Positions 1-64,000 of a DNA stretch of 64,000 bases are shown here, one piece after another. Below the pieces are notes generated by a model that was not told where the DNA came from, searched no databases, and was given only the letters and a program-made list of their open reading frames with translations. Both the position numbers and the translations under genes were made by a program. Location: assembly GCF_030406045.1 (NCBI RefSeq), contig NZ_CP128988.1, forward strand, positions 2,877,001-2,941,000, given 5' to 3'. Within the stretch, counting starts at the first letter, position 1; each line of letters starts with the position of its first letter. The stretch is from Thiohalobacter sp. IOR34. Lineage in GTDB: Bacteria > Pseudomonadota > Gammaproteobacteria > Thiohalobacterales > Thiohalobacteraceae.

Positions 1-2
1 TG

Positions 3-920
3 CTGTTCTATCCCGGCCAGGCGTCGCTGGAATGGGTGCTCAACGGTCGTGATCATGGTGGCGCCCGACCGCTCAAGGCCGGCGACCGCTGCTACGACTG
101 TCACGAGGGTGAGGAGGCAGACATCGGCGATCTGATCGTCTCCGGGGAGAAGGTGGAGCCCACCCCCATCCCCGGCAAGCGGGGCAGCATCCCGCTCAGC
201 GTCCAGGCCGCCCATGACAGTGACTATCTGTATCTGCGCTTCCAGTGGCCGGCTGGCGAACATACCCCGGCACCCTTCGTCGAGGGTGGCAAGATGGATC
301 CGGAAAACCCGATCAAGCTGGCGGTCATGCTCGCCACCGACGACGAGAAGGTGGAGTTTGCCGACCGCGCCGGCTGCTGGCAGACCTGCCATGCCGACCT
401 GCGGACCATGCCGGATACTCCGGATGCCGCCACCCTGGCCGCCAGTCCGCTGGCCCAGCGGCTCGATCTCGGCCAGGGCGTCACCAAGTACCTCAAGGAG
501 AGCCGCACTGCGCTGGAGATCAAGGGCAAGGGCGGCAAACCACGCGGCGGCTGGGACAAGCTGAAGGAGCAGGCCGAGATCGAGGCAGCCCTGAAGGACG
601 GCCGGTTCATGGACCTGCTGCGCTTCAATGCCGGCAGCGGCGTATCGGAGGACGGCTACATCCTGGCCGAACGCGTCATGCAGGGCGGCCAGGGCGTGGA
701 GTTCACTGGCCAGCTGAACGACGGCGTATGGACGGTGGAGATGAAGCGCAAGCTGGTCTCCGATCAGCCGGGCGACATCAGTCTGGCGACCGATCAGTGG
801 TACAACATCGGTTTCGCCATCCACGATGACTACACCAACAGCCGTTATCACCACGTCTCCCTGGGCCTGAAGCTCGGCTTCGATGACGAGGACGCGGAGA
901 TCAACGCCATCGCCCGCTGA
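3..920 (+). CDS. Haem-binding c-type cytochrome, ethylbenzene-dehydrogenase-gamma-like domain (5' partial)
   Basis: The frame is open through the left edge, so the N-terminus is missing; the GTG at 36 is internal. Two CxxCH haem c sites are visible, CYDCH near the start and CWQTCH about 90 residues later. The remainder resembles the ethylbenzene dehydrogenase-related haem-binding domain found in periplasmic or membrane-attached electron carriers. The C-terminal part (WYNIGFAIHDDY, then HHVSLGLKLG) fits that beta-sandwich. It is followed by a strong terminator and lies upstream of the nir genes, so a role in electron delivery to nitrite respiration is plausible but inferred. Family assignment is fairly confident; the physiological partner is unknown. 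Confidence 0.7.
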   Translation: MFYPGQASLEWVLNGRDHGGARPLKAGDRCYDCHEGEEADIGDLIVSGEKVEPTPIPGKRGSIPLSVQAAHDSDYLYLRFQWPAGEHTPAPFVEGGKMDPENPIKLAVMLATDDEKVEFADRAGCWQTCHADLRTMPDTPDAATLAASPLAQRLDLGQGVTKYLKESRTALEIKGKGGKPRGGWDKLKEQAEIEAALKDGRFMDLLRFNAGSGVSEDGYILAERVMQGGQGVEFTGQLNDGVWTVEMKRKLVSDQPGDISLATDQWYNIGFAIHDDYTNSRYHHVSLGLKLGFDDEDAEINAIAR

Positions 921-947
921 AACCGGCCCCTCCGGGCCACGGCTCCC

Positions 948-990
948 GGGGCCGCCGCGGATTGGCACCGTCGGCGGCCCCGGCCTTTTT
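948..990 (+). terminator. Rho-independent terminator
   Basis: A perfect 10-bp stem (GGGGCCGCCG at 948-957, CGGCGGCCCC at 972-981) is followed by GGCCTTTTT. It ends transcription of the partial cytochrome gene and separates it from the cupredoxin gene. Confidence 0.8.
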
Positions 991-1062
991 CGCACCTGCA
1001 CATCACCCCCCGGCTCGGCTATGCTTGGCGGCAGCGACCGCTCACGAAACAGGAACCGAGCC

Positions 1063-1398
1063 ATGAAAAAATGGAAAGCCATCCTCCTCCTGGCCTTGTC
1101 ACTGGGCCTGGCCGCCAGCCCTGCCGCAGCCGGCGGCGAGGATGTCGTGCTGGTCATCATCAAGGACTACAAATTCATCCCGGCCGAGGTCAGCATCCGG
1201 CGCGGCCAGACGGTGCGCTGGGAAAACCATGAAAAGCGCCAGTACCACAGCGTCTGGTTCGAGGCCCTGGGCGAACCCGAGCCGGATTACTTTTTCCCGG
1301 ATGAATCCTATGAACGAACCTTCGACCAGCCCGGCGACTTTCCCTACCGCTGCGGCCCCCATCCGGAGATGACTGGCGTGGTGCATGTCGGCGACTAG
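1063..1398 (+). CDS. Plastocyanin/azurin-like cupredoxin
   Basis: A 111-residue periplasmic blue-copper protein with a signal peptide (MKKWKAILLLALSLG, cleavage near AAAGG). The type 1 copper ligands are visible as His62 (QYHSV), Cys97, His100 and Met103 (CGPHPEM). I use the ATG at 1063 because it begins the signal peptide; a longer reading from 883 adds residues without signal character. Small cupredoxins shuttle electrons to nitrite and NO reductases, and the position between a haem protein and the nir genes fits that, but the actual partner cannot be read from sequence. Confidence 0.85.
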   Translation: MKKWKAILLLALSLGLAASPAAAGGEDVVLVIIKDYKFIPAEVSIRRGQTVRWENHEKRQYHSVWFEALGEPEPDYFFPDESYERTFDQPGDFPYRCGPHPEMTGVVHVGD

Positions 1399-1433
1399 CA
1401 ACCCGCATACTAGGGGCTGTTAACACCACGCCA

Positions 1434-1502
1434 ATCGCGGCCTGGAGGCCGCTCCTACGGGGCATGGCGGCACCCTGGTAGGAGCGGCCTCCAGGCCGCG
1501 AT
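1434..1502. repeat. REP inverted pair (REPIN) upstream of nirE
   Basis: Two inverted REP arms of about 25 bp (1434-1458 and 1478-1502) with the core GCGGCCTGGAGGCCGC and a GTAG/CTAC end, separated by a 19-bp spacer (GGGGCATGGCGGCACCCTG). The left flank (CTGTTAACACCACGCCA) and right flank (CCCCGGCGGGTCC) recur at other pairs in the window, so the mobile unit is about 120 bp. Confidence 0.85.
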
Positions 1503-1557
1503 CCCCGGCGGGTCCGGCCACGCCATCATCCGGGGCCGGATGCAATATGCGGGCAGC

Positions 1558-1736
1558 TAGCCCGGATAGTGCACCAAGGCGGCGTGCATGAATGGGGGTC
1601 GTGCTGTAATACAGGGACGATATGGCCATGAAAGGTACCTTGGGCGGGTTACGGTTTGTGCCTGTTCGATGTCAGGCCGAATCTGGCAAGGCAGCCTCGC
1701 CCTGGGCATCGAATCCTTGGTGCACTATCCGGGCTA
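1558..1736. mobile_element. MITE, 179-bp copy with perfect 22-bp terminal inverted repeats
   Basis: The ends at 1558-1579 (starting TAGCCCGGATAGTGCACC) and 1715-1736 are perfect reverse complements. The interior shares stretches with other copies in the window (for example GGTTTGTGCCTGTTCGA, CGAATCTGGCAAG) but in the opposite orientation. It carries no transposase, so it would need one in trans. With the adjacent REPIN it fills most of the gap between the cupredoxin gene and nirE. Confidence 0.8.
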
Positions 1737-1885
1737 GGCCGATGAATTCCCCGGCCAATCAGGCGGTTAAACAGTTGATGTACGTCAATGTCGACGACCG
1801 CCCCTTGCCCCAGACTGAATCCTGACGCAGATCTGTTTCACGAGCCGGCTGGCCTCTGCCGCCGGGCGGAGAACATCGAACGGAC

Positions 1886-2671
1886 ATGACCACGAAACCC
1901 CGTGTCTACCTGGTGGGAGCCGGGCCCGGCGACCCGGAGCTGCTCACCGTCAAGGCCCTGCGGCTGATCCAGCAGGCCGAGGTGGTGGTCTACGACCGCC
2001 TGGTCTCCGACGAGATCCTCGAACTCGTCCCCGCCGGCACCAAGCGCATCTACGTCGGCAAGGCCCCAGGCCATCACCACATGGGCCAGGAGGCCATCAA
2101 CGAGCTGCTGCTGGGCCTGGTCCGCAGCGGCCACCGGGTGGTCCGCCTCAAGGGCGGCGATCCCTTCATCTTCGGCCGCGGCAGCGAGGAGGCCCTGTAT
2201 CTGGTGCGTCATGGCGTGGACTTCGAGGTGGTACCCGGAATCACGGCTGCTGCCGCCTGCAGCGCCTATGCAGGCATTCCCCTCACCCACCGCGGACTGG
2301 CGCGCAGCGTGCGCCTGATCACCGGCCACTGCCGGTCCAACGAACCCCTGGAACTCGACTGGGCCAGCCTGGCCGATCCACAGACCACCCTGGTGTTCTA
2401 CATGGGTCTGGCGAACCTGGATCAGCTGCGCCAGGGTCTGATCGACGCCGGACTGGACGCCGCCACCCCGGCCGCGCTGGTGGAAAAGGGCACCACTGCC
2501 GCCCAGCGGCGCATCTGCGGCACGCTCGACCGGCTGCCGCAGCTGGCCCGCGAACACGAATTCAGCGCCCCCACCCTGGTCATCGTCGGCCCGGTGGTCG
2601 AATTCGCTGACCAGCTGGACTGGTTCAGCCCGGAACAACAGGACTATGCGCAACAGGCTCTCGAAATCTAG
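1886..2671 (+). CDS. nirE: Uroporphyrinogen-III C-methyltransferase (SUMT)
   Basis: Uses SAM to methylate uroporphyrinogen III at C2 and C7, giving precorrin-2, the entry point to sirohaem and haem d1. The 261-residue length is that of a single-domain SUMT. Family motifs are visible: VGAGPGDPELLT near the N-terminus, VVYDRLV, and the SAM-loop GGDPFIFGRG near residue 94. Its position as first gene of a haem d1 cluster argues for the dedicated NirE rather than a cobalamin CobA, though the families overlap. Its 3' end overlaps the next gene by 26 bp. No clear FNR box is seen upstream. Confidence 0.9.
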   Translation: MTTKPRVYLVGAGPGDPELLTVKALRLIQQAEVVVYDRLVSDEILELVPAGTKRIYVGKAPGHHHMGQEAINELLLGLVRSGHRVVRLKGGDPFIFGRGSEEALYLVRHGVDFEVVPGITAAAACSAYAGIPLTHRGLARSVRLITGHCRSNEPLELDWASLADPQTTLVFYMGLANLDQLRQGLIDAGLDAATPAALVEKGTTAAQRRICGTLDRLPQLAREHEFSAPTLVIVGPVVEFADQLDWFSPEQQDYAQQALEI

Positions 2672-2987
2672 CCTGCTCCTCCTCGGCCTGCTGTGGCTTG
2701 GCCCGGCGCTGGCGGCCATGGCCGTGGCCGAGGTCGACGCCCAGCGCCAGAGCGAACTGCAACACCTGCTGCGCCACGACTGCGGCTCCTGCCACGGCAT
2801 GACCCTCAAGGGCGGCCTGGGGCCGGCGCTGCTGCCGCAGCAGCTGGCCAACAAGTCCGACGAGCTGCTGCTGAACACCATCCTCTTCGGCCGCGCGGGC
2901 ACCGCCATGCCGCCCTGGGGCAAGCTGATCAGCGAGGCCGACGCCCGTTATCTGGTGCAGCTGCTGCGCCAGGGGGGACAGCGATGA
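2646..2987 (+). CDS. nirC: Small monohaem c-type cytochrome, NirC-like
   Basis: A 113-residue periplasmic protein: signal peptide over the first ~24 residues, one haem site (Cys46, Cys49, His50 in CGSCH) and a probable Met ligand in GTAMPPWG. It overlaps nirE by 26 bp and nirF by 4 bp (ATGA), indicating translational coupling. NirC-type cytochromes can donate electrons to cytochrome cd1 or act in late haem d1 maturation. The name rests on size and position immediately before nirF. Confidence 0.8.
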   Translation: MRNRLSKSSLLLLGLLWLGPALAAMAVAEVDAQRQSELQHLLRHDCGSCHGMTLKGGLGPALLPQQLANKSDELLLNTILFGRAGTAMPPWGKLISEADARYLVQLLRQGGQR

Positions 2988-4171
2988 ACCGCCGCCTGGC
3001 CGGCTGGCTGCTGGGCCTCGCCCTGTCACTGCTCGCCGGCTGTGCCCAGTTCGGCGGCACGGCGCTGCGCGGTACCGGCGACCTCGGCCTGGTGGTGGAA
3101 CGCGCCACCGGCTCGCTGCTGGTGGTCGATACCACGACGCGCCGCGAGCTCGGGCGCATCACCGGGCTGGGCGACCTGTCGCATGCCTCAATCGTCTTCT
3201 CCCGCGACGAACGCTACGGCTACGTGTTCGGCCGCGACGGTGGCCTGACCAAGGTCGACCTGCTCGAACGGCGCATCGTCAAGCGCATCCTCCAGTCCGG
3301 CAACAGCATCGGCGGCGCCATCTCCCAGGACGGCCGTCTGGTGGCAGTCTCCAACTACACGCCCGGCGGGGTGCGCATCTTCGACGCCGGCGACCTGCAC
3401 CTGGTGGCCGACCTGCCGAGCGCAACCGCAGGCGGCAAGGGCGCCAAGGCGGTGGGCCTGGTCGATGCCCCGGACCAGCGTTTCGTGTTCAGCCTGTTCG
3501 AGACCGGCGAGATCCGCATCGCCGATCTCAGCGACCCGCAACGGCCGCGGCTACAGCGCTTCACCGGCATCGGCCGCCAGCCCTACGATGCCCTGATCTC
3601 GCCCGACGGCCGCTACTACATGGCCGGGCTGTTCGGCGAGGACGGCCTGGCGCTGCTCGACCTCTGGCACCCGGAACGCGGTGTGCGCCGGGTGCTCCGC
3701 GACTACGGCCGCGGCGAGCGCAAGCTGCCGGTCTACAAGATGCCTCACCTGGAGGGCTGGGCCAGCGCCGGCCAGTACTATTTCGTGCCGGCGGTCGGAC
3801 ATCACGAGGTACTGGTCATCGACCGTCACGACTGGCACGAGGTCAAGCGCATCCCGGTGCATGGCCAGCCGGTGTTCGTCATGGCCCGCCCCGACGGCCG
3901 CCAGGTATGGGTCAACTTCGCCCACCCGCGGAACGACACCGTACAGGTGATCGACGTCGACCGCCTGCAGGTGGTCCACCAGATGCGGCCCGGCAAGGCG
4001 GTGCTGCACATGGAATTCACGCCGCGCGGCGAGCAGGTCTGGATCTCGGTACGCGACGAGGACCGCATCGACGTCTACGACACGCGCCGTTTCGAGCGCC
4101 TGGCCAGCCTGCCGGCCCGGGCGCCGAGCGGCATCTTCTTCACCGCGCGCGCCCACCGCATCGGGCTTTGA
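2984..4171 (+). CDS. nirF: Haem d1 biosynthesis lipoprotein NirF
   Basis: A 395-residue beta-propeller protein related to the d1 domain of nitrite reductase. It begins with a lipoprotein signal (LSLLAGC), placing it at the periplasmic face of a membrane. Repeated blades with VIDVDR and VYDTRR type strands are visible. NirF is required for a late step of haem d1 synthesis, and in characterised denitrifiers binds a d1 precursor. The ATG at 2984 overlaps the nirC stop; an open frame extends upstream but lacks the signal peptide. Confidence 0.92.
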   Translation: MNRRLAGWLLGLALSLLAGCAQFGGTALRGTGDLGLVVERATGSLLVVDTTTRRELGRITGLGDLSHASIVFSRDERYGYVFGRDGGLTKVDLLERRIVKRILQSGNSIGGAISQDGRLVAVSNYTPGGVRIFDAGDLHLVADLPSATAGGKGAKAVGLVDAPDQRFVFSLFETGEIRIADLSDPQRPRLQRFTGIGRQPYDALISPDGRYYMAGLFGEDGLALLDLWHPERGVRRVLRDYGRGERKLPVYKMPHLEGWASAGQYYFVPAVGHHEVLVIDRHDWHEVKRIPVHGQPVFVMARPDGRQVWVNFAHPRNDTVQVIDVDRLQVVHQMRPGKAVLHMEFTPRGEQVWISVRDEDRIDVYDTRRFERLASLPARAPSGIFFTARAHRIGL

Positions 4172-4184
4172 GAGGGTGAACCTG

Positions 4185-4670
4185 ATGAGCCATCGCAGCA
4201 CCAGCCACGACGCACTGCAGCCCGGCCCCCTGGAGCGCCGCCTGCTGAACGACTTCCAGCGCGGCCTGCCGCTGACCCCGCGGCCCTTCGCGGCCATGGC
4301 CGAACGCCTGGGAGTGAGCGAGGAGGCGGTGCTGGATGCGCTGCAGGCCCTGCAGGCGGCCGGCGCCGTGGCCCGCGTCGGGCCGGTGCTCGACCCGCAC
4401 CGCGTCGGCGCCAGCACCCTGGCGGCCATGGCCGTGCCTGCGGAACGGCTGGAGGCGGTCGCCGCCCGGGTCAGCGCCTGCACCGCGGTCAACCACAACT
4501 ACGAGCGCGAGCATGCCTTCAACCTCTGGTTCGTGGCCACGGCGGAGGACGAGGCGGCGCTGGCCGAGGTGCTGGACGGCATCGAACGCGACACCGGCTG
4601 CGCCGTCATGGCCCTGCCGATGGAGCAGGACTATCACATCGACCTGGGGTTCGAACTGCAATGGCGATGA
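4185..4670 (+). CDS. nirD: Sirohaem decarboxylase subunit NirD (AsnC/Lrp fold)
   Basis: With NirL, NirG and NirH it forms the enzyme that decarboxylates sirohaem to 12,18-didecarboxysirohaem. About 161 residues with an N-terminal winged-helix AsnC-like region and a C-terminal domain carrying NHNYEREH and NLWFV, the signature of the D/G type. The ATG at 4185 has GAGAGGG 8 bp upstream; an in-frame GTG at 4176 is less well placed. It overlaps the next gene by 10 bp. Despite the fold it is an enzyme subunit here, not a regulator. Confidence 0.9.
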   Translation: MSHRSTSHDALQPGPLERRLLNDFQRGLPLTPRPFAAMAERLGVSEEAVLDALQALQAAGAVARVGPVLDPHRVGASTLAAMAVPAERLEAVAARVSACTAVNHNYEREHAFNLWFVATAEDEAALAEVLDGIERDTGCAVMALPMEQDYHIDLGFELQWR

Positions 4671-5236
4671 GCAGACCGGGCAGAACACCGCTGGCCGCCG
4701 ACGACCGGCGGCTGATCGAGGCCATCCAGCGCGGCCTGCCGCTGGTGGCGCGCCCCTATGCCGCGGTCGGCGAGCGCCTCGGCATGAGCGAGGGGGAGGT
4801 GCTGGCCCGCCTCGCCAGGCTGCTGGAGGACGGCGTGATCAAGCGCCTCGGGGTGGTGGTCCGCCACCGGGAACTCGGCTACCGGGCCAACGCCATGGTG
4901 GTCTGGGACGTGCCGGACGCGACGGTCGACCGCCTTGGCCAGTGCCTCGGCCAGTTCGAGTTCGTGACCCTCTGCTACCGCCGGCCACGCCGCCTGCCGG
5001 ACTGGCCCTACAACCTGTTCTGCATGATCCATGGCAAGGACCGGGCCGCGGTGCTGGACAAGGTCGACTTCCTGGTCGAGCGCTGCGGCCTGCAGGGCAT
5101 CGCCCGCGAGGTGCTGTTCAGCGGTCGCCGCTTCAAGCAGCGCGGCGCCATCTACCGGGCGCCGCAGCAACGGACCCTGAGCGGCAACGCCTCCGGGCCC
5201 GACACCCCCGCCCCGCAACTGCTGCCGGCCTGGTGA
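4661..5236 (+). CDS. nirL: Sirohaem decarboxylase subunit NirL (AsnC/Lrp fold)
   Basis: A 191-residue AsnC-fold protein of the L/H type, recognised by CYRRPRRLPDWPYNLF. It pairs with NirD. The C-terminus carries about 25 extra low-complexity residues (SGNASGPDTPAPQLLPAW) not seen in NirH. The start is ATG at 4661 (another ATG at 4667), inside the end of nirD. The four subunits are separate genes, as in Pseudomonas aeruginosa, rather than D-L fusions. Confidence 0.88.
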   Translation: MAMSRPGRTPLAADDRRLIEAIQRGLPLVARPYAAVGERLGMSEGEVLARLARLLEDGVIKRLGVVVRHRELGYRANAMVVWDVPDATVDRLGQCLGQFEFVTLCYRRPRRLPDWPYNLFCMIHGKDRAAVLDKVDFLVERCGLQGIAREVLFSGRRFKQRGAIYRAPQQRTLSGNASGPDTPAPQLLPAW

Positions 5237-5239
5237 ACG

Positions 5240-5707
5240 ATGCAGGCGCGAGAGGACATCCCGCTGGACGACACCGACCGCCGCATCATCAATGCGCTGC
5301 AGGGCGGCTTCCCCGTCTGCGAACGCCCCTACGCCGAGGCGGCCGCCGGGCTGGGTCTCGACGAAGCCGAACTCATCCGCCGCATCGATGCCCTGCTGGA
5401 GGCCGGCCTGCTGTCCCGCTTCGGCCCCATGTACCACGCCGAGCGCCTCGGCGGCGGCCTGACCCTGGCCGCCATGCGGGTGGCGGAAGACGACTTCGAG
5501 AGTGTCGCCGAACAGGTCAACCGCTACCCCGAGGTGGCACACAACTACCGGCGCGACCACGAACTCAACATGTGGTTCGTGCTCGCCACCGAGACGCCGG
5601 AACGCATCGACGAGGTGATCGCCGACATCCAGGCGCGCACCGGCTACCGGGTGTACAACATGCCCAAGCGTGACGAATTCTTCGTCGGCCTGAGGTTCGA
5701 GCTGTGA
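5240..5707 (+). CDS. nirG: Sirohaem decarboxylase subunit NirG (AsnC/Lrp fold)
   Basis: A 155-residue paralogue of NirD with the same signature (AHNYRRDHELNMWFV). It starts 3 bp after the nirL stop and its TGA overlaps the GTG start of nirH (GTGA), so translation is coupled. The G+H pair is believed to complete the four-component sirohaem decarboxylase; the assignment follows from the D-L-G-H order and the motif type. Confidence 0.88.
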   Translation: MQAREDIPLDDTDRRIINALQGGFPVCERPYAEAAAGLGLDEAELIRRIDALLEAGLLSRFGPMYHAERLGGGLTLAAMRVAEDDFESVAEQVNRYPEVAHNYRRDHELNMWFVLATETPERIDEVIADIQARTGYRVYNMPKRDEFFVGLRFEL

Positions 5708-6222
5708 ACCGGGCCGCCGAACAGATCCCGCCGCAGGCCACCCCGGCCCCGCTCGACGACATCGACCGGGCCATCGTGGTCGCCACCCAGGCCGGCCTGC
5801 CGCGCACGCCGCGCCCCTACCACGAGATCGCCGAGCGGCTCGGTCTGGAAGCGGAGGAGGTCATGCGCCGCCTGCAGGCCATGCTGGAACGCGGCATCAT
5901 CCGCCGCATCGGCGCGGTGCCCAACCATTACCGGCTTGGCTTCCGCGGCAACGGCATGTCGGTGTGGGACGTACCCGACCGCCAGGTGCGCGAGATCGGC
6001 GAGCGCATCGGCGCGCTGGATTTCGTCAGCCACTGCTACCACCGGCCGCGCCAGCTCCCGGACTGGCCCTACAACCTGTTCGCCATGGTCCACGGCCGCG
6101 ACCGCATCGAGGTCAGGAACAAGGTACTGCGCATCGCCGAGATGATCGGCGACGCCTGCCGCCAGCACGACGTTTTGTTCAGTACGCGCATCCTCAAGAA
6201 GACCGGACTGCGCATCGGCTGA
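5704..6222 (+). CDS. nirH: Sirohaem decarboxylase subunit NirH (AsnC/Lrp fold)
   Basis: A 172-residue L/H-type paralogue with CYHRPRQLPDWPYNLF, closely matching the NirL motif. The start is GTG at 5704, overlapping the nirG stop. The nirJ ATG follows 11 bp after its stop, preceded by GAGGACAG as a weak ribosome site. Confidence 0.88.
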   Translation: MNRAAEQIPPQATPAPLDDIDRAIVVATQAGLPRTPRPYHEIAERLGLEAEEVMRRLQAMLERGIIRRIGAVPNHYRLGFRGNGMSVWDVPDRQVREIGERIGALDFVSHCYHRPRQLPDWPYNLFAMVHGRDRIEVRNKVLRIAEMIGDACRQHDVLFSTRILKKTGLRIG

Positions 6223-6232
6223 GGACAGACCC

Positions 6233-7435
6233 ATGTTCCGTATCACCCAGTATCTGCAGACCCTGACCGACGACCGTCCGCCCGGCCCCAGGCGCACCCC
6301 GCCCGGCCCGGTGGTGATCTGGAACCTGGTGCGGCGCTGCAACCTGACCTGCAAACACTGCTACTCCATCTCCGCCGACAAGGACTTCCCCGGCGAGCTG
6401 TCCAGCGACGAGGTCTATGCGGTGATGGAGGATCTGAAGGACTACGGCGTGCCGGTGCTGATCCTCTCCGGCGGCGAGCCGCTGCTGCGCCCCGACATCT
6501 ACGACATCTCGCGGCGCGCCAAGGCACTGGGCTTCTACGTCGGCCTGTCGACCAACGGCACCCTGATCGACGAGGACAACATCGAGGCCATCGCCGCTAT
6601 CGGCTACGACTATGTGGGCATCAGCATCGATGGCCTGCGCGAGACCCACGACCGCTTCCGCCGCCGGGCCGGCGCCTTCGACGAATCGCTGCGCGGCATC
6701 CGCCTGTGCCGCGAGCACGGCATCAAGGTCGGGCTGCGCTTCACCCTCACCCAGGACAATGCCCACGAACTGTCCCAGGTGCTGCAGCTGATGGAGGCCG
6801 AGGCGATCGACAAGTTCTACCTCTCGCATCTCAACTACGCCGGCCGCGGCAACCGCAACCGCAAGGACGACGTGGTCCACCAGATGACCCGCGAGGCCAT
6901 GGACCTGCTGTTCGACACCGCCTGGCGGCACATCCAGGCCGGCCGGCCGCGCGAGTTCGTCACCGGCAACAACGACGCCGACGGTGTCTATCTGCTGCAA
7001 TGGGCGCAGCGCCACGTGCCCGAACGGGTGGCGGCACTGCGCCAGCGGCTGGCCCAGTGGGGCGGCAACGCCTCGGGGCTGTGGATCGCCAACATCGACA
7101 ACCTCGGCGACGTCCATCCCGATACCTTCTGGTGGGACTACCGGCTCGGCAACGTGCGCGAACGCCCCTTCTCCGAGATCTGGGAGGACCGCTCGGACCC
7201 GCTGATGGCCGGCTTCAAGCAGCAGCCGCGGCCGGTCACCGGACGCTGCGCCGAGTGCCGGCACCTCGACATCTGCGGCGGCAACACCCGGGTCCGCGCC
7301 TGGCAGCTGACCGGCGACCCCTGGGCCGAGGACCCGGCCTGTTACCTGACCGACGAGGAGATCGGCGCCAGCGGCCGCGGCGAACGCCTCAGGCTGACCC
7401 CCTACCGGCGGACAACACGCGTCGAGCGTGCCTGA
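6233..7435 (+). CDS. nirJ: Haem d1 biosynthesis radical SAM protein NirJ
   Basis: A 400-residue cytoplasmic radical SAM enzyme that removes propionate side chains from didecarboxysirohaem to install the oxo groups of haem d1. The [4Fe-4S]-SAM motif is Cys36, Cys40, Cys43 (CNLTCKHC), followed by LSGGEPLLR. A C-terminal cysteine region (CAECRHLDICGGN and a later Cys in PACYL) suggests an auxiliary cluster of SPASM type. Length and context match NirJ closely. Its end overlaps the alternative GTG start of the next frame. Confidence 0.95.
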   Translation: MFRITQYLQTLTDDRPPGPRRTPPGPVVIWNLVRRCNLTCKHCYSISADKDFPGELSSDEVYAVMEDLKDYGVPVLILSGGEPLLRPDIYDISRRAKALGFYVGLSTNGTLIDEDNIEAIAAIGYDYVGISIDGLRETHDRFRRRAGAFDESLRGIRLCREHGIKVGLRFTLTQDNAHELSQVLQLMEAEAIDKFYLSHLNYAGRGNRNRKDDVVHQMTREAMDLLFDTAWRHIQAGRPREFVTGNNDADGVYLLQWAQRHVPERVAALRQRLAQWGGNASGLWIANIDNLGDVHPDTFWWDYRLGNVRERPFSEIWEDRSDPLMAGFKQQPRPVTGRCAECRHLDICGGNTRVRAWQLTGDPWAEDPACYLTDEEIGASGRGERLRLTPYRRTTRVERA

Positions 7436-7436
7436 G

Positions 7437-9005
7437 ATGCGCCTCCTCCCCGCCTTGCTGCTCGGTACCCTCATCGGCGGCCTGGCAGCGGCCGGCGCCG
7501 CGGCTGCGGCCACGCCGGAGAGGGTGCTCGGCCTGTATCGCCAGCACTGCGCCGAATGCCACCACGAACAGCGCCTTGGCGGCATGGGGCCCGCCCTGCT
7601 GCCGGGCAATCTCAAGCGGCTGCGGCGCCAGGCCGCCGTCGAGGTCATCGGCCACGGACGGGCCGCCACCCAGATGCCGGCCTTCGCCGACAAGCTGGCA
7701 GCGGCGGACATCGAGGCGCTGGCCGACTACATCTACACCCCGCCGGCCAAACCCCCGGTCTGGGGGCTGAGCGAGATCCGCGCCAGCCACATCATCCACA
7801 ACCGCGAGGAGACGCTGTCGCCACGCCCGGTGTACCCCGTCGATGATCCGCTCAACCTGTTCCTGGTGGTGGAGCTGGGCGACCACCATGTCACCCTGCT
7901 GGACGGCGACCGACTGGAGCCGATCCACCGCTTCAAGACCCGTTTCGCCCTGCACGGCGGCCCCAAGTACGCCGCCAACGGCCGTTTCGTCTACTTCGCC
8001 TCGCGCGACGGCTGGATCAGCAAGTACGACATCTACAACCTCAAGTGGGTGGCCGAGATCCGCGCCGGCATCAACACCCGCAATCTGGCCGTCTCGGCCG
8101 ACGGCCGCTACGTGATGGTGGCCAACTACCTGCCACACTCCCTGGTGCTGCTGGACGCCCGCGACCTGAGCCCCATCCGACTGTACGAGGTGAAGGACGC
8201 CAGCGGCCGCAGTTCGCGGGTCAGCGCCGTCTACACCGCGCCGCCGCGGCAGAGCTTCATCGCCGCGCTCAAGGACCTGCCGGAGGTCTGGGAGATCTCC
8301 TACGCCGAGGAGCCGCCAGCGGGCTTCAGCGGCTGGGTGCACGACTACCGCAGCGATTCCGGCGAGAACCTCGAGCCGGAGCCCTTTCCGGTCCGGCGCA
8401 TCCGGGTCAAGGACTATCTGGACGATTTCTTCTTTGACCAGGAGTATGTGTCACTGATCGGCGCCTCGCGCGAGGGCAAGGGCCAGGTGGTGGATCTGGA
8501 TCTGGGACGGGTGGTGGCGGAACTGGACCTGCCGGGGATGCCACACCTCGGCTCCGGCATCACCTGGACCTACCAGGGACGTCCGGTGCTGGCCACGCCC
8601 AACCTGAAAAAGGCGGCGGTCAGCGTCATCGACATGCAGACCTGGAAGACCATCAAGACCATCAAGACGCTGGGCCCCGGGTTCTTCATGCGCAGCCACG
8701 AGCAGACGCCCTATGCCTGGGTGGATGTCTTCTTTGGCCCCAACCGGGATGCCGTGCACGTCATCGACAAACGCAGTCTGGAGATCGTCAAGACCCTGCG
8801 CCCGGCCCCGGGCAAGACCGCCGCCCACGTCGAGTTCACCCGCGATGGCCGCTACGCCCTGCTCAGCATCTGGGATCCGGACGGCGCGGTCGTGGTCTAC
8901 GACGCGGCGAGCCTGCAAGAGGTCAAGCGGCTGCCGATGAACAAACCGTCCGGCAAGTACAACGTCTATAACAAGACCCGCTATTCGGCGGGCACCAGCC
9001 ACTAG
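7437..9005 (+). CDS. nirN: Cytochrome cd1-like dihydro-haem d1 dehydrogenase NirN
   Basis: About 522 residues: signal peptide, an N-terminal cytochrome c domain (Cys38, Cys41, His42 in CAECH, and Met in ATQMPAF) and an eight-bladed d1-type propeller. NirN is a NirS paralogue that oxidises dihydro-haem d1 in the last biosynthetic step before transfer to NirS. I prefer NirN over NirS because it closes the maturation cluster directly behind nirJ, as in pseudomonads; sequence alone cannot fully exclude a divergent NirS. The ATG at 7437 begins the signal peptide; a GTG at 7428 overlaps nirJ. Confidence 0.8.
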   Translation: MRLLPALLLGTLIGGLAAAGAAAAATPERVLGLYRQHCAECHHEQRLGGMGPALLPGNLKRLRRQAAVEVIGHGRAATQMPAFADKLAAADIEALADYIYTPPAKPPVWGLSEIRASHIIHNREETLSPRPVYPVDDPLNLFLVVELGDHHVTLLDGDRLEPIHRFKTRFALHGGPKYAANGRFVYFASRDGWISKYDIYNLKWVAEIRAGINTRNLAVSADGRYVMVANYLPHSLVLLDARDLSPIRLYEVKDASGRSSRVSAVYTAPPRQSFIAALKDLPEVWEISYAEEPPAGFSGWVHDYRSDSGENLEPEPFPVRRIRVKDYLDDFFFDQEYVSLIGASREGKGQVVDLDLGRVVAELDLPGMPHLGSGITWTYQGRPVLATPNLKKAAVSVIDMQTWKTIKTIKTLGPGFFMRSHEQTPYAWVDVFFGPNRDAVHVIDKRSLEIVKTLRPAPGKTAAHVEFTRDGRYALLSIWDPDGAVVVYDAASLQEVKRLPMNKPSGKYNVYNKTRYSAGTSH

Positions 9006-10076
9006 CCCGGTCAACCAACCGCGGCACATGCGGCGGGCAGGCCGCCGGGGACCCCGCCCTATCGCGGCCTGGAGGCCGCTCCTACGGGGGCATGGCGGCA
9101 CAAGGGGTAGGCGCGGTCTCCAGGCCGCGATCGAGTCACAACGACGGGGACCACCCCCATCCTCACGCCTCGCCAGACCCGGCCCATGGAACCTGCCTTG
9201 GGCTCATGGATTAGCCCCGCGGGCGCGGCCAGCCGCGGCACATGCGGCGGGCATGGCCGCGGACCCTGCCCTATCGCGGCCTGGAGGCCGCTCCTACGGG
9301 GGGCATGGCGGCACAAGGGGTAGGCGCGGTCTCCAGGCCGCGATCGAGTCACAACGATTGGGGACCACCCCCGTCCTGCCGCCTCGCCAGACCCCGGCCC
9401 ATGGAACCTGCCTTGGCTCATTGGACTAGCCCCGCGGGTGCGGCCAGCCGCGGCACATGCGGCGGGCATCGCCGCGGATCCTGCCCTATCGCGGCCTGGA
9501 GGCCGCCCCTACGGGGGGGCATGGCGGCACAAGGGGTAGGAGCGGTCTCCAGGCCGCGATCGAGTCACAACGACGGGGACCACCCCCATCCTCACGCCTC
9601 GCCAGACCCGGCCCATGGAACCTGCCTTGGGCTCATGGATTAGCCCCGCGGGCGCGGCCAGCCGCGGCACATGCGGCGGGCATGGCCGCGGACCCTGCCC
9701 TATCGCGGCCTGGAGGCCGCTCCTACGGGGGGCATGGCGGCACAAGGGGTAGGAGCGGTCTCCAGGCCGCGATCGAGTCACAACGACGGGGACCACCCCC
9801 ATCCTCACGCCTCGCCAGACCCGGCCCATGGAACCTGCCTTGGGCTCATGGATTAGCCCCGCGGGCGCGGCCAGCCGCGGCACATGCGGCGGGCATGGCC
9901 GCGGATCCTGCCCTATCGCGGCCTGGAGGCCGCTCCTACGGGGGGCATGGCGGCACAAGGGGTAGGCGCGGTCTCCGGGCCGCGATCGACTCACAACGAC
10001 GGCCCTACCCATCCTGCCGCCTCGCCAGACCCCGGCCCATGGAACCTGCCTTGGCTCCTGGGCCAGCCAGCCCGTC
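9006..10076. repeat. Tandem array of five ~213-bp units built on REP pairs
   Basis: No gene. The REP core ATCGCGGCCTGGAGGCC begins at 9061, 9273, 9488, 9702 and 9915, giving periods of 212-215 bp. Each unit contains GCGGCACATGCGGCGGGC, a REP arm, a GGCATGGCGGCACAAGGGG spacer, a degenerate inverted arm and an arm-to-arm linker (CAACGACGGGGACCACCC, then CATGGAACCTGCCTTG). Units differ by a few substitutions. The array separates nirN from the convergent haemerythrin gene. Confidence 0.9.
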
Positions 10077-10643
10077 TCAGGTCGCGCCCTTCTCGCGCAG
10101 GAAGCTGCTGTACTGCTTGTCGGTGCCGTTGATGTGCCTGACCAGCCACTGCTTGAGGAAATCCAATGCCTCCTGCAGCGTCTTGTCCGGGTCACTCTCG
10201 TAGTCGGCCACCAGCGAATTGACCTTGTCGATCATCTTGCGGTGCTCGGCCTTGTGGGCAGCGAAGTCCGGATAGCCGTATTGCTCCATCAGCGCTTCCT
10301 CGTGGGCGAAATGGGTGCGGGTGTAGTCAACCGCCGCATCCAGAGCCTCGCGTTCGAAGGTCTCGTCGGTGGCGTAGTCCACCGCAGTCTGCAGCTGGTT
10401 GATCAGGCCCAGCAGCTTCTTGTGCTCACGGTCGATGGACTCGATACCTACGCTGTATTCATCCCGCCAGGTGAGAAAACGGCGCGCCGTCATCTTGCGG
10501 TAGACGAAGGGGATGGCCACCAGCGCCAGGATCAGCACCCAGGTTATGGGGCTGGTCGGGCCGACCAGCAGCCCCAGGACGACCGCGATGACCAGGGTCA
10601 GGATAAGAAGCGCGACACCAAACATGCTCACAGTCTGATTCAT
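10077..10643 (-). CDS. Membrane-anchored bacteriohaemerythrin
   Basis: A 188-residue protein with two hydrophobic N-terminal segments (residues ~5-50) followed by a haemerythrin domain. The di-iron pattern is visible: DREHKK, HFAHEEALM, AAHKAEHRK and RHINGTDK. Such domains bind O2 or NO, and placement divergent from norC in a denitrification locus suggests NO or O2 sensing or buffering at the membrane. It shares the 10644-10888 intergenic region with norC, which holds one FNR-type box. Confidence 0.88.
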   Translation of the reverse strand: MNQTVSMFGVALLILTLVIAVVLGLLVGPTSPITWVLILALVAIPFVYRKMTARRFLTWRDEYSVGIESIDREHKKLLGLINQLQTAVDYATDETFEREALDAAVDYTRTHFAHEEALMEQYGYPDFAAHKAEHRKMIDKVNSLVADYESDPDKTLQEALDFLKQWLVRHINGTDKQYSSFLREKGAT

Positions 10644-10812
10644 GGATTACACCCTGAGGTTATGGCCGTATGCCCGCCGGATGCTACTCCATATCCCCCG
10701 CCCCGACCACGACCTGTCTCAATTGCGGGGGCTCTCAAGGCACAGCGCCCGCCGCCGGCGGCGATGCCCCCACTCCATGTGTGCAATTATTGTTAAAAAC
10801 CCAATGATATGA

Positions 10813-10826
10813 TTGATGTATATCAA
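10813..10826. promoter_or_regulatory. FNR/Dnr-type operator upstream of norC
   Basis: TTGATGTATATCAA is a perfect palindromic FNR/CRP-family half-site pair (TTGAT-N4-ATCAA). Its centre lies about 70 bp before the norC ATG, a normal position for activation at -41.5 given a ~28-nt leader. In denitrifiers such boxes bind Fnr, Dnr or Nnr proteins responding to anoxia or NO. It could also influence the divergent haemerythrin gene. Confidence 0.85.
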
Positions 10827-10888
10827 GGAAGATTGGCACGCTCGCCTCTCTAATGGGCGCAGGCACACAAAAAGGGAGGGTCGCCTCA

Positions 10889-11323
10889 ATGTCACAGGCG
10901 TTTACAAAAGCAATGGCACGCAACATCTTCTACGGTGGCAGCGTGTTCTTCTTCCTCTTGTTTCTGGCGTTGACGTTTGACACCCAAGGGGTTCTTCCTG
11001 AAAGGGACAACCGCGAGAATCTGACCGAGAAGGTCGCCCAGGGCAAGATGCTCTGGGAAAAGAACGACTGCATCGGTTGCCATACCCTGCTCGGCGAGGG
11101 CGCCTACTTCGCACCGGAGCTGGGTAATGTCTACACCCGCTTCGGCAACAGCAAGGAGGCCATCATGGCCTTCATCAAGAGCCGGCCCAAAGAAGGCATC
11201 CCCGGACGGCGCAGCATGCCCCAGTTCAATTTCACCGATGAGGAACTGGATGCGCTGGCTGAGTTCCTGAAATACGCTTCAGAGATCAATACAGCCAACT
11301 GGCCACCGAACGTCCAGGGCTAA
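10889..11323 (+). CDS. norC: Nitric oxide reductase subunit C
   Basis: A 144-residue membrane-anchored cytochrome c that passes electrons to NorB. One N-terminal transmembrane helix (residues ~13-30) is followed by a haem c site at Cys61, Cys64, His65 (CIGCH) and a Met ligand in RRSMPQF. The sequence GEGAYFAPELG after the haem is characteristic of NorC. The ATG at 10889 has AAAGGGAGGG 8 bp upstream; a longer frame from 10853 lacks this. norB follows after 21 bp. Confidence 0.96.
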   Translation: MSQAFTKAMARNIFYGGSVFFFLLFLALTFDTQGVLPERDNRENLTEKVAQGKMLWEKNDCIGCHTLLGEGAYFAPELGNVYTRFGNSKEAIMAFIKSRPKEGIPGRRSMPQFNFTDEELDALAEFLKYASEINTANWPPNVQG

Positions 11324-12739
<1,416 letters not shown>

Positions 12740-12786
12740 ACTAGACGCTGAACGTCCCGGCGCCAAGGACGGCGACCGGGCGGGCC

Positions 12787-12831
12787 CGGGGTATCCACCC
12801 AGCCGTTGCCTCCAGTCGGATACCCCGTTTT
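12787..12831 (+). terminator. Probable terminator or attenuator after norB
   Basis: Inverted repeat CGGGGTATCC (12787-12796) and GGATACCCCG (12818-12827), 21-nt loop, followed by TTTT. It lies in the 152-bp gap between norB and norE, so norCB may be transcribed partly apart from norEF. Confidence 0.55.
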
Positions 12832-12891
12832 CGATGCGGCAGCCGAGCAAGGATCTTGCGAAGCTGCCGCTCTCATTTCCGGACAAGCCCC

Positions 12892-13509
12892 ATGGACCAG
12901 CAGAATCCGCCCACCGTGGACAACAGCAACGACCCGGCAGGCATCACGACTGCTCAGCGCTACCCCCCCGGTGATCTCGCCATCTGGATCTTCATCCTGG
13001 CCGAGCTCAGCGTGTTCGCCGTATTCTTCGCCGCCTATGCCTTCACCCGCATGAACCATGTCGAGCTGTTCAACCAGTACCAGGCGACCCTCGACCGGCG
13101 CGCCGCGCTGATCAACACCCTGGCCCTGATCACCAGCAGCTACTTCGTGGTCCGCGCCGTGGCCGCCATCCGCGACGACGATGCGCGCGCTTGCAGTGGC
13201 TGGCTGCTGGCGGCACTGGGCATGGGCACCGTCTTTCTGGTGGTCAAGGGCGGCGAATATGCCCACCACTTCGGCGAGGGCGTGACCCTGAGCAGCAACA
13301 CCTTCTACATGTTCTACCTGTCGCTGACCTTCTTCCATTTCATGCATGTCATCATGGGCATGGTGATCCTGGCGGCGGTCGCCCTGAAGGCACGGGCCGG
13401 CGCCTACAGCGCAGCGCAACACACCGGCGTCGAGACCGGCGCCTCCTACTGGCACATGGTGGACCTGGTGTGGCTGATCCTCTTTCCCCTGGTCTATGTG
13501 ATGAAGTGA
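12892..13509 (+). CDS. norE: NorE-type protein, cytochrome c oxidase subunit III family
   Basis: A 205-residue membrane protein with about five helices and the COX3 fold (WIFILAELSVFAVFF near the start, FYLSLTFFHFMHVIMG in the middle). NorE homologues accompany norCB and support full NO reductase activity, probably by stabilising the complex. The ATG at 12892 is chosen; the frame extends back to 12856 without an initiation signal. norF follows 4 bp after its stop. Confidence 0.85.
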   Translation: MDQQNPPTVDNSNDPAGITTAQRYPPGDLAIWIFILAELSVFAVFFAAYAFTRMNHVELFNQYQATLDRRAALINTLALITSSYFVVRAVAAIRDDDARACSGWLLAALGMGTVFLVVKGGEYAHHFGEGVTLSSNTFYMFYLSLTFFHFMHVIMGMVILAAVALKARAGAYSAAQHTGVETGASYWHMVDLVWLILFPLVYVMK

Positions 13510-13513
13510 GCCC

Positions 13514-13801
13514 ATGAAATCCACCCGACGCTCCGCCCTGCTCCGCCCCTGCACCTGGACCTGGCTGCTGCTGCTCGGCCTGACCTGGATCACCTATATG
13601 ATCGGCCAGGCCGGACTCAGCGGCCTGCATGTCTCACTGCTGGTACTCGGCTTCGCCCTGCTCAAGGGCCAGCTGGTGGGCGACTACTTCATGGGCCTGA
13701 AGCGGGTCCGCAGCCCCTGGCGCTGGGCCATCACCCTCTGGCTGCTGATCCCCGGCAGCCTGATCACCACCGCCTTCGTACTCGCTACGGGAGGGCGCTG
13801 A
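13514..13801 (+). CDS. norF: NorF-type small membrane protein, prokaryotic cytochrome oxidase subunit IV family
   Basis: A 95-residue protein with three hydrophobic segments, matching the COX4-pro/NorF size and layout; LLKGQLVGDYFMGLK between helices 2 and 3 is typical of the family. It follows norE immediately, an arrangement known from denitrifier nor operons where NorE and NorF are accessory to NorCB. Confidence 0.8.
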   Translation: MKSTRRSALLRPCTWTWLLLLGLTWITYMIGQAGLSGLHVSLLVLGFALLKGQLVGDYFMGLKRVRSPWRWAITLWLLIPGSLITTAFVLATGGR

Positions 13802-13818
13802 AATGACGCGGCCTGTAT

Positions 13819-14082
13819 ACTAAGACAAACGATAACAAAGCCTCATTCAGCGGGTCTCTGGACGATCAGCCCGCAAGGCGCAATGGCGCCGGCAGGGTGA
13901 TTCCCTGTCAAGCCATGGCAACCTGCGGATGGCCGTCCAGAGGCCCGCCCGCAGGGAGCTTGCCAGGCGCCCCGGCTCTGCGTTGTACCCCTTGGCAAGG
14001 GCGGGCCATTCCCTGCGGGGCACGCCTTGATCCGGGGCGCCTGGCAAGCTCTGAATGAGGCTTTGTTATCGTTTGTCTTAGT
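13819..14082. mobile_element. 264-bp palindromic element (MITE-like) inside the nor locus
   Basis: The ends are perfect 32-bp inverted repeats: 13819-13850 (starting ACTAAGACAAACGATAAC) and 14051-14082. A second perfect 20-bp inverted pair lies in the right half: 13956-13975 (GAGCTTGCCAGGCGCCCCGG) and 14032-14051, directly abutting the right terminal repeat. There is no coding capacity for a transposase. It accounts for most of the 367 bp between norF and norQ and would fold into a very stable hairpin if transcribed. Confidence 0.85.
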
Positions 14083-14168
14083 AACCACCAGCCACCTGAA
14101 GGTTTTTCGACCGCCGGTTAGACAGCACCCGCCCACAGGCATACAGTTATTGCTGAGGAAACACTTGC

Positions 14169-14984
14169 ATGGATACCCACGTGGACACCCAGACAGCCAG
14201 CGAGACCGGCCTGCCCTTCTACCTGCCGCAGGGCAACGAGACCGAACTCTTCGAACACGCCTACCGCAACCGCCTCCCGGTGCTGATCAAGGGTCCGACC
14301 GGCTGCGGCAAGACCCGCTTCATCAATCACATGGCGGCCCGTCTCGGCCGGCCGCTCTACACCGTCGCCTGCCATGACGACCTGACCGCCGCCGATCTGG
14401 TGGGCCGCTACCTGATCGGCGACAGCGGCACCTACTGGAACGATGGCCCGCTGACCCGCGCAGTACGCGAGGGCGCCATCTGCTACCTCGACGAGGTGGT
14501 CGAGGCACGCAAGGACACCACGGTGGTACTGCATCCCCTGACCGACGACCGGCGCATCCTGCCGCTGGAGCGCACCGGCGAGACCCTGCACGCGCCGCCG
14601 GAATTCATGCTGGTGGTCTCCTACAACCCCGGCTACCAGAACCTGCTCAAGGGCATGAAGCCCAGCACCCGGCAGCGCTTCGTGGCCATGAGCTTCGATT
14701 TCCCGCAACCAAAGGTGGAGGTCGAGATCCTCTGCCGCGAGACCGGCATCGAGACGGCCCTGGCCGAGCGCCTGGTGGCTCTCGCCGGCGGCCTGCGCGC
14801 GCTCAAGGATCACGATCTGGAGGAGGCCGCCTCGACCCGCCTGCTGGTCTATGCCGCCACCCTGATCCGCAGCGGCTTCGCGCCCCGCGACGCCTGCCGC
14901 GCCGCCCTGGTGGAGCCCCTGACCGACGACGCGGAGACCGGCGCGGCCCTGCTGGAGGTCATCGATGCCAGCTTCGGCGGCTGA
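14169..14984 (+). CDS. norQ: MoxR-type AAA+ ATPase NorQ (NirQ/CbbQ family)
   Basis: A 271-residue ATPase that, with the VWA protein NorD, activates NO reductase, probably by metal insertion or remodelling. Walker A is GPTGCGKT (Lys48), Walker B ICYLDEVVEA, and the NirQ/NorQ/CbbQ C-terminal domain follows. The start ATG at 14169 has GAGGAAAC about 8 bp upstream. The next gene begins 20 bp inside its 3' end. Confidence 0.92.
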   Translation: MDTHVDTQTASETGLPFYLPQGNETELFEHAYRNRLPVLIKGPTGCGKTRFINHMAARLGRPLYTVACHDDLTAADLVGRYLIGDSGTYWNDGPLTRAVREGAICYLDEVVEARKDTTVVLHPLTDDRRILPLERTGETLHAPPEFMLVVSYNPGYQNLLKGMKPSTRQRFVAMSFDFPQPKVEVEILCRETGIETALAERLVALAGGLRALKDHDLEEAASTRLLVYAATLIRSGFAPRDACRAALVEPLTDDAETGAALLEVIDASFGG

Positions 14985-15363
14985 GCCCGCAGCCGAGACG
15001 CTGCGGCTGGCGGTCACCGCCGAGGTCCTGTACCTGGCCAACCTGCTGCTGTTGCCGCTGCTCGCCTTCCTGGCGCTGCTCTACCTCTACCGCCGCCACC
15101 GGGCCAGCGCGCCGGACCCGGCCGCCTGCCATCTGCGCCAGACCCTGAGCGCCAGCCTCTGGGCCGGACTGCTGCTGGTTGCCGCCAACCTGCTGATCGT
15201 CGCCCTCGGTGGCTACGACGCGCCCTACACCTGGCTGGTGGTCATCCTCTACTTCACCGTCTGCCATTCCACCCTGGTGATGCTGGGCATCTTCGGCCTG
15301 GCCAGGGCGATGGCCGGCCAGTGCGTCCGCTTCCCGCTGCTCGGACGCTTCCCCGGGATCTGA
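14965..15363 (+). CDS. Small membrane protein of the nor locus, function unknown
   Basis: A 132-residue protein with three strongly hydrophobic segments (about residues 20-42, 62-82 and 88-112) and no recognised catalytic motif. It overlaps norQ by 20 bp and is 5 bp from the next gene, so it is almost certainly co-translated with the NorQ/NorD assembly module. A role in NorCB assembly is inferred from position alone. Confidence 0.7.
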   Translation: MPASAAEPAAETLRLAVTAEVLYLANLLLLPLLAFLALLYLYRRHRASAPDPAACHLRQTLSASLWAGLLLVAANLLIVALGGYDAPYTWLVVILYFTVCHSTLVMLGIFGLARAMAGQCVRFPLLGRFPGI

Positions 15364-15368
15364 GCCCC

Positions 15369-16349
15369 ATGCTGACCGGTCTCCACAGCCCCCTCCAGCG
15401 ACGGCGCATCCTGCTGCAGCTCGGCTTCTTCAGCCTGTTCGTGCTGGCCCCGCCGCTCGACCTGTTCCGCCTCGACCTCAACCTGGGGCACTTCATCCTC
15501 TTCGGCCAGCCCTGGACCCTGGGCCTGGCGGCCTTCCAGGCCGGCGAGATCGGCGCCGGCCAGGCGACGCTCAATCTCGTCCTGCGCGGCCTGCTGCCTC
15601 TGCTGCTGGTGGTCGGCGGCGGCCTCTGGGTGGCCTGGCGCTACGGCCGGCTGTACTGCGGCTGGCTGTGCCCCCACTTCTCGGTGGTCGAGCTGATCAA
15701 CGGCCTGATGCGGCGCGCCAGCGGCAAGCCCAGCCTGTGGGAGAAACAGCCGTTGCCCAGCCTGCAACCGGACGGCCGCCAGCTGCGCCCCGACCGCCGC
15801 TACTGGCCGCTGACCCTGCTCGCCGTGTTCGGTTTCGCCTTCCTCTGGGCGCTGACCCTGCTCACCTATCTGCTGCCGCCGGCGGAGATCTACCCCAACC
15901 TGCTGCACGGCGAATTGACCCGCAACCAGTTCAGCTTCCTCGCCGTCGCCACCGCCCTGTTCAGCATCGAGTTCCTGTTCGCGCGCCACCTGTTCTGCCG
16001 CTTCGGCTGCGCCGTGGGCCTGTTCCAGAGCCTGGCCTGGATGGCCAACCGCAAGGCCATGCTGGTGACCTTCGACCGGGACCGCGCCCGCCAATGCCTG
16101 GACTGCAACAACGCCTGCGACAACGCCTGCCCGATGCGCCTCAAGCCGCGCACCATCAAGCGTCACATGTTCACCTGCACCCAGTGCGCCAGCTGCATCT
16201 CCGCCTGCAGCGAGTTCCAGCAGCGCCGCCAGCGGCACAGCCTGCTGACCTGGACCGACGGCGGCACGCCGCGCGACCGGCGTGACAGCAGCCCCATCCA
16301 GCTGTATCGCCCGGCGTCTCGCGGCCGGCTGCAGGGAGGCGCGGACTGA
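15369..16349 (+). CDS. Membrane 4Fe-4S protein (NapH/CcoG-like polyferredoxin)
   Basis: A 326-residue inner-membrane iron-sulphur protein. It has about four transmembrane helices, membrane-proximal motifs CGWLCP (Cys97, Cys101) and FCRFGCA, then a two-cluster ferredoxin domain: CLDCNNACDNACP and CTQCASCISAC. This layout is that of NapH, CcoG/RdxA and NosR C-terminal domains, which pass electrons across or at the membrane. It lies between norQ and norD and 1 bp before norD, suggesting a redox step in NO reductase maturation or electron supply; that role is inferred. Confidence 0.82.
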   Translation: MLTGLHSPLQRRRILLQLGFFSLFVLAPPLDLFRLDLNLGHFILFGQPWTLGLAAFQAGEIGAGQATLNLVLRGLLPLLLVVGGGLWVAWRYGRLYCGWLCPHFSVVELINGLMRRASGKPSLWEKQPLPSLQPDGRQLRPDRRYWPLTLLAVFGFAFLWALTLLTYLLPPAEIYPNLLHGELTRNQFSFLAVATALFSIEFLFARHLFCRFGCAVGLFQSLAWMANRKAMLVTFDRDRARQCLDCNNACDNACPMRLKPRTIKRHMFTCTQCASCISACSEFQQRRQRHSLLTWTDGGTPRDRRDSSPIQLYRPASRGRLQGGAD

Positions 16350-16350
16350 G

Positions 16351-18192
16351 ATGGAGGAACAGGTCGGACAGCTCTGGCACCGGCTGGTGACCCGTATCGC
16401 CAACGACCGCTATCCGGCGGCGGCGGTCGCACTGGAGGGGCTGCGCCTGCCGCTCGGCATCCTGTTCCGCGCCATCGGCGGCGACGGCGGCTTGGAGATC
16501 GCCCCGGCCGAGGCCACCGAACACGGCGCGAGGCGGCGCCTGCTGCAGCGCATCGCCGGCGTCAATCGCAAGATCCAGCTCGCCTGGCGTGACGACCAGG
16601 CGCTGCGGCTGCCGGCGGTGATCGACTACCTGCCGAGCCCGGCTCTGAACCGCGACCTGTATTTCTGGCTCGCGGCCCTGGCTGGCCTGGACAGCGAGAG
16701 CGAGGCGCAGAACGACTGGTTCGGCCACAACCAGCGGCTCACCCGGAAGGTACTGCAGCGCTTCCCCGGCCTGGCGCCCCGTTACCGGCGGCTGGTCGAG
16801 GCCCATCTGGCCCTGCGCCCGGACCCCGCCCGCCTGGGCAGGAACGAAGCGGCAGCCGAACAGGCCATCCGCCAGGCCCTGCAGGAGCCGGGCAGCGTCG
16901 ACCACCTGCCTGACGCCAGGCGCCCGCCGCAACCGGTGCTGCTCTGGCTGCACCCCGATCCCCCGGGCGCCGGCGCCGACCGGCGCCGCAACAGGGACGA
17001 GGACGCCGAGGCCGAACGCGGCGAGGCCCGCACCCAGACCCTCGAAGCGGAGCGCCGCCGCGCCGAGCGCACCGACACCCCGGAGGCCGACCGCGGGCTG
17101 ATCACCATCCGCATGGAGAACATCTTCACCTGGGGCGAGTTCGTCAACGTCGATCGGGGCAGCGAGGAGAACGAGGACCTCGACCAGGCAGCCGACATCG
17201 CCCGCGACATCGACACCCTGAGTGTCAGCCGCGACAACCGGGCCAGCGCCGCGCGGCTGAAGTTCGACCTCGACCTGCCCTCCGAGGCCAGCGACGACCG
17301 GGTGATCGGCGAGGGCATCCTGCTGCCGGAATGGGACTACAAGCGGCAACGGCTGTTGCCCGACCACTGCCGCATCGTGCCCATGGAGGCCGCCGAGGCC
17401 GTCCCCTGCGAGCTGCCCGACCGGCTCAAGCGCACCGCCCGTCGGCTGCGCGCCCAGTTCCAGGCCCTGGCCCCGGCACGCATCTGGTACCGCGGCCAGG
17501 CGGACGGCTCGGAGATCGACCTGGAGGCCTATCTGCGCTTCCGCGCCGACCAGGCGGCCGGCCAGCGGGTCAGCGCCGACGGCCTCTACCTCGACCTGCG
17601 CCAGGGCGCGCGCGACCTTGCCTGCCTGCTGCTCGCCGACCTGTCGCTGTCCACCGACACCTGGGTCAACGACCACGCCCGGGTCATCGACGTGATCCGC
17701 GACAGCCTGTTCCTGTTCGCCGAAAGCCTGGCCGCCACCGGCGACCACTTCGCCATGTACGGCTTCTCCTCACGCAAGCGGGATCCGGTCCGGGTACATA
17801 CCCTGAAAACCTTCGACGAAGCCTACAGCGGCCGGGTGCGCGGCCGCATCGACGCCATCCGCCCCGGCTACTACACGCGCATGGGCGCCGCCATCCGTCA
17901 TGCCAGCGAGCTGCTCAAGGCGGCACCGGCCGAACGACGCCTGCTGCTGGTGCTGACCGACGGCAAACCGAACGACCTCGACCAGTACGAAGGTCGCTAC
18001 GGCATCGAGGACACCCGCCACGCCATCCGCCAGGCACGCCAGCTCGGCCTGCAGCCCTTCTGCGTCACCATCGACGAACAGGGCAACGAGTACCTGCCGC
18101 ACCTGTTCGGCAGTGGCGGTTACGTGGTGATCCGCAAGCCCTCCGAGCTGCCACGCGAGCTGCCCCTGCTCTACACCCGGCTGACGGCGTAG
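16351..18192 (+). CDS. norD: NO reductase activation protein NorD (VWA domain)
   Basis: A 613-residue cytoplasmic protein with a C-terminal von Willebrand A domain; the MIDAS motif DLSLS is present near residue 430, followed by LTDGKPND. The middle contains a charged, low-complexity stretch (residues ~210-255). NorD works with the AAA+ protein NorQ to mature NorCB. The ATG at 16351 directly follows the preceding stop. It closes the nor locus; no clear terminator follows, only RAYT-type repeats. Confidence 0.92.
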   Translation: MEEQVGQLWHRLVTRIANDRYPAAAVALEGLRLPLGILFRAIGGDGGLEIAPAEATEHGARRRLLQRIAGVNRKIQLAWRDDQALRLPAVIDYLPSPALNRDLYFWLAALAGLDSESEAQNDWFGHNQRLTRKVLQRFPGLAPRYRRLVEAHLALRPDPARLGRNEAAAEQAIRQALQEPGSVDHLPDARRPPQPVLLWLHPDPPGAGADRRRNRDEDAEAERGEARTQTLEAERRRAERTDTPEADRGLITIRMENIFTWGEFVNVDRGSEENEDLDQAADIARDIDTLSVSRDNRASAARLKFDLDLPSEASDDRVIGEGILLPEWDYKRQRLLPDHCRIVPMEAAEAVPCELPDRLKRTARRLRAQFQALAPARIWYRGQADGSEIDLEAYLRFRADQAAGQRVSADGLYLDLRQGARDLACLLLADLSLSTDTWVNDHARVIDVIRDSLFLFAESLAATGDHFAMYGFSSRKRDPVRVHTLKTFDEAYSGRVRGRIDAIRPGYYTRMGAAIRHASELLKAAPAERRLLLVLTDGKPNDLDQYEGRYGIEDTRHAIRQARQLGLQPFCVTIDEQGNEYLPHLFGSGGYVVIRKPSELPRELPLLYTRLTA

Positions 18193-18243
18193 GAACGTCG
18201 GTACCCGCCGCGATCGAGGCCGTCTGGCTGCTGAGACGTTTTT

Positions 18244-18524
18244 CCAGGGAAGGGGGTCAGGTCTCACAATCCACCAGGGAAGGGGGTCAGGTCTCACAAT
18301 CCACTTACCGCGCCCCAGCCATAGCTTTCGATCTTGCTGCCCCGAGGAGACCGAACAGCCCGGAGCCAAACAACCATACTGCGGGCGGTGTGGGTACCGG
18401 GCTTGCGAAGACAAGAAATTCAAATGGTCCGCTCCAACTTAGCAGGAAAAGGGGGGTCACAGGAAAAGCGCCGGGAAGGGGGTCAGGTCTCACAATCCAA
18501 CACGGCAAAGGTCGCAACTACTCC
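18244..18524. repeat. RAYT-associated repeats, left cluster
   Basis: Two exact 30-bp direct units (18244-18273 and 18274-18303) contain AGGGGGTCAGGTCTCACAAT. A further copy at 18478-18524 is extended and matches 47 bp at 19353-19399, including the last codons and stop of the RAYT gene. The rest of the norD-DUF3592 gap (18193-18630) shows no gene. Confidence 0.8.
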
Positions 18525-18630
18525 ATCATCATGCTCAAGGGCCGATGCGCAAGCGCTGTGGAGGGAGGCCCTGGTCGGAACCTTGGCCATCCGCCGCTGC
18601 CAGACCACGCTGGATTAGCACGAGCAGCCC

Positions 18631-19053
18631 TCATCTCACCATCAACTGATAGATAAACGGAAAGGCGATAAAGGCCAGGGCCGTCACGAAGGGCAGATAG
18701 TTCCATAGACGCGGCCCCGGAATCAGGCATGCTTGTTGTGGCTTGTCCGGATTGTAATAGACAACACAAGTTCCACTGTGCGCATATTGCCCGATGATGT
18801 CCAGCAATTCGGAACGGGGCTTGACCACATTGTCCGACATCGTGATTCGCTTGCCGCGATACTGCCGGCCGTTCACGTCATAGGAATAGCTACCAAACAG
18901 GTGTTCACTGACCCACCCCTTACGCAGATACTGCTCATCGAGCGCCGTAATCCTTTTGATATCGACGCCTTCCAGCTTCCCAACCGTCGTTGGCCAGTAC
19001 CGGCTCCGCAATGCCAAGGCAAGGTTACGCGCTGCATGCAGCGCCATGAACAC
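18631..19053 (-). CDS. DUF3592 domain-containing membrane protein
   Basis: A 140-residue protein with a short N-terminal hydrophobic segment, a soluble middle domain (FGSYSYDVNGRQYRGKRI and VVYYNPDKPQQACL are typical of DUF3592) and a C-terminal helix (YLPFVTALAFIAFPFIY). The function of the family is unknown. It lies between two direct copies of the RAYT 3' junction, and its coding sequence is less GC-rich than its neighbours, so it may have been acquired or trapped between repeats. Confidence 0.75.
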   Translation of the reverse strand: MFMALHAARNLALALRSRYWPTTVGKLEGVDIKRITALDEQYLRKGWVSEHLFGSYSYDVNGRQYRGKRITMSDNVVKPRSELLDIIGQYAHSGTCVVYYNPDKPQQACLIPGPRLWNYLPFVTALAFIAFPFIYQLMVR

Positions 19054-19352
19054 GCCGGCCCCGGCAAAAAGGTACAGATAGTCAGAAATCTTTCTTCTCC
19101 TTGGCTGGACGTTGAAATTCTACTCACTCGGCATGAAGCGGCGTCAAAATGCTCATTGACTCTTGATAACCTGCGTTTTTTCGCCTCGCTTCACGCTCGT
19201 CCGGGCGGAATCGCAACGCCCTCGTCAATGACGGCTGCTCGCCGGCTTTCTTTCAAACAAGGCAATTTCTTCATGATCATCGGCCATCGACACAATGGCC
19301 AAGCCGGGATCCACACCGAGCGCCCATCACGAAAGGAAAAGGAAAGGAAAAG
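19054..19352. other. Intergenic stretch, no gene recognised
   Basis: About 300 bp between DUF3592 and the RAYT 3' repeat. It is relatively AT-rich and its reading frames show no known motif. It could be the upstream region of the DUF3592 gene or the remains of a degraded gene. Confidence 0.5.
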
Positions 19353-19392
19353 GGGGGTCAGGTCTCACAATCCAACACGGCAAAGGTCGCAA

Positions 19393-20232
19393 CTACTCCG
19401 GCGCTTCAAACCTCCGCACTGCCCGGCTCACCGTCATGTAGTGTACGCCGAAAAACTCGCCAATCGCCTTCATGGTGTACGCACCGGAAAGATAGGCACG
19501 GGCCATGGCCTCGGCGCGTGGAAATTCATTGCGATACTCCGCGAGCGTCCGGGCAAGCGGGCGACGCTGGGCTTTCGGCACTTCGCTGAGTCGTTCAAAA
19601 CGCCTGGGGTCACGAAACCTTTCGACAAATTCCTCGTCACCGAAAAATACCTGGTACCTCAGCCTGCCCCATGGTGAGGATGCGCCCACCCCTTCACGCA
19701 CAAAGCGGATGTACCGGCGTACCGCTTTGCCGCGCGTCTCCCCAAACTGCGCCAGCAGCCAATCGGTCTCCAGCCAGGCTGGCGCGGATTCCTCGCCGAT
19801 CGATGCCCGGAAGCTGCTCCACGGCCACTGTCCCGCCTCCGCCACCATGCCCGCCCGCACCGGGTTGAGCACGACATAGCGCGCAAGCTCCAGCAAATAG
19901 GTGCCTTTCTGCACCAAAATCCCCTTGTAACGCCCCTGATATACATGACCCACACGGCCATGGCGGCGATTGAAGCGCTGGGTGTAGACTCCATTGAGCT
20001 GCCGCATTCCCCTGGAAAGATTGCCGTCCGGCGTTTCCACCAGGAGATGGTAGTGGTTGGACATCAGGCAGTAGGCATGCACCAGCCAGTTGTATCGATT
20101 GCACACCTCGCCCAGCAGGACAAGAAAATCCCGGCGGTCTTCATCGTCCAGATAAATATCCTCCCGCCGGTCGCCGCGGGCAGTGACATGGTAAAGCGCA
20201 CCAGCAAATTCGAGACGCAGCGGTCGTGCCAT
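19393..20232 (-). CDS. REP-associated tyrosine transposase (RAYT, IS200-like Y1)
   Basis: A 279-residue Y1-transposase-family protein. Diagnostic features: LYHVTARGDRRE near residue 13, the catalytic-site histidine pair in MSNHYHLLVE (residues ~58-67), HVYQGRYKG, and LARYVVLNPVRAGM. A C-terminal HTH (IGEFFGVHYMTVSRAVRR) is present. RAYTs are usually single-copy domesticated transposases that process REP sequences. Here the gene is bracketed by inverted GGGTCAGGTCTCACAATCC repeats, and its 5' end plus upstream DNA is duplicated 204 bp away. The protein looks intact. Confidence 0.9.
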   Translation of the reverse strand: MARPLRLEFAGALYHVTARGDRREDIYLDDEDRRDFLVLLGEVCNRYNWLVHAYCLMSNHYHLLVETPDGNLSRGMRQLNGVYTQRFNRRHGRVGHVYQGRYKGILVQKGTYLLELARYVVLNPVRAGMVAEAGQWPWSSFRASIGEESAPAWLETDWLLAQFGETRGKAVRRYIRFVREGVGASSPWGRLRYQVFFGDEEFVERFRDPRRFERLSEVPKAQRRPLARTLAEYRNEFPRAEAMARAYLSGAYTMKAIGEFFGVHYMTVSRAVRRFEAPE

Positions 20233-20575
20233 GGCTTCCTTGCCCTCCGTCCGTTTCTTGAAAACCCAAGCGTATCAGAGAGTGCTGGATTGTGAGACCA
20301 GACCTCCTTTCTGCTTCCATTCCTGCAGAATTGTTGGATTGTGAGACCTGACCCCCTTTCTTGCTTGCCGCCGGTCGCCGCGGGCAGTGACATGGTAAAG
20401 CGCACCAGCAAATTCGAGACGCAGCGGTCGTGCCATGGCTTCCTTGCCCTCCGTCCGTTTCTTGAAAACCCAAGCGTATCAGAGAGTGCTGGATTGTGAG
20501 ACCAGACCTCCTTTCTGCTTCCATTCCTGCAGAATGTTGGATTGTGAGACCTGACCCCCCTTTTGACCTGTGACC
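20165..20575. repeat. Direct duplication of the RAYT 5' end and right-hand repeats
   Basis: The segment from 20165, covering the first ~22 codons and upstream DNA of the RAYT gene, recurs from 20369 with a 204-bp offset and near identity. Each copy carries two GGATTGTGAGACC elements (20287, 20336 and 20491, 20539), the reverse complement of the repeats on the left side of the gene. The second copy holds a start codon with no downstream RAYT body. Confidence 0.85.
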
Positions 20576-20642
20576 CCCTTTCTTGCTTTTGGTTCGGGGA
20601 TTCGTGGCGGGGAGCGCCGCTCCGACGGAGAGGCAGACAGGT

Positions 20643-21839
20643 TCAGCCGGGCCGGCCGTCGACCCGGGCGCGGAGCAGGATGGGGGTGTAGACCCAGACG
20701 AAGAGGGCGAAGGCCAGCAGCCAGAGGCCGCCGGCGAGGTTGACCCAGAGATTGTAGGACTCGCTGACCAGCAGCGGACCGAAGACCCGCAGCAGGGCCG
20801 CCAGGTTGAGCAGCACGAAGCCCAGGTTGACCGCCGGCGCGGTCTGCATCATGCGCCCGGTGTGGCCGAGCGAGACACGCGCCATCATGCCCAGGGTGAA
20901 GACGCCGATGGCGCCCACCGTCAGGGCATGCAGCGCCAGATTGGGCGCAAAGCGCCCGAAGCCCGCGGCACCGAGCAGGAGGAAGCCCACCCCCAGCCAC
21001 AGGTAGCCGCTGTGCAGCACCCAGAGCACCGGGATGCCCAGGGCACGGCGGTCGAACCAGCCCCACAACCGCACCAGCTGCACCAGGCCGAGCAGGGTGG
21101 CGATAACGCCGATCAGGCGCGGCTCGGGATAGCCGGCCTGGGCCAGCACCAGGGCCAGCGCCAGGCCGACGGTGGCCTTCTCCACCGCCGGCCGGCGTGC
21201 GGCCTCCGCGCCGGGGATCGCCGCCTCGGTGAAGAAGGGCAGCACCCGCCCGCCGATGGTCATCAGCAGGAACAGCACCATGAACAGCATCAGCTGCTGG
21301 CCCTGGCGGGCCAGCCCCTCGACCCAGCCGAGGGCATCGAGGTGAATGTAGACGTTGGCCAGGATCATGCCGGCCAGAAACAGCAGCATGATGCGGTTGT
21401 GGCGCGCCTCGGCGCCGAACAGGGGGCGCGCCAGGGCCAGGGCCAGGGCCGGCAGGAAGGCCAGATCGACGACGGCGATCAGCACCCCTTGGGCAGGGGC
21501 GAGGAAGGGCAGCAGCCGACCGAGCAGCCAGAGCAGCACCAGCAAACCGAGCGGCAGGCCGGTGGGGGTACCGATGCCGGTCCAGTTGCGTACCGCGGTC
21601 AGCAGGAAGCCGGCCACCACCGCGGCCGTGTAGCCGAACAGCATCTCGTGGGCATGCCAGCCGATGGCGCCATAGTAGCCGCTGGCCGGCAGCAGATTGC
21701 CCCACACGGCGAGCCACAGCCCAAGCAGCACCAGCGCCGCCAGCCCGCCCACCAGAAAGAAGGGCCGGAAGCCCAGCGCCAGCGGCGCCAGCCCGGGCAT
21801 CGTCTTGGGTCTGGGCGATTCGATCTGCATGAAGGACAT
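20643..21839 (-). CDS. nnrS: NnrS family haem-copper membrane protein
   Basis: A 398-residue protein with about 12 hydrophobic segments. NnrS proteins are induced by NO and protect cells from nitrosative stress, in part by limiting iron-dinitrosyl formation. The N-terminal FRPFFLVGG and WHAHEMLFGY, and conserved histidines in NVYIHLDALG and ARVSLGHTGR, match the family. A perfect FNR-type box lies 92 bp upstream, consistent with co-regulation with norCB. Confidence 0.93.
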   Translation of the reverse strand: MSFMQIESPRPKTMPGLAPLALGFRPFFLVGGLAALVLLGLWLAVWGNLLPASGYYGAIGWHAHEMLFGYTAAVVAGFLLTAVRNWTGIGTPTGLPLGLLVLLWLLGRLLPFLAPAQGVLIAVVDLAFLPALALALARPLFGAEARHNRIMLLFLAGMILANVYIHLDALGWVEGLARQGQQLMLFMVLFLLMTIGGRVLPFFTEAAIPGAEAARRPAVEKATVGLALALVLAQAGYPEPRLIGVIATLLGLVQLVRLWGWFDRRALGIPVLWVLHSGYLWLGVGFLLLGAAGFGRFAPNLALHALTVGAIGVFTLGMMARVSLGHTGRMMQTAPAVNLGFVLLNLAALLRVFGPLLVSESYNLWVNLAGGLWLLAFALFVWVYTPILLRARVDGRPG

Positions 21840-21930
21840 GGCTCCACCAGCAAGGGTTCAGTGAAGGGGGACGGCATTCCCTCATGGCCGTCCGCTCGGG
21901 GCTAGCTTACCGGGGAAATGTATCACGGCC

Positions 21931-21944
21931 TTGATGTGCATCAA
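21931..21944. promoter_or_regulatory. FNR/Dnr-type operator upstream of nnrS
   Basis: TTGATGTGCATCAA is a perfect TTGAT-N4-ATCAA palindrome centred about 98 bp before the nnrS start. The same half-sites occur before norC, so one FNR/Dnr-class regulator probably controls both. The tetR gene ends downstream of this site, so nnrS is the only plausible target. Confidence 0.82.
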
Positions 21945-21962
21945 CCGCAAACCCCTGAAAAA

Positions 21963-21980
21963 CACAGGGTAAAATGCCCT
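21963..21980 (-). terminator. Weak terminator after tetR
   Basis: On the minus strand a short CAGGG/CCCTG stem with an A+T loop is followed by TGTTTTTC. The stem is only about 5-6 bp, so confidence is limited. Confidence 0.4.
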
Positions 21981-22000
21981 GCCGTGGTGCAGGCAGCGCC

Positions 22001-22675
22001 TCAGCCGGATGATGCCACGCCCCCGGTGAGGCCGCTCACGCCGGCCCAGAGCAGGGCCAGCTGCTGGCGGTACATGCTGCCGATGGCCGCGGGATTGGAC
22101 TGACGCAGGGCGAGGATGACGCCGTAGAAGATGGCGATCAGCGACACCATCAGGGTCTGCAGATGGCTGTTCGGTGGCAGCGCCCCGGCGTCGATGGCCC
22201 GCTGTAGCTGCTGGGCAAGGGTGACCTCCAGCCCCTGGTCCGGCACCTGGCCGATGTCGGCATGCTCGACAAAGGCCAGCTGGCGCTCGGCGGGGGTCAG
22301 CGGCGGCAACTCGCGCCGCGTGCGCCCGGCCGCCTGCTGGGCGATCAGCTCGCCGAAGGCGCCGGGTGCGCCCTGCACCTGGCGCGCGGCCTGTTCGAAC
22401 ACGGTCTGGATCACTTCCAGGCCCGTGGCGCCGGCGGCCTGGCGCTGCATGGCATGCCAGTTCAGCTCCAGGCTCCACAGCTGGCCGACATAGGCCAGCA
22501 GATCCGCCTTGCGGGGGAAATAGTTGAAGAAGGTGGCCTCGGAAATCTCCGCAGCCTCGCACAGCTCGCGCACCGCCAGGGCCTCCAGCGGCCGCCCCTC
22601 CAGCCGCTCCCGCAGGGCCTGTGCCAGCCGCAGCCGGGTGCGTGCATACTTGCGTTCCCGCAACGGGATCTTCAT
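22001..22675 (-). CDS. TetR/AcrR family transcriptional regulator
   Basis: A 224-residue protein with an N-terminal TetR helix-turn-helix (LAVRELCEAAEISEATFFNY, residues ~33-52) and a variable all-helical ligand domain. No ligand can be inferred. It lies upstream of nnrS in the same orientation but nnrS has its own FNR-type box, so the two need not form an operon. Confidence 0.88.
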   Translation of the reverse strand: MKIPLRERKYARTRLRLAQALRERLEGRPLEALAVRELCEAAEISEATFFNYFPRKADLLAYVGQLWSLELNWHAMQRQAAGATGLEVIQTVFEQAARQVQGAPGAFGELIAQQAAGRTRRELPPLTPAERQLAFVEHADIGQVPDQGLEVTLAQQLQRAIDAGALPPNSHLQTLMVSLIAIFYGVILALRQSNPAAIGSMYRQQLALLWAGVSGLTGGVASSG

Positions 22676-22759
22676 GCCGTGCCCTCCACGCGATTCATCG
22701 CCAAAACAAGAGCGTTCGCTCGAAGTTTATAGCTTACCCCAAAAACAGGGCAAGCCATT

Positions 22760-22930
22760 TAGCCCGGATATTGCACCAAGGATTCGATGCCGAGGGCGAG
22801 GCTGGCAAAGCAGCCTGGGTGATCGTCCGAAGAGTCATAGCCGTTGCCATGGCTTGAGGGGGATCGCCCAGGATGCGCAGCCAGAGTCGGCCTGACATCG
22901 AATAGGCACAAACCGTAACCCGCCCAGAAT
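22760..22930. repeat. Truncated MITE copy (one end only)
   Basis: Begins with the terminal repeat TAGCCCGGATATTGCACC and continues with the internal sequence shared with 41871-42121 and 61301-61551 (GGCAAAGCAG, CATAGCCGTTGCCATGG, GAGGGGGATCG, AATAGGCACAAACCGTAAC), but the other terminus is missing. The remaining gap to 23104 is AT-rich and may hold the promoter of the next gene. Confidence 0.75.
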
Positions 22931-23103
22931 GCAGATCTTGGCTGCCCTGTATTTTTAGATACCACACCAGATAAACTGATATTTACATGATCTTTATAGA
23001 ATTTTTCAGGCAACGCCGGCAACTGTCCGAGGCTGTCAGTAGCCTTTGCCCTTGAACAGTCATCGGGGGGGCGAAATAATGCGCCTCCCACCCCAGCGCC
23101 GGA

Positions 23104-23856
23104 TTGCCCATCGTGACCTTCTCCCTGTTCGTTCCGCTGCTGATCGGTCTGGCCAGCGTGCTGCATTGCATCGGCATGTGTGGCGGCATCATGGGCGCCC
23201 TGACCATGAGCCTGCCGGCGGAGATCCGCAGCGACCGGCGTCATCTGGTCCGCTTCGTGCTGGCCTACAACCTGGGACGCATCACCAGCTACATCCTGGC
23301 CGGCGCGCTGATCGGCGGCCTGGGCACCCGGCTGTTCGAGATCATCAGCCCGCAGTACGGCCACGCCGTGATCCGCGGCCTCTCCGCCCTGCTGCTGGTC
23401 AGCATCGGCCTCTACCTGGCCGGCTGGTTCCCGGACTTCGCCCGGGTGGAGAAGCTGGGCACCCCTCTGTGGCGGCGCCTGGAGCCCCTCGGTCAGCGCC
23501 TGCTGCCGGTCCGCCGCAGCGGCCAGGCCCTGCTGTTCGGCGTGATCTGGGGCTGGCTGCCCTGCGGCCTGGTGTATTCCACCCTGCTCTGGGTGGCGGC
23601 CGCCGGCGACGCCCTGCATGGCGCGCTCTACATGGCGCTGTTCGGGCTCGGCACCCTGCCCGGCGTGCTGACCATGGGGCTGATGACCGGCTGGTCGACC
23701 CGGCTCATGGCGCGCCGCGACCTGCGGCGGGTGATCGGCGTGCTGCTGGTGCTGTTCGGTCTGGCCAGCCTCTGGTTCGCCCCGCAGCATGAGGGACATG
23801 CCGGGCATGAGGCTGCAAATGACCCACATCAATTACATGCCCCTGACCAGCCGTAG
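23104..23856 (+). CDS. TauE/SafE-like (COG2836, DsbD_2) membrane protein
   Basis: About 250 residues with six hydrophobic segments in two repeats. The N-terminal HCIGMCGGIMG and the mirrored WGWLPCGLVYS are the hallmark cysteine motifs of the COG2836 heavy-metal/cytochrome-biogenesis-linked group, often found near cbb3 oxidase or copper genes. The His-rich tail (HEGHAGHEAANDPHQLH) could bind metal. The start is uncertain: TTG at 23104 or GTG at 23113. A role in copper handling is likely but inferred. Confidence 0.8.
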   Translation: MPIVTFSLFVPLLIGLASVLHCIGMCGGIMGALTMSLPAEIRSDRRHLVRFVLAYNLGRITSYILAGALIGGLGTRLFEIISPQYGHAVIRGLSALLLVSIGLYLAGWFPDFARVEKLGTPLWRRLEPLGQRLLPVRRSGQALLFGVIWGWLPCGLVYSTLLWVAAAGDALHGALYMALFGLGTLPGVLTMGLMTGWSTRLMARRDLRRVIGVLLVLFGLASLWFAPQHEGHAGHEAANDPHQLHAPDQP

Positions 23857-23930
23857 AATGACAGCTACCGCCATTGGCGCAGCTTGAAGAGGATCGGTCG
23901 CCGCGCGTGCGGCGAGAGGAGAATCCAGCC

Positions 23931-24890
<960 letters not shown>

Positions 24891-24955
24891 CCGATCATAG
24901 CGAACGTGCTGGTAGAGCGGTCCGTTGGCCATGCCGCCAAGGAAAGGAGAACACC

Positions 24956-25231
24956 ATGCCATACCAGGAAGACAAGCTCCGCGATGCAGTGCGTGACATG
25001 CACCGTGCCATCGAGTCCCTCAAGGAAGAGCTGGAGGCCATTGACTGGTACAACCAGCGGGTCGACGTCTGCACCGACCCCGAGCTGAAGGCCATCCTCG
25101 CCCACAACCGCGACGAGGAGAAGGAGCACGCGGCCATGCTCATGGAATGGATCCGTCGGCACGACGACGCCTTCAGCAAGGAACTGAAGGACTACCTGTT
25201 CACCGACAGACCGATCTCCGAACATGCCTGA
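24956..25231 (+). CDS. Encapsulated-ferritin-like protein (EncFtn) without encapsulin
   Basis: A 91-residue, two-helix ferritin-like protein whose decamer forms di-iron sites between subunits. The EncFtn signature is clear: MHRAIESLKEELEAIDWYNQR and HNRDEEKEHAAM, giving expected ligands Glu25, Glu55 and His58 plus Tyr32. It ends shortly after YLFTDRPISEHA, with no extended C-terminal encapsulin-targeting peptide, and no encapsulin shell gene is in the window. It follows the sigma-54 activator by 65 bp with an AAGGAGA ribosome site. Ferroxidase activity is inferred from the family. Confidence 0.85.
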   Translation: MPYQEDKLRDAVRDMHRAIESLKEELEAIDWYNQRVDVCTDPELKAILAHNRDEEKEHAAMLMEWIRRHDDAFSKELKDYLFTDRPISEHA

Positions 25232-25406
25232 GTGCCAGGCTTCGCGGACAGCAGCCGCCTGGGCACCCCCCCGGCCTGGGGTTTAGCAGCCTGTCGAACT
25301 CAGGCGATCATAGCGGGCAGGGCGGCAGATTCGGGTCGCTCTCCCGCCCGCGCAGTAGATCAGTCCCGAGTCCGGCAGGCTCCTGGAGCCTGTTGACACC
25401 ACACCA

Positions 25407-25475
25407 ATTGCGGCCTGGAGGCCGCTCCTGCCAGGGTGCCGCCATGCCCCGTAGGAGCGGCCTCCAGGCCGCGAT
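25407..25475. repeat. REPIN between EncFtn and oprC-like gene
   Basis: Inverted REP arms at 25407-25430 and 25451-25475 with the same CTGTTGACACCACACCA left flank and CCCCGGCGGGTCC right flank as the pair at 1434. The rest of the 25232-25606 gap shows no gene. Confidence 0.85.
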
Positions 25476-25606
25476 CCCCGGCGGGTCCAGCCACGCCATC
25501 AGCCGGGGTCCCGGTGCCATGCAACCGGCGCGAGGCGATCAAATACTGCCGTCAGCCCCCGAGTGACCAGGTGCCGGCCACACGGCCGGCACCTGGACAT
25601 TGCCGC

Positions 25607-27667
25607 TCAGAAACTGCCGTTCAGCTTCAACCAGACGCTGCGCCCCGGCTCGTTGATCTGCACCTGCAGCGGATCGAAGTCGTTGGCGCGGTTGAGATGC
25701 TGCGCGTAGGTCCGGTCGAACAGGTTGTCGATGCCGGCACGCAGACGGAACTGCCGTCCCAGTTGATACTCGCCGAACAGATCGATGACTGCGTAGCCCG
25801 GCGTCTGGCCGCTGTCCAGGCCGCTGCCGGTGGCCGGATCGTCGTCGACCCGGGTCTGGCGGGCGGCGCCCTGCAGCCGGCCGCCCAACTGCCAGCTGCC
25901 GGCCTCGTATTTCAACTCCAGCGAGAACTCCAGCGGCGGGATCTGCGCAATCGGCCGGTCGTCGCTGGTGTTCTGGCCGCGGACATGGGCCAGGGTCAGT
26001 TCACTCGACCAGGCTCCGGCCCAGCGATGGCGCAGGCTGAGCTCGCCCCCATAGAGGGTGGCATCGACATTGCGGTAGATGGTGGCACTGTCGCTCAGCA
26101 GGATGCCGGCCTGGCCGTGGGCCCGGTCACGCAGGATGTAATCGCTGACGTCGTCGTAATAGATCGACACGCTCAGATTCCAGGTCGGCGGATTGTAGAT
26201 CAGCCCCAGTTCGAGCTGGTGGTGCCGTTCCGGATCGAGGTCGGGATTGCCCACCCAGCGCTGGGCCGCCGTCAAGCCATTGGCCGCCATGTAACGCTCG
26301 GTTGCATCGGCGGTGCGCACGCTGCGGTTGAGACTGAAGCTGAGGGTCACGGGACTGGCCGCGAGATCCTGTTCCAGACGCAGGAAACCAGCGACGTTGG
26401 TCTCGTCGTGATCCCCGCCTGTCTTGCCGTAGTACAGGCTGTACAGTTGGTTGGGACTCATGGCCATGCCCGGCGGATCCTGACTCGCACGGCCGGCACT
26501 GGCATTGACCCGATCGACCCGTGCCCCGGCGCGCAAGCGTCGATGGCCGGCCAGGGACTGCTCGGTCTCCGCGAAGAGGCCGGTCTGGCTGAGGGTCACG
26601 TCCGGCCACATGTAGGAATTGACAGTGGCCAGGCTGGCGCCGGTGTAGCGGATCGCGTCGCGGTCACTCTTCTGGTAGTCCAGCCCCCAGCGCCACTGGC
26701 TGCCATCCGCGCCGCTGGTCAGCTCCAGGCGCCCACCGCTGGTCATGGAATCGGAGGGTACCGCCATCATCATCGGTGCGGTAAGCGGGCGCAGGCTGTA
26801 GTTGTCCATCAGGTGCGAGACGTCGGAACGATAGAACTCGGCCTTGACCGCCGAGAACATCCCCTTGAGGTTGTCCTTGTCGAACCTCAGACGCAGCAGG
26901 TCGTTCGAGGTCTCCGGGGTATCCATCGACCCGGCGTAGTAGATGTCGTCGCCGCGAATCGCTTCCAGGCTCAGTTCCAGGCGCGTCGCCGCATCCGGGG
27001 TGTAGCCGAGGATCAGGCTGGCACCGCGTTCGGTGTAGGCCGAGCGCACCGCATTGCCGTCACCGTCCTCGTAGTTGTCGGCCTTGTTGATGCCGGCGAT
27101 GGCACGCACATAGCCGCGGCTGTTGCCGCCGGCGCCATCGACGAACAGCTCGCGCTGGTTGCCGTTGGAAGCATAGCCAGCATCGACGCGAGCACGCAGT
27201 TTTTCATCGGCCCGGAACGGCGGCGTGATGCGCTCCAGCAGCAAGGTGCCGCCGCTGCCGCCTGCGCCGTAGCGCACCGTCTGATTGCCCTTGATGACGA
27301 TGATGCTGTCGAAACTGGTCAACGGCGCATAGGAGGTCGTCGGGTCCATGCGGTTCGGACAGCCGCCGAAGACGTAGGCGCCGTCGAGCAGCACGTTGAC
27401 CCGGTTCTCGCCCTGGCCGCGAATCACCGGATCGACACCGTGGCCGCCGAGCCGCTTGCCCGACACGCCCGGCAGGCTGCGCAACCAGGCACCGGTATCC
27501 ACCGGACCTTCCTCGACCGCCTGCTCGATGCCGAGGCGCATCACCTCGGGCTGTTCCGGCGGCGCCTTCTCGATCTCGATGATGTCCACACCGCTGTCCG
27601 CCTGTACGGCTGGCAGCGCGAAAAGGCCTAGTACCAATAGGGAAAATTTGAACGGAGGCTGCTGCAT
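25607..27667 (-). CDS. oprC: TonB-dependent copper receptor, OprC-like
   Basis: A 686-residue outer-membrane receptor: signal peptide (ending AVQA, residue ~23), plug domain with VIRGQGENRVNVLLDG, and a 22-strand barrel ending in a C-terminal Phe (LNGSF). The plug carries GGCPNRMDP, in which Cys103 and Met107 form the CxxxM copper-binding motif known from OprC. The ATG at 27667 begins the signal peptide; an open frame extends to 27859 through repeat DNA. Copper import would serve copper enzymes of respiration such as the upstream cupredoxin. Confidence 0.88.
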   Translation of the reverse strand: MQQPPFKFSLLVLGLFALPAVQADSGVDIIEIEKAPPEQPEVMRLGIEQAVEEGPVDTGAWLRSLPGVSGKRLGGHGVDPVIRGQGENRVNVLLDGAYVFGGCPNRMDPTTSYAPLTSFDSIIVIKGNQTVRYGAGGSGGTLLLERITPPFRADEKLRARVDAGYASNGNQRELFVDGAGGNSRGYVRAIAGINKADNYEDGDGNAVRSAYTERGASLILGYTPDAATRLELSLEAIRGDDIYYAGSMDTPETSNDLLRLRFDKDNLKGMFSAVKAEFYRSDVSHLMDNYSLRPLTAPMMMAVPSDSMTSGGRLELTSGADGSQWRWGLDYQKSDRDAIRYTGASLATVNSYMWPDVTLSQTGLFAETEQSLAGHRRLRAGARVDRVNASAGRASQDPPGMAMSPNQLYSLYYGKTGGDHDETNVAGFLRLEQDLAASPVTLSFSLNRSVRTADATERYMAANGLTAAQRWVGNPDLDPERHHQLELGLIYNPPTWNLSVSIYYDDVSDYILRDRAHGQAGILLSDSATIYRNVDATLYGGELSLRHRWAGAWSSELTLAHVRGQNTSDDRPIAQIPPLEFSLELKYEAGSWQLGGRLQGAARQTRVDDDPATGSGLDSGQTPGYAVIDLFGEYQLGRQFRLRAGIDNLFDRTYAQHLNRANDFDPLQVQINEPGRSVWLKLNGSF

Positions 27668-27838
27668 GGTCGATGAATCCTGTTCCTGTTGAAAACCTTG
27701 GGAATCATCGCCTTGCAAGATAACGGCCAGTAAGGCAATCAATAAAAACAAGTATGGATTCAACGGGATAGCAGCGGCCGCTGGAGGATGCCAGGGAAGA
27801 GGGCACGGCATATGGCGCAAGGGTGTGGCATATGCCCC

Positions 27839-28024
27839 GTAGGAGCGGCCTCCAGGCACGCCATCATCCCGGGTCCTGATGCAATAGGCGGGCTAGCCCC
27901 ACAGGCGCGGTCGTCCGGCCACGGCAAATGGGGCGGGCAATGCCCGCCCGATCGCGGCCTGGAGGCCGCTCCTACCGCCACATTGTTCCGCCATGCCTCG
28001 TAGGAGCGGCCTCCAGGCCGCGAT
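27839..28024. repeat. REP arm and REPIN upstream of the oprC-like gene
   Basis: A lone REP arm at 27839-27855 runs straight into the conserved right-flank sequence CACGCCATCATCC, so the arm-flank junction has suffered an internal deletion. A full inverted pair follows at 27951-28024. The region 27668-28106 holds no gene. Confidence 0.8.
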
Positions 28025-28106
28025 CGAGGCCCCCCCCCCGTCCAGGCAACCCTCTCATGGCCACCTCGGCCTTGTATGACAGCCTGAATGCCGATCATGC
28101 GGACCG

Positions 28107-28128
28107 CCTTGGTGCAATATCCGGGCTA
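28107..28128. repeat. MITE terminal repeat forming the sirB2 stop codon
   Basis: The 22-bp end of the MITE family (ending CAATATCCGGGCTA). Its last three bases, read on the minus strand, are the TAG stop of the SirB2 gene. The other end of this copy is not clear. Confidence 0.75.
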
Positions 28129-28509
28129 GACCAGGCCGGGCAGGACCGACTTGCTGACGGCGACCGACACGATGTAGCCGAACACCAGCAGGGCGGCCAG
28201 CCAGGCCCGCAGCCGCACCTGGCGGCTGGCGCCGCGTTTCAGGGCAATGCTGCCGAGCAGCACGTAGACGACCAGGGCCGTGATCTTGGCCAGCAGCCAG
28301 GGATGGTCGAGGGGCGACATGCGCGCCACCAGCAGCATGCCGATGGCGGCGGCCAGCAGGGTGCTGTCGACCACATGGGGCAGGATGCCGACCCAGCGCT
28401 GCTGCAGGCGGGGCGAGGCCTGCAGCATCCACAGCCCGCGCAGCAGGAACAGGCCCAGCGTGAGGGCGACACAGCCGAGGTGAAGGAACTTGAGACTGGT
28501 GTAGAGCAT
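28126..28509 (-). CDS. SirB2 family membrane protein
   Basis: A 127-residue protein with four hydrophobic segments, matching the SirB2 family (LKFLHLGCVALTLGLFLLRG at the N-terminus, WLLAKITALVVYVLLG in the middle). Biochemical function is not established for the family. The ATG at 28509 begins the conserved MLYTSLKFLH; a TTG start at 28530 is possible. The TAG stop lies in the terminus of a MITE. Confidence 0.8.
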   Translation of the reverse strand: MLYTSLKFLHLGCVALTLGLFLLRGLWMLQASPRLQQRWVGILPHVVDSTLLAAAIGMLLVARMSPLDHPWLLAKITALVVYVLLGSIALKRGASRQVRLRAWLAALLVFGYIVSVAVSKSVLPGLV

Positions 28510-28557
28510 CTCGTGACAGGTTCGGCGCAAGGGTGCGCCGCCCCTTGTACCAGATCA

Positions 28558-28619
28558 ACCCGCCTATTGCACCAGTGATTCGCCCTGAGAATCGAATCCT
28601 TGTGCAATATCCGGGTTAG
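28558..28619. repeat. Short derivative of the MITE family
   Basis: About 62 bp with degraded ends: TATTGCACCAGTGATTC on the left and GAATCCTTGTGCAATATCCG on the right, effectively two MITE termini with the interior deleted. It lies between sirB2 and the diguanylate cyclase gene. Confidence 0.65.
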
Positions 28620-28629
28620 CCCTCTGCCG

Positions 28630-30450
28630 TCATCCGTCGCCGGCCTCGGCCACCAGGCAGCGGTTGCGGCCGGCCGCCTTGGCCCGGTACAGGGCCCGAT
28701 CGGCACGCTCGAAGACCGTCTCGATATCATCCCCGCTGCGGAACTCGGCGATGCCGCAGGAGATGGTCACCGGCACGCTCTGCTTCTTGTAGTGGAAACC
28801 GCAATGCTCGACAGCGTGGCGCAGTTTCTCCGCCACCTCCAGCACGGCTTCCTGGCTGGCACCGGGCATCAGCTGCACGAATTCCTCGCCCCCGTAGCGG
28901 GCGATGAAGTCGGTCTCGCGGATGTTGTCGGCGAGCAGACCGGCGATCACCTTCAGCACCTTGTCGCCCGCCTTGTGACCATAGACGTCGTTGACCCGCT
29001 TGAAATGATCGACGTCCCAGACCAGCAGGCTCAGCGGCGTGCCGAAGCGCTTCCAGCGGGCGTATTCCTGCTGCACCCGCTCGTCCCAGGCCAGGCGGTT
29101 GGGGATCCCGGTCAGGGCATCGCACAGGGCCTGCTCCCGCTCGCTGCGGATCCGCTCGCGCAGGCTGCCGGCCTCTTCCTCCATCTCGGCCAGGCGCTGG
29201 TCGAGCTCGGCCAGCCGCGCCTCGGCCGCGGCCTGGCGTTCCGTCTCCTCCTGCCGGTGCTGCTCGACGTGCTCGAGAATGGTGTCCAGCCGCCGCTGCA
29301 CCGCTGCCTTCAACTGTCCCAGGTCCCGGGCGTCGCGCACGCTGGCCTCGATGCCACGGACCTGCTCCTGCACGTTGTCGCCCAGGGCGCGGCCACTGCG
29401 GTAGCTCTCGCCCCGCGCCTCCTCGCTGCCCCGGACGAAGGCATCGATGTCCTGCAGGCGGTCGGTCACCTGCTGCAGGAAGCTCTCGATCTCCTTCTTC
29501 TCGTCCTGGGCCTGGAGACGCAGATCCTGCACCAGCTCGGCCAGGTCGCAGAGCAGTTGTTCCACGTCCAGCGCCTGCGCCGTGCCGCTCAGCGTCTCCT
29601 TGAGGTCCTCGACCCGCGGCTCGAACTCGGCCGGCAGCGACAGGCGCTGCAACAACCGCAGCAGCACCTCGCGCACCGCAGCCTGGTCATCCCCCGCCTC
29701 CGCCTCGCCCCGCAGCAGCCCGGCCTCCAGCAGCTCGTCGGCCAGCCGGCGAAGCGCCTGGTCCGCCTCGGCCTGCAGCACCCGGGCTCGCAGCGCCTCC
29801 AGCCGCTCCGCGGCATCGGTCCGGGCGGCCAGCCGCTGCAGCAGATAGAGCAGCATCTCACGCTGCCCCGCCAGCGGATCGGCCGGCTCAGGCTGTGGCT
29901 CCGGTCTCGGTGCCGCCGAGGCGGCCGGCGGCTGACGCGAGAACAGTCGGCCGATCAGGCCGGGCGAAGCGCCGGGCGCCTCGGCCTCGTTCAGCGCCTG
30001 TTCCAGAAGCGCGGCAAAGGCCCTGACCACGGCGGGGATCTGGCCGTCGCCCGCCTCGCGCAGCTGCCTGCGCAGGGCCCGCACCCGGGAGCGGCTGCTG
30101 CGCGGCAGGGGGGTGCGTTCGAGCAGGTCGGCCAGCACATCGAGGGCACCGGGCGCCGTCTCGCGCGCCGCCCGTTTGGAATCCAGCCGCACCAGGGTGG
30201 CGGACATGGCCTCGATGCGCGACTGCAACAGGCCGGCATCGGCCCGGTCGCGGATCGCGTCGCGCAGCGCCTTGAGCTGCTCGTCGAGGGTGTCGTCCAG
30301 GCCGTCCGCTGCCAGGGTCAGGCGGCTGATGGTCTTGCGCAGCAGTTCCTCCAGCCGCTGCCACTGGCGTTCCTTCTGCTCGGCCTGCTCCAGGCTGTCG
30401 TAATACCTGCGCTTCCAGGTCTCGATGGAGGATTGATGTTCGCTTGTCAC
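28630..30450 (-). CDS. Diguanylate cyclase with long coiled-coil N-terminus
   Basis: A 606-residue soluble protein. The first ~430 residues are charged and helical with strong coiled-coil character (for example LEQAEQKERQWQRLEELL) and no recognised sensor domain. The C-terminal GGDEF domain has the active-site variant RYGGEEF (residue ~520) and an RETD sequence five residues before it, the RxxD inhibitory site that binds c-di-GMP. It should therefore synthesise c-di-GMP under product inhibition. Confidence 0.9.
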   Translation of the reverse strand: MTSEHQSSIETWKRRYYDSLEQAEQKERQWQRLEELLRKTISRLTLAADGLDDTLDEQLKALRDAIRDRADAGLLQSRIEAMSATLVRLDSKRAARETAPGALDVLADLLERTPLPRSSRSRVRALRRQLREAGDGQIPAVVRAFAALLEQALNEAEAPGASPGLIGRLFSRQPPAASAAPRPEPQPEPADPLAGQREMLLYLLQRLAARTDAAERLEALRARVLQAEADQALRRLADELLEAGLLRGEAEAGDDQAAVREVLLRLLQRLSLPAEFEPRVEDLKETLSGTAQALDVEQLLCDLAELVQDLRLQAQDEKKEIESFLQQVTDRLQDIDAFVRGSEEARGESYRSGRALGDNVQEQVRGIEASVRDARDLGQLKAAVQRRLDTILEHVEQHRQEETERQAAAEARLAELDQRLAEMEEEAGSLRERIRSEREQALCDALTGIPNRLAWDERVQQEYARWKRFGTPLSLLVWDVDHFKRVNDVYGHKAGDKVLKVIAGLLADNIRETDFIARYGGEEFVQLMPGASQEAVLEVAEKLRHAVEHCGFHYKKQSVPVTISCGIAEFRSGDDIETVFERADRALYRAKAAGRNRCLVAEAGDG

Positions 30451-30562
30451 CGGCGCCCTGCCCTGCTCTGCCGCATCCGCTTCCAGGTTTATCGGCGACG
30501 GTGGCGCAGAGTTTACCCCGCCTATTGAGCCTGCGTGACCGGCGGGCCGGCTGTTACCGGCC

Positions 30563-31390
30563 TCAGGCGCCGACCAGGTGGATGCTGTCCGGCAGCACCA
30601 CCTCCATGCAGATCGGCAGATGATCGGACACCGGGCAGTCGAGCACCCGCATGCGGTTCACCTCCAGGGTCGGTGTCACCAGGATGTGGTCGATGTTGCG
30701 CCGCGGTCGCCAACTGGGGAAGGTGTTCATGCCATGGATCGGCTCGGTCATCAGGGTGCGGTTGATGAGGAAGTCCATCTCCTCACTGCGCGAAGGAAAG
30801 TTGAAATCGCCCATCAGCACCACATGGCGGTTCTCGTTGATCAGTCCGGCCACGTAGTCGAGCTGCTGCAGACGGGTGCGGCGGCCGAGCGCCAGGTGGA
30901 TGATCAGCACCAGCAGGGAATCCTCGCCGTGGCCATAGCGGATCGCCAGCACGCCGCGCCCGGGGATGGGGCCCGGCAGCTTGTGCTCGACGATCTCGCT
31001 GCATTGGAACCGGCTCAATACGCCGATGGCATGCTTGGCGATGCGCCCGATGCGGCGGTTGGTCTGATCGTACCAGAAGGGAAAGCCGGCCTTCTGGGCG
31101 AGGTATTCGGTGAGGTTGATGAAGCCGCTGCGCAGACTGCCGGCATCGGCCTCCTGCAGACCGACCAGATCGTACTGGCTGACCAGCTCGGCGATGCGGT
31201 CGAGATTGTGGAAGCGGCTGGCATGGGGCAGGACGTGCTTCCAGCTGTGAGTGAAGTACTGGCGGAAGCGGCGCGTGCTGATACCGGTCTGGATGTTGAA
31301 GCTGAGCAGCCGCAGGCGATGACCGCTGTTGCGGCGCGATGCCGTGTCGCAGACATGCTCGGCAGCGATGGGCAGGGCGTGGGCACTCAT
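30563..31390 (-). CDS. Endonuclease/exonuclease/phosphatase (EEP) family protein
   Basis: A 275-residue Mg-dependent EEP-fold hydrolase. Motifs are visible in order: LLSFNIQTG, LVGLQEAD (catalytic Glu), HLALGRRTR, LMGDFNFP and the C-terminal NIDHILV and SDHLPI. The substrate is not predictable. Its ATG overlaps the stop of the acetolactate synthase gene (ATGA), so the two are translationally coupled. Confidence 0.85.
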   Translation of the reverse strand: MSAHALPIAAEHVCDTASRRNSGHRLRLLSFNIQTGISTRRFRQYFTHSWKHVLPHASRFHNLDRIAELVSQYDLVGLQEADAGSLRSGFINLTEYLAQKAGFPFWYDQTNRRIGRIAKHAIGVLSRFQCSEIVEHKLPGPIPGRGVLAIRYGHGEDSLLVLIIHLALGRRTRLQQLDYVAGLINENRHVVLMGDFNFPSRSEEMDFLINRTLMTEPIHGMNTFPSWRPRRNIDHILVTPTLEVNRMRVLDCPVSDHLPICMEVVLPDSIHLVGA

Positions 31391-33018
31391 AGCGGACAGA
31401 CCAGCTTGCCCAGCTTCTCGGTCAGCTTGAGGTTCTCGCCATAGTCCACGGGGCAGTCGATGACGCACAGCCGATCGCTGGCCAGCGCCTCCCTGAGAAT
31501 CGGCATCAGCTCCCCGGTGTGCTCCACGCGGAAGCCGCGGGCCCCGAATGACTCGGCATAGCGCACGAAATCGGGGTTGCCGAAGCGCACGTGGGAAATT
31601 CGCCGGAACTGGTTCATCTGCTTCCACTCGATCAGGCCGTAGCCACCATCGTTCCAGATCAATATGACGATCGGCACCTTGAGACGCAGCGCCGTCTCGA
31701 TCTCCTGGGAATTCATCATGAAGCCGGCATCCCCGGTCACTGCCACCACATGCCGGTCCGGGTAGACCATCTTGGCGGCGATCGCGCCCGGCACGGCGAT
31801 ACCCATGCTGGCGAAGCCATTGGAGATCAGGCAGGTATTAGGGTACTCGCAGCGGAACATGCGCGCCATCCACATCTTGTGGGCACCGACATCGCAAACC
31901 ACGATGTCCTCCAGATCGAGGACGGTGCGCAGATCCCAGATCAGCTTCTGCGGCTTGACCGGATAGCCCTGGTCGTTGGCTTGCTGGTTCATCTCCTCGA
32001 TCAGGGCCTCGCGCAGGGCGCGCATGGGATGGCCCTGGTGCGGCGCGGCCAACTCGGCGATGCGCATCAGACTGTGCTTGATGTCCCCCAGCACACCGAC
32101 CGTAACCGGATAACTGGCATCGACCTCGGCCGGACTGGCGTCGATGTGGATGATCTTGCGATCACGGGTCGGGTGCCAGAGGTGGGGATGATATTCGACC
32201 AGATCGTAGCCGATGCAGATGATCAGATCGGCTCGCGAGAATCCGCAGCTCACATAGTCGTTGGCCTGCAGGCCGGCACTGCCCAGGGCGGTCGGATGGC
32301 GGAAGGGGATCACCCCCTTGGCCATGAAGGTGTTGGCGGTGGGGATACCGAGCTTTTCGGCGAAATCGGCCAGATGCTTCCAGGCCCGCGCCCGCACCAC
32401 GCCGTTGCCGGCGAGGATGATCGGGTTGCGTGCCTCGGAGATCAGTTCGGCGGCCCGCTCCACCTGCTCCCGCGAGGGCTCCGGCTGCACCGGATGCTTG
32501 ATCGCCAGGGGCACGTCGTCCAGCTCCATCTTGGCGATGTTCTCGGGAAACTCGATGAAGGTGGCACCGGTCTTCTCGCTCTGCGCCACCTTGAAGGCCT
32601 TGCGCACCACCTCGGGGATGATGTTCGGGGTCAGCAAGCGGGAGGTGTACTTGGTGATGGGACGGAACATCTGCTGCAGGTCGAGGACCTGGTGCGACTC
32701 CTTGTGCAGCCGGTTGGTATCGGCCTGGCCGGCGATGGCCACCAGCGGCGCATAGTCCATGTTGGCGTCGGCCACGCCGGTCACCAGGTTGGTGGCCCCA
32801 GGCCCGAGGGTGGACAGACAGACCCCGGCATGGCCGGTGAGCCGGCCGTAGACGTCGGCCATGAAGGCCGCCCCCTGCTCATGACGGCAGGTAACGAACT
32901 GGATGCTGCTGTCGAGCAAGGCATCCATCAGATCCAGGTTCTCCTCGCCGGGCACGCCGAAGATGTATTCCACGCCCTCGTTTTCGAGACACCGGACGAA
33001 CAGCTCTGCTGCTTTCAT
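31387..33018 (-). CDS. Acetolactate synthase large subunit-like ThDP enzyme
   Basis: A 543-residue thiamine-diphosphate enzyme. The N-terminal PYR domain has FGVPGEENLDLMDAL and CRHEQGAAFMAD with the catalytic Glu; the C-terminal PP domain has VTGDAGFMMNSQEIETAL through WNDGG, binding ThDP and Mg. Its length and the absence of an adjacent small subunit suggest a catabolic-type enzyme (pyruvate to acetolactate) or a related 2-oxoacid decarboxylase/ligase. It leads a two-gene unit with the EEP protein. Confidence 0.85.
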   Translation of the reverse strand: MKAAELFVRCLENEGVEYIFGVPGEENLDLMDALLDSSIQFVTCRHEQGAAFMADVYGRLTGHAGVCLSTLGPGATNLVTGVADANMDYAPLVAIAGQADTNRLHKESHQVLDLQQMFRPITKYTSRLLTPNIIPEVVRKAFKVAQSEKTGATFIEFPENIAKMELDDVPLAIKHPVQPEPSREQVERAAELISEARNPIILAGNGVVRARAWKHLADFAEKLGIPTANTFMAKGVIPFRHPTALGSAGLQANDYVSCGFSRADLIICIGYDLVEYHPHLWHPTRDRKIIHIDASPAEVDASYPVTVGVLGDIKHSLMRIAELAAPHQGHPMRALREALIEEMNQQANDQGYPVKPQKLIWDLRTVLDLEDIVVCDVGAHKMWMARMFRCEYPNTCLISNGFASMGIAVPGAIAAKMVYPDRHVVAVTGDAGFMMNSQEIETALRLKVPIVILIWNDGGYGLIEWKQMNQFRRISHVRFGNPDFVRYAESFGARGFRVEHTGELMPILREALASDRLCVIDCPVDYGENLKLTEKLGKLVCPL

Positions 33019-33066
33019 CTTCCCCCCGTTTCACGGACCCTGGCGCGGCGGCCTGGCCGCCGGCGC

Positions 33067-33720
33067 TCAGGGCCTGGCCGCGGCCTGCCGGGCCTGGCGC
33101 TCCCGCTCGATGAGATAGTCCACCACCCGCAGCATCGCCTCGTGGCTGCCGGCGTCGCTGGCCGAGGTGCGGTACTTGCCATTGACGATCAGGCTCGGCA
33201 CGCCGCGAATCCCCGAGCGGCGGGTCAACTGGCGAGCCCGGTTGATCTTGGTCAGTACGCCGAAGGAGTTGTAGGTGGCGTCGAAATCCTTGCCGCTGAC
33301 ACCCTGTTCAACGAAGAACTTGCGTAGATCATCGGCCGAACGGAAGCGCCGGCGCTCCTGATGGATGGCGCGGAACAGCGGGGCATGGATCCTGTCTTCC
33401 ACCCCGAGCAGCTCGGCGGTATACCAGGCACGTGCCAGCGGCTCCCAGTTCTTCGCCAGCACGGCGGGGACGCGCACGAATTCCACGTCAGCGGGCTGAC
33501 GCTTCAGCCAGTCCGCCAGTTCCGGCTCCAGCTGATAGCAATGCGGACAACCGTACCAGAACATCTCCACCACCTCGATCTTGGCCGGATCACGGGTCGG
33601 CAGCGGCGGTGAGATGCGCTTGTATTCGATACCTTCGTCGAAACCAGCGGCGCTGGCGGCGCCGGCCATGAACAGGGCCGCCAGCAGCGGCATCAGCCAG
33701 GAGATGATTTTTCTACGCAT
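33067..33720 (-). CDS. dsbA: Thiol:disulphide interchange protein DsbA
   Basis: A 217-residue periplasmic oxidase that introduces disulphides into exported proteins. Signal peptide (residues 1-25, ending ASAA), thioredoxin-fold active site CPHC (Cys58, Cys61) in FWYGCPHC, and the cis-proline in RGVPSLIV. ATG at 33720 begins the signal peptide. Relevant to the many periplasmic cytochromes here, though it is a housekeeping protein. Confidence 0.92.
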   Translation of the reverse strand: MRRKIISWLMPLLAALFMAGAASAAGFDEGIEYKRISPPLPTRDPAKIEVVEMFWYGCPHCYQLEPELADWLKRQPADVEFVRVPAVLAKNWEPLARAWYTAELLGVEDRIHAPLFRAIHQERRRFRSADDLRKFFVEQGVSGKDFDATYNSFGVLTKINRARQLTRRSGIRGVPSLIVNGKYRTSASDAGSHEAMLRVVDYLIERERQARQAAARP

Positions 33721-33758
33721 GAGACACCTTAGAGAGATTTGGATGTTAGGGCCTGTTG

Positions 33759-34005
33759 ACACCCCACCCAATGGGCCCTGCCGGGACTCTTTTTTCGTCC
33801 AGCAAGGCAGAATGAGCGAGGTGTAGTCAGTCTACATGAGCGAATGATAACGCCGCTGGGCGGGAAAAGAGCCCCAGCCCTGCGGGTTGCGCCTGAAAAA
33901 GCGCCACTCCGCGTTGCTCGTCGTTCATTTGGCGTCACCAAACCGCTCTCCTCGCGCCTTGATTGGCGCTTTTTCAGACGCAACAGGGCCCATTGGGTGG
34001 GGTGT
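33759..34005. mobile_element. 247-bp palindromic element (MITE-like) upstream of dsbA
   Basis: Perfect 22-bp terminal inverted repeats at 33759-33780 (ACACCCCACCCAATGGGCCC..) and 33984-34005. An inner inverted pair (GCGCCTGAAAAAGCGCC at 33889-33905 and its near complement at 33965-33981) abuts the right end, the same outer/inner layout as the element in the nor locus. No coding capacity. The rest of 34006-34201 shows nothing recognisable. Confidence 0.8.
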
Positions 34006-34201
34006 TACTGATTCCTCGGTTGGAACACGGGCAGGGTGCCGAGTTCCGTCGCCATGCCGGGAAACCCCGCCTGCCCCGGCCAGTACGGATGATACCCCCA
34101 ACATGGAACTGGCGGGGGATGGATCCGAGCGACCGGCCACAGTATCGCACAGCGGCCTGAACGGGGCCTGAACCCCGACCGGGCCGCCGAGAGCCGGAAA
34201 C

Positions 34202-34232
34202 GAAGAAGGGCGGCCTATGGCCGCCCTTCTTC
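34202..34232 (-). terminator. Terminator of the cytochrome c4 gene
   Basis: A perfect 14-bp stem (GAAGAAGGGCGGCC and its complement) with a 3-nt loop lies 31 bp after the stop codon; the minus-strand 3' side reads CCCTTCTTCGTTT. Confidence 0.8.
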
Positions 34233-34262
34233 AGGTTCGGGAGATGCCCGTGGGCAACCCGA

Positions 34263-34874
34263 TCAGCGCAGGCCCTGCACGTAGCTGGCCACGGCCGCGA
34301 TCTCCTCGTCGGTCATCCGCGCCGCGACACCGCGCATCATCTTGCCGGCGTCGTTGCTGCGGCTGCCGTCACGGAAGGCCTTGAGCTGGTTCTCGACATA
34401 CTTGGCGTGCTGACCGGCCAGAGCCGGGAAGTTGGCTGCCGGGTTGCCGGCGCCGTTCGGCGCGTGGCAGGCCATGCAGGCGGCCACGCCCGTGGTCTTG
34501 TTGCCGCCACGATAGATCTTCTCGCCCAGATCGACCAGCTTGGGGTCGGCCTCGCCCAGCTTCTTGGCCTGGCTGGCGAAGAAGGCCGCGACGTTTTCCA
34601 TGTCCTGCGGGCTGAGGCCGACGGCCATGGGCGCCATCAGGGCGTTGCTGCGCCGTCCGGCCTTGAAGTCGGCCAGCTGCTTGGCCAGGTACTTGGCGTG
34701 CTGACCGGCCAGCTTCGGCCATTCGGGGTTGACGCTGTTGCCGTCGGCACCGTGACAGCTGGCGCACATGGCGGCCTTCTCCTTGCCGGCAGCCGCGTCG
34801 GCGGCCATGGCGGAACTGGCGGCAAAGGCCGCAGAAAGGGTCATAACTGCTGCAAAAACAAGCTGCTTGTTCAT
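34263..34874 (-). CDS. Cytochrome c4 (dihaem)
   Basis: A 203-residue periplasmic dihaem cytochrome. The signal peptide ends at SAMA (~25), and each half carries one haem site: CASCH (Cys37, Cys40) and CMACH near residue 132, each followed by LAGQHAKY. Cytochrome c4 donates electrons to terminal oxidases or reductases. The cc4-engB divergent arrangement is conserved in gammaproteobacteria. ATG at 34874 starts the signal peptide; the longer frame to 35048 is not supported. Confidence 0.93.
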   Translation of the reverse strand: MNKQLVFAAVMTLSAAFAASSAMAADAAAGKEKAAMCASCHGADGNSVNPEWPKLAGQHAKYLAKQLADFKAGRRSNALMAPMAVGLSPQDMENVAAFFASQAKKLGEADPKLVDLGEKIYRGGNKTTGVAACMACHAPNGAGNPAANFPALAGQHAKYVENQLKAFRDGSRSNDAGKMMRGVAARMTDEEIAAVASYVQGLR

Positions 34875-35065
34875 CTTGGACAGGACTCCTGAGCCTTGCT
34901 GCCGCCGGCTTGCGGCCGGCTTCTGGATGCGGCGCACCGCCATGCGCCCCGAAATTTTGGAGCGCCATTTATACCAGCGAGGGCTGCCTGCTTCAATAGC
35001 AGGGGCTGTACCCGTCAGCCTGGAAACCCTCGCCAGCCGGGTCCGCATGGTGCAAAATCCCGCCC

Positions 35066-35674
35066 ATGATCAATCACTTCGCACGGGCCCGCTTCCTCAC
35101 CAGCGCACCGACCCTGTCCCAGGCACCGCCGGACGAGGGACGCGAGGCGGCCTTCGCCGGCCGCTCCAACGCCGGCAAGTCCAGTGCCCTGAACGCGATC
35201 AGCGGCCAGCGCGCCCTGGCCCGGACCAGCAAGACCCCGGGCCGCACCCGGCTGATCAACTTCTTCCAGGTCACCGGCGAGGCCCGGCTGGTGGACCTTC
35301 CCGGCTACGGTTACGCCAAGGTCTCACAGAAGGTGAAGGCCGAGTGGCAGCGCCATCTGGCCGAATACCTGGAGCGGCGCCGCTCGCTGGCCGGCCTGAT
35401 CCTGCTGATGGACATTCGCCACCCGCTCACCGAGGCCGACCTGCAGATGCTGGGCTGGGCCCAGGCGGCTGGCCTGCCGGTGCATATCCTGCTGACTAAG
35501 GCCGACAAGCTGAAGCGCGGCCCGGCCCAGGCGGCCCTGCTCGGGGTGCGCAAGGCCCTGCGCGAGGCGGGCATCGAGGCCAGCGTGCAGCTGTTCTCGG
35601 CGCTGAAGAAGACGGGTCTGGACGAGGTGCGCGCCCTGCTCAGCGACTGGCTGGAACTGCCACAGGAAGAATAG
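35066..35674 (+). CDS. engB: Ribosome biogenesis GTP-binding protein EngB (YihA/YsxC)
   Basis: A 202-residue essential GTPase in large ribosomal subunit assembly. G1 is GRSNAGKSS (residues 32-40), G3 DLPGYGYA, G4 TKADK. It is divergent from cytochrome c4 and convergent with polA, the classical gammaproteobacterial order. Confidence 0.95.
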
Positions 35675-35690
35675 GGGAATAACGCCGGCG

Positions 35691-35820
35691 CAAAAAGAAG
35701 CCCCGGTATCCAAGGGGGGGAGAGATACCAGGGCCAACGTCACCCGGCCCTGGGGAGGGCCGGTCAGGAGGAATGTCCGCTCCAGGGAGGGAGAGCGGAT
35801 TCCAGCAACCACTCAGGTTG
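35691..35820 (-). ncRNA. Candidate small RNA between polA and engB (Spot 42/ErsA/sX13 position)
   Basis: Read on the minus strand, three hairpins occur in series. Hairpin A (35770-35803) has an 11-bp stem with loop TCCCTCCCTG. Hairpin B (35744-35763) has an 8-bp CCGGCCCT/AGGGCCGG stem with loop CCCC. Hairpin C (35701-35733) has a 10-bp stem with a C-rich loop and is followed by CTTCTTTTTG, an intrinsic terminator. polA has its own terminator upstream. The RNA would be about 130 nt. Spot 42 in enterobacteria and ErsA in Pseudomonas sit between these same genes; C-rich loops typically pair with ribosome-binding sites. The 5' end and promoter are not determined. Confidence 0.6.
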
Positions 35821-35845
35821 TACTACGTTGGAACGGCAAAGGGAG

Positions 35846-35869
35846 AAAAGGTTCCCGGCGGCGGAAACC
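35846..35869 (-). terminator. Terminator of polA
   Basis: On the minus strand GGTTTCC-GCCGCC-GGGAACC forms a 7-bp stem (one T-G pair) 30 bp after the polA stop, followed by TTTTC. It separates polA from the sRNA candidate. Confidence 0.7.
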
Positions 35870-35898
35870 ATCCCATGAACGGTGTGCGGGATTTGGAC

Positions 35899-38604
35899 TC
35901 AGTGCGCCTCGTCCCAGTTGGCGCCGATGCCGATCTCCACCAGCAGCGGGATGGCCAGCTCGGCCGCGCCCTCCATGCAGCCGCGGATCCCCTCGCTGGC
36001 GGCCGCCAGATCCGCCTCCCCCACCTCGAACACCAGCTCGTCGTGCACCTGCATGATCATCCGCACTTCCAGCCCGGCCCCCTGCAACCAGTCGTGGGTG
36101 CGGATCATGGCCCGCTTGATGATGTCCGCCGCGCTGCCCTGCATCGGAGCGTTGATGGCGGTGCGCTCGGCGGCCGCGCGGCGCTGCTGGTTGCGGGCAT
36201 TGATCTCCGGCAGGTACAGGCGCCGCCCGAACAGCGTTTCCACATAGCCGTCCTCGTGGGCCTTGGCCCGGGTGGCGTCCATGTAGGCCTTGACCCCGGG
36301 ATAGCGGGCGAAGTAACGCTCGACGTACTCCTGGGCGGCGGCCCGCTCGATGCCCAGCTGCCGGGCCAGGCCGAAGGCCGACATGCCGTAGATCAGCCCG
36401 AAGTTGATCGCCTTGGCCGAGCGGCGCTGGTCGGCCGTGACCGCCTCCGGCGGCACCCCGAACACCTCGGCGGCGGTGGCGCGATGGATGTCCTGGCCCT
36501 CGGCGAAGGCGCGCAGCAGGCCCGCGTCGCCCGACAGGTGGGCCATGATGCGCAACTCGATCTGCGAGTAGTCGGCGGCGAGGATGCGCCTGCCGGGCGG
36601 GGCGATGAAGGCCTGGCGGATGCGCCGCCCCTCCTCGGTGCGCACCGGGATGTTCTGCAGATTGGGGTCGGTGGAGGACAGGCGGCCGGTGGCGGCCACC
36701 GCCTGCTGATAGGAGGTGTGCACCCGCCCGGTGACCGGGTTGATCTGCTGCGGCAACTTGTCGGTGTAGGTCGACTTGAGCTTGGCCAGCGAACGGTGTT
36801 CGAGGATCAGCCGCGGCAGCGGGTAGTCCAGCGCCAGCTCGGCGAGCACCGATTCGGCGGTGGATGGCGCGCCCTTGGGGGTCTTGGCCAGCACCGGCAG
36901 GCCCTGCTTCTCGAACAGGATCTCCTGGATCTGCTTCGGTGAACCGAGGTTGAAGGGCTGGCCGGCGAGCCGCTGGGCCTCGGCCTCGATCTCGTGCAGC
37001 CGCCCGGCCAGCTCACGGCTCTGCTCGGCCAACAGCCTGGCGTCGATCAGCACCCCGGTCCGCTCCATGTGCGACAGCACCGGCACCAGCGGCAGCTCGA
37101 TGGTCTCGAACACCCGGCGCAGCGCCGGTTCGGACTCCAGCCGCGGCCACAGGGCCTGGTGCAGGCGCAGGGTGATGTCGGCATCCTCGGCGGCATAGGG
37201 CGCAGCCTGCTCCAGCGGCACCTCGTTGAAGCTGAGCTGCTTGGCACCCTTGCCCGCCACCTGCTCGAAACTGATGGTCTTGCGCCCCAGGTATTTCAGT
37301 GCCAGCGAATCCATGTCGTGGCGGCTGGCCGTGGAGTCCAGCACATAGGATTCGAGCATGGTGTCGTAGCCGATGCCGGCCAGCTCGATGCCGTGGTTGG
37401 CCAGCACGTTCATGTCGTATTTCAGGTTCTGGCCGATCTTGCGCGGTGCCGGATCCTCGAGCAGCGGCTTCAACCGCGCCAGCACCGCCTCGCGATCGAG
37501 CTGCGCCGGGGCGCCGGGATAGTCGTGGGCCAGGGGCACATAGGCCGCCTCGCCCGCCTCCACGGCGAAGGAAACGCCGACGATGCGTGCCTCCATGTAG
37601 TCGAGGCTGGTGGTCTCGGTGTCGAAGGCGAAGTGTGGCGCTGCCTCCAGCCGCTCCAGCCAGGCCACCAAGCGGGCCTCGTCGAGCACCGTCTCGTAGT
37701 CACCGTCCGTTGCCGCCGGCGGGTCCTCGCCGGCCTCGGCCGGGGCATCGAGCAACTCCTTCAGCCAGCTGCGGAATTCCAGCTGCTGATAGAGTTCGCG
37801 CAGCCGCTCCCGGTCCGGCTCGCGCAGCTGCAGGTCGTCGGGGCCGACCGGCAGCTCGAGGTCGCAGCGGATGCTGGCCAGCCGGCGGGACAGCTCCAGG
37901 TCGTCGAGGTGCTGGCGCAGACTCTCGCCGACCTTGCCCTTGATCTCGTTGGCATGTGCGATGATGGCGTCCAGCGAGCCGTACTGGTTGAGCCACTTGG
38001 CGGCGGTCTTGGGCCCCACCCGGGGCACGCCGGGGATGTTGTCCGAGCTGTCTCCGACCAGCGCCAGGTAGTCGACGATGCGCTCCGGCGGCACACCGAA
38101 CTTCTCGATCACCCCGTCACGGTCCAGGGTGGTGTTGGTCATGGTGTTGACCAGGGTCACCCTGTCGCCGACCAGCTGGGCCATGTCCTTGTCACCGGTG
38201 GAGATCAGCACCGGCCGGCCCTCGGCCGCGGCCTGCCGCGCCAGGGTGCCGATGACGTCATCGGCCTCCACCCCCGGCACGATCAGCATCGGGAAGCCCA
38301 GCGCCTCGACCAGCTGGTGCAGCGGCTCGATCTGCGCCACCAGGTCGTCCGGCATCGGCGGCCGGTGCGCCTTGTACTGCTCGAACATCTCGTCGCGAAA
38401 GGTCTTGCCCTTGGCGTCGAACACCACCGCCACCTGCCGGGGCCGGTAGTCCTTGAGCAAGCGGCGCAGCATGTTGGCCACGCCGTAGACGGCACCGGTC
38501 GGTTCGCCGCGGGAATTGGTCAGCGGTGGCAGGGCGTGGTAGGCCCGGTAGAGATAGGACGAACCGTCGACGAGGATCAGGGGTGGGCTAGCTGGGTCGG
38601 TCAT
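35899..38604 (-). CDS. polA: DNA polymerase I
   Basis: A 901-residue three-domain enzyme: N-terminal 5' nuclease ([27 protein letters not shown]), 3'-5' proofreading domain with intact acidic motif [13 protein letters not shown], and C-terminal polymerase with motif [17 protein letters not shown], motif [18 protein letters not shown] and motif [11 protein letters not shown]. Functions in Okazaki fragment processing and repair. Full length. Confidence 0.98.
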
Positions 38605-38786
38605 GGCGGGCTGCTCGGAAACGAAGCGGCCATTTTCAACCGAAAGCGGCCGGGGCGCAAAACCCGGTTCCGCCCATCAACCCCGGCCGCCGCCTGCCGC
38701 TACCAGGGTAGACAGCCGATCACCCCGACGGCCCGCTTGCATGCCCCTGCGGAAGGTAGCATTCTGGCCCCCCTTCGAAGGAAGCG

Positions 38787-39518
38787 ATGACGATGGACGA
38801 CAAGACCCGACGCGAACACCCCGGCATGCTGCCGATCAACGACACCCAGCTGACCCGCGAATCCTGGAAGATCTTCCAGATCATGGCCGAATTCGTCGAG
38901 GGCTTCGAGCGGCTGGCGCGGATCAAGCCCTCGGTGAGCATCTTCGGCTCGGCGCGCACCCCGCTCGATGCCCCGGAATACAAGCTGGCGGAGGACATCG
39001 CCCGGGCCCTGTCGGACGCCGGCTTCTCGGTGGTCAGCGGCGGCGGGCCGGGGATCATGGAGGCCGCCAACAAGGGCGCCCAGGCGGGCCGCTCGCCGAG
39101 CATCGGCCTCAACATCCAGCTGCCGCACGAGCAGTCCGGCAACCCCTATCAGGACATCGCCCTCAACTTCCGCCACTTCTTCTCGCGCAAGGTGATGTTC
39201 GTGAAGTACGCCTCGGCCTACGTGGTGCTGCCCGGCGGCTTCGGCACCCTGGACGAGCTGGCCGAGATCCTCACCCTGGTGCAGACCGGCAAGACCCGAC
39301 GCATCCCCATCATCCTGGTGGGCACACCCTTCTGGGAGGGGCTGATCGGCTGGTTCCGCACCACCCTGGTCGAATCCGGCACCATCTCGCCTGAGGACCT
39401 CGACCTGTTCCAGGTGCTGGACGACCCCAAGGAGGTGGTGAGTGCCATCTTCGACTATTATGAAAACCGCGGTTTCGAGCCCTCCGCCGAGGAGCGCGAG
39501 ATCCTGCTGGAACTCTGA
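38787..39518 (+). CDS. LOG family protein (TIGR00730 Rossmann fold)
   Basis: A 243-residue protein with the lysine-decarboxylase-like/LOG signature: VSGGGPGIMEAANKG and the catalytic PGGFGTLDE. LOG enzymes hydrolyse nucleoside 5'-monophosphates at the N-glycosidic bond; the bacterial substrate is unsettled. ATG at 38787 has AAGGAAG upstream. It is divergent from polA. Confidence 0.88.
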   Translation: MTMDDKTRREHPGMLPINDTQLTRESWKIFQIMAEFVEGFERLARIKPSVSIFGSARTPLDAPEYKLAEDIARALSDAGFSVVSGGGPGIMEAANKGAQAGRSPSIGLNIQLPHEQSGNPYQDIALNFRHFFSRKVMFVKYASAYVVLPGGFGTLDELAEILTLVQTGKTRRIPIILVGTPFWEGLIGWFRTTLVESGTISPEDLDLFQVLDDPKEVVSAIFDYYENRGFEPSAEEREILLEL

Positions 39519-39540
39519 CATCACCGACCAAGGATTCATC

Positions 39541-39873
39541 ATGCGCCGTTCAAGCCTGCTCCTTCTCCTGGCCCTGCTCGCCGCCGCCGCACGGGCCGCG
39601 GACGCCCCTCCGCCGGTCAGCGACAAACCCCCGCTGCCGGCCGCGACCGACGAGCGGGAAGCCATCGAGCCGCAGGTCACCATCACCCGCAAGAAGGACC
39701 GCACCGTCACCGAGTACCGCATCAACGGCGAGCTGTACATGATCAAGGTGACGCCCGCCAAGGGTGTACCCTACTATCTGATGGACACCGACGGCGACGG
39801 CAGCCTGGAGACCCGCAGCAACGAGATAGAACCCAACCTGCTGATACCGAGCTGGGTCATCTTCCGCTGGTAG
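39541..39873 (+). CDS. DUF2782 domain-containing exported protein
   Basis: A 110-residue protein with a signal peptide (residues 1-19) and one conserved domain (EYRINGELYMIKVTPAKG, YYLMDTDGDG, IPSWVIFRW). The family is found next to polA in many gammaproteobacteria and has no assigned function. It follows the LOG gene by 22 bp and probably shares its transcript. Confidence 0.85.
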   Translation: MRRSSLLLLLALLAAAARAADAPPPVSDKPPLPAATDEREAIEPQVTITRKKDRTVTEYRINGELYMIKVTPAKGVPYYLMDTDGDGSLETRSNEIEPNLLIPSWVIFRW

Positions 39874-39909
39874 GCCAGCCTGCGCCACGGCCGGTATAAT
39901 CTCCGGCCC

Positions 39910-40431
39910 ATGAGCACCACCTTCCTCTCCCGTCTCGCCGACCGGCTCGATGCCCTGGCCGAATGGACCGGTCGCGCCGTCGCCTGGCTGACCCTGGCGA
40001 TGGTGCTGGTCACCTTCGCCATCGTCCTGCTGCGCTATGCCTTCAACCTCGGCTGGATCGCCCTCCAGGAATCGGTCGGCTACCTGCACGCCCTGGTGTT
40101 TCTGCTCGGCGCCGCTTACACCCTGAAGCACGAGGGCCATGTCCGGGTCGACATCTTCTACCGGCGCCTGTCGCCGCGCGGCCGGGCGCTGGTCGACCTG
40201 CTCGGCACCCTGCTGCTGCTGTTCCCGGTGTGCGGCTTCATCCTCTGGGTGAGCTGGAACTACGTGGCCGCCAGCTGGGCGCTGCACGAGGGCTCACGCG
40301 AGGCCGGCGGCCTGCCCGGCGTCTATCTGCTGAAGAGCGCCATCCCGCTGATGGCCATCCTGCTGCTGCTGCAGGGACTGGCGCTGGCCCTGCGCCAGCT
40401 GCTCAGGCTGACGACCGGGACGGATCGCTGA
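39910..40431 (+). CDS. TRAP transporter small permease (DctQ)
   Basis: A 173-residue protein with four hydrophobic segments, the DctQ layout (WIALQESVGYLHALVFLLGAA is typical). It forms the membrane complex with DctM. The stop TGA overlaps the ATG of the next gene. TRAP systems use ion gradients to import organic acids or related solutes. Confidence 0.88.
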   Translation: MSTTFLSRLADRLDALAEWTGRAVAWLTLAMVLVTFAIVLLRYAFNLGWIALQESVGYLHALVFLLGAAYTLKHEGHVRVDIFYRRLSPRGRALVDLLGTLLLLFPVCGFILWVSWNYVAASWALHEGSREAGGLPGVYLLKSAIPLMAILLLLQGLALALRQLLRLTTGTDR

Positions 40432-41819
40432 TGGAGGCATGGCTGCCGCTGTGGATGTTCCTCGCCGTCTGCCTGGTGCTGCTGGCCGGCTATCCGGTGG
40501 CCTTCAGCCTGGCCGGCACCGCGCTCGGCTTCGCCTGGCTGGGCACCGCGCTGGAGCTGTTCGATCCGGCCTTCCTGGAGGCGCTGCCCAACCGCCTGTA
40601 CGGCATCATGGGCAACCAGACGCTGATCGCGGTGCCACTGTTCGTGTTCATGGGCGTGGTGCTGGAGAAGTCGCGGGTGGCGGAACAATTGCTCGACACC
40701 ATGGCCGCGCTGTTCGGCCCGCTGCGCGGCGGCCTGGGCCTGTCGGTAACCCTGGTCGGCATGCTGCTGGCCGCCAGCACCGGCATCGTCGGGGCCACCG
40801 TAGTCACCATGGGCCTGCTGTCGCTGCCGACCATGCTGCGCCGCGGCTACGACCCGGCGGTGGCCTGCGGCACCATCTGCGCCTCCGGCACCCTGGGGCA
40901 GATCATCCCGCCATCGATCATCCTCATCCTCCTCGGCGACGTGCTCTCCGCCGCCTACCAGCAGGCCCAGCTCGACATGGGCATCTTCGCCCCCGAGACC
41001 CTCTCGGTCGGCGACCTGTTCGCCGGGGCGCTGTTGCCGGGCCTGGTGCTGGTCGGGCTGTATCTCGCCTATCTGCTGGCCAATGCCGCGCTGCGCCCGC
41101 AACGGATGCCGGCCCCGGACGCCAGCGAGCAGGCCGCCTTCCGGGCTCCGGGCATGGCCGGGCGCATCGCCCGCGCCCTGCTGCCGCCGCTGCTGCTGAT
41201 CGTCGCCGTGCTCGGCTCCATCCTCGCCGGCCTGGCCACGCCCACCGAGGCGGCGGCGGTCGGCGCGGTCGGCGCCCTGCTGCTCGCCGCCCTGCAGGGC
41301 CGGCTCGATCTGGCCATGCTCGGCGCCGTGGCGCGCAGCACCACCCGGGTCAGCAGCATGGTGTTCCTGATCCTGATCGGCGCCTCGGTGTTCTCCCTGG
41401 TGTTCCGCGGCTTCGGTGGCGACGAGCTGGTGGCCGAGTTGCTCACCGACCTGCCGGGCGGCACCGTCGGCGCGGTGGTGACGGTGATGGCGGTGATGTT
41501 CCTGCTCGGCTTCGTGCTCGATTTCATCGAGATCACCTTCGTGGTGGTGCCCATCGTCGGCCCGGTGCTGCTCGGCATGGGGCTGGATCCGATCTGGCTG
41601 GGGGTGATGATCGCCCTCAATCTGCAGACCTCCTTCCTCACCCCGCCCTTCGGCTTCGCCCTGTTCTATCTGCGCGGCGTGGCCCCGCCCGAGGTGCGCA
41701 CCAGCGACATCTACCGCGGGGTGGCGCCCTTCATCCTCATTCAGCTGCTGATGCTCGGCCTGCTCGCCGCCTGGCCGGGACTGGCCACCTGGCTGCCGAA
41801 GCTGGTCTACGGGGAATGA
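40431..41819 (+). CDS. TRAP transporter large permease (DctM)
   Basis: A 462-residue transport subunit with about 12 hydrophobic segments and family motifs MGNQTLIAVPLFVFMG, ASTGIVGATVVTMG, IPPSIILILLGD and LATPTEAAAVGA. ATG at 40431 overlaps the dctQ stop; a frame reading further upstream is inside dctQ. No binding-protein gene follows; the only one in the window is at 57225, 15 kb away. The substrate is not predictable from the permease. Confidence 0.92.
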   Translation: MEAWLPLWMFLAVCLVLLAGYPVAFSLAGTALGFAWLGTALELFDPAFLEALPNRLYGIMGNQTLIAVPLFVFMGVVLEKSRVAEQLLDTMAALFGPLRGGLGLSVTLVGMLLAASTGIVGATVVTMGLLSLPTMLRRGYDPAVACGTICASGTLGQIIPPSIILILLGDVLSAAYQQAQLDMGIFAPETLSVGDLFAGALLPGLVLVGLYLAYLLANAALRPQRMPAPDASEQAAFRAPGMAGRIARALLPPLLLIVAVLGSILAGLATPTEAAAVGAVGALLLAALQGRLDLAMLGAVARSTTRVSSMVFLILIGASVFSLVFRGFGGDELVAELLTDLPGGTVGAVVTVMAVMFLLGFVLDFIEITFVVVPIVGPVLLGMGLDPIWLGVMIALNLQTSFLTPPFGFALFYLRGVAPPEVRTSDIYRGVAPFILIQLLMLGLLAAWPGLATWLPKLVYGE

Positions 41820-41870
41820 GCAGGCGCGCCCTGAGCGCACTGACTTCGCGGCATCGCCTCCGCGCGCGCC

Positions 41871-42121
41871 TGGCCCGCATATTGCGCGAAGGATTCGAGT
41901 TTCAGGGCGAATCTGGCCAAGCAGTTTGTTCGATCGCCCGTAGAAGCATAGCCGTAGCTAGGGTTCAAGGGGGATCGGGCAAAATGCGACTCCGGATTTG
42001 GTCTGAACTCGAACAGGCACAAACTGTAACAGGGCACAATTGCTCGCAGAGGTAATCACTGCCTTGATGAATACCGGAAAAATTACGCATGCAAGGCCGC
42101 CTTCGTGCAATATGCGGGCTA
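41871..42121. mobile_element. MITE, 251-bp copy
   Basis: Terminal inverted repeats at 41871-41892 and 42100-42121 (CCTTCGTGCAATATGCGGGC..; two mismatches at the left end). The body is nearly identical, and in the same orientation, to the 251-bp copy at 61301-61551, indicating recent spread. Together with 42122-42290 it fills the gap before the EAL gene. Confidence 0.85.
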
Positions 42122-42290
42122 GGCACGAGCCGATAACGGATGCTAAGATCAGGCAATACCACTGCGCCGGGCAAAGCGGACGAAACGGCCTGCTGCCGCT
42201 GGCACAAAAACAGTGCAAAGGAATGTCACGGCCCCTGCCGAAGAATACCGAATCCTCCCCTGCAAACCCTGCAACACGCCCCCGAACACC

Positions 42291-44336
42291 ATGGCGGAAA
42301 ATATCTTGCACCTCACACCGGAACAGATCGATCGCCTCATCGAGAGCCTGCACGACTTTCACGGCGAATACGGCGCCCTGGACGCCTTGCTCGTTGAGGA
42401 GCGGGAGAAACGGCTGCTGGGCAACTACCGGGGTTTCCTCGAGCACTTCCTGACCGAACGAGACGACGCCAGCGAGGCCGCCCGGCAACTTGCCGAAGAC
42501 TATTTCGAGCAGGGCGCATCCTTCGCCCTCTTGATGGCCAGCTTCAACCACCTCAAGGAAGAGGTCATCCGGCTCGTTGCCGCCAATATGCCGGACCCCA
42601 TCGAGCACTACCGTGAGATCGACCGGATCTTCGAACGGGCAAAGCGCGAAACCGCCCGCTATTACCTGATCAACGAGGTTGAGACCCCGCACCATCTTCC
42701 CGAGGCGGTCGTTCGGGACAGGATCCTGATAAAGACCTATCTGGAGTGGGTGGAAAGGATACGCCAAGGCATCCAGCAGAACCTTGAACTCTTCCCCCTG
42801 GAGACAGCCGACGAGAGCCCGTTTGCCCGCGTGCTGCGCTATCCGGAAAGCCTGCTGATATGCCTCGACCTCAAGCTTTGCGATCAGATTCAGGAACAGC
42901 ACCGGCTGATCTTCCAGCAGGCGGGCATCCTCTATGCCATGTTGAGCGCCAACCGTTATGAGCAAGCCTATCTTGCCTATAACGAGCTGATGAAGAAGGT
43001 CGCCCAGCTGCTGAACCTTCTGACGGTGCTGTATCTCGAAGGCCAGACCAACCGCATCGGCCGGTTCTTCAGTTTCCTGCAGGCCTCCCTGTATCTGCCA
43101 GGAAGGAAGTTCCTGTGCATCGTCAATCTTCGCAAGCTGGACACCATCAACAAGCTCTATGGAAACGAGGTCGGGGATCGCGCCCTGGCCCACGTCGACC
43201 GCCTGCTTCATGCCGAATTCGAACAACACCAGGAATGGATGTTCTACACCAAGGGAATCGCCGGGGATTTCTACGTCATGGGCTACAACGCCGAGCCCGA
43301 AGCGCTGGGCGGGGTGCTGGAAAACGTCCGGAAGAATCTCTGCTGCGGCAAACTCGAAGACCTGCCAGTGGACATCGACATCCTCTACCACGGAATCGAG
43401 CTGACCGATTTCAGCGAGCTCACCACCGAAAACATACACCTCGTCGTCCAGTATCTCACCGAGGAGGCCCGAAAGGTCAGCGAACACATCGGGACCCGCG
43501 ACGAGCATGTACAGGCGATGGTCGACTGGCTCAAGGCACGCTATCGCAAGTCCCTCGATCTGCGCGCCAAGCTGACGGAGGAGTTTACCGACATATTCAT
43601 CCAGCCCCTGGTATCCCTTGACCAGCGGCGGGAGATCCTCGCGTTCGAAATCCTCGGACGTTTCCGGGAGAACGACGGGTTCATCAGCGCCGGCCTGTTC
43701 ATCGACGACATCATCAGCATGGGACTGACGCCGGAATTCGACCGCCTCGTGCTCAAGGCAACGGCCAGGCAGGCCGCCATGCTGACGCATATCACGCCAC
43801 GCCTTTTCATCAATGTCTCGGCGGCCTCGCTGGCAAGCCAGGATTACCTGGACCTGCTGATCGAAACCCTCAATGGTCCGCTGCGCGATTTCGAGGTGGT
43901 GCTCGAACTCACCGAGCAGGTATTGCTGGAGCACAGGGGACTGGTCCACGAACTGCACCGCAAGTACGACCTCGTCTTCGCGGTCGACGACTTCGGGACC
44001 GGCTATTCGACTCTGCAAACCGTTGTCGAACTGGCACTGGAAGGCAGCGTCCGCTATCTCAAGCTGGACGGCTCGTTGACACGCAACATCGGCACCAGTC
44101 TCGCCAGCGAGCACATCATGTTGATCACCCGGCAGATGGCGCAGCGCCTCGGACTCGAGACCGTGGTCGAGTTCATCGAGACGATCGAGCAGGCGGAAAA
44201 GCTGGAATCCCTGGAAATGGATTTCGGACAGGGCTACCTGCTGGGAGTGCCTGACCCGGTACCTGTATGGCGGGGAAAGATCAATTACCTGAAATCCAAG
44301 CACGCCGGCGAACAGGCCGGCGGATTTGCCCTGTAG
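42291..44336 (+). CDS. Degenerate GGDEF-EAL protein
   Basis: About 681 residues: an unassigned helical N-terminal region (~1-270), a degenerate GGDEF domain (FLCIVNLRKLDTINKLYG is recognisable but the active loop reads GIAGDFYVM) and a C-terminal EAL domain with EILGRF, FINVSAASL, VLELTEQ, DDFGTGYS and KLDGS. The EAL part looks competent for c-di-GMP hydrolysis or binding; the GGDEF part should be inactive. The start is uncertain: ATG at 42291 or an upstream GTG at 42213. Codon use is less GC-biased than in neighbours. Confidence 0.85.
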   Translation: MAENILHLTPEQIDRLIESLHDFHGEYGALDALLVEEREKRLLGNYRGFLEHFLTERDDASEAARQLAEDYFEQGASFALLMASFNHLKEEVIRLVAANMPDPIEHYREIDRIFERAKRETARYYLINEVETPHHLPEAVVRDRILIKTYLEWVERIRQGIQQNLELFPLETADESPFARVLRYPESLLICLDLKLCDQIQEQHRLIFQQAGILYAMLSANRYEQAYLAYNELMKKVAQLLNLLTVLYLEGQTNRIGRFFSFLQASLYLPGRKFLCIVNLRKLDTINKLYGNEVGDRALAHVDRLLHAEFEQHQEWMFYTKGIAGDFYVMGYNAEPEALGGVLENVRKNLCCGKLEDLPVDIDILYHGIELTDFSELTTENIHLVVQYLTEEARKVSEHIGTRDEHVQAMVDWLKARYRKSLDLRAKLTEEFTDIFIQPLVSLDQRREILAFEILGRFRENDGFISAGLFIDDIISMGLTPEFDRLVLKATARQAAMLTHITPRLFINVSAASLASQDYLDLLIETLNGPLRDFEVVLELTEQVLLEHRGLVHELHRKYDLVFAVDDFGTGYSTLQTVVELALEGSVRYLKLDGSLTRNIGTSLASEHIMLITRQMAQRLGLETVVEFIETIEQAEKLESLEMDFGQGYLLGVPDPVPVWRGKINYLKSKHAGEQAGGFAL

Positions 44337-44389
44337 CCCATAAGGGGGAATGCGGCCTGGCATGCCGCTTTTTCAGCAAGAACCGGATT

Positions 44390-45146
44390 GCCACGAAACC
44401 CACCAAACCCACGAAAAGAACCTGCGCGCACGCTATTCGCCCTGCCCGCTGCGATTGGCCAAAACAGATTCCCGGGGCCTGTCAACGCCGCGCCAATCGC
44501 GGCCTGGAGGCCGCTCCTACAAAACACATTGTGCCGCCATGCCCCTTGATCGCGGCTGGAGGCCGCTCCTACAAAACACATTGTGCCACCATGCCCCTTG
44601 ATCGCGGCCTGGAGGCCGCTCCTACAACACATTGTGCCGCCATGCCCCTTGATCGCGGCTGGAGGCCGCTCCTACAAAACACATTGTGCCACCATGCCCC
44701 TTGATCGCGGCCTGGAGGCCGCTCCTACAAAACACATTGTGCTGCCATGCCCCTTGATCGCGGCCTGGAGGCCGCTCCTACAAAACACATTGTGCTGCCA
44801 TGCCCCTTGATCGCGGCCTGGAGGCCGCTCCTACAACACATTGTGCCGCCATGCCCCTTGATCGCGGCTGGAGGCCGCTCCTACAAAACACATTGTGCCA
44901 CCATGCCCCTTGATCGCGGCCTGGAGGCCGCTCCTACAACACATTGTGCTGCCATGCCCCTTGATCGCGGCCTGGAGGCCGCTCCTACAACACATTGTGC
45001 CGCCATGCCCCGTAGGAGCGGCCTCCAGGCCGCGATCCCCGGCGGGTCCAGCCACCCATCATCCGGGATCCTGATGCAATATCCGGGCTGCCAAGCCGGC
45101 GCAAGCCGTTCATTCATGCTTTCGCGGGTTTGGTGGGTTTCGTGGC
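44390..45146. repeat. REP tandem array (period ~52 bp) between 27-bp inverted repeats
   Basis: A REP arm (ATCGCGGC(C)TGGAGGCCGCTCCTAC) begins at 44496, 44549, 44601, 44652, 44704, 44757, 44810, 44861, 44913 and 44964, each followed by an AACACATTGTG..GCCATGCCCCTTG spacer. The last unit is closed by an inverted arm at 45009-45033 with the usual CCCCGGCGGGTCC flank. The array is bracketed by a 27-bp inverted repeat with one mismatch (GCCACGAAACCCACCAAACC.. at 44390-44416, complement at 45120-45146). No gene in 44337-45193. Confidence 0.88.
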
Positions 45147-45193
45147 CATAGAATTTTCCTGCCGGGGTCCCCGACCCAGCCGGAAGCCGGCAC

Positions 45194-46210
45194 TCAGTCC
45201 AGCAGCTCGATCTGTGACCAGTCGCCGCCGACCGTCGCCAGCAGGGCGGCCAGCGCCTTGCTGCGCCGGCGATAGTCCTGCACGTCGGCCTCCCAGCGCT
45301 GCCTGGCACTGCGGTGCAGCGGGCCGTCGATGCGGCGGACGGTTTCCCGGCGTGCCCGGTAGATGCCCTTGCGCTCGTTGTGCTGGGGCGCCAGCGGATC
45401 GGGGCGAAGACCGCCGAGCAGGTGATCCTCGAACATCAGTCCGAAGCGCTGCGCCTCGCCGAGCATCCAGTGCGCCGCGCAGTCGGCCAGGCCGCGCTCG
45501 GGATAACCGCCGCCGACATCGGCATGCACGCCGGGGAACCAGACCTGACGGATGTCCAGTCCCGGCTTGGCGTCCCACAGCGTGGGCTCGAAGTCCTCGC
45601 GATTCTCGTCGATGGAGAGGGCATGCCGGGCGTGGCGGATGATCCGGCTCGGTGCGGTGTCGTGGAACAGGAACTCGCGCTCGCCCAGGGTGCCCCAGAA
45701 GGGCACGGGGATGCCCAGGGCACCGACCGTGTCCCAGGCGCCGACGAATTCGATCTCGGTGATGTCCGCCACGGCATAGCGGGCACGGAATGCCACGGCC
45801 CGCTGCGCATCCGGGCTGCTGTTGCGCGAGCGCTGGCGGTAAAGCCGATAGGCCTCGGGGATGCGATCGGCGTGTTCGCGGCGCAGCAGGCCACAGTTGC
45901 GGACAAAGCCGGCCAGGGAACGCACCGTGTAGGCACCGCGGCTGAAGCCGAAGAAGAACAAGGCGTCGCCGGGCTCGTAGTTGTGGACGAGGAAACGGTA
46001 GGCATCCATGATGTTCTTGTCGATCCCCGCCCCGGAGATGCCCCCGGCCAGTTTCCTGCGGTCGGTACCCACGCCCCAGTCATAGAACACCACCTGCTCG
46101 ATGTCGCCGGCGCGCGGCCGCACCCCCCGCGCCAGGCGCAGCACGTTGGTCGCCTCGCCCCGCTCCGGCGAGTTCCAGGTGCCATCGGAAAAGATCGCGA
46201 TACGTTTCAT
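45194..46210 (-). CDS. DUF2235 alpha/beta hydrolase
   Basis: A 338-residue protein of the DUF2235 family, related to Tle1-type phospholipases. N-terminal IAIFSDGTWNSP and the nucleophile elbow GFSRGAYTVR (GxSxG) are present, with WFPGVHADVGGGY downstream containing the expected acid/His. No type VI secretion genes are nearby, so it may be a housekeeping or orphan hydrolase rather than an effector. ATG at 46210 chosen because it starts the domain. Confidence 0.87.
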   Translation of the reverse strand: MKRIAIFSDGTWNSPERGEATNVLRLARGVRPRAGDIEQVVFYDWGVGTDRRKLAGGISGAGIDKNIMDAYRFLVHNYEPGDALFFFGFSRGAYTVRSLAGFVRNCGLLRREHADRIPEAYRLYRQRSRNSSPDAQRAVAFRARYAVADITEIEFVGAWDTVGALGIPVPFWGTLGEREFLFHDTAPSRIIRHARHALSIDENREDFEPTLWDAKPGLDIRQVWFPGVHADVGGGYPERGLADCAAHWMLGEAQRFGLMFEDHLLGGLRPDPLAPQHNERKGIYRARRETVRRIDGPLHRSARQRWEADVQDYRRRSKALAALLATVGGDWSQIELLD

Positions 46211-46313
46211 GCCCCACCTCCCTGTGCCTGCCCGGAACCAATGCCGGGCATCGCCCAATATACCGCAGCAGGGATTCGATGCTCAGGCCGGGCAGGCTGC
46301 AAACAAGGACCGC

Positions 46314-47180
46314 TCAGGCACTGACCCCCCCGGCGGCCAGGGCCTCGAGCCGACGGATGCGTTGCTCGGTCGGCGGGTGGGTGGAGAACAGCCGCGCCAG
46401 GCTGCTGCCGCGCAGCGGGTTGACGATGAACAGATGGGCCGTGGCCGGATGCGATTCGGCCGCCGGCAACGGGGCCCGGCGTCCGGCCAGCTCCAGTTTG
46501 CGCAGGGCACGGGCCAGTCCCAGCGGATCGCCGGCAATCCGCGCCCCCGCCTCGTCGGCGGCGAACTCGCGCGAGCGGGACACGGCCATCTGGATCAGGC
46601 TGGCCGCCAGCGGCGCCACGATCATCATCACCAGCATGCCCAGGGCATTGCCGCCGCCCTCGCTGTCGCGCCGCCCCAGGCCGAAGATCAGCGCCCACTG
46701 CGCCAGGTTGGCGAGCATGGCGATGGCGCCGGCCAGCGTCGCGGCCACGGTGCCGGTGAGGATGTCACGGTTGCGGACATGGGCCAGCTCGTGCGCCAGC
46801 ACGCCGGCCAACTCGCGCTCGTCGAGCATGCGCAACAGGCCGCTGGTCACCGCCACCGCCGCATGCTCGGGATTGCGCCCCGTGGCGAAGGCATTGGGTG
46901 CCGCGGAATCGATGAGATACAGGCGCGGCATGGGCAGGCCGGCGCGCGCGGTCAACCGCTGCACGGTGCGGTACAGACCCGGCGCCTGCTGCGGGCCGAT
47001 CTCCCGCGCCCGGTACATGGACAGCACCAGGCGGTCCGAATACCAGTAGCTGCCGAAGTTCATCAGCGCGGCGAACAGCAGGGCGACGATCATGCCCTGC
47101 TGGCCCCCGAGGGCCTGACCGGCGGCCAGCAGCAGGCCGGTCAGACCGGCCAGCAGCAGAGTGGTTCGCAAGGTGTTCAT
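46314..47180 (-). CDS. htpX: M48 family membrane metalloprotease HtpX
   Basis: A 288-residue inner-membrane zinc protease for quality control of membrane proteins. Two N-terminal transmembrane segments, the zinc motif HELAH in [16 protein letters not shown], two further hydrophobic segments and the third-ligand Glu in [10 protein letters not shown]. It is divergent from a MarR-type regulator, with a palindrome in the shared region. Confidence 0.92.
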
Positions 47181-47281
47181 GAGGATGCTTTTCCCTCCCG
47201 TCGTCGACTGCCGGGGAAAGTGGGGGCGGCGGCCGGCCCTTTCAATCATCCCCTGGCCATGGCTCGCCCGCAGATCGCAGG

Positions 47282-47300
47282 ATAACTTCTTGATAGTTAT
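47282..47300. promoter_or_regulatory. Candidate MarR operator between htpX and marR
   Basis: ATAACTTCTTGATAGTTAT is a palindrome with ATAACT/AGTTAT half-sites and a 7-bp centre in the 197-bp divergent region. TTGATA inside it resembles a -35 box. MarR proteins usually bind such sites next to their own gene. Confidence 0.5.
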
Positions 47301-47377
47301 AAAAAATGGACATCAGCCTCAAAAAATGCTATTGTGCAAAACTTTCTGGCTCCCTGGATGGATGGAAGACCCGCGCG

Positions 47378-47914
47378 ATGGACCCGGCCCCTCAGGCACC
47401 AGACGCCCCCGCAGCGATCCCTGCCGATGCCCATTCGCTACGGGTGCTGGCCGTGGAGCAGCAGCTGCGTATCGTCTATCGCGCCATGCAGGCCTATTCC
47501 CGTGGTGTCGAGCGCCAATGCGGGGTCAGCGCCGCCCAGCTCTGGGCGCTCCGGGAACTGGCAAGACAGCCGGGGCTGCGCGTCTCTCAGCTCTCGCAGG
47601 CGCTCTCCCTGCATCAGTCGACCACCAGTAACCTGTTGGACAAGCTGGAAAAGAAGGCCCTGGTGGCCCGTCGGCGCGGCGGCCCGGACCAACGCACGGT
47701 ACGGGTCGAACTGACCGACGCCGGCAGGCAGATTCTGGGGCGCGCGCCGCGGCAGGGCACCCTCAACGATGCCCTGCGCCGTCTGCCGGAGGCGGTGGTG
47801 GCCGAGCTGGAGCACGGCCTGAGGGCCATGGTGGCCGTGATGGCCGATGCCGGCGGTGGCCTGTTCCAGCCTGCGGCCAGGGACAGCCGAATTGATTCGA
47901 TACGAGAGGAGTAA
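47378..47914 (+). CDS. MarR family transcriptional regulator
   Basis: A 178-residue winged-helix regulator with the MarR core (LSQALSLHQSTTSNLLDKLEKKALVARRRGGPDQR, given here only in outline: recognition helix near residues 80-95 and wing near 105). The ATG at 47378 is preferred over an upstream in-frame start at 47306. It is followed after 3 bp by the Cys-rich gene, then the KamA-like gene, suggesting a three-gene unit. Confidence 0.9.
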   Translation: MDPAPQAPDAPAAIPADAHSLRVLAVEQQLRIVYRAMQAYSRGVERQCGVSAAQLWALRELARQPGLRVSQLSQALSLHQSTTSNLLDKLEKKALVARRRGGPDQRTVRVELTDAGRQILGRAPRQGTLNDALRRLPEAVVAELEHGLRAMVAVMADAGGGLFQPAARDSRIDSIREE

Positions 47915-47917
47915 CCT

Positions 47918-48202
47918 GTGAGCAAGGAGTTGATGTTTTTCTGCATCCCCCAGGAAGCCTACATGCGCACCGACAACTGTCAGAAGCTGCGCAAGCGTCC
48001 CACCGGGAAGGTGCCGGCCGGTGCCCAGCCCAAGCTGCGCGCCTGCGAGGGTTGCACCATGTTTCCCCTGGTCGACAAGCTGAAGGTTCCGACGGTCAGC
48101 CTCGCCGACTATCTCGGCGGACGCCGTCCCGAGGTGGCCAATCTGCGCTCCGCCAGCAACCGCAAGCTGATCCAGGCCCATCTCGAACGCGAGGCCAGCT
48201 GA
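47918..48202 (+). CDS. Small cysteine-containing protein, function unknown
   Basis: A 94-residue basic protein starting with GTG at 47918, with GAGAGGAG 6 bp upstream. Four cysteines (Cys9, Cys21, Cys43, Cys46, the last two in CEGCTMF) could bind zinc or an iron-sulphur cluster. It sits between marR (3-bp gap) and the radical SAM gene (36-bp gap). Not recognised as a known family. Confidence 0.7.
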   Translation: MSKELMFFCIPQEAYMRTDNCQKLRKRPTGKVPAGAQPKLRACEGCTMFPLVDKLKVPTVSLADYLGGRRPEVANLRSASNRKLIQAHLEREAS

Positions 48203-48238
48203 GGCGGCCCGCCGCGTCTCCAGCACAGAGGCAAGACG

Positions 48239-49624
48239 ATGTCACAGGTGAGCAATCTCCAGCATCGGCCCGCCCCCCTGGGCGAAGTGCCGACCGACGA
48301 CGACCGCTTCCGGGTCTACACCGAGCGCCAGTTCGACCGGATCGAGCCGCTGCAGCGCCTGCCCGAGGCACAGCGCTTCGCCATGCGCGTGGTGGCCAAC
48401 GTCTTCCCCTTCCGGGTCAACCAGTACGTGATCGACGAACTGATCGACTGGAACGACATCCCTGACGACCCGATCTTCCAGCTCACCTTCCCGCAACCCG
48501 GGATGCTGCCGGAGGCGGACTTCGCACGCATGGCCGAAGCCCTGCGTGGCGGCGACCGCAAGGCGATCAAGGCGGTGGCGCGCGACATCCAGGCCGGCCT
48601 CAATCCCCACCCGGCCGGCCAGCAGCAGCTCAACGTGCCGCGGCTCGACGGCGAGCCGCTGCCCGGCATGCAGCACAAGTACCGCGAGACGGTGCTGTTC
48701 TTCCCCAGCCAGGGCCAGGTCTGCCATGCCTACTGCACCTTCTGCTTCCGCTGGGCCCAGTTCATCGGCGACAAGACCCTGCGCTTCGCCGCCAACGAGG
48801 CCGGCCAGCTGCACCGCTACCTGGAGCAGAATCCGCAGGTCAGCGACCTGCTGATCACCGGCGGCGACCCGATGGTGATGAAGACCTCGCACCTGCAGGC
48901 CTACCTCGAACCCCTGCTGCGGCCGGAGTTCGAGCACCTGCAGACCATCCGCATCGGCACCAAGTCGCTGACCTTCTGGCCGCAGCGCTACGTCAGCGAC
49001 CCGGACGCGGACGCCCTGCTGGCGCTGCTCGAACGCCTGGCCGGCAGCGGCAAGCAGGTGGCGCTGATGGCTCACTTCAACCACTGGCGCGAGCTGGAGA
49101 CCCCGGTGGTACGCGAGGCGATCCGCCGCATCCGTGACACCGGCGCGGTGATCCGCACCCAGGCGCCACTGGTGCGACACATCAACGACGACGCGGACGT
49201 CTGGGCCCGCCTGTGGCGCACCCAGGTCCGCCTGGGGCTGATCCCCTATTACATGTTCATCGAGCGCGACACCGGTGCCCGCCACTATTTCGAGGTGCCT
49301 CTGGCCCGCGCCTGGTCCATCTACCGCGAGGCCATGCAGCAGGTCTCGGGCCTCGGCCGTACCGCCCGCGGCCCGAGCATGAGCGCCGGACCGGGCAAGG
49401 TCGAGGTACAGGGCATCGCCGAGATCCATGGTGAGAAGGTCTTCGTGCTGCGCTTCATCCAGGGCCGCAACCCGGACTGGGTGCAGCGGCCCTTCTTCGC
49501 CCGCTTCGACCCCGAGGCCACCTGGCTCGACCAGCTGAAACCGGCTTTCGGCGAGGAACGCTTCTTCTTCGAGGACGAATACGCCGAGATGCAGCGCCAG
49601 GCGCTGCGCTGCGGACTGGCCTGA
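48239..49624 (+). CDS. KamA family radical SAM protein (lysine 2,3-aminomutase-like)
   Basis: A 461-residue radical SAM enzyme. The cluster motif is CHAYCTFC (Cys162, Cys166, Cys169), followed by LLITGGDPM, HFNHWREL and YYMFIERDTGARHYFEVPL, which match PLP-dependent aminomutases. It is longer than EpmB, the EF-P beta-lysylation enzyme, and no EF-P gene is adjacent, so the substrate may be free lysine or another amino acid. The small Cys-rich protein just upstream is a possible partner. Confidence 0.88.
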   Translation: MSQVSNLQHRPAPLGEVPTDDDRFRVYTERQFDRIEPLQRLPEAQRFAMRVVANVFPFRVNQYVIDELIDWNDIPDDPIFQLTFPQPGMLPEADFARMAEALRGGDRKAIKAVARDIQAGLNPHPAGQQQLNVPRLDGEPLPGMQHKYRETVLFFPSQGQVCHAYCTFCFRWAQFIGDKTLRFAANEAGQLHRYLEQNPQVSDLLITGGDPMVMKTSHLQAYLEPLLRPEFEHLQTIRIGTKSLTFWPQRYVSDPDADALLALLERLAGSGKQVALMAHFNHWRELETPVVREAIRRIRDTGAVIRTQAPLVRHINDDADVWARLWRTQVRLGLIPYYMFIERDTGARHYFEVPLARAWSIYREAMQQVSGLGRTARGPSMSAGPGKVEVQGIAEIHGEKVFVLRFIQGRNPDWVQRPFFARFDPEATWLDQLKPAFGEERFFFEDEYAEMQRQALRCGLA

Positions 49625-49707
49625 GCCAGCCGCAGCCCCTGGGGATGGACCCCCGCGGCCGGGCGCGCTAATGTTGGGAGCAGGCCCTCAGCGGAGCCGA
49701 TCCCGGG

Positions 49708-50508
49708 ATGCCCGCGCGCTACCATGCCATCCGCCGCTTCTGCCCCTATCAGGGGGTGATCCAGATCGTCGACTGCGGCACCGCCCAGGCCTACTCCACC
49801 GACGGCCAGCACTGGCGGATCCGCGTCCGCCGGCCGGGCGCCGCCGGCGACGCCCTGCTCGAGGCCCTGGAGCAGCGCCCGCCACTGCCGTTTCCGCTCG
49901 CCGACCGCATCGAACTCTGGCTGCTCGACCACAGCCGCCGGCAGCCGCTGGCCCTGGTCAAGAGCCGCTGCAACCTGCGCGAGATGGACGCCGTGAGCGA
50001 CCCGCTGTGGCGCCCCTTCCTCGTCTCCCAGCAGGGTTTCCGTTGCCAGGCCCTGGAGGAAGACGCTCAGCGCACCCCGCCCGGGGCCCGGCCGCCACGC
50101 GCCCAGGACGTGCTGGAACGGCGGGTCAACCGCGCCGCCCGGCCACTGCCGGTGTTGCAATGGTTCGAGCGCCTCGAGGACGGCAGCGGCATCGGCCACG
50201 ACGGCCTGCGGGTGGACGACAGCCTCTACGGTCGGGAATTGCCGGCGGCGGCCTTCCCGCCACTGCTGGTCAGGGAGGACTGGGAGGATCCCCTGAGCTG
50301 CGCCCTGGTCCAGGACTACCACGCCTGGCAGGCCCCGCTGCTGCTCGCCCACCAGAACCTCGACCGCGACACCCGGCAGCGGCTGGAGACCGCGGCCTGC
50401 CAGCGCCCCGAGGCCCTGGCCGCCAACTACCACATGTATCCCGAGGTGCTGGATGGCGAGGCCTTGCAGGTGGCCCTGGTCTCGGCCCGGCTGATGCAGA
50501 GCCGTTGA
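49708..50508 (+). CDS. Conserved protein of unknown function
   Basis: A 266-residue soluble protein with no signal peptide or membrane segment. Motif-like stretches are RFCPYQGVIQIVDCGTAQAY at the N-terminus and ANYHMYPEVLDGEALQVALV near the C-terminus. I do not recognise the family. It lies 83 bp after the KamA-like gene in the same orientation, and its codon use is ordinary for the window. Confidence 0.7.
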   Translation: MPARYHAIRRFCPYQGVIQIVDCGTAQAYSTDGQHWRIRVRRPGAAGDALLEALEQRPPLPFPLADRIELWLLDHSRRQPLALVKSRCNLREMDAVSDPLWRPFLVSQQGFRCQALEEDAQRTPPGARPPRAQDVLERRVNRAARPLPVLQWFERLEDGSGIGHDGLRVDDSLYGRELPAAAFPPLLVREDWEDPLSCALVQDYHAWQAPLLLAHQNLDRDTRQRLETAACQRPEALAANYHMYPEVLDGEALQVALVSARLMQSR

Positions 50509-50530
50509 GGGCGATTCATCGCTGAACACC

Positions 50531-50556
50531 GATCGCGGCCTGGAGGCCGCTCCTAC
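50531..50556. repeat. Single REP arm supplying the stop codon of the DUF2238 gene
   Basis: One REP arm (GATCGCGGCC..GCTCCTAC). On the minus strand its GTAG head contains the TAG stop of the next gene, so the gene end and the repeat overlap by three bases. Confidence 0.8.
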
Positions 50557-51227
50557 GAGAGCACGGCGGACCCCCTCGCCGCCACGGCTGCGAGCTGCCG
50601 ATCGTGCCAGCGGCCGAGCAGCAGCAGGGCCAGCACGGCGCCGACCAGGGCCAGGAACATGTCGGCCTGGGTGTCCCAGACGTCGCCCTGGGTGGCGAGG
50701 AAGGCCTCGGCCGCCTCCGCCGAGACCAGCGCCACCCACCATTCGAGCAGCTCGTAGAAGGCGCTCAGCGCCAGGCAGAAGCAGACGATCAGAAAGTTCC
50801 GCCAGGCCGTCCCCTTCACCACCTGCAGACGGATCAGCAGCTCCCGCGCCAGCAGCGCCGGCACGAAGCCCTGGAAGAAATGGCCGAGGCGGTCGTAGTG
50901 GTTGCGCGCCAGACCCAGGGCATCGCGCAACCAGTCACCGAGCGGCACCTCGGCATAGGTGTAGTGGCCGCCGACCATGAGCACGATGGCATGCAGCAGA
51001 ACCAGCACATAGGCCAGCGGGGTGAGGGGGAAGCGCCGCCGCGTGGCCGCCAGCACGCCGGCGCCGATCAGCGCCGGCAGCACCTCCAGCAGCCAGGTCG
51101 GGTAGTCGTGGGGACGGATCGCAGACCACAGCAGGACCGCGCCGAACAGGACAGCCCAGAGGATGGCCCACCACCCCGTGCACCCCCGGCCACAACTGGC
51201 CCGCCCGCCACCCTCGTAAGCAGTCAT
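50553..51227 (-). CDS. DUF2238 (YjdF-like) membrane protein
   Basis: A 224-residue protein with about six hydrophobic segments. The conserved LARNHYDRLGHFFQGFVPAL and LSAFYELLEWW are DUF2238 hallmarks. Function of the family is unknown. The ATG at 51227 follows GGAGCTT; the stop is formed by the head of a REP element. Confidence 0.85.
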   Translation of the reverse strand: MTAYEGGGRASCGRGCTGWWAILWAVLFGAVLLWSAIRPHDYPTWLLEVLPALIGAGVLAATRRRFPLTPLAYVLVLLHAIVLMVGGHYTYAEVPLGDWLRDALGLARNHYDRLGHFFQGFVPALLARELLIRLQVVKGTAWRNFLIVCFCLALSAFYELLEWWVALVSAEAAEAFLATQGDVWDTQADMFLALVGAVLALLLLGRWHDRQLAAVAARGSAVLS

Positions 51228-51316
51228 GCAAGCTCCCTCCACCATCCTGTCGATGCACCTCAGACTATCATTAACCCGGCAGCCCCCGGATGACGGCGTG
51301 GCTGGACCCGCCGGGG

Positions 51317-51475
51317 ATCGCGGCCTGGAGGCCGCTCCTACGGGGCATGGCGGCACCCTGGTAGGAGCGGCCTCCAGGGCGCGATCGGGATACACACCAA
51401 ATCGCGGTGGGGACGCCGCTCCTACGGGGCGGGGCGTCACGATTATGTTGTAGGAGCGGCCTCCAGGCCGCGATT
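51317..51475. repeat. Two REPINs upstream of uvrD
   Basis: Two inverted REP pairs in series: 51317-51385 and 51401-51475. The right flank of the first (CCCCGGCGGGTCC) is in reverse orientation at 51304-51316 and the left flank motif (TTGGCGTGGCGTTATTGACC) closes the second, so this is a tandem of two units with inner flanks lost. No gene in 51228-51540. Confidence 0.85.
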
Positions 51476-51540
51476 GGCGTGGCGTTATTGACCCGCCAAC
51501 CGCCGCTCTGCCCGCCAGCACCATCTGCTAAAATGGGCCG

Positions 51541-53724
51541 ATGGACGTCTCCCACATCCTCGATCCCCTGAACGACGCGCAGCGCGAGGCGGTGACCGCC
51601 CCAGCCGGCCCGCTGCTGGTGCTGGCCGGCGCCGGCAGTGGCAAGACGCGGGTGCTGGTGCACCGCATCGCCTGGCTGATCGAGGTGGAGCGGGTCTCGC
51701 CCTACGGCATTCTCGCCGTGACCTTCACCAACAAGGCGGCGAAGGAGATGCGCGGCCGCATCGAGCAACTGCTCGGCGTGCCCGCCGGCGGCATGTGGGT
51801 CGGCACCTTCCACGGCCTGGCGCACCGCCTGCTGCGTCGCCACTGGCAGGACGTCGGGCTGCCGGAGAGCTTCCAGATCCTGGATGCCGACGACCAGCTG
51901 CGGGTGGTGAAGCGGGTGGTGCGCGCGCTGGAACTGGACGAGGCGCGCTGGCCGCCCCGGCAGCTGCAGTGGTACATCAACGGCCGCAAGGACGAGGGCC
52001 TGCGTCCGCAACACATCGAACCCAACGACGACCCCTTCGAACGCACCCAGCTGCGGGTCTATGAAGCCTACGAGGAACTCTGCCGGCGCGGCGGCATGGT
52101 CGACTTCGCAGAGCTGCTGCTGCGCGCCCACGAGCTGTGGCTGCAGCGCCCGGAGATCCTCGACCACTACCGGCAGCGTTTTGGCCACCTGCTGGTCGAT
52201 GAGTTCCAGGACACCAACGCCATCCAGTACGCCTGGCTGCGCCTGCTGGCCGGCAGCCACGGCCGGCTGTTCGCGGTCGGCGACGACGACCAGTCGATCT
52301 ACGGCTGGCGCGGCGCCCGGGTGGAGAACCTGCAGCGCTTCAGCCAGGACTTCGCCGGAAGCCGCCTGGTCCGGCTGGAACAGAACTACCGCTCCACCGC
52401 CACCATCCTCAATGCCGCCAACGCCCTGATCGCCCACAACCAGGGCCGGCTCGGCAAGCAGTTGTGGACCGAGGGGGAGGAGGGCGATCCGATCCAGCTC
52501 TACAACGCCTTCAACGAATACGACGAGGCGCGATTCGTGGTGGAACGCATCGAGCAGGCGGTGGCCGAGGGACGGGCGCGCAGCGAGATCGCCATCCTCT
52601 ACCGCTCCAATGCCCAGTCGCGGGTGTTCGAGGAACAGCTCATGCAGCGCCAGATCCCCTATCGGGTCTACGGTGGCCTGCGCTTCTTCGAGCGCGCCGA
52701 GATCAAGGACGCGCTGGGCTATCTGCGCCTGGCCAGCAATCCACACGACGACGCCTCCTTCGAACGGGTGGTGAACCAGCCGCCGCGCGGCATCGGCGAA
52801 CGTACCCTGGGCACGGTGCGCGAGCAGGCCCGGCAGCGCGGCTGCTCGCTGTGGCAGGCGACCGAGGCGGTGATCGGCGAGGGCCTGCTCAACGCCCGCG
52901 CCAGCAATGCCCTGCGCGCCTTCCTGGAACTGATCCGCGAACAGGCCGCCGGCCTGACGGACCTGCCGCTGGAGGAACAGGTCGAGCAGGTCATCGCCGC
53001 CAGCCGGCTGGTCGAGCACTACCGCAAGGAGAAGGGCGAGCGCGGCCAGACGCGCATCGAGAACCTGCAGGAACTGGTCAATGCCGCCCGCCACTTCGAT
53101 CCGGAGGCGGACGAGGCGACCCGCGACATGGCGCGGCTCGACGCCTTCCTGGCCCATGCCGCGCTGGAGGCCGGCGAGGGCCAGGCCGAGGCCTGGGAGG
53201 ACTGCGTGCAGCTGATGACCCTGCACTCGGCCAAGGGCCTGGAGTTCCCGCTGGTGTTCATGGCCGGCATGGAGGAGGGGCTGTTCCCGCACCAGATGTC
53301 GATCGAGGAGCCCGGCCGGCTGGAGGAGGAACGGCGCCTGTGCTACGTCGGCATGACCCGCGCCCGCCAGCAACTGGTGATGAGCTGTGCCGAACGGCGC
53401 CGGCTGCATGGCTCGGAATCCTACGCCCTGCCGTCCCGCTTCCTGCGCGAGATCCCCGGCGAACTGATCGAGGAGATCCGCCCCCAGGTCAGCGTCCGCC
53501 GGCCGCTATCTGCCGCTGGCGGCAGCAGCGGGCTGCGCGAGGCACCGCCGCAGGCCGCCGGCGGCAGCCTGCAACTCGGCCAGCAGGTGCGGCACCCCAA
53601 GTTCGGTGAAGGCGTGGTGCTGAACTACGAGGGGCAGGGCGCCCATGCCCGGGTGCAGGTCAACTTCAGCCAGGCCGGCGCCAAGTGGCTGGTGGTGGCC
53701 TATGCCAATCTGGAGATGGCCTAG
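51541..53724 (+). CDS. uvrD: DNA helicase II (UvrD)
   Basis: A 727-residue superfamily 1A 3'-5' helicase for nucleotide excision and mismatch repair. Motif I AGAGSGKT (Lys35), Ia TFTNKAAKEM, II VDEFQDTN, III GDDDQSIYGWRGA, IV EQNYRS, V MTLHSAKGLEFPLVF and VI VGMTRARQQL are all present, and the C-terminal Tudor-like domain contains VRHPKFGEGVVL. Its TAG stop is the first three bases of a MITE end. Confidence 0.96.
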   Translation: MDVSHILDPLNDAQREAVTAPAGPLLVLAGAGSGKTRVLVHRIAWLIEVERVSPYGILAVTFTNKAAKEMRGRIEQLLGVPAGGMWVGTFHGLAHRLLRRHWQDVGLPESFQILDADDQLRVVKRVVRALELDEARWPPRQLQWYINGRKDEGLRPQHIEPNDDPFERTQLRVYEAYEELCRRGGMVDFAELLLRAHELWLQRPEILDHYRQRFGHLLVDEFQDTNAIQYAWLRLLAGSHGRLFAVGDDDQSIYGWRGARVENLQRFSQDFAGSRLVRLEQNYRSTATILNAANALIAHNQGRLGKQLWTEGEEGDPIQLYNAFNEYDEARFVVERIEQAVAEGRARSEIAILYRSNAQSRVFEEQLMQRQIPYRVYGGLRFFERAEIKDALGYLRLASNPHDDASFERVVNQPPRGIGERTLGTVREQARQRGCSLWQATEAVIGEGLLNARASNALRAFLELIREQAAGLTDLPLEEQVEQVIAASRLVEHYRKEKGERGQTRIENLQELVNAARHFDPEADEATRDMARLDAFLAHAALEAGEGQAEAWEDCVQLMTLHSAKGLEFPLVFMAGMEEGLFPHQMSIEEPGRLEEERRLCYVGMTRARQQLVMSCAERRRLHGSESYALPSRFLREIPGELIEEIRPQVSVRRPLSAAGGSSGLREAPPQAAGGSLQLGQQVRHPKFGEGVVLNYEGQGAHARVQVNFSQAGAKWLVVAYANLEMA

Positions 53725-54019
53725 CCCGGATATTGCACCAAGGCGGCCTTGAAAGCGTAATTTTTCCAGTATATCAAGGCAGTAATCCCCTATGCGAGCA
53801 ATTGTGCCCTGTTACAGTTTGCGCCTCGATCGCGGCCTGGAGACCGCTCCTACAAGGCATGGCGGCACAATGTGTTGACGTAGGAGCGGCCTCCAGGCCG
53901 CGATTGGGGCGGGATCCACGGTGGGCAATGCCCGGAGTCGACCGAACAGGCACAAAGCCGGGTTAATACCAGCCTGCACGCCGATCATGCGGACCGGCTT
54001 GGTGCAACATGCGGGTTAG
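53722..54019. mobile_element. MITE copy with a nested REPIN, overlapping the uvrD stop codon
   Basis: The left end TAGCCCGGATATTGCACC starts exactly at the uvrD stop; the right end (CTTGGTGCAACATGCGGGTT) is at 53999-54018. The interior matches other copies in reverse (TTTCCAGTATATCAAGGCAG, CAATTGTGCCCTGTTACAG). A REP pair at 53829-53904 interrupts it after GTTTGCGCCTCG. No gene here. Confidence 0.75.
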
Positions 54020-54060
54020 CCCTGACACCGCACGGAAAGCACGGACGGCTCAAAAGGTGG

Positions 54061-54085
54061 GTAGGAGCGGTCGCCAGGCCGCGAT
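54061..54085. repeat. Single REP arm after the GGDEF-EAL gene
   Basis: GTAGGAGCGGTCGCCAGGCCG, a REP arm with substitutions in the loop, three bases beyond the stop of the minus-strand gene. Confidence 0.75.
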
Positions 54086-54088
54086 GGG

Positions 54089-56956
54089 CTACTGCTGCAG
54101 CCGGGTCACGTTGGAGGCCGGTGACGGGGTCAGGCTGAGCAGGGCGTCACGCGGCTTGCCGAGGTAGTTGCCCTGGGCATAGTCGATGCCGTACTCCTTG
54201 AGCAGGGCCAGGATCTCCGCACTCTCCACGTACTCGGCGATGGTCACCTTGCCCAGCGCATGGGCGATCTGGTGCATCGACTGCACCATCGCCTGGTCGA
54301 CGCTGGACTGGGCCATGCCCTGCACGAAGGAGCCGTCGATCTTCAGCTTGTCGACCGGCAGGTGCTTGAGGTAGGTGAAGGAGCTGAAGCCGGAACCGAA
54401 GTCGTCGAGCGCGAACTGGCAGCCGATCTCCTTCAGCTCGCCGATGAAGCGTTCCGCCGCCCCCAGGTAGGCGATGGCCGCGGTCTCGGTGATCTCGAAG
54501 GTCAGCCAGGAGGGGTCCAGTCCGGTCTCGCGCAGCAGTTGCTGGATCATCGGCAGCAGCTGGTCGTCCTCAAAGGCCTTGCCCGAGAGGTTGATGGAGA
54601 AGCAGACCTGCATCCCCTGCTCGCGCAGCGTGGCCAGCTGGTGCATGGCGCGCCTGACGATCCAGCGGTCGACGCTGTGGATCAGGCCGAAGCGCTCCGC
54701 GGCCGGCATGAAGCCGCCGGGCAGGATCACGTCGCCGTCGTCGCAGACCATGCGCACCAGCACCTCGTAGTCCTGCACCACGCCGCTGTCCACCGAGACG
54801 ATCGGCTGATAGACGAGCTGGAAACGGTCCTGCTCCAGCATCTCGCGCACCCGTGCCGCCCAGCCCATGTCCTCGGCCATGCCGGCCTTGTCGCTGTCCG
54901 CCGGGTTGTACAGATGCACCCGGTTGCGGCCCTGGGTCTTGGCCATGTTGCAGGCCAGGTCGGCATGCGACAGCATCTCGTCCGCCGAGCCGGCCATGGC
55001 ATCGATCAGCGCGCCGCCGATGCTGCAGGTGACGTTGAAGTTCTTGCCGTCGTAATGGAAGACGTATTCCTCGAACAGGCGGCGGAAGTTCTCCGCCACC
55101 CGCGGTGCCTGCTGGGCATCGACGTTGTACACCAGCAGGGTGAACTCGTCGCCGCCGAAGCGCGCCAGCAGATCGCCCTCGCGGACGTGGGAACGAAGCA
55201 GGGCGCTGATCTCCATCAGCAGCTGGTCGCCGGCAGCATGGCCCAGGGTGTCGTTGATGTACTTGAACTGGTCGAGGTCGATGTAGAACAGGGCGCACTC
55301 GGTGGCGCTGCGGGCCACCCGTGCCACGGTCCGCTCCAGCTCCTGCTGGAAGTAGTGGCGGTTGAACAGCCCGGTCAGCGAATCGTGCTCCGCCTGGTAG
55401 GCGAGCTGTTGCTGGAAGGCCTTCTGCTCGCTGATGTCACGCGCCGTCCCGCTGATGTACTGCACCCGGCCTTCCTCGTCGAGGTGCGCCCGGGCATTGA
55501 AGCTGAGGTGATGCTCGCGTCCCTCGCGGTCCTTGTGCACCGTCTCGTACTGCACCAGCTCCTCGCCTCGGAGGATGGCGCGGAAGGCCTGCTCGTCGCG
55601 CTCGGCATGACTGGCGGTACGGAATTCGCTGATATGCCGCCCGATCATCTCCTGCGGACTGTAGCCGTAGATGGACTGGCAGGCACCATTGAGATAGGTC
55701 CAGCACCCCTCGGCGTCCGTGCTCCACACCAGGTCGTGGGCAGTCTCCACCAGATCACGGTAGCGCGCCTCGGCATTGAGCAGCTGGTGCTCGGCCTGCT
55801 TGCGCTGGGTGATGTCGGCCACCAGGCAGGTAAACATCGGCTTGCCGCTGAGATCCATGCGGCTGACCCGCACCGAGACGGTGATCGCCTGGCCGTTGCG
55901 ATGCAGGCCGGTGCTCTCCCGTTCGCTGCATTCCAGCGGTGGCGGCTGTCCCTCCCCGGCCAGTTCCGGCAGCAGCCAGGCCAGCGGCTTGCCGCGGATC
56001 TCCGAGGCGAGGAAGCCGAACAGCTGCTCGGCGGCCGGGTTGAAGGTGTCGATACGTCCCTGCTCGTCGACCACGATGATGCCCTCCGCGGCGGTATCGA
56101 CCACCGCGCGCATGTGCGATTCCTGGTCGCCCAGGCGACGGAACACCCGGCCCAGGGTCTGGGTCAGGTAGCCGATCTCATCGGTCGACTGGGGACGCAG
56201 CCCGGCCAGGTCGGCATGGGTCGAGGCGCCGCTGCGCCGCAGCACCTCTTCCACCGGATGCAGCGACTGGGCGACGCTGCGGATCGACAGCCAGGTGACC
56301 AGAGCGGTCACCGTGGCCAGCAGCCCCCAGAGCACGAGCAGCTGCGGGTTGAGGCTGCCGCTGTGCAGCCAGTGGTAATTCAAGAGCATGGAATAGGCGA
56401 GCAGCGGCACGAAGCCGACCAGCAGCATCAGCCGCGAGCGCAGGCTGACCTGGATCTCGGGCAGCCCGAGCCGCGACACCAGGCGGCCGAGCTGGTCGAG
56501 GCTGGCCAGGTAGGCCGGCAGCCCGAGCAGCACGCCGATGGTCAGCTGCAGCAGCAGCAGATTGAGGAAGGCCGGCAGCTCGGCCGCCAGGGACACACCG
56601 CGCGACAGCTGGTAGATGGCGGGCGCCAGCAGGGCATAGAGCAGGAAGGGCGCCCAGTATTCCCGCGGGAAACGCGCCAGGCGACGATGCAGATGGCCGG
56701 GGGCGTTGTCAGCCGCCGGGTTGCGCGCCAGCCAGTCGCCAAAGGGTCGCAGATAGTGGTGGAAATGCAGCCAGCCCCAGCCGAGCAGCAGGGCCAGGAA
56801 GGCCGGCAGCCAGCCGGCGCGCAGCGCCTGGGCGAGACCCGCGCCATCCACCAGCCCGAACAGCCAGGCGGTGCCGAAACCGCTCAGGGGCACCAGCAGC
56901 AGGCCGGCAACTATGGTCGCCACGAACCGGCGTTCGGATAACGGGGGGAGGGTCAT
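54089..56956 (-). CDS. Membrane PAS-PAS-GGDEF-EAL protein
   Basis: A 955-residue c-di-GMP enzyme. In order: about six hydrophobic segments (residues ~8-240), a HAMP-like linker, two PAS domains (IIVVDEQGRIDTFNPAAEQL and a second with YLNGACQSIYGYSPQEMIG), a GGDEF domain with intact RFGGDEF, and an EAL domain with YEVLVRM, FSINLSGKA, FEITETAA and DDFGSGFSS. Both catalytic domains look usable, so net synthesis or hydrolysis cannot be predicted. ATG at 56956 chosen; a longer frame reaches 57112. Confidence 0.9.
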   Translation of the reverse strand: MTLPPLSERRFVATIVAGLLLVPLSGFGTAWLFGLVDGAGLAQALRAGWLPAFLALLLGWGWLHFHHYLRPFGDWLARNPAADNAPGHLHRRLARFPREYWAPFLLYALLAPAIYQLSRGVSLAAELPAFLNLLLLQLTIGVLLGLPAYLASLDQLGRLVSRLGLPEIQVSLRSRLMLLVGFVPLLAYSMLLNYHWLHSGSLNPQLLVLWGLLATVTALVTWLSIRSVAQSLHPVEEVLRRSGASTHADLAGLRPQSTDEIGYLTQTLGRVFRRLGDQESHMRAVVDTAAEGIIVVDEQGRIDTFNPAAEQLFGFLASEIRGKPLAWLLPELAGEGQPPPLECSERESTGLHRNGQAITVSVRVSRMDLSGKPMFTCLVADITQRKQAEHQLLNAEARYRDLVETAHDLVWSTDAEGCWTYLNGACQSIYGYSPQEMIGRHISEFRTASHAERDEQAFRAILRGEELVQYETVHKDREGREHHLSFNARAHLDEEGRVQYISGTARDISEQKAFQQQLAYQAEHDSLTGLFNRHYFQQELERTVARVARSATECALFYIDLDQFKYINDTLGHAAGDQLLMEISALLRSHVREGDLLARFGGDEFTLLVYNVDAQQAPRVAENFRRLFEEYVFHYDGKNFNVTCSIGGALIDAMAGSADEMLSHADLACNMAKTQGRNRVHLYNPADSDKAGMAEDMGWAARVREMLEQDRFQLVYQPIVSVDSGVVQDYEVLVRMVCDDGDVILPGGFMPAAERFGLIHSVDRWIVRRAMHQLATLREQGMQVCFSINLSGKAFEDDQLLPMIQQLLRETGLDPSWLTFEITETAAIAYLGAAERFIGELKEIGCQFALDDFGSGFSSFTYLKHLPVDKLKIDGSFVQGMAQSSVDQAMVQSMHQIAHALGKVTIAEYVESAEILALLKEYGIDYAQGNYLGKPRDALLSLTPSPASNVTRLQQ

Positions 56957-57224
56957 GCACTCGGCTCCGGGTTCTGCCGGAACGGGAGGCGCCGCGTCCT
57001 TGAGGGGGTTCCGACGAAAATCTTCCTTCGTTTTATCGTTGTAATAGAGCTCATTAGCAAGCTTTGTGAAGGCGAAGTGGGAGTATAATCGCATAAGCGA
57101 ATGCGATTGCAAGCCTTTTCTATCACGCCCGTGCCGTCAGCAGCCGGCGGCCCGGCCCGCCGGGATGCAGCCGCCCCTGGGATCTGCGTACAATGCGCCC
57201 AGTCCGCAGCACAGGGGAATCCGC

Positions 57225-58307
57225 ATGAAACGTCGTGACTTCATCCGCGCCTCCGGGGCCGGCGCCCTGGCCGCCGGCGGCGCCTTGGCCGGGGCCCCGG
57301 CCATCGCCGGCAAGACCATCCGCTGGAAGATGGTCACCACCTGGCCGAAGAACTTTCCGGGCCTGGGCACCGGCGCCAACTTCCTCGCCCGCACCATCAC
57401 CGAGATGAGCGGTGGCCGGCTGAAGGTCAAGGTCTACGGCGCCAAGGAGCTGGTCCCCGCCTTCGAGACCTTCGACGCGGTCTCGCGCGGCACGGCCCAG
57501 ATGGGCCACGGCGCTGCCTATTACTGGAAGGGAAAATCGGAAGCGGCACAGTTCTTCTCGGCCGTGCCTTTCGGTCTCACCGCCCAGGAGATGAACGCCT
57601 GGTTGTATCACGGCGGCGGCCTGGAACTGTGGCGCGAGGTCTACGCGCCCTTCGGTCTGATCCCGGCCGCAGCCGGCAACACCGGGGTGCAGATGGGTGG
57701 CTGGTTCAACAAGACGATCGACAGCGTCGACGACCTCAAGGGTCTGAAGATGCGCATCCCTGGCCTCGGCGGCGAGGTGCTGCGCCGCGCCGGCGGCACC
57801 CCGGTGAGCCTGCCCGGCGGCGAGATCTTCACCTCGCTACAGTCCGGCGCCATCGACGCCACCGAATGGGTCGGCCCCTACAACGACCTGGCCTTCGGCC
57901 TGTACAAGGCGGCCAAACACTATTACTACCCCGGCTGGCACGAGCCCGGCACCACCCTCGAATGTTTCATCAACCGCAAGGCCTTCGACGCCCTGCCCAA
58001 GGATCTGCAGCAGATCGTCACCCACGCCTGCCGGGTTGCCAACCAGGACATGCTGGCCGAATACACCGCGCGCAACAACGCCGCGCTGCAGACCCTGGTC
58101 GACAAGCACAAGGTCGACCTGCGGCGTTTCCCGGAACCGGTGATGAGCCGCCTGAAGCAGCTCTCGGACGAGGTGGTGGCGGAGATCGCCGCCAAGGATG
58201 CCCTGTCGAAAAAGGTCTATCACGCCTTCCGCACCTTCCGCGACCAGGTCATGGCCTGGCACGACGTCTCGGAACGCGCCTACATGGCGGCGCGGGCTGG
58301 CCTATAA
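57225..58307 (+). CDS. TRAP transporter substrate-binding protein (DctP family), Tat-exported
   Basis: A 360-residue periplasmic solute receptor. The twin-arginine signal MKRRDFIRASGAGALAAGG is clear, unusual but known for TRAP receptors. The mature protein has WPKNFPGLGTGANFLA, LKVKVYGAKELVPAFE, MRIPGLGGEVLRRAGGTPV and ATEWVGPYNDL, matching the subgroup for 2-oxo acids and related compounds. AGGGGAA precedes the ATG. It is probably the partner of the DctQM pair at 39910-41819, since no other TRAP genes are in view. Confidence 0.9.
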   Translation: MKRRDFIRASGAGALAAGGALAGAPAIAGKTIRWKMVTTWPKNFPGLGTGANFLARTITEMSGGRLKVKVYGAKELVPAFETFDAVSRGTAQMGHGAAYYWKGKSEAAQFFSAVPFGLTAQEMNAWLYHGGGLELWREVYAPFGLIPAAAGNTGVQMGGWFNKTIDSVDDLKGLKMRIPGLGGEVLRRAGGTPVSLPGGEIFTSLQSGAIDATEWVGPYNDLAFGLYKAAKHYYYPGWHEPGTTLECFINRKAFDALPKDLQQIVTHACRVANQDMLAEYTARNNAALQTLVDKHKVDLRRFPEPVMSRLKQLSDEVVAEIAAKDALSKKVYHAFRTFRDQVMAWHDVSERAYMAARAGL

Positions 58308-58377
58308 GCCTAAGGCACGTTCCGTGGGCCGGGATCTGCCGGGGCGGCAGAATGGGGGGGCGTGCCCTTGTACGCCG

Positions 58378-58448
58378 ATCGCGGCCTGGAGGCCGCTCCT
58401 ACCATATTGTGCCGCCCTGCCCCGTAGGAGCGGCCTCCAGGCCGCGAT
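58378..58448. repeat. REPIN after the TRAP receptor gene
   Basis: Inverted REP arms at 58378-58402 and 58424-58448 with spacer ATATTGTGCCGCCCTGCCCC and the conserved right flank CCCCGGCGGGTCC. Confidence 0.85.
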
Positions 58449-58476
58449 CCCCGGCGGGTCCAGGCACGCCATCATC

Positions 58477-58740
58477 CTAGCCGACCCGGAAGTCGGGAAT
58501 GTCCGCCCGCCCCATCACATGCAGCACGATGCCGGCACCGAGGAAGAAGACGATGGCCGCCGCGAAGCTGGCCACCAGCGGCGAGTTGCCGCCGACCTGA
58601 AGATAGAAATGGGCCACCGCGGCACCGCAGGCGAGCGCCGCCAGGTAGCAGAAGAGGGCCACCACCACGGCGATCTTCTGCGCAATGCGTGGGCGTCGGG
58701 CCGGCCGTTCGGCCGGGGCAGATGAGTCGTTCATGGGCAT
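58477..58740 (-). CDS. Small membrane protein, function unknown
   Basis: An 87-residue protein with a basic, proline-rich N-terminus and two hydrophobic segments (about residues 23-47 and 55-75), ending GRADIPDFRVG. The start is ATG at 58740 or 58734. No family recognised; probably an integral inner-membrane protein. Confidence 0.65.
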   Translation of the reverse strand: MPMNDSSAPAERPARRPRIAQKIAVVVALFCYLAALACGAAVAHFYLQVGGNSPLVASFAAAIVFFLGAGIVLHVMGRADIPDFRVG

Positions 58741-58798
58741 AGCCTAACAGGCCACGGGGCTCCGGCCCAGCATTCCCCCCTCCCTGTGCCGCCGGGCA

Positions 58799-59383
58799 TC
58801 ACTGGCGCACGCCCTCCAGGGACAGCCAGATCCTGATGGTATTTGCCGCCGGCCCGAGGATGCCCGCCTCCTTCATCCGGTAGTCGGAAAGCTGCAGGGT
58901 GGTGGTGCCCTCGAAGCCACGGCGGTAACCGCCCCAGGGATCGGGACCGGCGCCCATCTCCCGCACCTCGATCTCGATGTCGCGGCTTACCCCGCGCAGG
59001 GTGAAGCGCCCCTTGAGGATCGCCCGTCCCTCGCCCGTCTCCTCCCAGGCGGTACTGACGAAACGCGCCTTGGGATACTGCTTCACGTCGAAGAAGCGCG
59101 CACTGCGCAGATGCTTGTCACGTTCGGCGTGATTGCTGTCGAGGCTGGCCACGTCGATTTCCACCTGCACGCGATTGTTGGCCGGTTGCTCGGGATCGTA
59201 ATCGAAGCTTCCGCTGAAGCGGTTGAAACGCCCCTCCAGCCAGCTGAAGCCGAGGTGCTGCACCCGGAAGGTGATGAAGGCGTGCATGCCCTTGGTATCG
59301 ATCACGTAGTGCTCGGCGGCGCCGGCACCGAGGCTGACCAGGGCCAGCAGACAGAACAGGTAGCGAAGCTTGCGTGCGATCAT
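58799..59383 (-). CDS. YceI family periplasmic lipocalin-like protein
   Basis: A 194-residue protein with a signal peptide (to ~22, ending GAGAA) and the YceI beta-barrel (HYVIDTKGMHAFITFRVQH, RFNRFSGSFDYDPEQP, TLRGVSRDIEIEV), which binds isoprenoid or other lipids. AAGGAGA precedes the ATG at 59383 at good spacing; the frame opens further at 59401. It is 22 bp from the cytochrome b561 gene upstream; the pair is a common arrangement. Confidence 0.9.
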   Translation of the reverse strand: MIARKLRYLFCLLALVSLGAGAAEHYVIDTKGMHAFITFRVQHLGFSWLEGRFNRFSGSFDYDPEQPANNRVQVEIDVASLDSNHAERDKHLRSARFFDVKQYPKARFVSTAWEETGEGRAILKGRFTLRGVSRDIEIEVREMGAGPDPWGGYRRGFEGTTTLQLSDYRMKEAGILGPAANTIRIWLSLEGVRQ

Positions 59384-59405
59384 GGCGTCTCTCCTTGTCA
59401 TAGGC

Positions 59406-59969
59406 TCAGTCCCCGTCCATGCCCAGCATGTGGCGCAAGGTGGGATCCTGATCGATGAAATGGTGCTTGAGTGCGGCCAGGCTGTGCAGCGCGACCAGCA
59501 GGATCAGCACATCGGCCAGCCAGGCGTGGATCTCGCCGGCCACATCTGCCTGGTTTTCGTAACCGTAGAGGAGCGCCGGGAGTTCGAGGTTCCCAACCAC
59601 GAGCAACCCCTGGCCCTCGGCCGTGGTGACCAGATAACCGCTGAGGAGGATGCCGGCCAACAGCAGGTAGAACAGGCGATGCACGCCGAGGGCGAGCCGC
59701 TGCTCCCAGGGCCGGCCGATCAGGGCGGGGCGGGGATTGGCCAGCCGCCAGCCGAGGCGCAGCACCAGCAGCACCGCCAGCAGCACGCCGATCCGGTAGT
59801 GCAGCGCCGGTGCGGCCTGATACCAGCGGTGGCTGTAGTCCAGCTGCACCATGTAGAGGCCCAGCCCATAGAGACCGAGCACCAGCACGGCCGTCAGCCA
59901 GTGCAGGACGATCGCAATCAGACCGTAACGCAGGCCGTCGTTAGCCAGCCGCATGGTTTGCCAAGGCAT
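59406..59969 (-). CDS. Cytochrome b561
   Basis: A 187-residue four-helix dihaem membrane protein. Haem-ligand histidines are visible: IVLHWLTA, HYRIGVLLAV, HRLFYLLLAG and a C-terminal HAWLADVLILLVALHSLAALKHH region. The family moves electrons between the quinone pool and periplasmic acceptors; together with YceI it is often induced under oxidative or acid stress. Confidence 0.88.
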   Translation of the reverse strand: MPWQTMRLANDGLRYGLIAIVLHWLTAVLVLGLYGLGLYMVQLDYSHRWYQAAPALHYRIGVLLAVLLVLRLGWRLANPRPALIGRPWEQRLALGVHRLFYLLLAGILLSGYLVTTAEGQGLLVVGNLELPALLYGYENQADVAGEIHAWLADVLILLVALHSLAALKHHFIDQDPTLRHMLGMDGD

Positions 59970-59996
59970 GCCGACAGGCCCGCGGCCTCTCCACGC

Positions 59997-60359
59997 TCAG
60001 GGACCGGAGATGTCCCGCTCGCGATCCTCGAAGGTGCAGCCGGTCTTCCTGATGTGTCCCGGATAGTGGCTGCGCAACGACTCGCAGAGTTCCTCCTGGC
60101 TGAGCCACCGCCCTTCCCTGGATAGACAGTAGTCCTTGTTCAACTCGGTCTCCCCCTCCTCGTAGACCTCGTAGATTCTGACCTCTTCAGGGTCGATGGC
60201 ATTCTGCTCCAGAAACTCCACCAGGGCACAGATGGTATCGGCCAGATACGTCTTGTATTCCTGCCCCTCGTCCATGACGCTGATCCTTGCCTCGTAGGTA
60301 TAGGGAATATCATGCTCGTACTTGGACCTGGGGCCTATGATTTCGCGTATCACTCCCAT
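59997..60359 (-). CDS. Acidic conserved protein, function unknown
   Basis: A 120-residue acidic soluble protein (MGVIREIIGPRSKYEHDIP at the start; EVRIYEVYEEGETELN in the middle). Two cysteines near the C-terminal half are not in a recognisable motif. ATG at 60359 is preferred because GAGGAGG lies 6 bp upstream. I do not recognise the family. Confidence 0.65.
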   Translation of the reverse strand: MGVIREIIGPRSKYEHDIPYTYEARISVMDEGQEYKTYLADTICALVEFLEQNAIDPEEVRIYEVYEEGETELNKDYCLSREGRWLSQEELCESLRSHYPGHIRKTGCTFEDRERDISGP

Positions 60360-60455
60360 CGTCATCCTCCTCGCGGAGCTCGGAACGATACCCCGCCTAT
60401 CGATCATGATAGCCCCCTGACCGGCCAAGTCCACAAGACCGGGAAACGCCGGCCT

Positions 60456-60932
60456 TCAGCCGCCGTTGCCGGCGCCGCGCTCGTCCCGGTCACGCAACAG
60501 CCAGTAGGTGACCCCCAGCACCAGGGTGACCGCGGCCAGGCCGAGCAGCTCCCCGGCCGTGGTTTCCTTGAGATCGAAGATGATGAACTTGCGGGACACG
60601 GCCAGCAGAGCGATCAGCAGCACCACCTTGGTCTGGATGATGCTCTGCTCGCGCGTGACCACATATTGCAGGGTGTGATTGAACTCGAGAGCGATCAGCA
60701 GCGTCATGATCTCGCCGAAGACCATCTGGAAGACCCGATGCTCGAGCGGGTTCATGGCCCCGAAGACGAGATTGCCCACCACGCCGACGAACAGCCGGAA
60801 CAGGGCAACCACGATGACCAGGCTGATCAGCAGGGTAAGCGCCAGCGCCACGCCGCTTTCGAAGCGCTGGTAGAGGGTCATGGTCGACCACTCCCCTCTG
60901 ACGTCATTCCATCTGGAAAGTATCTTCTTCAT
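60456..60932 (-). CDS. Phosphate-starvation-inducible PsiE family protein
   Basis: A 158-residue membrane protein with four hydrophobic segments and the PsiE signature (FGEIMTLLIALEFNHTLQYVV, then SRKFIIFDL). Function is unknown beyond phosphate-linked induction in E. coli. A truncated paralogue lies at 62576. It is 34 bp after the ACP-like gene in the same direction. Confidence 0.85.
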   Translation of the reverse strand: MKKILSRWNDVRGEWSTMTLYQRFESGVALALTLLISLVIVVALFRLFVGVVGNLVFGAMNPLEHRVFQMVFGEIMTLLIALEFNHTLQYVVTREQSIIQTKVVLLIALLAVSRKFIIFDLKETTAGELLGLAAVTLVLGVTYWLLRDRDERGAGNGG

Positions 60933-60966
60933 GCTTCGTCCACCCCCGGCAGGAGGCAGGGGCAGT

Positions 60967-61233
60967 TCAGGCTGCTGCGGTCACCGCCTCGGTGAGATCC
61001 GCTATGGTCCGCACCGCAGCCAGATCCAGGATCAGACCGTCGAACATGTCCGCAACCCCTTCCGTCAGCCGGCCCGCCTGGTGGTCGGTCATGTGCAGAT
61101 CGGTACGCAGATCCAGTTCCGGAGACAGGGCCTCCATGTCCAGGCTCAGGGTGTCGGCGATCAGGGCGTGCAGCGACATCCGCATCAAAGCATAGACCGT
61201 TTCCAGCTCATCGTTGCCTGCGTGAAAACACAT
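60967..61233 (-). CDS. Small acyl-carrier-like protein lacking the phosphopantetheine serine
   Basis: An 88-residue acidic helical protein. The pattern LSLDMEALSPELDLRTDL, a following helix, then VRTIADLTEAV resembles the acyl carrier protein fold, but the position of the DSL serine reads MTDHQ, so it could not be phosphopantetheinylated. ATG at 61233 has GGGAGG 7 bp upstream; the frame extends to 61287. It precedes psiE. The family call is tentative. Confidence 0.5.
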   Translation of the reverse strand: MCFHAGNDELETVYALMRMSLHALIADTLSLDMEALSPELDLRTDLHMTDHQAGRLTEGVADMFDGLILDLAAVRTIADLTEAVTAAA

Positions 61234-61300
61234 ATCGGAACCTCCCCAGATGTTGAAATCGAACCCGCGCGTCCCGGGGTGACACATTTTTGACGCGCGC

Positions 61301-61551
61301 TAGCCCGCATATTGCACGAAGGATTCGAGTTTCAGGGCAAATCTGGCCAAGCAGTCTGTTCGATCGCCCGCCGAAGCATAGCCGTAGCTATGGTTCAAGG
61401 GGGATCGGACAAAATGCGACGCCAGATTTGGTCTGAACTCGAATAGGCACAAACTGAAACAGGGCACAATTGCCTGCATAGAGAATCACTGCCTTGATAA
61501 ATAACGGAAAAATTACGCTTTCAAGGCCGCCTTCGTGCAATATGCGGGCTA
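61301..61551. mobile_element. MITE, 251-bp copy with perfect 22-bp terminal inverted repeats
   Basis: Ends at 61301-61322 (TAGCCCGCATATTGCACGAA..) and 61530-61551 are perfect complements. The interior includes TGGCCAAGCAGTCTGTTCGA, GGTTCAAGGGGGATCGG and AGGCACAAACTGAAACAGGG, almost the same as 41871-42121. No coding capacity. It fills most of the 61234-61662 gap. Confidence 0.88.
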
Positions 61552-61662
61552 GTGCGCTATCGGCAAGACGGCCGCCAGGTTGAACGCAACCGGCGCAAAA
61601 GCGCAACCAACTGAAACACGAGGGAAAAACAGGGAGAGATGTCAGTGCGGGGCGGGGTGGCG

Positions 61663-62517
61663 TCAGTGCCGGATCAGATCAAGCCAGCGCCGCCGCTCCA
61701 CGAACAGGCGGGCGGCATCGTACGCCAGGCGGTGGGTTCCATGGCAGCGGGCACAGGCCTGCACCGCCAGGCTGCCGAGTTCCCGCCCCTGGTCCCTGGC
61801 CGTGCCCGTGCGCAGCGCCGTCTTCAGACGCTCCAGCGTCCGCCGGGCAGCGTCGTCCGGGTAGGGTCGCGGGTCCTTTTCATGGCAGCGCACGCAGGTC
61901 TGACCCAGCGCGGCCATGCCCCTTTCGAGATCCACCAGGGCGGAAAGCGCCAGATCCACCGCGCCATCCTCAGCGGCGATCTTGATCAGATTGACCTGGC
62001 TGGAAAGCTGCTCCATGTGCGCCTCGAAACCGACCGTGCCGCCAACCCTGAGGGTGCTGAAATCAGCTGCCCGATAGATCGCAGCAGTCACTGCCCGATA
62101 GTCCGCATGACAGGCATCGCAGCTTTTGGCTATCTGATCGAGGGCTCGCTTCACGCCCTCTGGCTGATTCCCTTGCACGGCCTGCTGCAGATCGCTGACG
62201 GCCCGCATATCGAGCTTGCCGTTCCACTCCGGAACCATCTCCGCGATCTTCCGGTAATGTTCGCTGAAACGCTCCGACCATTTCCGCAGGTGGGTGCCGT
62301 CATCACGCCCTGCATAAAATCTCAAGGCCTGCATCTCGCGCCGCAGCTTGAACATGTTGTGCAGCCAGACCTGCCGCTTGTTAGCCGGTTTGTACCACCG
62401 GGCCAGTGATGGCGGCGGTTTTTTCAGCAGAATCACCCGACCCCCGTGGATATGGAACACCCCGGCGACAAGCGCGAGCAGCAGTAATTGGAGAAAAATG
62501 AAATGTGACCAGCGCAT
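61663..62517 (-). CDS. Triheme c-type cytochrome
   Basis: A 284-residue protein with an uncleaved N-terminal hydrophobic anchor (residues ~4-22) and three CxxCH sites: CDACH (residue ~133), CVRCH (~208) and CARCH (~255). The helical stretches before each haem resemble cytochrome c' / c-556 type bundles. It is likely membrane-anchored in the periplasm. It follows the psiE remnant by 58 bp. No close functional match is evident. Confidence 0.78.
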   Translation of the reverse strand: MRWSHFIFLQLLLLALVAGVFHIHGGRVILLKKPPPSLARWYKPANKRQVWLHNMFKLRREMQALRFYAGRDDGTHLRKWSERFSEHYRKIAEMVPEWNGKLDMRAVSDLQQAVQGNQPEGVKRALDQIAKSCDACHADYRAVTAAIYRAADFSTLRVGGTVGFEAHMEQLSSQVNLIKIAAEDGAVDLALSALVDLERGMAALGQTCVRCHEKDPRPYPDDAARRTLERLKTALRTGTARDQGRELGSLAVQACARCHGTHRLAYDAARLFVERRRWLDLIRH

Positions 62518-62575
62518 CAGAATCCGGCACCTGTCGGAACACCCGCGCAGCAGGATGATGGCACCGCGCGCCCCC

Positions 62576-62692
62576 TCAGGTCTTCTTGGAGATCAGCCAA
62601 TAGGTAATGCCCAGGGCAAAGACCACGGCCGCAGTCCCCAGTATAAACGGTGGGGTGATCTTCTCGAAATCGAAGATGACACGACCTCGTGA
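62576..62692 (-). pseudogene. psiE-family gene remnant (C-terminal fragment)
   Basis: The last 38 codons (SRGRVIFDFEKITPPF.., GITYWLISKK) align with the C-terminus of the intact PsiE protein at 60456 (SRKFIIFDL.., GVTYWLLRDR). Everything upstream is missing and replaced by unrelated sequence and a REPIN at 62741-62813; the open frame that continues upstream translates repeat DNA. Confidence 0.7.
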
Positions 62693-62740
62693 ACCAGCCT
62701 GCACTGCGGCAGCATGGCGCGGTACCCCCTTGCGCCCCGA

Positions 62741-62813
62741 TCGCGGCCTGGAGACCGCTCCTACGATACATTGTATCGCCATGCCCCGTAGGAGCGGCCT
62801 CCAGGCCGCGATT
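62741..62813. repeat. REPIN beside the psiE remnant
   Basis: Inverted REP arms at 62741-62765 (one substitution, GGAGACC) and 62789-62813, spacer GATACATTGTATCGCCATGC. The rest of the gap to glmS (62814-62938) shows no gene. Confidence 0.85.
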
Positions 62814-62938
62814 AGGCCCACCCGCGGGCGATGCAGTCATTGCATGGCAGATGGCAAGAGCGAAGAACGATTCTCCGACAATCGCACGGTGCGCGCCTTG
62901 AGGGGGTGACGGGAAAAAACCTTATTGGCCAGCCACAA

Positions 62939-64000
62939 CTATTCCACGGTCACTGACTTGGCGAGGTTACGCGGCTGATCGACGTCGGTGCCCTTGAGCA
63001 CGGCGACATGGTAGGCGAGCAGTTGCAGGGGGATGGTAAAGACGATGGGGGCGATGCAGTCATCGGTGGGCGCAACGGGCAGCACGGTGATGTTGTCGGC
63101 CTCGGTCATGCCGGCATCGGTATCGGCGAAGACGAACAGTTCGCCGCCGCGAGCACTGACTTCCTGCAGGTTGGACTTGAGCTTTTCCAGCAGCTCGTCG
63201 TTGGGGGCGACGGCGATCACCGGCATGTCGGCATCGATCAGCGCCAGGGGGCCGTGCTTGAGTTCGCCGGCTGGATAGGCCTCGGCGTGGATGTAGGAAA
63301 TCTCCTTGAGCTTCAGCGCCCCTTCCATGGCCACCGGATACATGGCCCCGCGACCGAGGAACAGGGCATGGTGCTTGTCGGCAAAGCGTTCGGCAAGACG
63401 ATGGATGCCATCGTTGAGCTGCAGGGCGTGCTCGATCATGCCCGGCATCTGCTGCAGCTGTTCGACCAGGCGGCGTTCCATGTCTTCGCTCATCCCATGG
63501 CGGCGGCCGAGGGCGATGACCAGCAGCATCATGGCGACCAGTTGGGTGGTGAAGGCCTTGGTCGAGGCGACACCGATCTCCGGTCCGGCGCGGGTCATCA
63601 GGGTCAGGTCGGATTCCCGCACCAGCGAACTCTCCGGCACGTTGCAGATCGTCAGCGAGTGGCCGAAGCCGAGGCGTTTCGCCTCCTGCAGGCCGGCCAG
63701 GGTGTCGGCGGTCTCACCCGACTGGGAGAGGGTGACGATCAGTGAATGGTTGCGCACCACCGGCCGCCGGTAGCGGAACTCGCTGGCCACCTCGACGCTG
63801 CAGGGCACGCCAGCGATGGCCTCCAGCCAGTAGCGGCCGACCATGCCGGCATGGAAACTGGTGCCGCAGGCGATGATGTGCACGCCCTGTACCTGGTCGA
63901 AGATCTCTGCCGCCCCGTGGCCGAAGGCGGCCTCCAGCACCCGGCCGTTGCTGATCCGCCCTTCCAGGCAATCCGCCACGGCGCGCGGCTGCTCGAAGAT
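62939..64000 (-). CDS. glmS: Glutamine-fructose-6-phosphate aminotransferase, C-terminal part (partial)
   Basis: The frame continues beyond the right edge; only the isomerase half is present. Two SIS domains are visible: [22 protein letters not shown] (sugar phosphate binding) and [41 protein letters not shown] in outline near residues 225-265 of the visible part, ending in the invariant [13 protein letters not shown]. The enzyme makes glucosamine-6-phosphate for peptidoglycan and LPS. The N-terminal glutaminase domain is off the window. Confidence 0.96.

Follow-up and report, generated by a model that had tools for sequence, protein, structure and literature searches.

A small RNA gene with C-rich hairpin loops almost certainly lies between polA and engB in Thiohalobacter sp. 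IOR34, a conclusion that rests on comparative evidence, and we regard this RNA as a variant in a wider, apparently undescribed superfamily that is outlined jointly by two covariance models, R1 and R2, together with the models of sX13, ErsA and anti-hemB. All positions refer to a 64,000-nucleotide stretch of contig NZ_CP128988.1, which we call the window. Our reading of the whole, which we consider likely, is that an RNA made under sigma-E blocks translation through its C-rich loops and belongs to a polA/engB family with sX13, anti-hemB and, distantly, ErsA. The original prediction, that this spot encodes a C-loop small RNA comparable to ErsA and sX13, is supported; its transcription is inferred, in the absence of expression data.

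Architecture of the polA-engB gap

The gap between polA and engB is 224 bp long and contains three hairpins on the minus strand, followed by an intrinsic terminator. The features of the locus, in the direction of the predicted RNA, are as follows.

35899..38604, minus strand: polA (DNA polymerase I), from open reading frame and homology; upstream of the RNA on the same strand, with its stop at 35899
35850..35869, minus strand: stem earlier read as a polA terminator, from the terminator scan; overlaps the -35 element
35828..35855, minus strand: putative sigma-E/AlgU-type promoter GGAACCT-N15-TTCCAA (-35 at 35855-35849, -10 at 35833-35828), agreeing with 10 of 13 consensus positions
35691..35822, minus strand: predicted small RNA of ~130 nt, from the R1 match and the fold; runs from polA towards engB
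35806..35820, minus strand: short 5' hairpin CAACC-TGAGT-GGTTG, from the fold; variable, as relatives carry other short 5' hairpins
35770..35803, minus strand: hairpin SL1, loop CCCTCCCT at 35791-35784; two-sided changes in 11 of 11 pairs of helix 1
35767..35774, minus strand: ATTCCTCC, a stretch complementary to the Shine-Dalgarno sequence; common to several other families and part-paired in the window
35744..35763, minus strand: hairpin SL2, loop CCCC at 35755-35752; two-sided changes in 7 of 7 pairs
35699..35735, minus strand: hairpin SL3, the intrinsic terminator stem, loop CTCCCCCCCTT at 35722-35712; two-sided changes in 7 of 9 pairs
35691..35698, minus strand: U-rich terminator tail TCTTTTTG directly 3' of SL3, from sequence and terminator scan
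35066..35674, plus strand: engB/yihA GTPase, from open reading frame and homology; convergent neighbour, with its stop at 35674

The start of the RNA at about 35822 is inferred, and corresponds to a point roughly 6 nt past the -10 element. The structure and terminator are direct results of computation: the fold of the region is more stable than chance (z = -4.2 to -4.7, with none of 200 dinucleotide shuffles as stable), and the terminator scan returned two terminator-like sites where 0.4 were expected. The loop of SL1 sits within TCCCTCCCTG. The original prediction of three minus-strand hairpins with C-rich loops and an intrinsic terminator therefore held, with one correction: the last loop had been described as a run of eight C, and the longest C run, which is in the SL3 loop, is seven.

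Conservation and covariation of the hairpins

The R1 covariance model was built from three sister genomes only, with the window left out, and nevertheless matched the window at 35691-35807 with 82.9 bits (E = 8.8e-20, 467 kb searched). Beyond the window it matched approximately 35 loci, including loci in Sedimenticola, Thiodiazotropha and Microbulbifer. Similarity of the gap at the DNA level was found in 10 of 56 genomes searched, the window's own included, almost all of them within its family. The polA-engB gaps of relatives share the same hairpin plan, with altered stems and constant C-rich loops. Across 25 aligned members, two-sided compensatory changes were present in 25 of the 27 stem pairs and paired cells amounted to 95.7%. 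The covariation score was 0.702, compared with 0.190 for shuffled alignments (0.702 was reached in none of 500 shuffles), and structures slid along the alignment scored at most 0.116.

These values must be read with some caution, since the structure guided the alignment and the result is biased in its favour. An alignment blind to structure recovered SL2 and SL3 with two-sided changes; SL1 was out of register and was not recovered. The loops CCUCCCU, CCCC and CCCCUU are conserved while the stems vary by compensation, and this is the pattern in related genomes, compensatory stem changes around conserved C loops, that had been named beforehand as support for the RNA.

A sigma-E-type promoter motif upstream of the RNA

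In relatives, the hairpins are preceded on the 5' side by GGAACTT and, 15-17 nt further on, by a GTCTGA-like element. Promoters of the sigma-E/AlgU class have this form, which we scored as the consensus GGAACTT-N15-17-GTCTRA over 13 positions. All 35 gaps carried a motif matching at least 9 of the 13, and 28 of the 35 matched at least 10, compared with 2.3 expected from dinucleotide shuffles; at the same threshold of at least 10 of 13, the opposite strand gave 1 of 35 and polA coding stretches of equal size gave 4. The 35 gaps are kin by descent, so these counts are not independent events. When the set was picked by the RNA model only, 67 of 94 matches had a sigma-E-type site upstream, where chance predicts 2.2; most of these sites precede the start of the model by 18-31 nt.

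Within the window itself the -10 element (TTCCAA) is non-ideal, and the motif taken alone reaches only about p = 0.05 in the window gap. The same form of motif that precedes ErsA is present, at 10 of 13 positions, and is conserved in relatives; that it acts as a promoter is inferred. A separate polA terminator had been proposed at 35846-35869. A stem is indeed present there (35869-35850), but the terminator reading is disfavoured, and we consider this stem better explained as part of the promoter -35 because only its right arm, GGGAACC, recurs in relatives (as GGGAAC-TT, by eye) whereas the left arm does not.

The genome encodes one RpoE above the curated cut-off, as well as Hfq. Inspection by eye upstream of rpoE did not recognise a motif with normal spacing, and nothing resembling a sigma-70 site turned up in the RNA region. 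The curated sX13 loci have only a degenerate motif, matching 8 of 13 positions, and sigma-E control is therefore not universal. For the window RNA we infer that control by sigma-E is likely, although neither transcription nor dependence on RpoE has been observed.

Extent of the family

The wider covariance model, R2, was run on a sample of 276 genomes from the class and matched in 149 of them, representing 121 of 216 genera. We inspected 77 match loci: polA lay upstream on the same strand in 47, engB lay convergent downstream in 47, and 64 adjoined polA and/or engB (three of these in reversed arrangement), leaving 13 next to neither gene. Some genomes carry tandem copies, up to four. Two to four copies in a single gap were seen at G166:C33, G259:C8 and G226:C1, where mostly each copy has its own sigma-E-type motif, and in L034, L070, L030, L026, L018 and L022. 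The window RNA fulfils two criteria for membership of the superfamily under the R1 and R2 models, namely a match with the window absent from the model and covarying SL1-SL3; its expression as a discrete RNA is inferred.

Twelve weak R2 matches came from alphaproteobacteria-like genomes, which belong to the same phylum and another class. We did not count these as family members; the three loci inspected all lacked polA and engB nearby.

The window's genome also contains a weak R2 match of 28.6 bits at G000:C1:2685053-2685145 (L178:1501-1593, minus strand). An ECF sigma-factor gene (2686170) lies about 1 kb away, and the match has no sigma-E-type motif upstream. A second series of C-rich hairpins with a terminator scores 30.5 bits at L180:349-453 on the plus strand (about G000:C1:383501-383605); a TTGACA-like element stands in front of it, and it lies ~2.8 kb upstream of the major porin gene.

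Relationship to known small RNAs

At the gathering threshold, no Rfam family matched anywhere in the window. Below the cut-offs, the highest scores were those of anti-hemB (28 bits), ar14 (27.8), sX13 (27.4) and Pseudomon-1/ErsA (21.8). Comparison with covariance models had been proposed as a check, and it supports the prediction in that R2 matches coincide with three curated sX13 loci (44-50 bits) and with one curated ErsA locus (30.6 bits). The window itself falls below both Rfam cut-offs. In true sX13 genomes the best genome-wide R2 match is the sX13 locus. Conversely, the sX13 and ErsA models, used below their cut-offs, land mostly on R2 loci when judged by eye, and both land on the tandem cluster at G166:C33. 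We do not file the window RNA as sX13, ErsA or anti-hemB because it scores below the Rfam cut-offs.

One parallel in architecture is sX13 (RF02232, Xanthomonadaceae), which likewise follows polA on the same strand, is ~115 nt long and has three hairpins with C-rich loops and an intrinsic terminator. Its 4C/4C/5C pattern of apical loops is matched by the window loops CCCTCCCT, CCCC and CTCCCCCCCTT, the first being C-rich without a run of four. It differs in that the window, at 27.4 bits, falls short of the sX13 cut-off of 50, and in its degenerate promoter motif. This RNA has been described as restricted to Xanthomonadaceae and as constitutively expressed with modulation by stress, and its repression of mRNAs requires the C-rich loops together with 4G or G-rich motifs near start sites (PMC3771888).

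ErsA (Pseudomon-1, RF01719; Pseudomonas; 132 nt) occupies the polA-engB gap on the same strand and shares C-rich loops in SL2 and SL3. It depends on sigma-22, a sigma-E homologue (PMC7565897), and its sigma-E-family promoter, TGAACTT-N16-GTCATA in L132, has the same form as the putative one in the window. It aligns to R2 over SL2-SL3 only (30.6 bits), that is, over two of three hairpins, and the window's 21.8 bits fall short of its cut-off of 50. The low scores of both ErsA and sX13 leave room for some convergence.

The third relative, anti-hemB/ncS04 (RF02837, Burkholderia), shares an SL1 of the form CCGC-CUCCUCCCUG-GCGG and a terminator hairpin. The locus L101 exceeds the anti-hemB cut-off and reaches 80 bits with R2. 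A sigma-E-type motif precedes it and engB follows in convergent orientation, but a search of 1.5 kb around it did not reveal polA. The window, at 28 bits, stays below the cut-off of 49.5.

The parallel that the original prediction drew with Spot 42 (spf, Escherichia coli) held for position alone. Spot 42 lies in the polA-engB/yihA gap on the same strand, and is under CRP-cAMP with a role in carbon metabolism. Membership in RF00021 was rejected: R2 scores only 13.1 bits at spf, and RF00021 gave no match in the window at gathering threshold, nor in the region with the limit relaxed to E<=10. The sigma-E-dependent RybB, MicA and MicL of E. coli, small RNAs that lower the synthesis of outer-membrane proteins (see also PMC1804206), are parallels in manner of working; their loci are unrelated. 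Bordetella S17 was rejected as a relative because it lies elsewhere, at coq7, and is transcribed by sigma-A (PMC11722255). In the limited literature searched, we found no paper naming ErsA and sX13 together.

Proposed mechanism and candidate targets

In the scenario we propose, a sigma-E-type promoter located shortly after polA would drive a free-standing RNA of ~130 nt that ends at the SL3 terminator. Misfolded envelope proteins would activate RpoE, and the RNA would accumulate. Its single-stranded C-rich parts (the CUCC linker and the loops of all three hairpins) would then base-pair with mRNAs at their G-rich ribosome-binding sites and so prevent translation. Both production under envelope stress and blocking of G-rich sites are proposed because of the analogy with sX13 and ErsA; the pairing itself is inferred, and we regard the blocking of ribosome-binding sites by the C loops as probable.

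The targets would likely be outer-membrane proteins, with the major porin as first candidate and UGGAUAAGGGGA as the site. Five genomes of the family share TGGATAAGGGGA in the start region of the major porin gene (PF13609), whereas the rest of the leader differs; this sequence is found in L219 around position 1465, and also in L215, L216, L217 and L220. The window's genome holds three instances of ATAAGGGG-N4-8-ATG, one of them at the major porin, and AAGGGG occurs at none of 56 gene starts in the window (starts chosen by script and uncurated). Loop 3 supplies CCCCUU as a possible partner of the porin site UAAGGGG. The motif is thus conserved and rare, but about 30% of control gene starts equal the energy of the loop-porin pairing, which is therefore not distinctive and does not separate the porin from controls; the major porin remains a possible target, inferred and offered as a hypothesis.

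For loop 1, a search in relatives for its complement CAGGGAGG followed by ATG yielded 14 sites and no recurrent envelope gene. Recurrence was limited to one pair of close orthologues, and we claim no loop-1 target.

Alternative explanations

One may postulate that the C-loop RNA is real and conserved and is not under sigma-E, being made from another promoter or by processing of the polA transcript, with a physiology like that of sX13 or Spot 42. The degenerate motif at sX13 loci and the constitutive, stress-modulated expression of sX13 (PMC3771888) speak for this, as does the imperfect -10 of the window. Against it, the motif stands at a near-constant upstream distance in those 67 of 94 members and is present at 9 of 13 or better in every one of the 35 gaps, far above the other strand, and the region yielded no sigma-70-like site. 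We consider this alternative unlikely.

A second alternative, also unlikely and compatible with the RNA being real, is that the likeness to sX13 and ErsA reflects convergence, with independent C-loop RNAs arising in the same gap. In its favour, alphaproteobacterial C-loop RNAs score weakly with R2 where polA and engB do not adjoin, ErsA fits only two of three hairpins, and the window is below the Rfam cut-offs. On the other hand, locus, strand and hairpin number are shared, with ErsA sharing also the promoter type; the best R2 match in sX13 genomes is the sX13 locus, and sub-threshold matches of the sX13 and ErsA models fall mostly on the same loci.

That the hairpins merely terminate transcription in several parts, or stabilise the polA mRNA at its 3' end, with no regulatory role, fits a region that follows polA on the same strand and ends in an intrinsic terminator, but is very unlikely given that the loops are conserved while the stems compensate, which a terminator does not need, that a promoter motif stands between polA and the hairpins and tandem copies have promoter motifs of their own, and that sX13, ErsA and ncS04/anti-hemB are expressed RNAs.

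Evolutionary implications

The study describing sX13 asked if such small RNAs are encoded at the polA locus in other bacteria too (PMC3771888). For roughly half of the class genomes sampled here, the computed answer is yes, and the shared promoter type suggests a common role in envelope stress. RNAs of Pseudomonas, Xanthomonas and Burkholderia that were named separately could become one family, such that targets and mechanisms could be tested across its members.

A bolder interpretation derives ErsA, sX13, anti-hemB and the window RNA from a single ancient small RNA under sigma-E control in the gammaproteobacteria (taken broadly, to include the betaproteobacteria), fixed at polA-engB, whose C-rich loops would lower porin synthesis under envelope stress; Spot 42 would then be, in enterobacteria, a replacement or a strongly diverged descendant. 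We consider this interpretation about as likely as not.

Other observations

Two further reading frames were noted 3' of engB, both on the minus strand and assigned by translation only: a two-haem cytochrome c4-like ORF at 34263-35048 and a DsbA-like ORF at 33067-33771. Elsewhere in the genome, a borderline match to a LuxI-type autoinducer synthase lies at G000:C1:1747609-1748103 on the minus strand, with 24.2 bits with neighbours in frame against a cut-off of 24.
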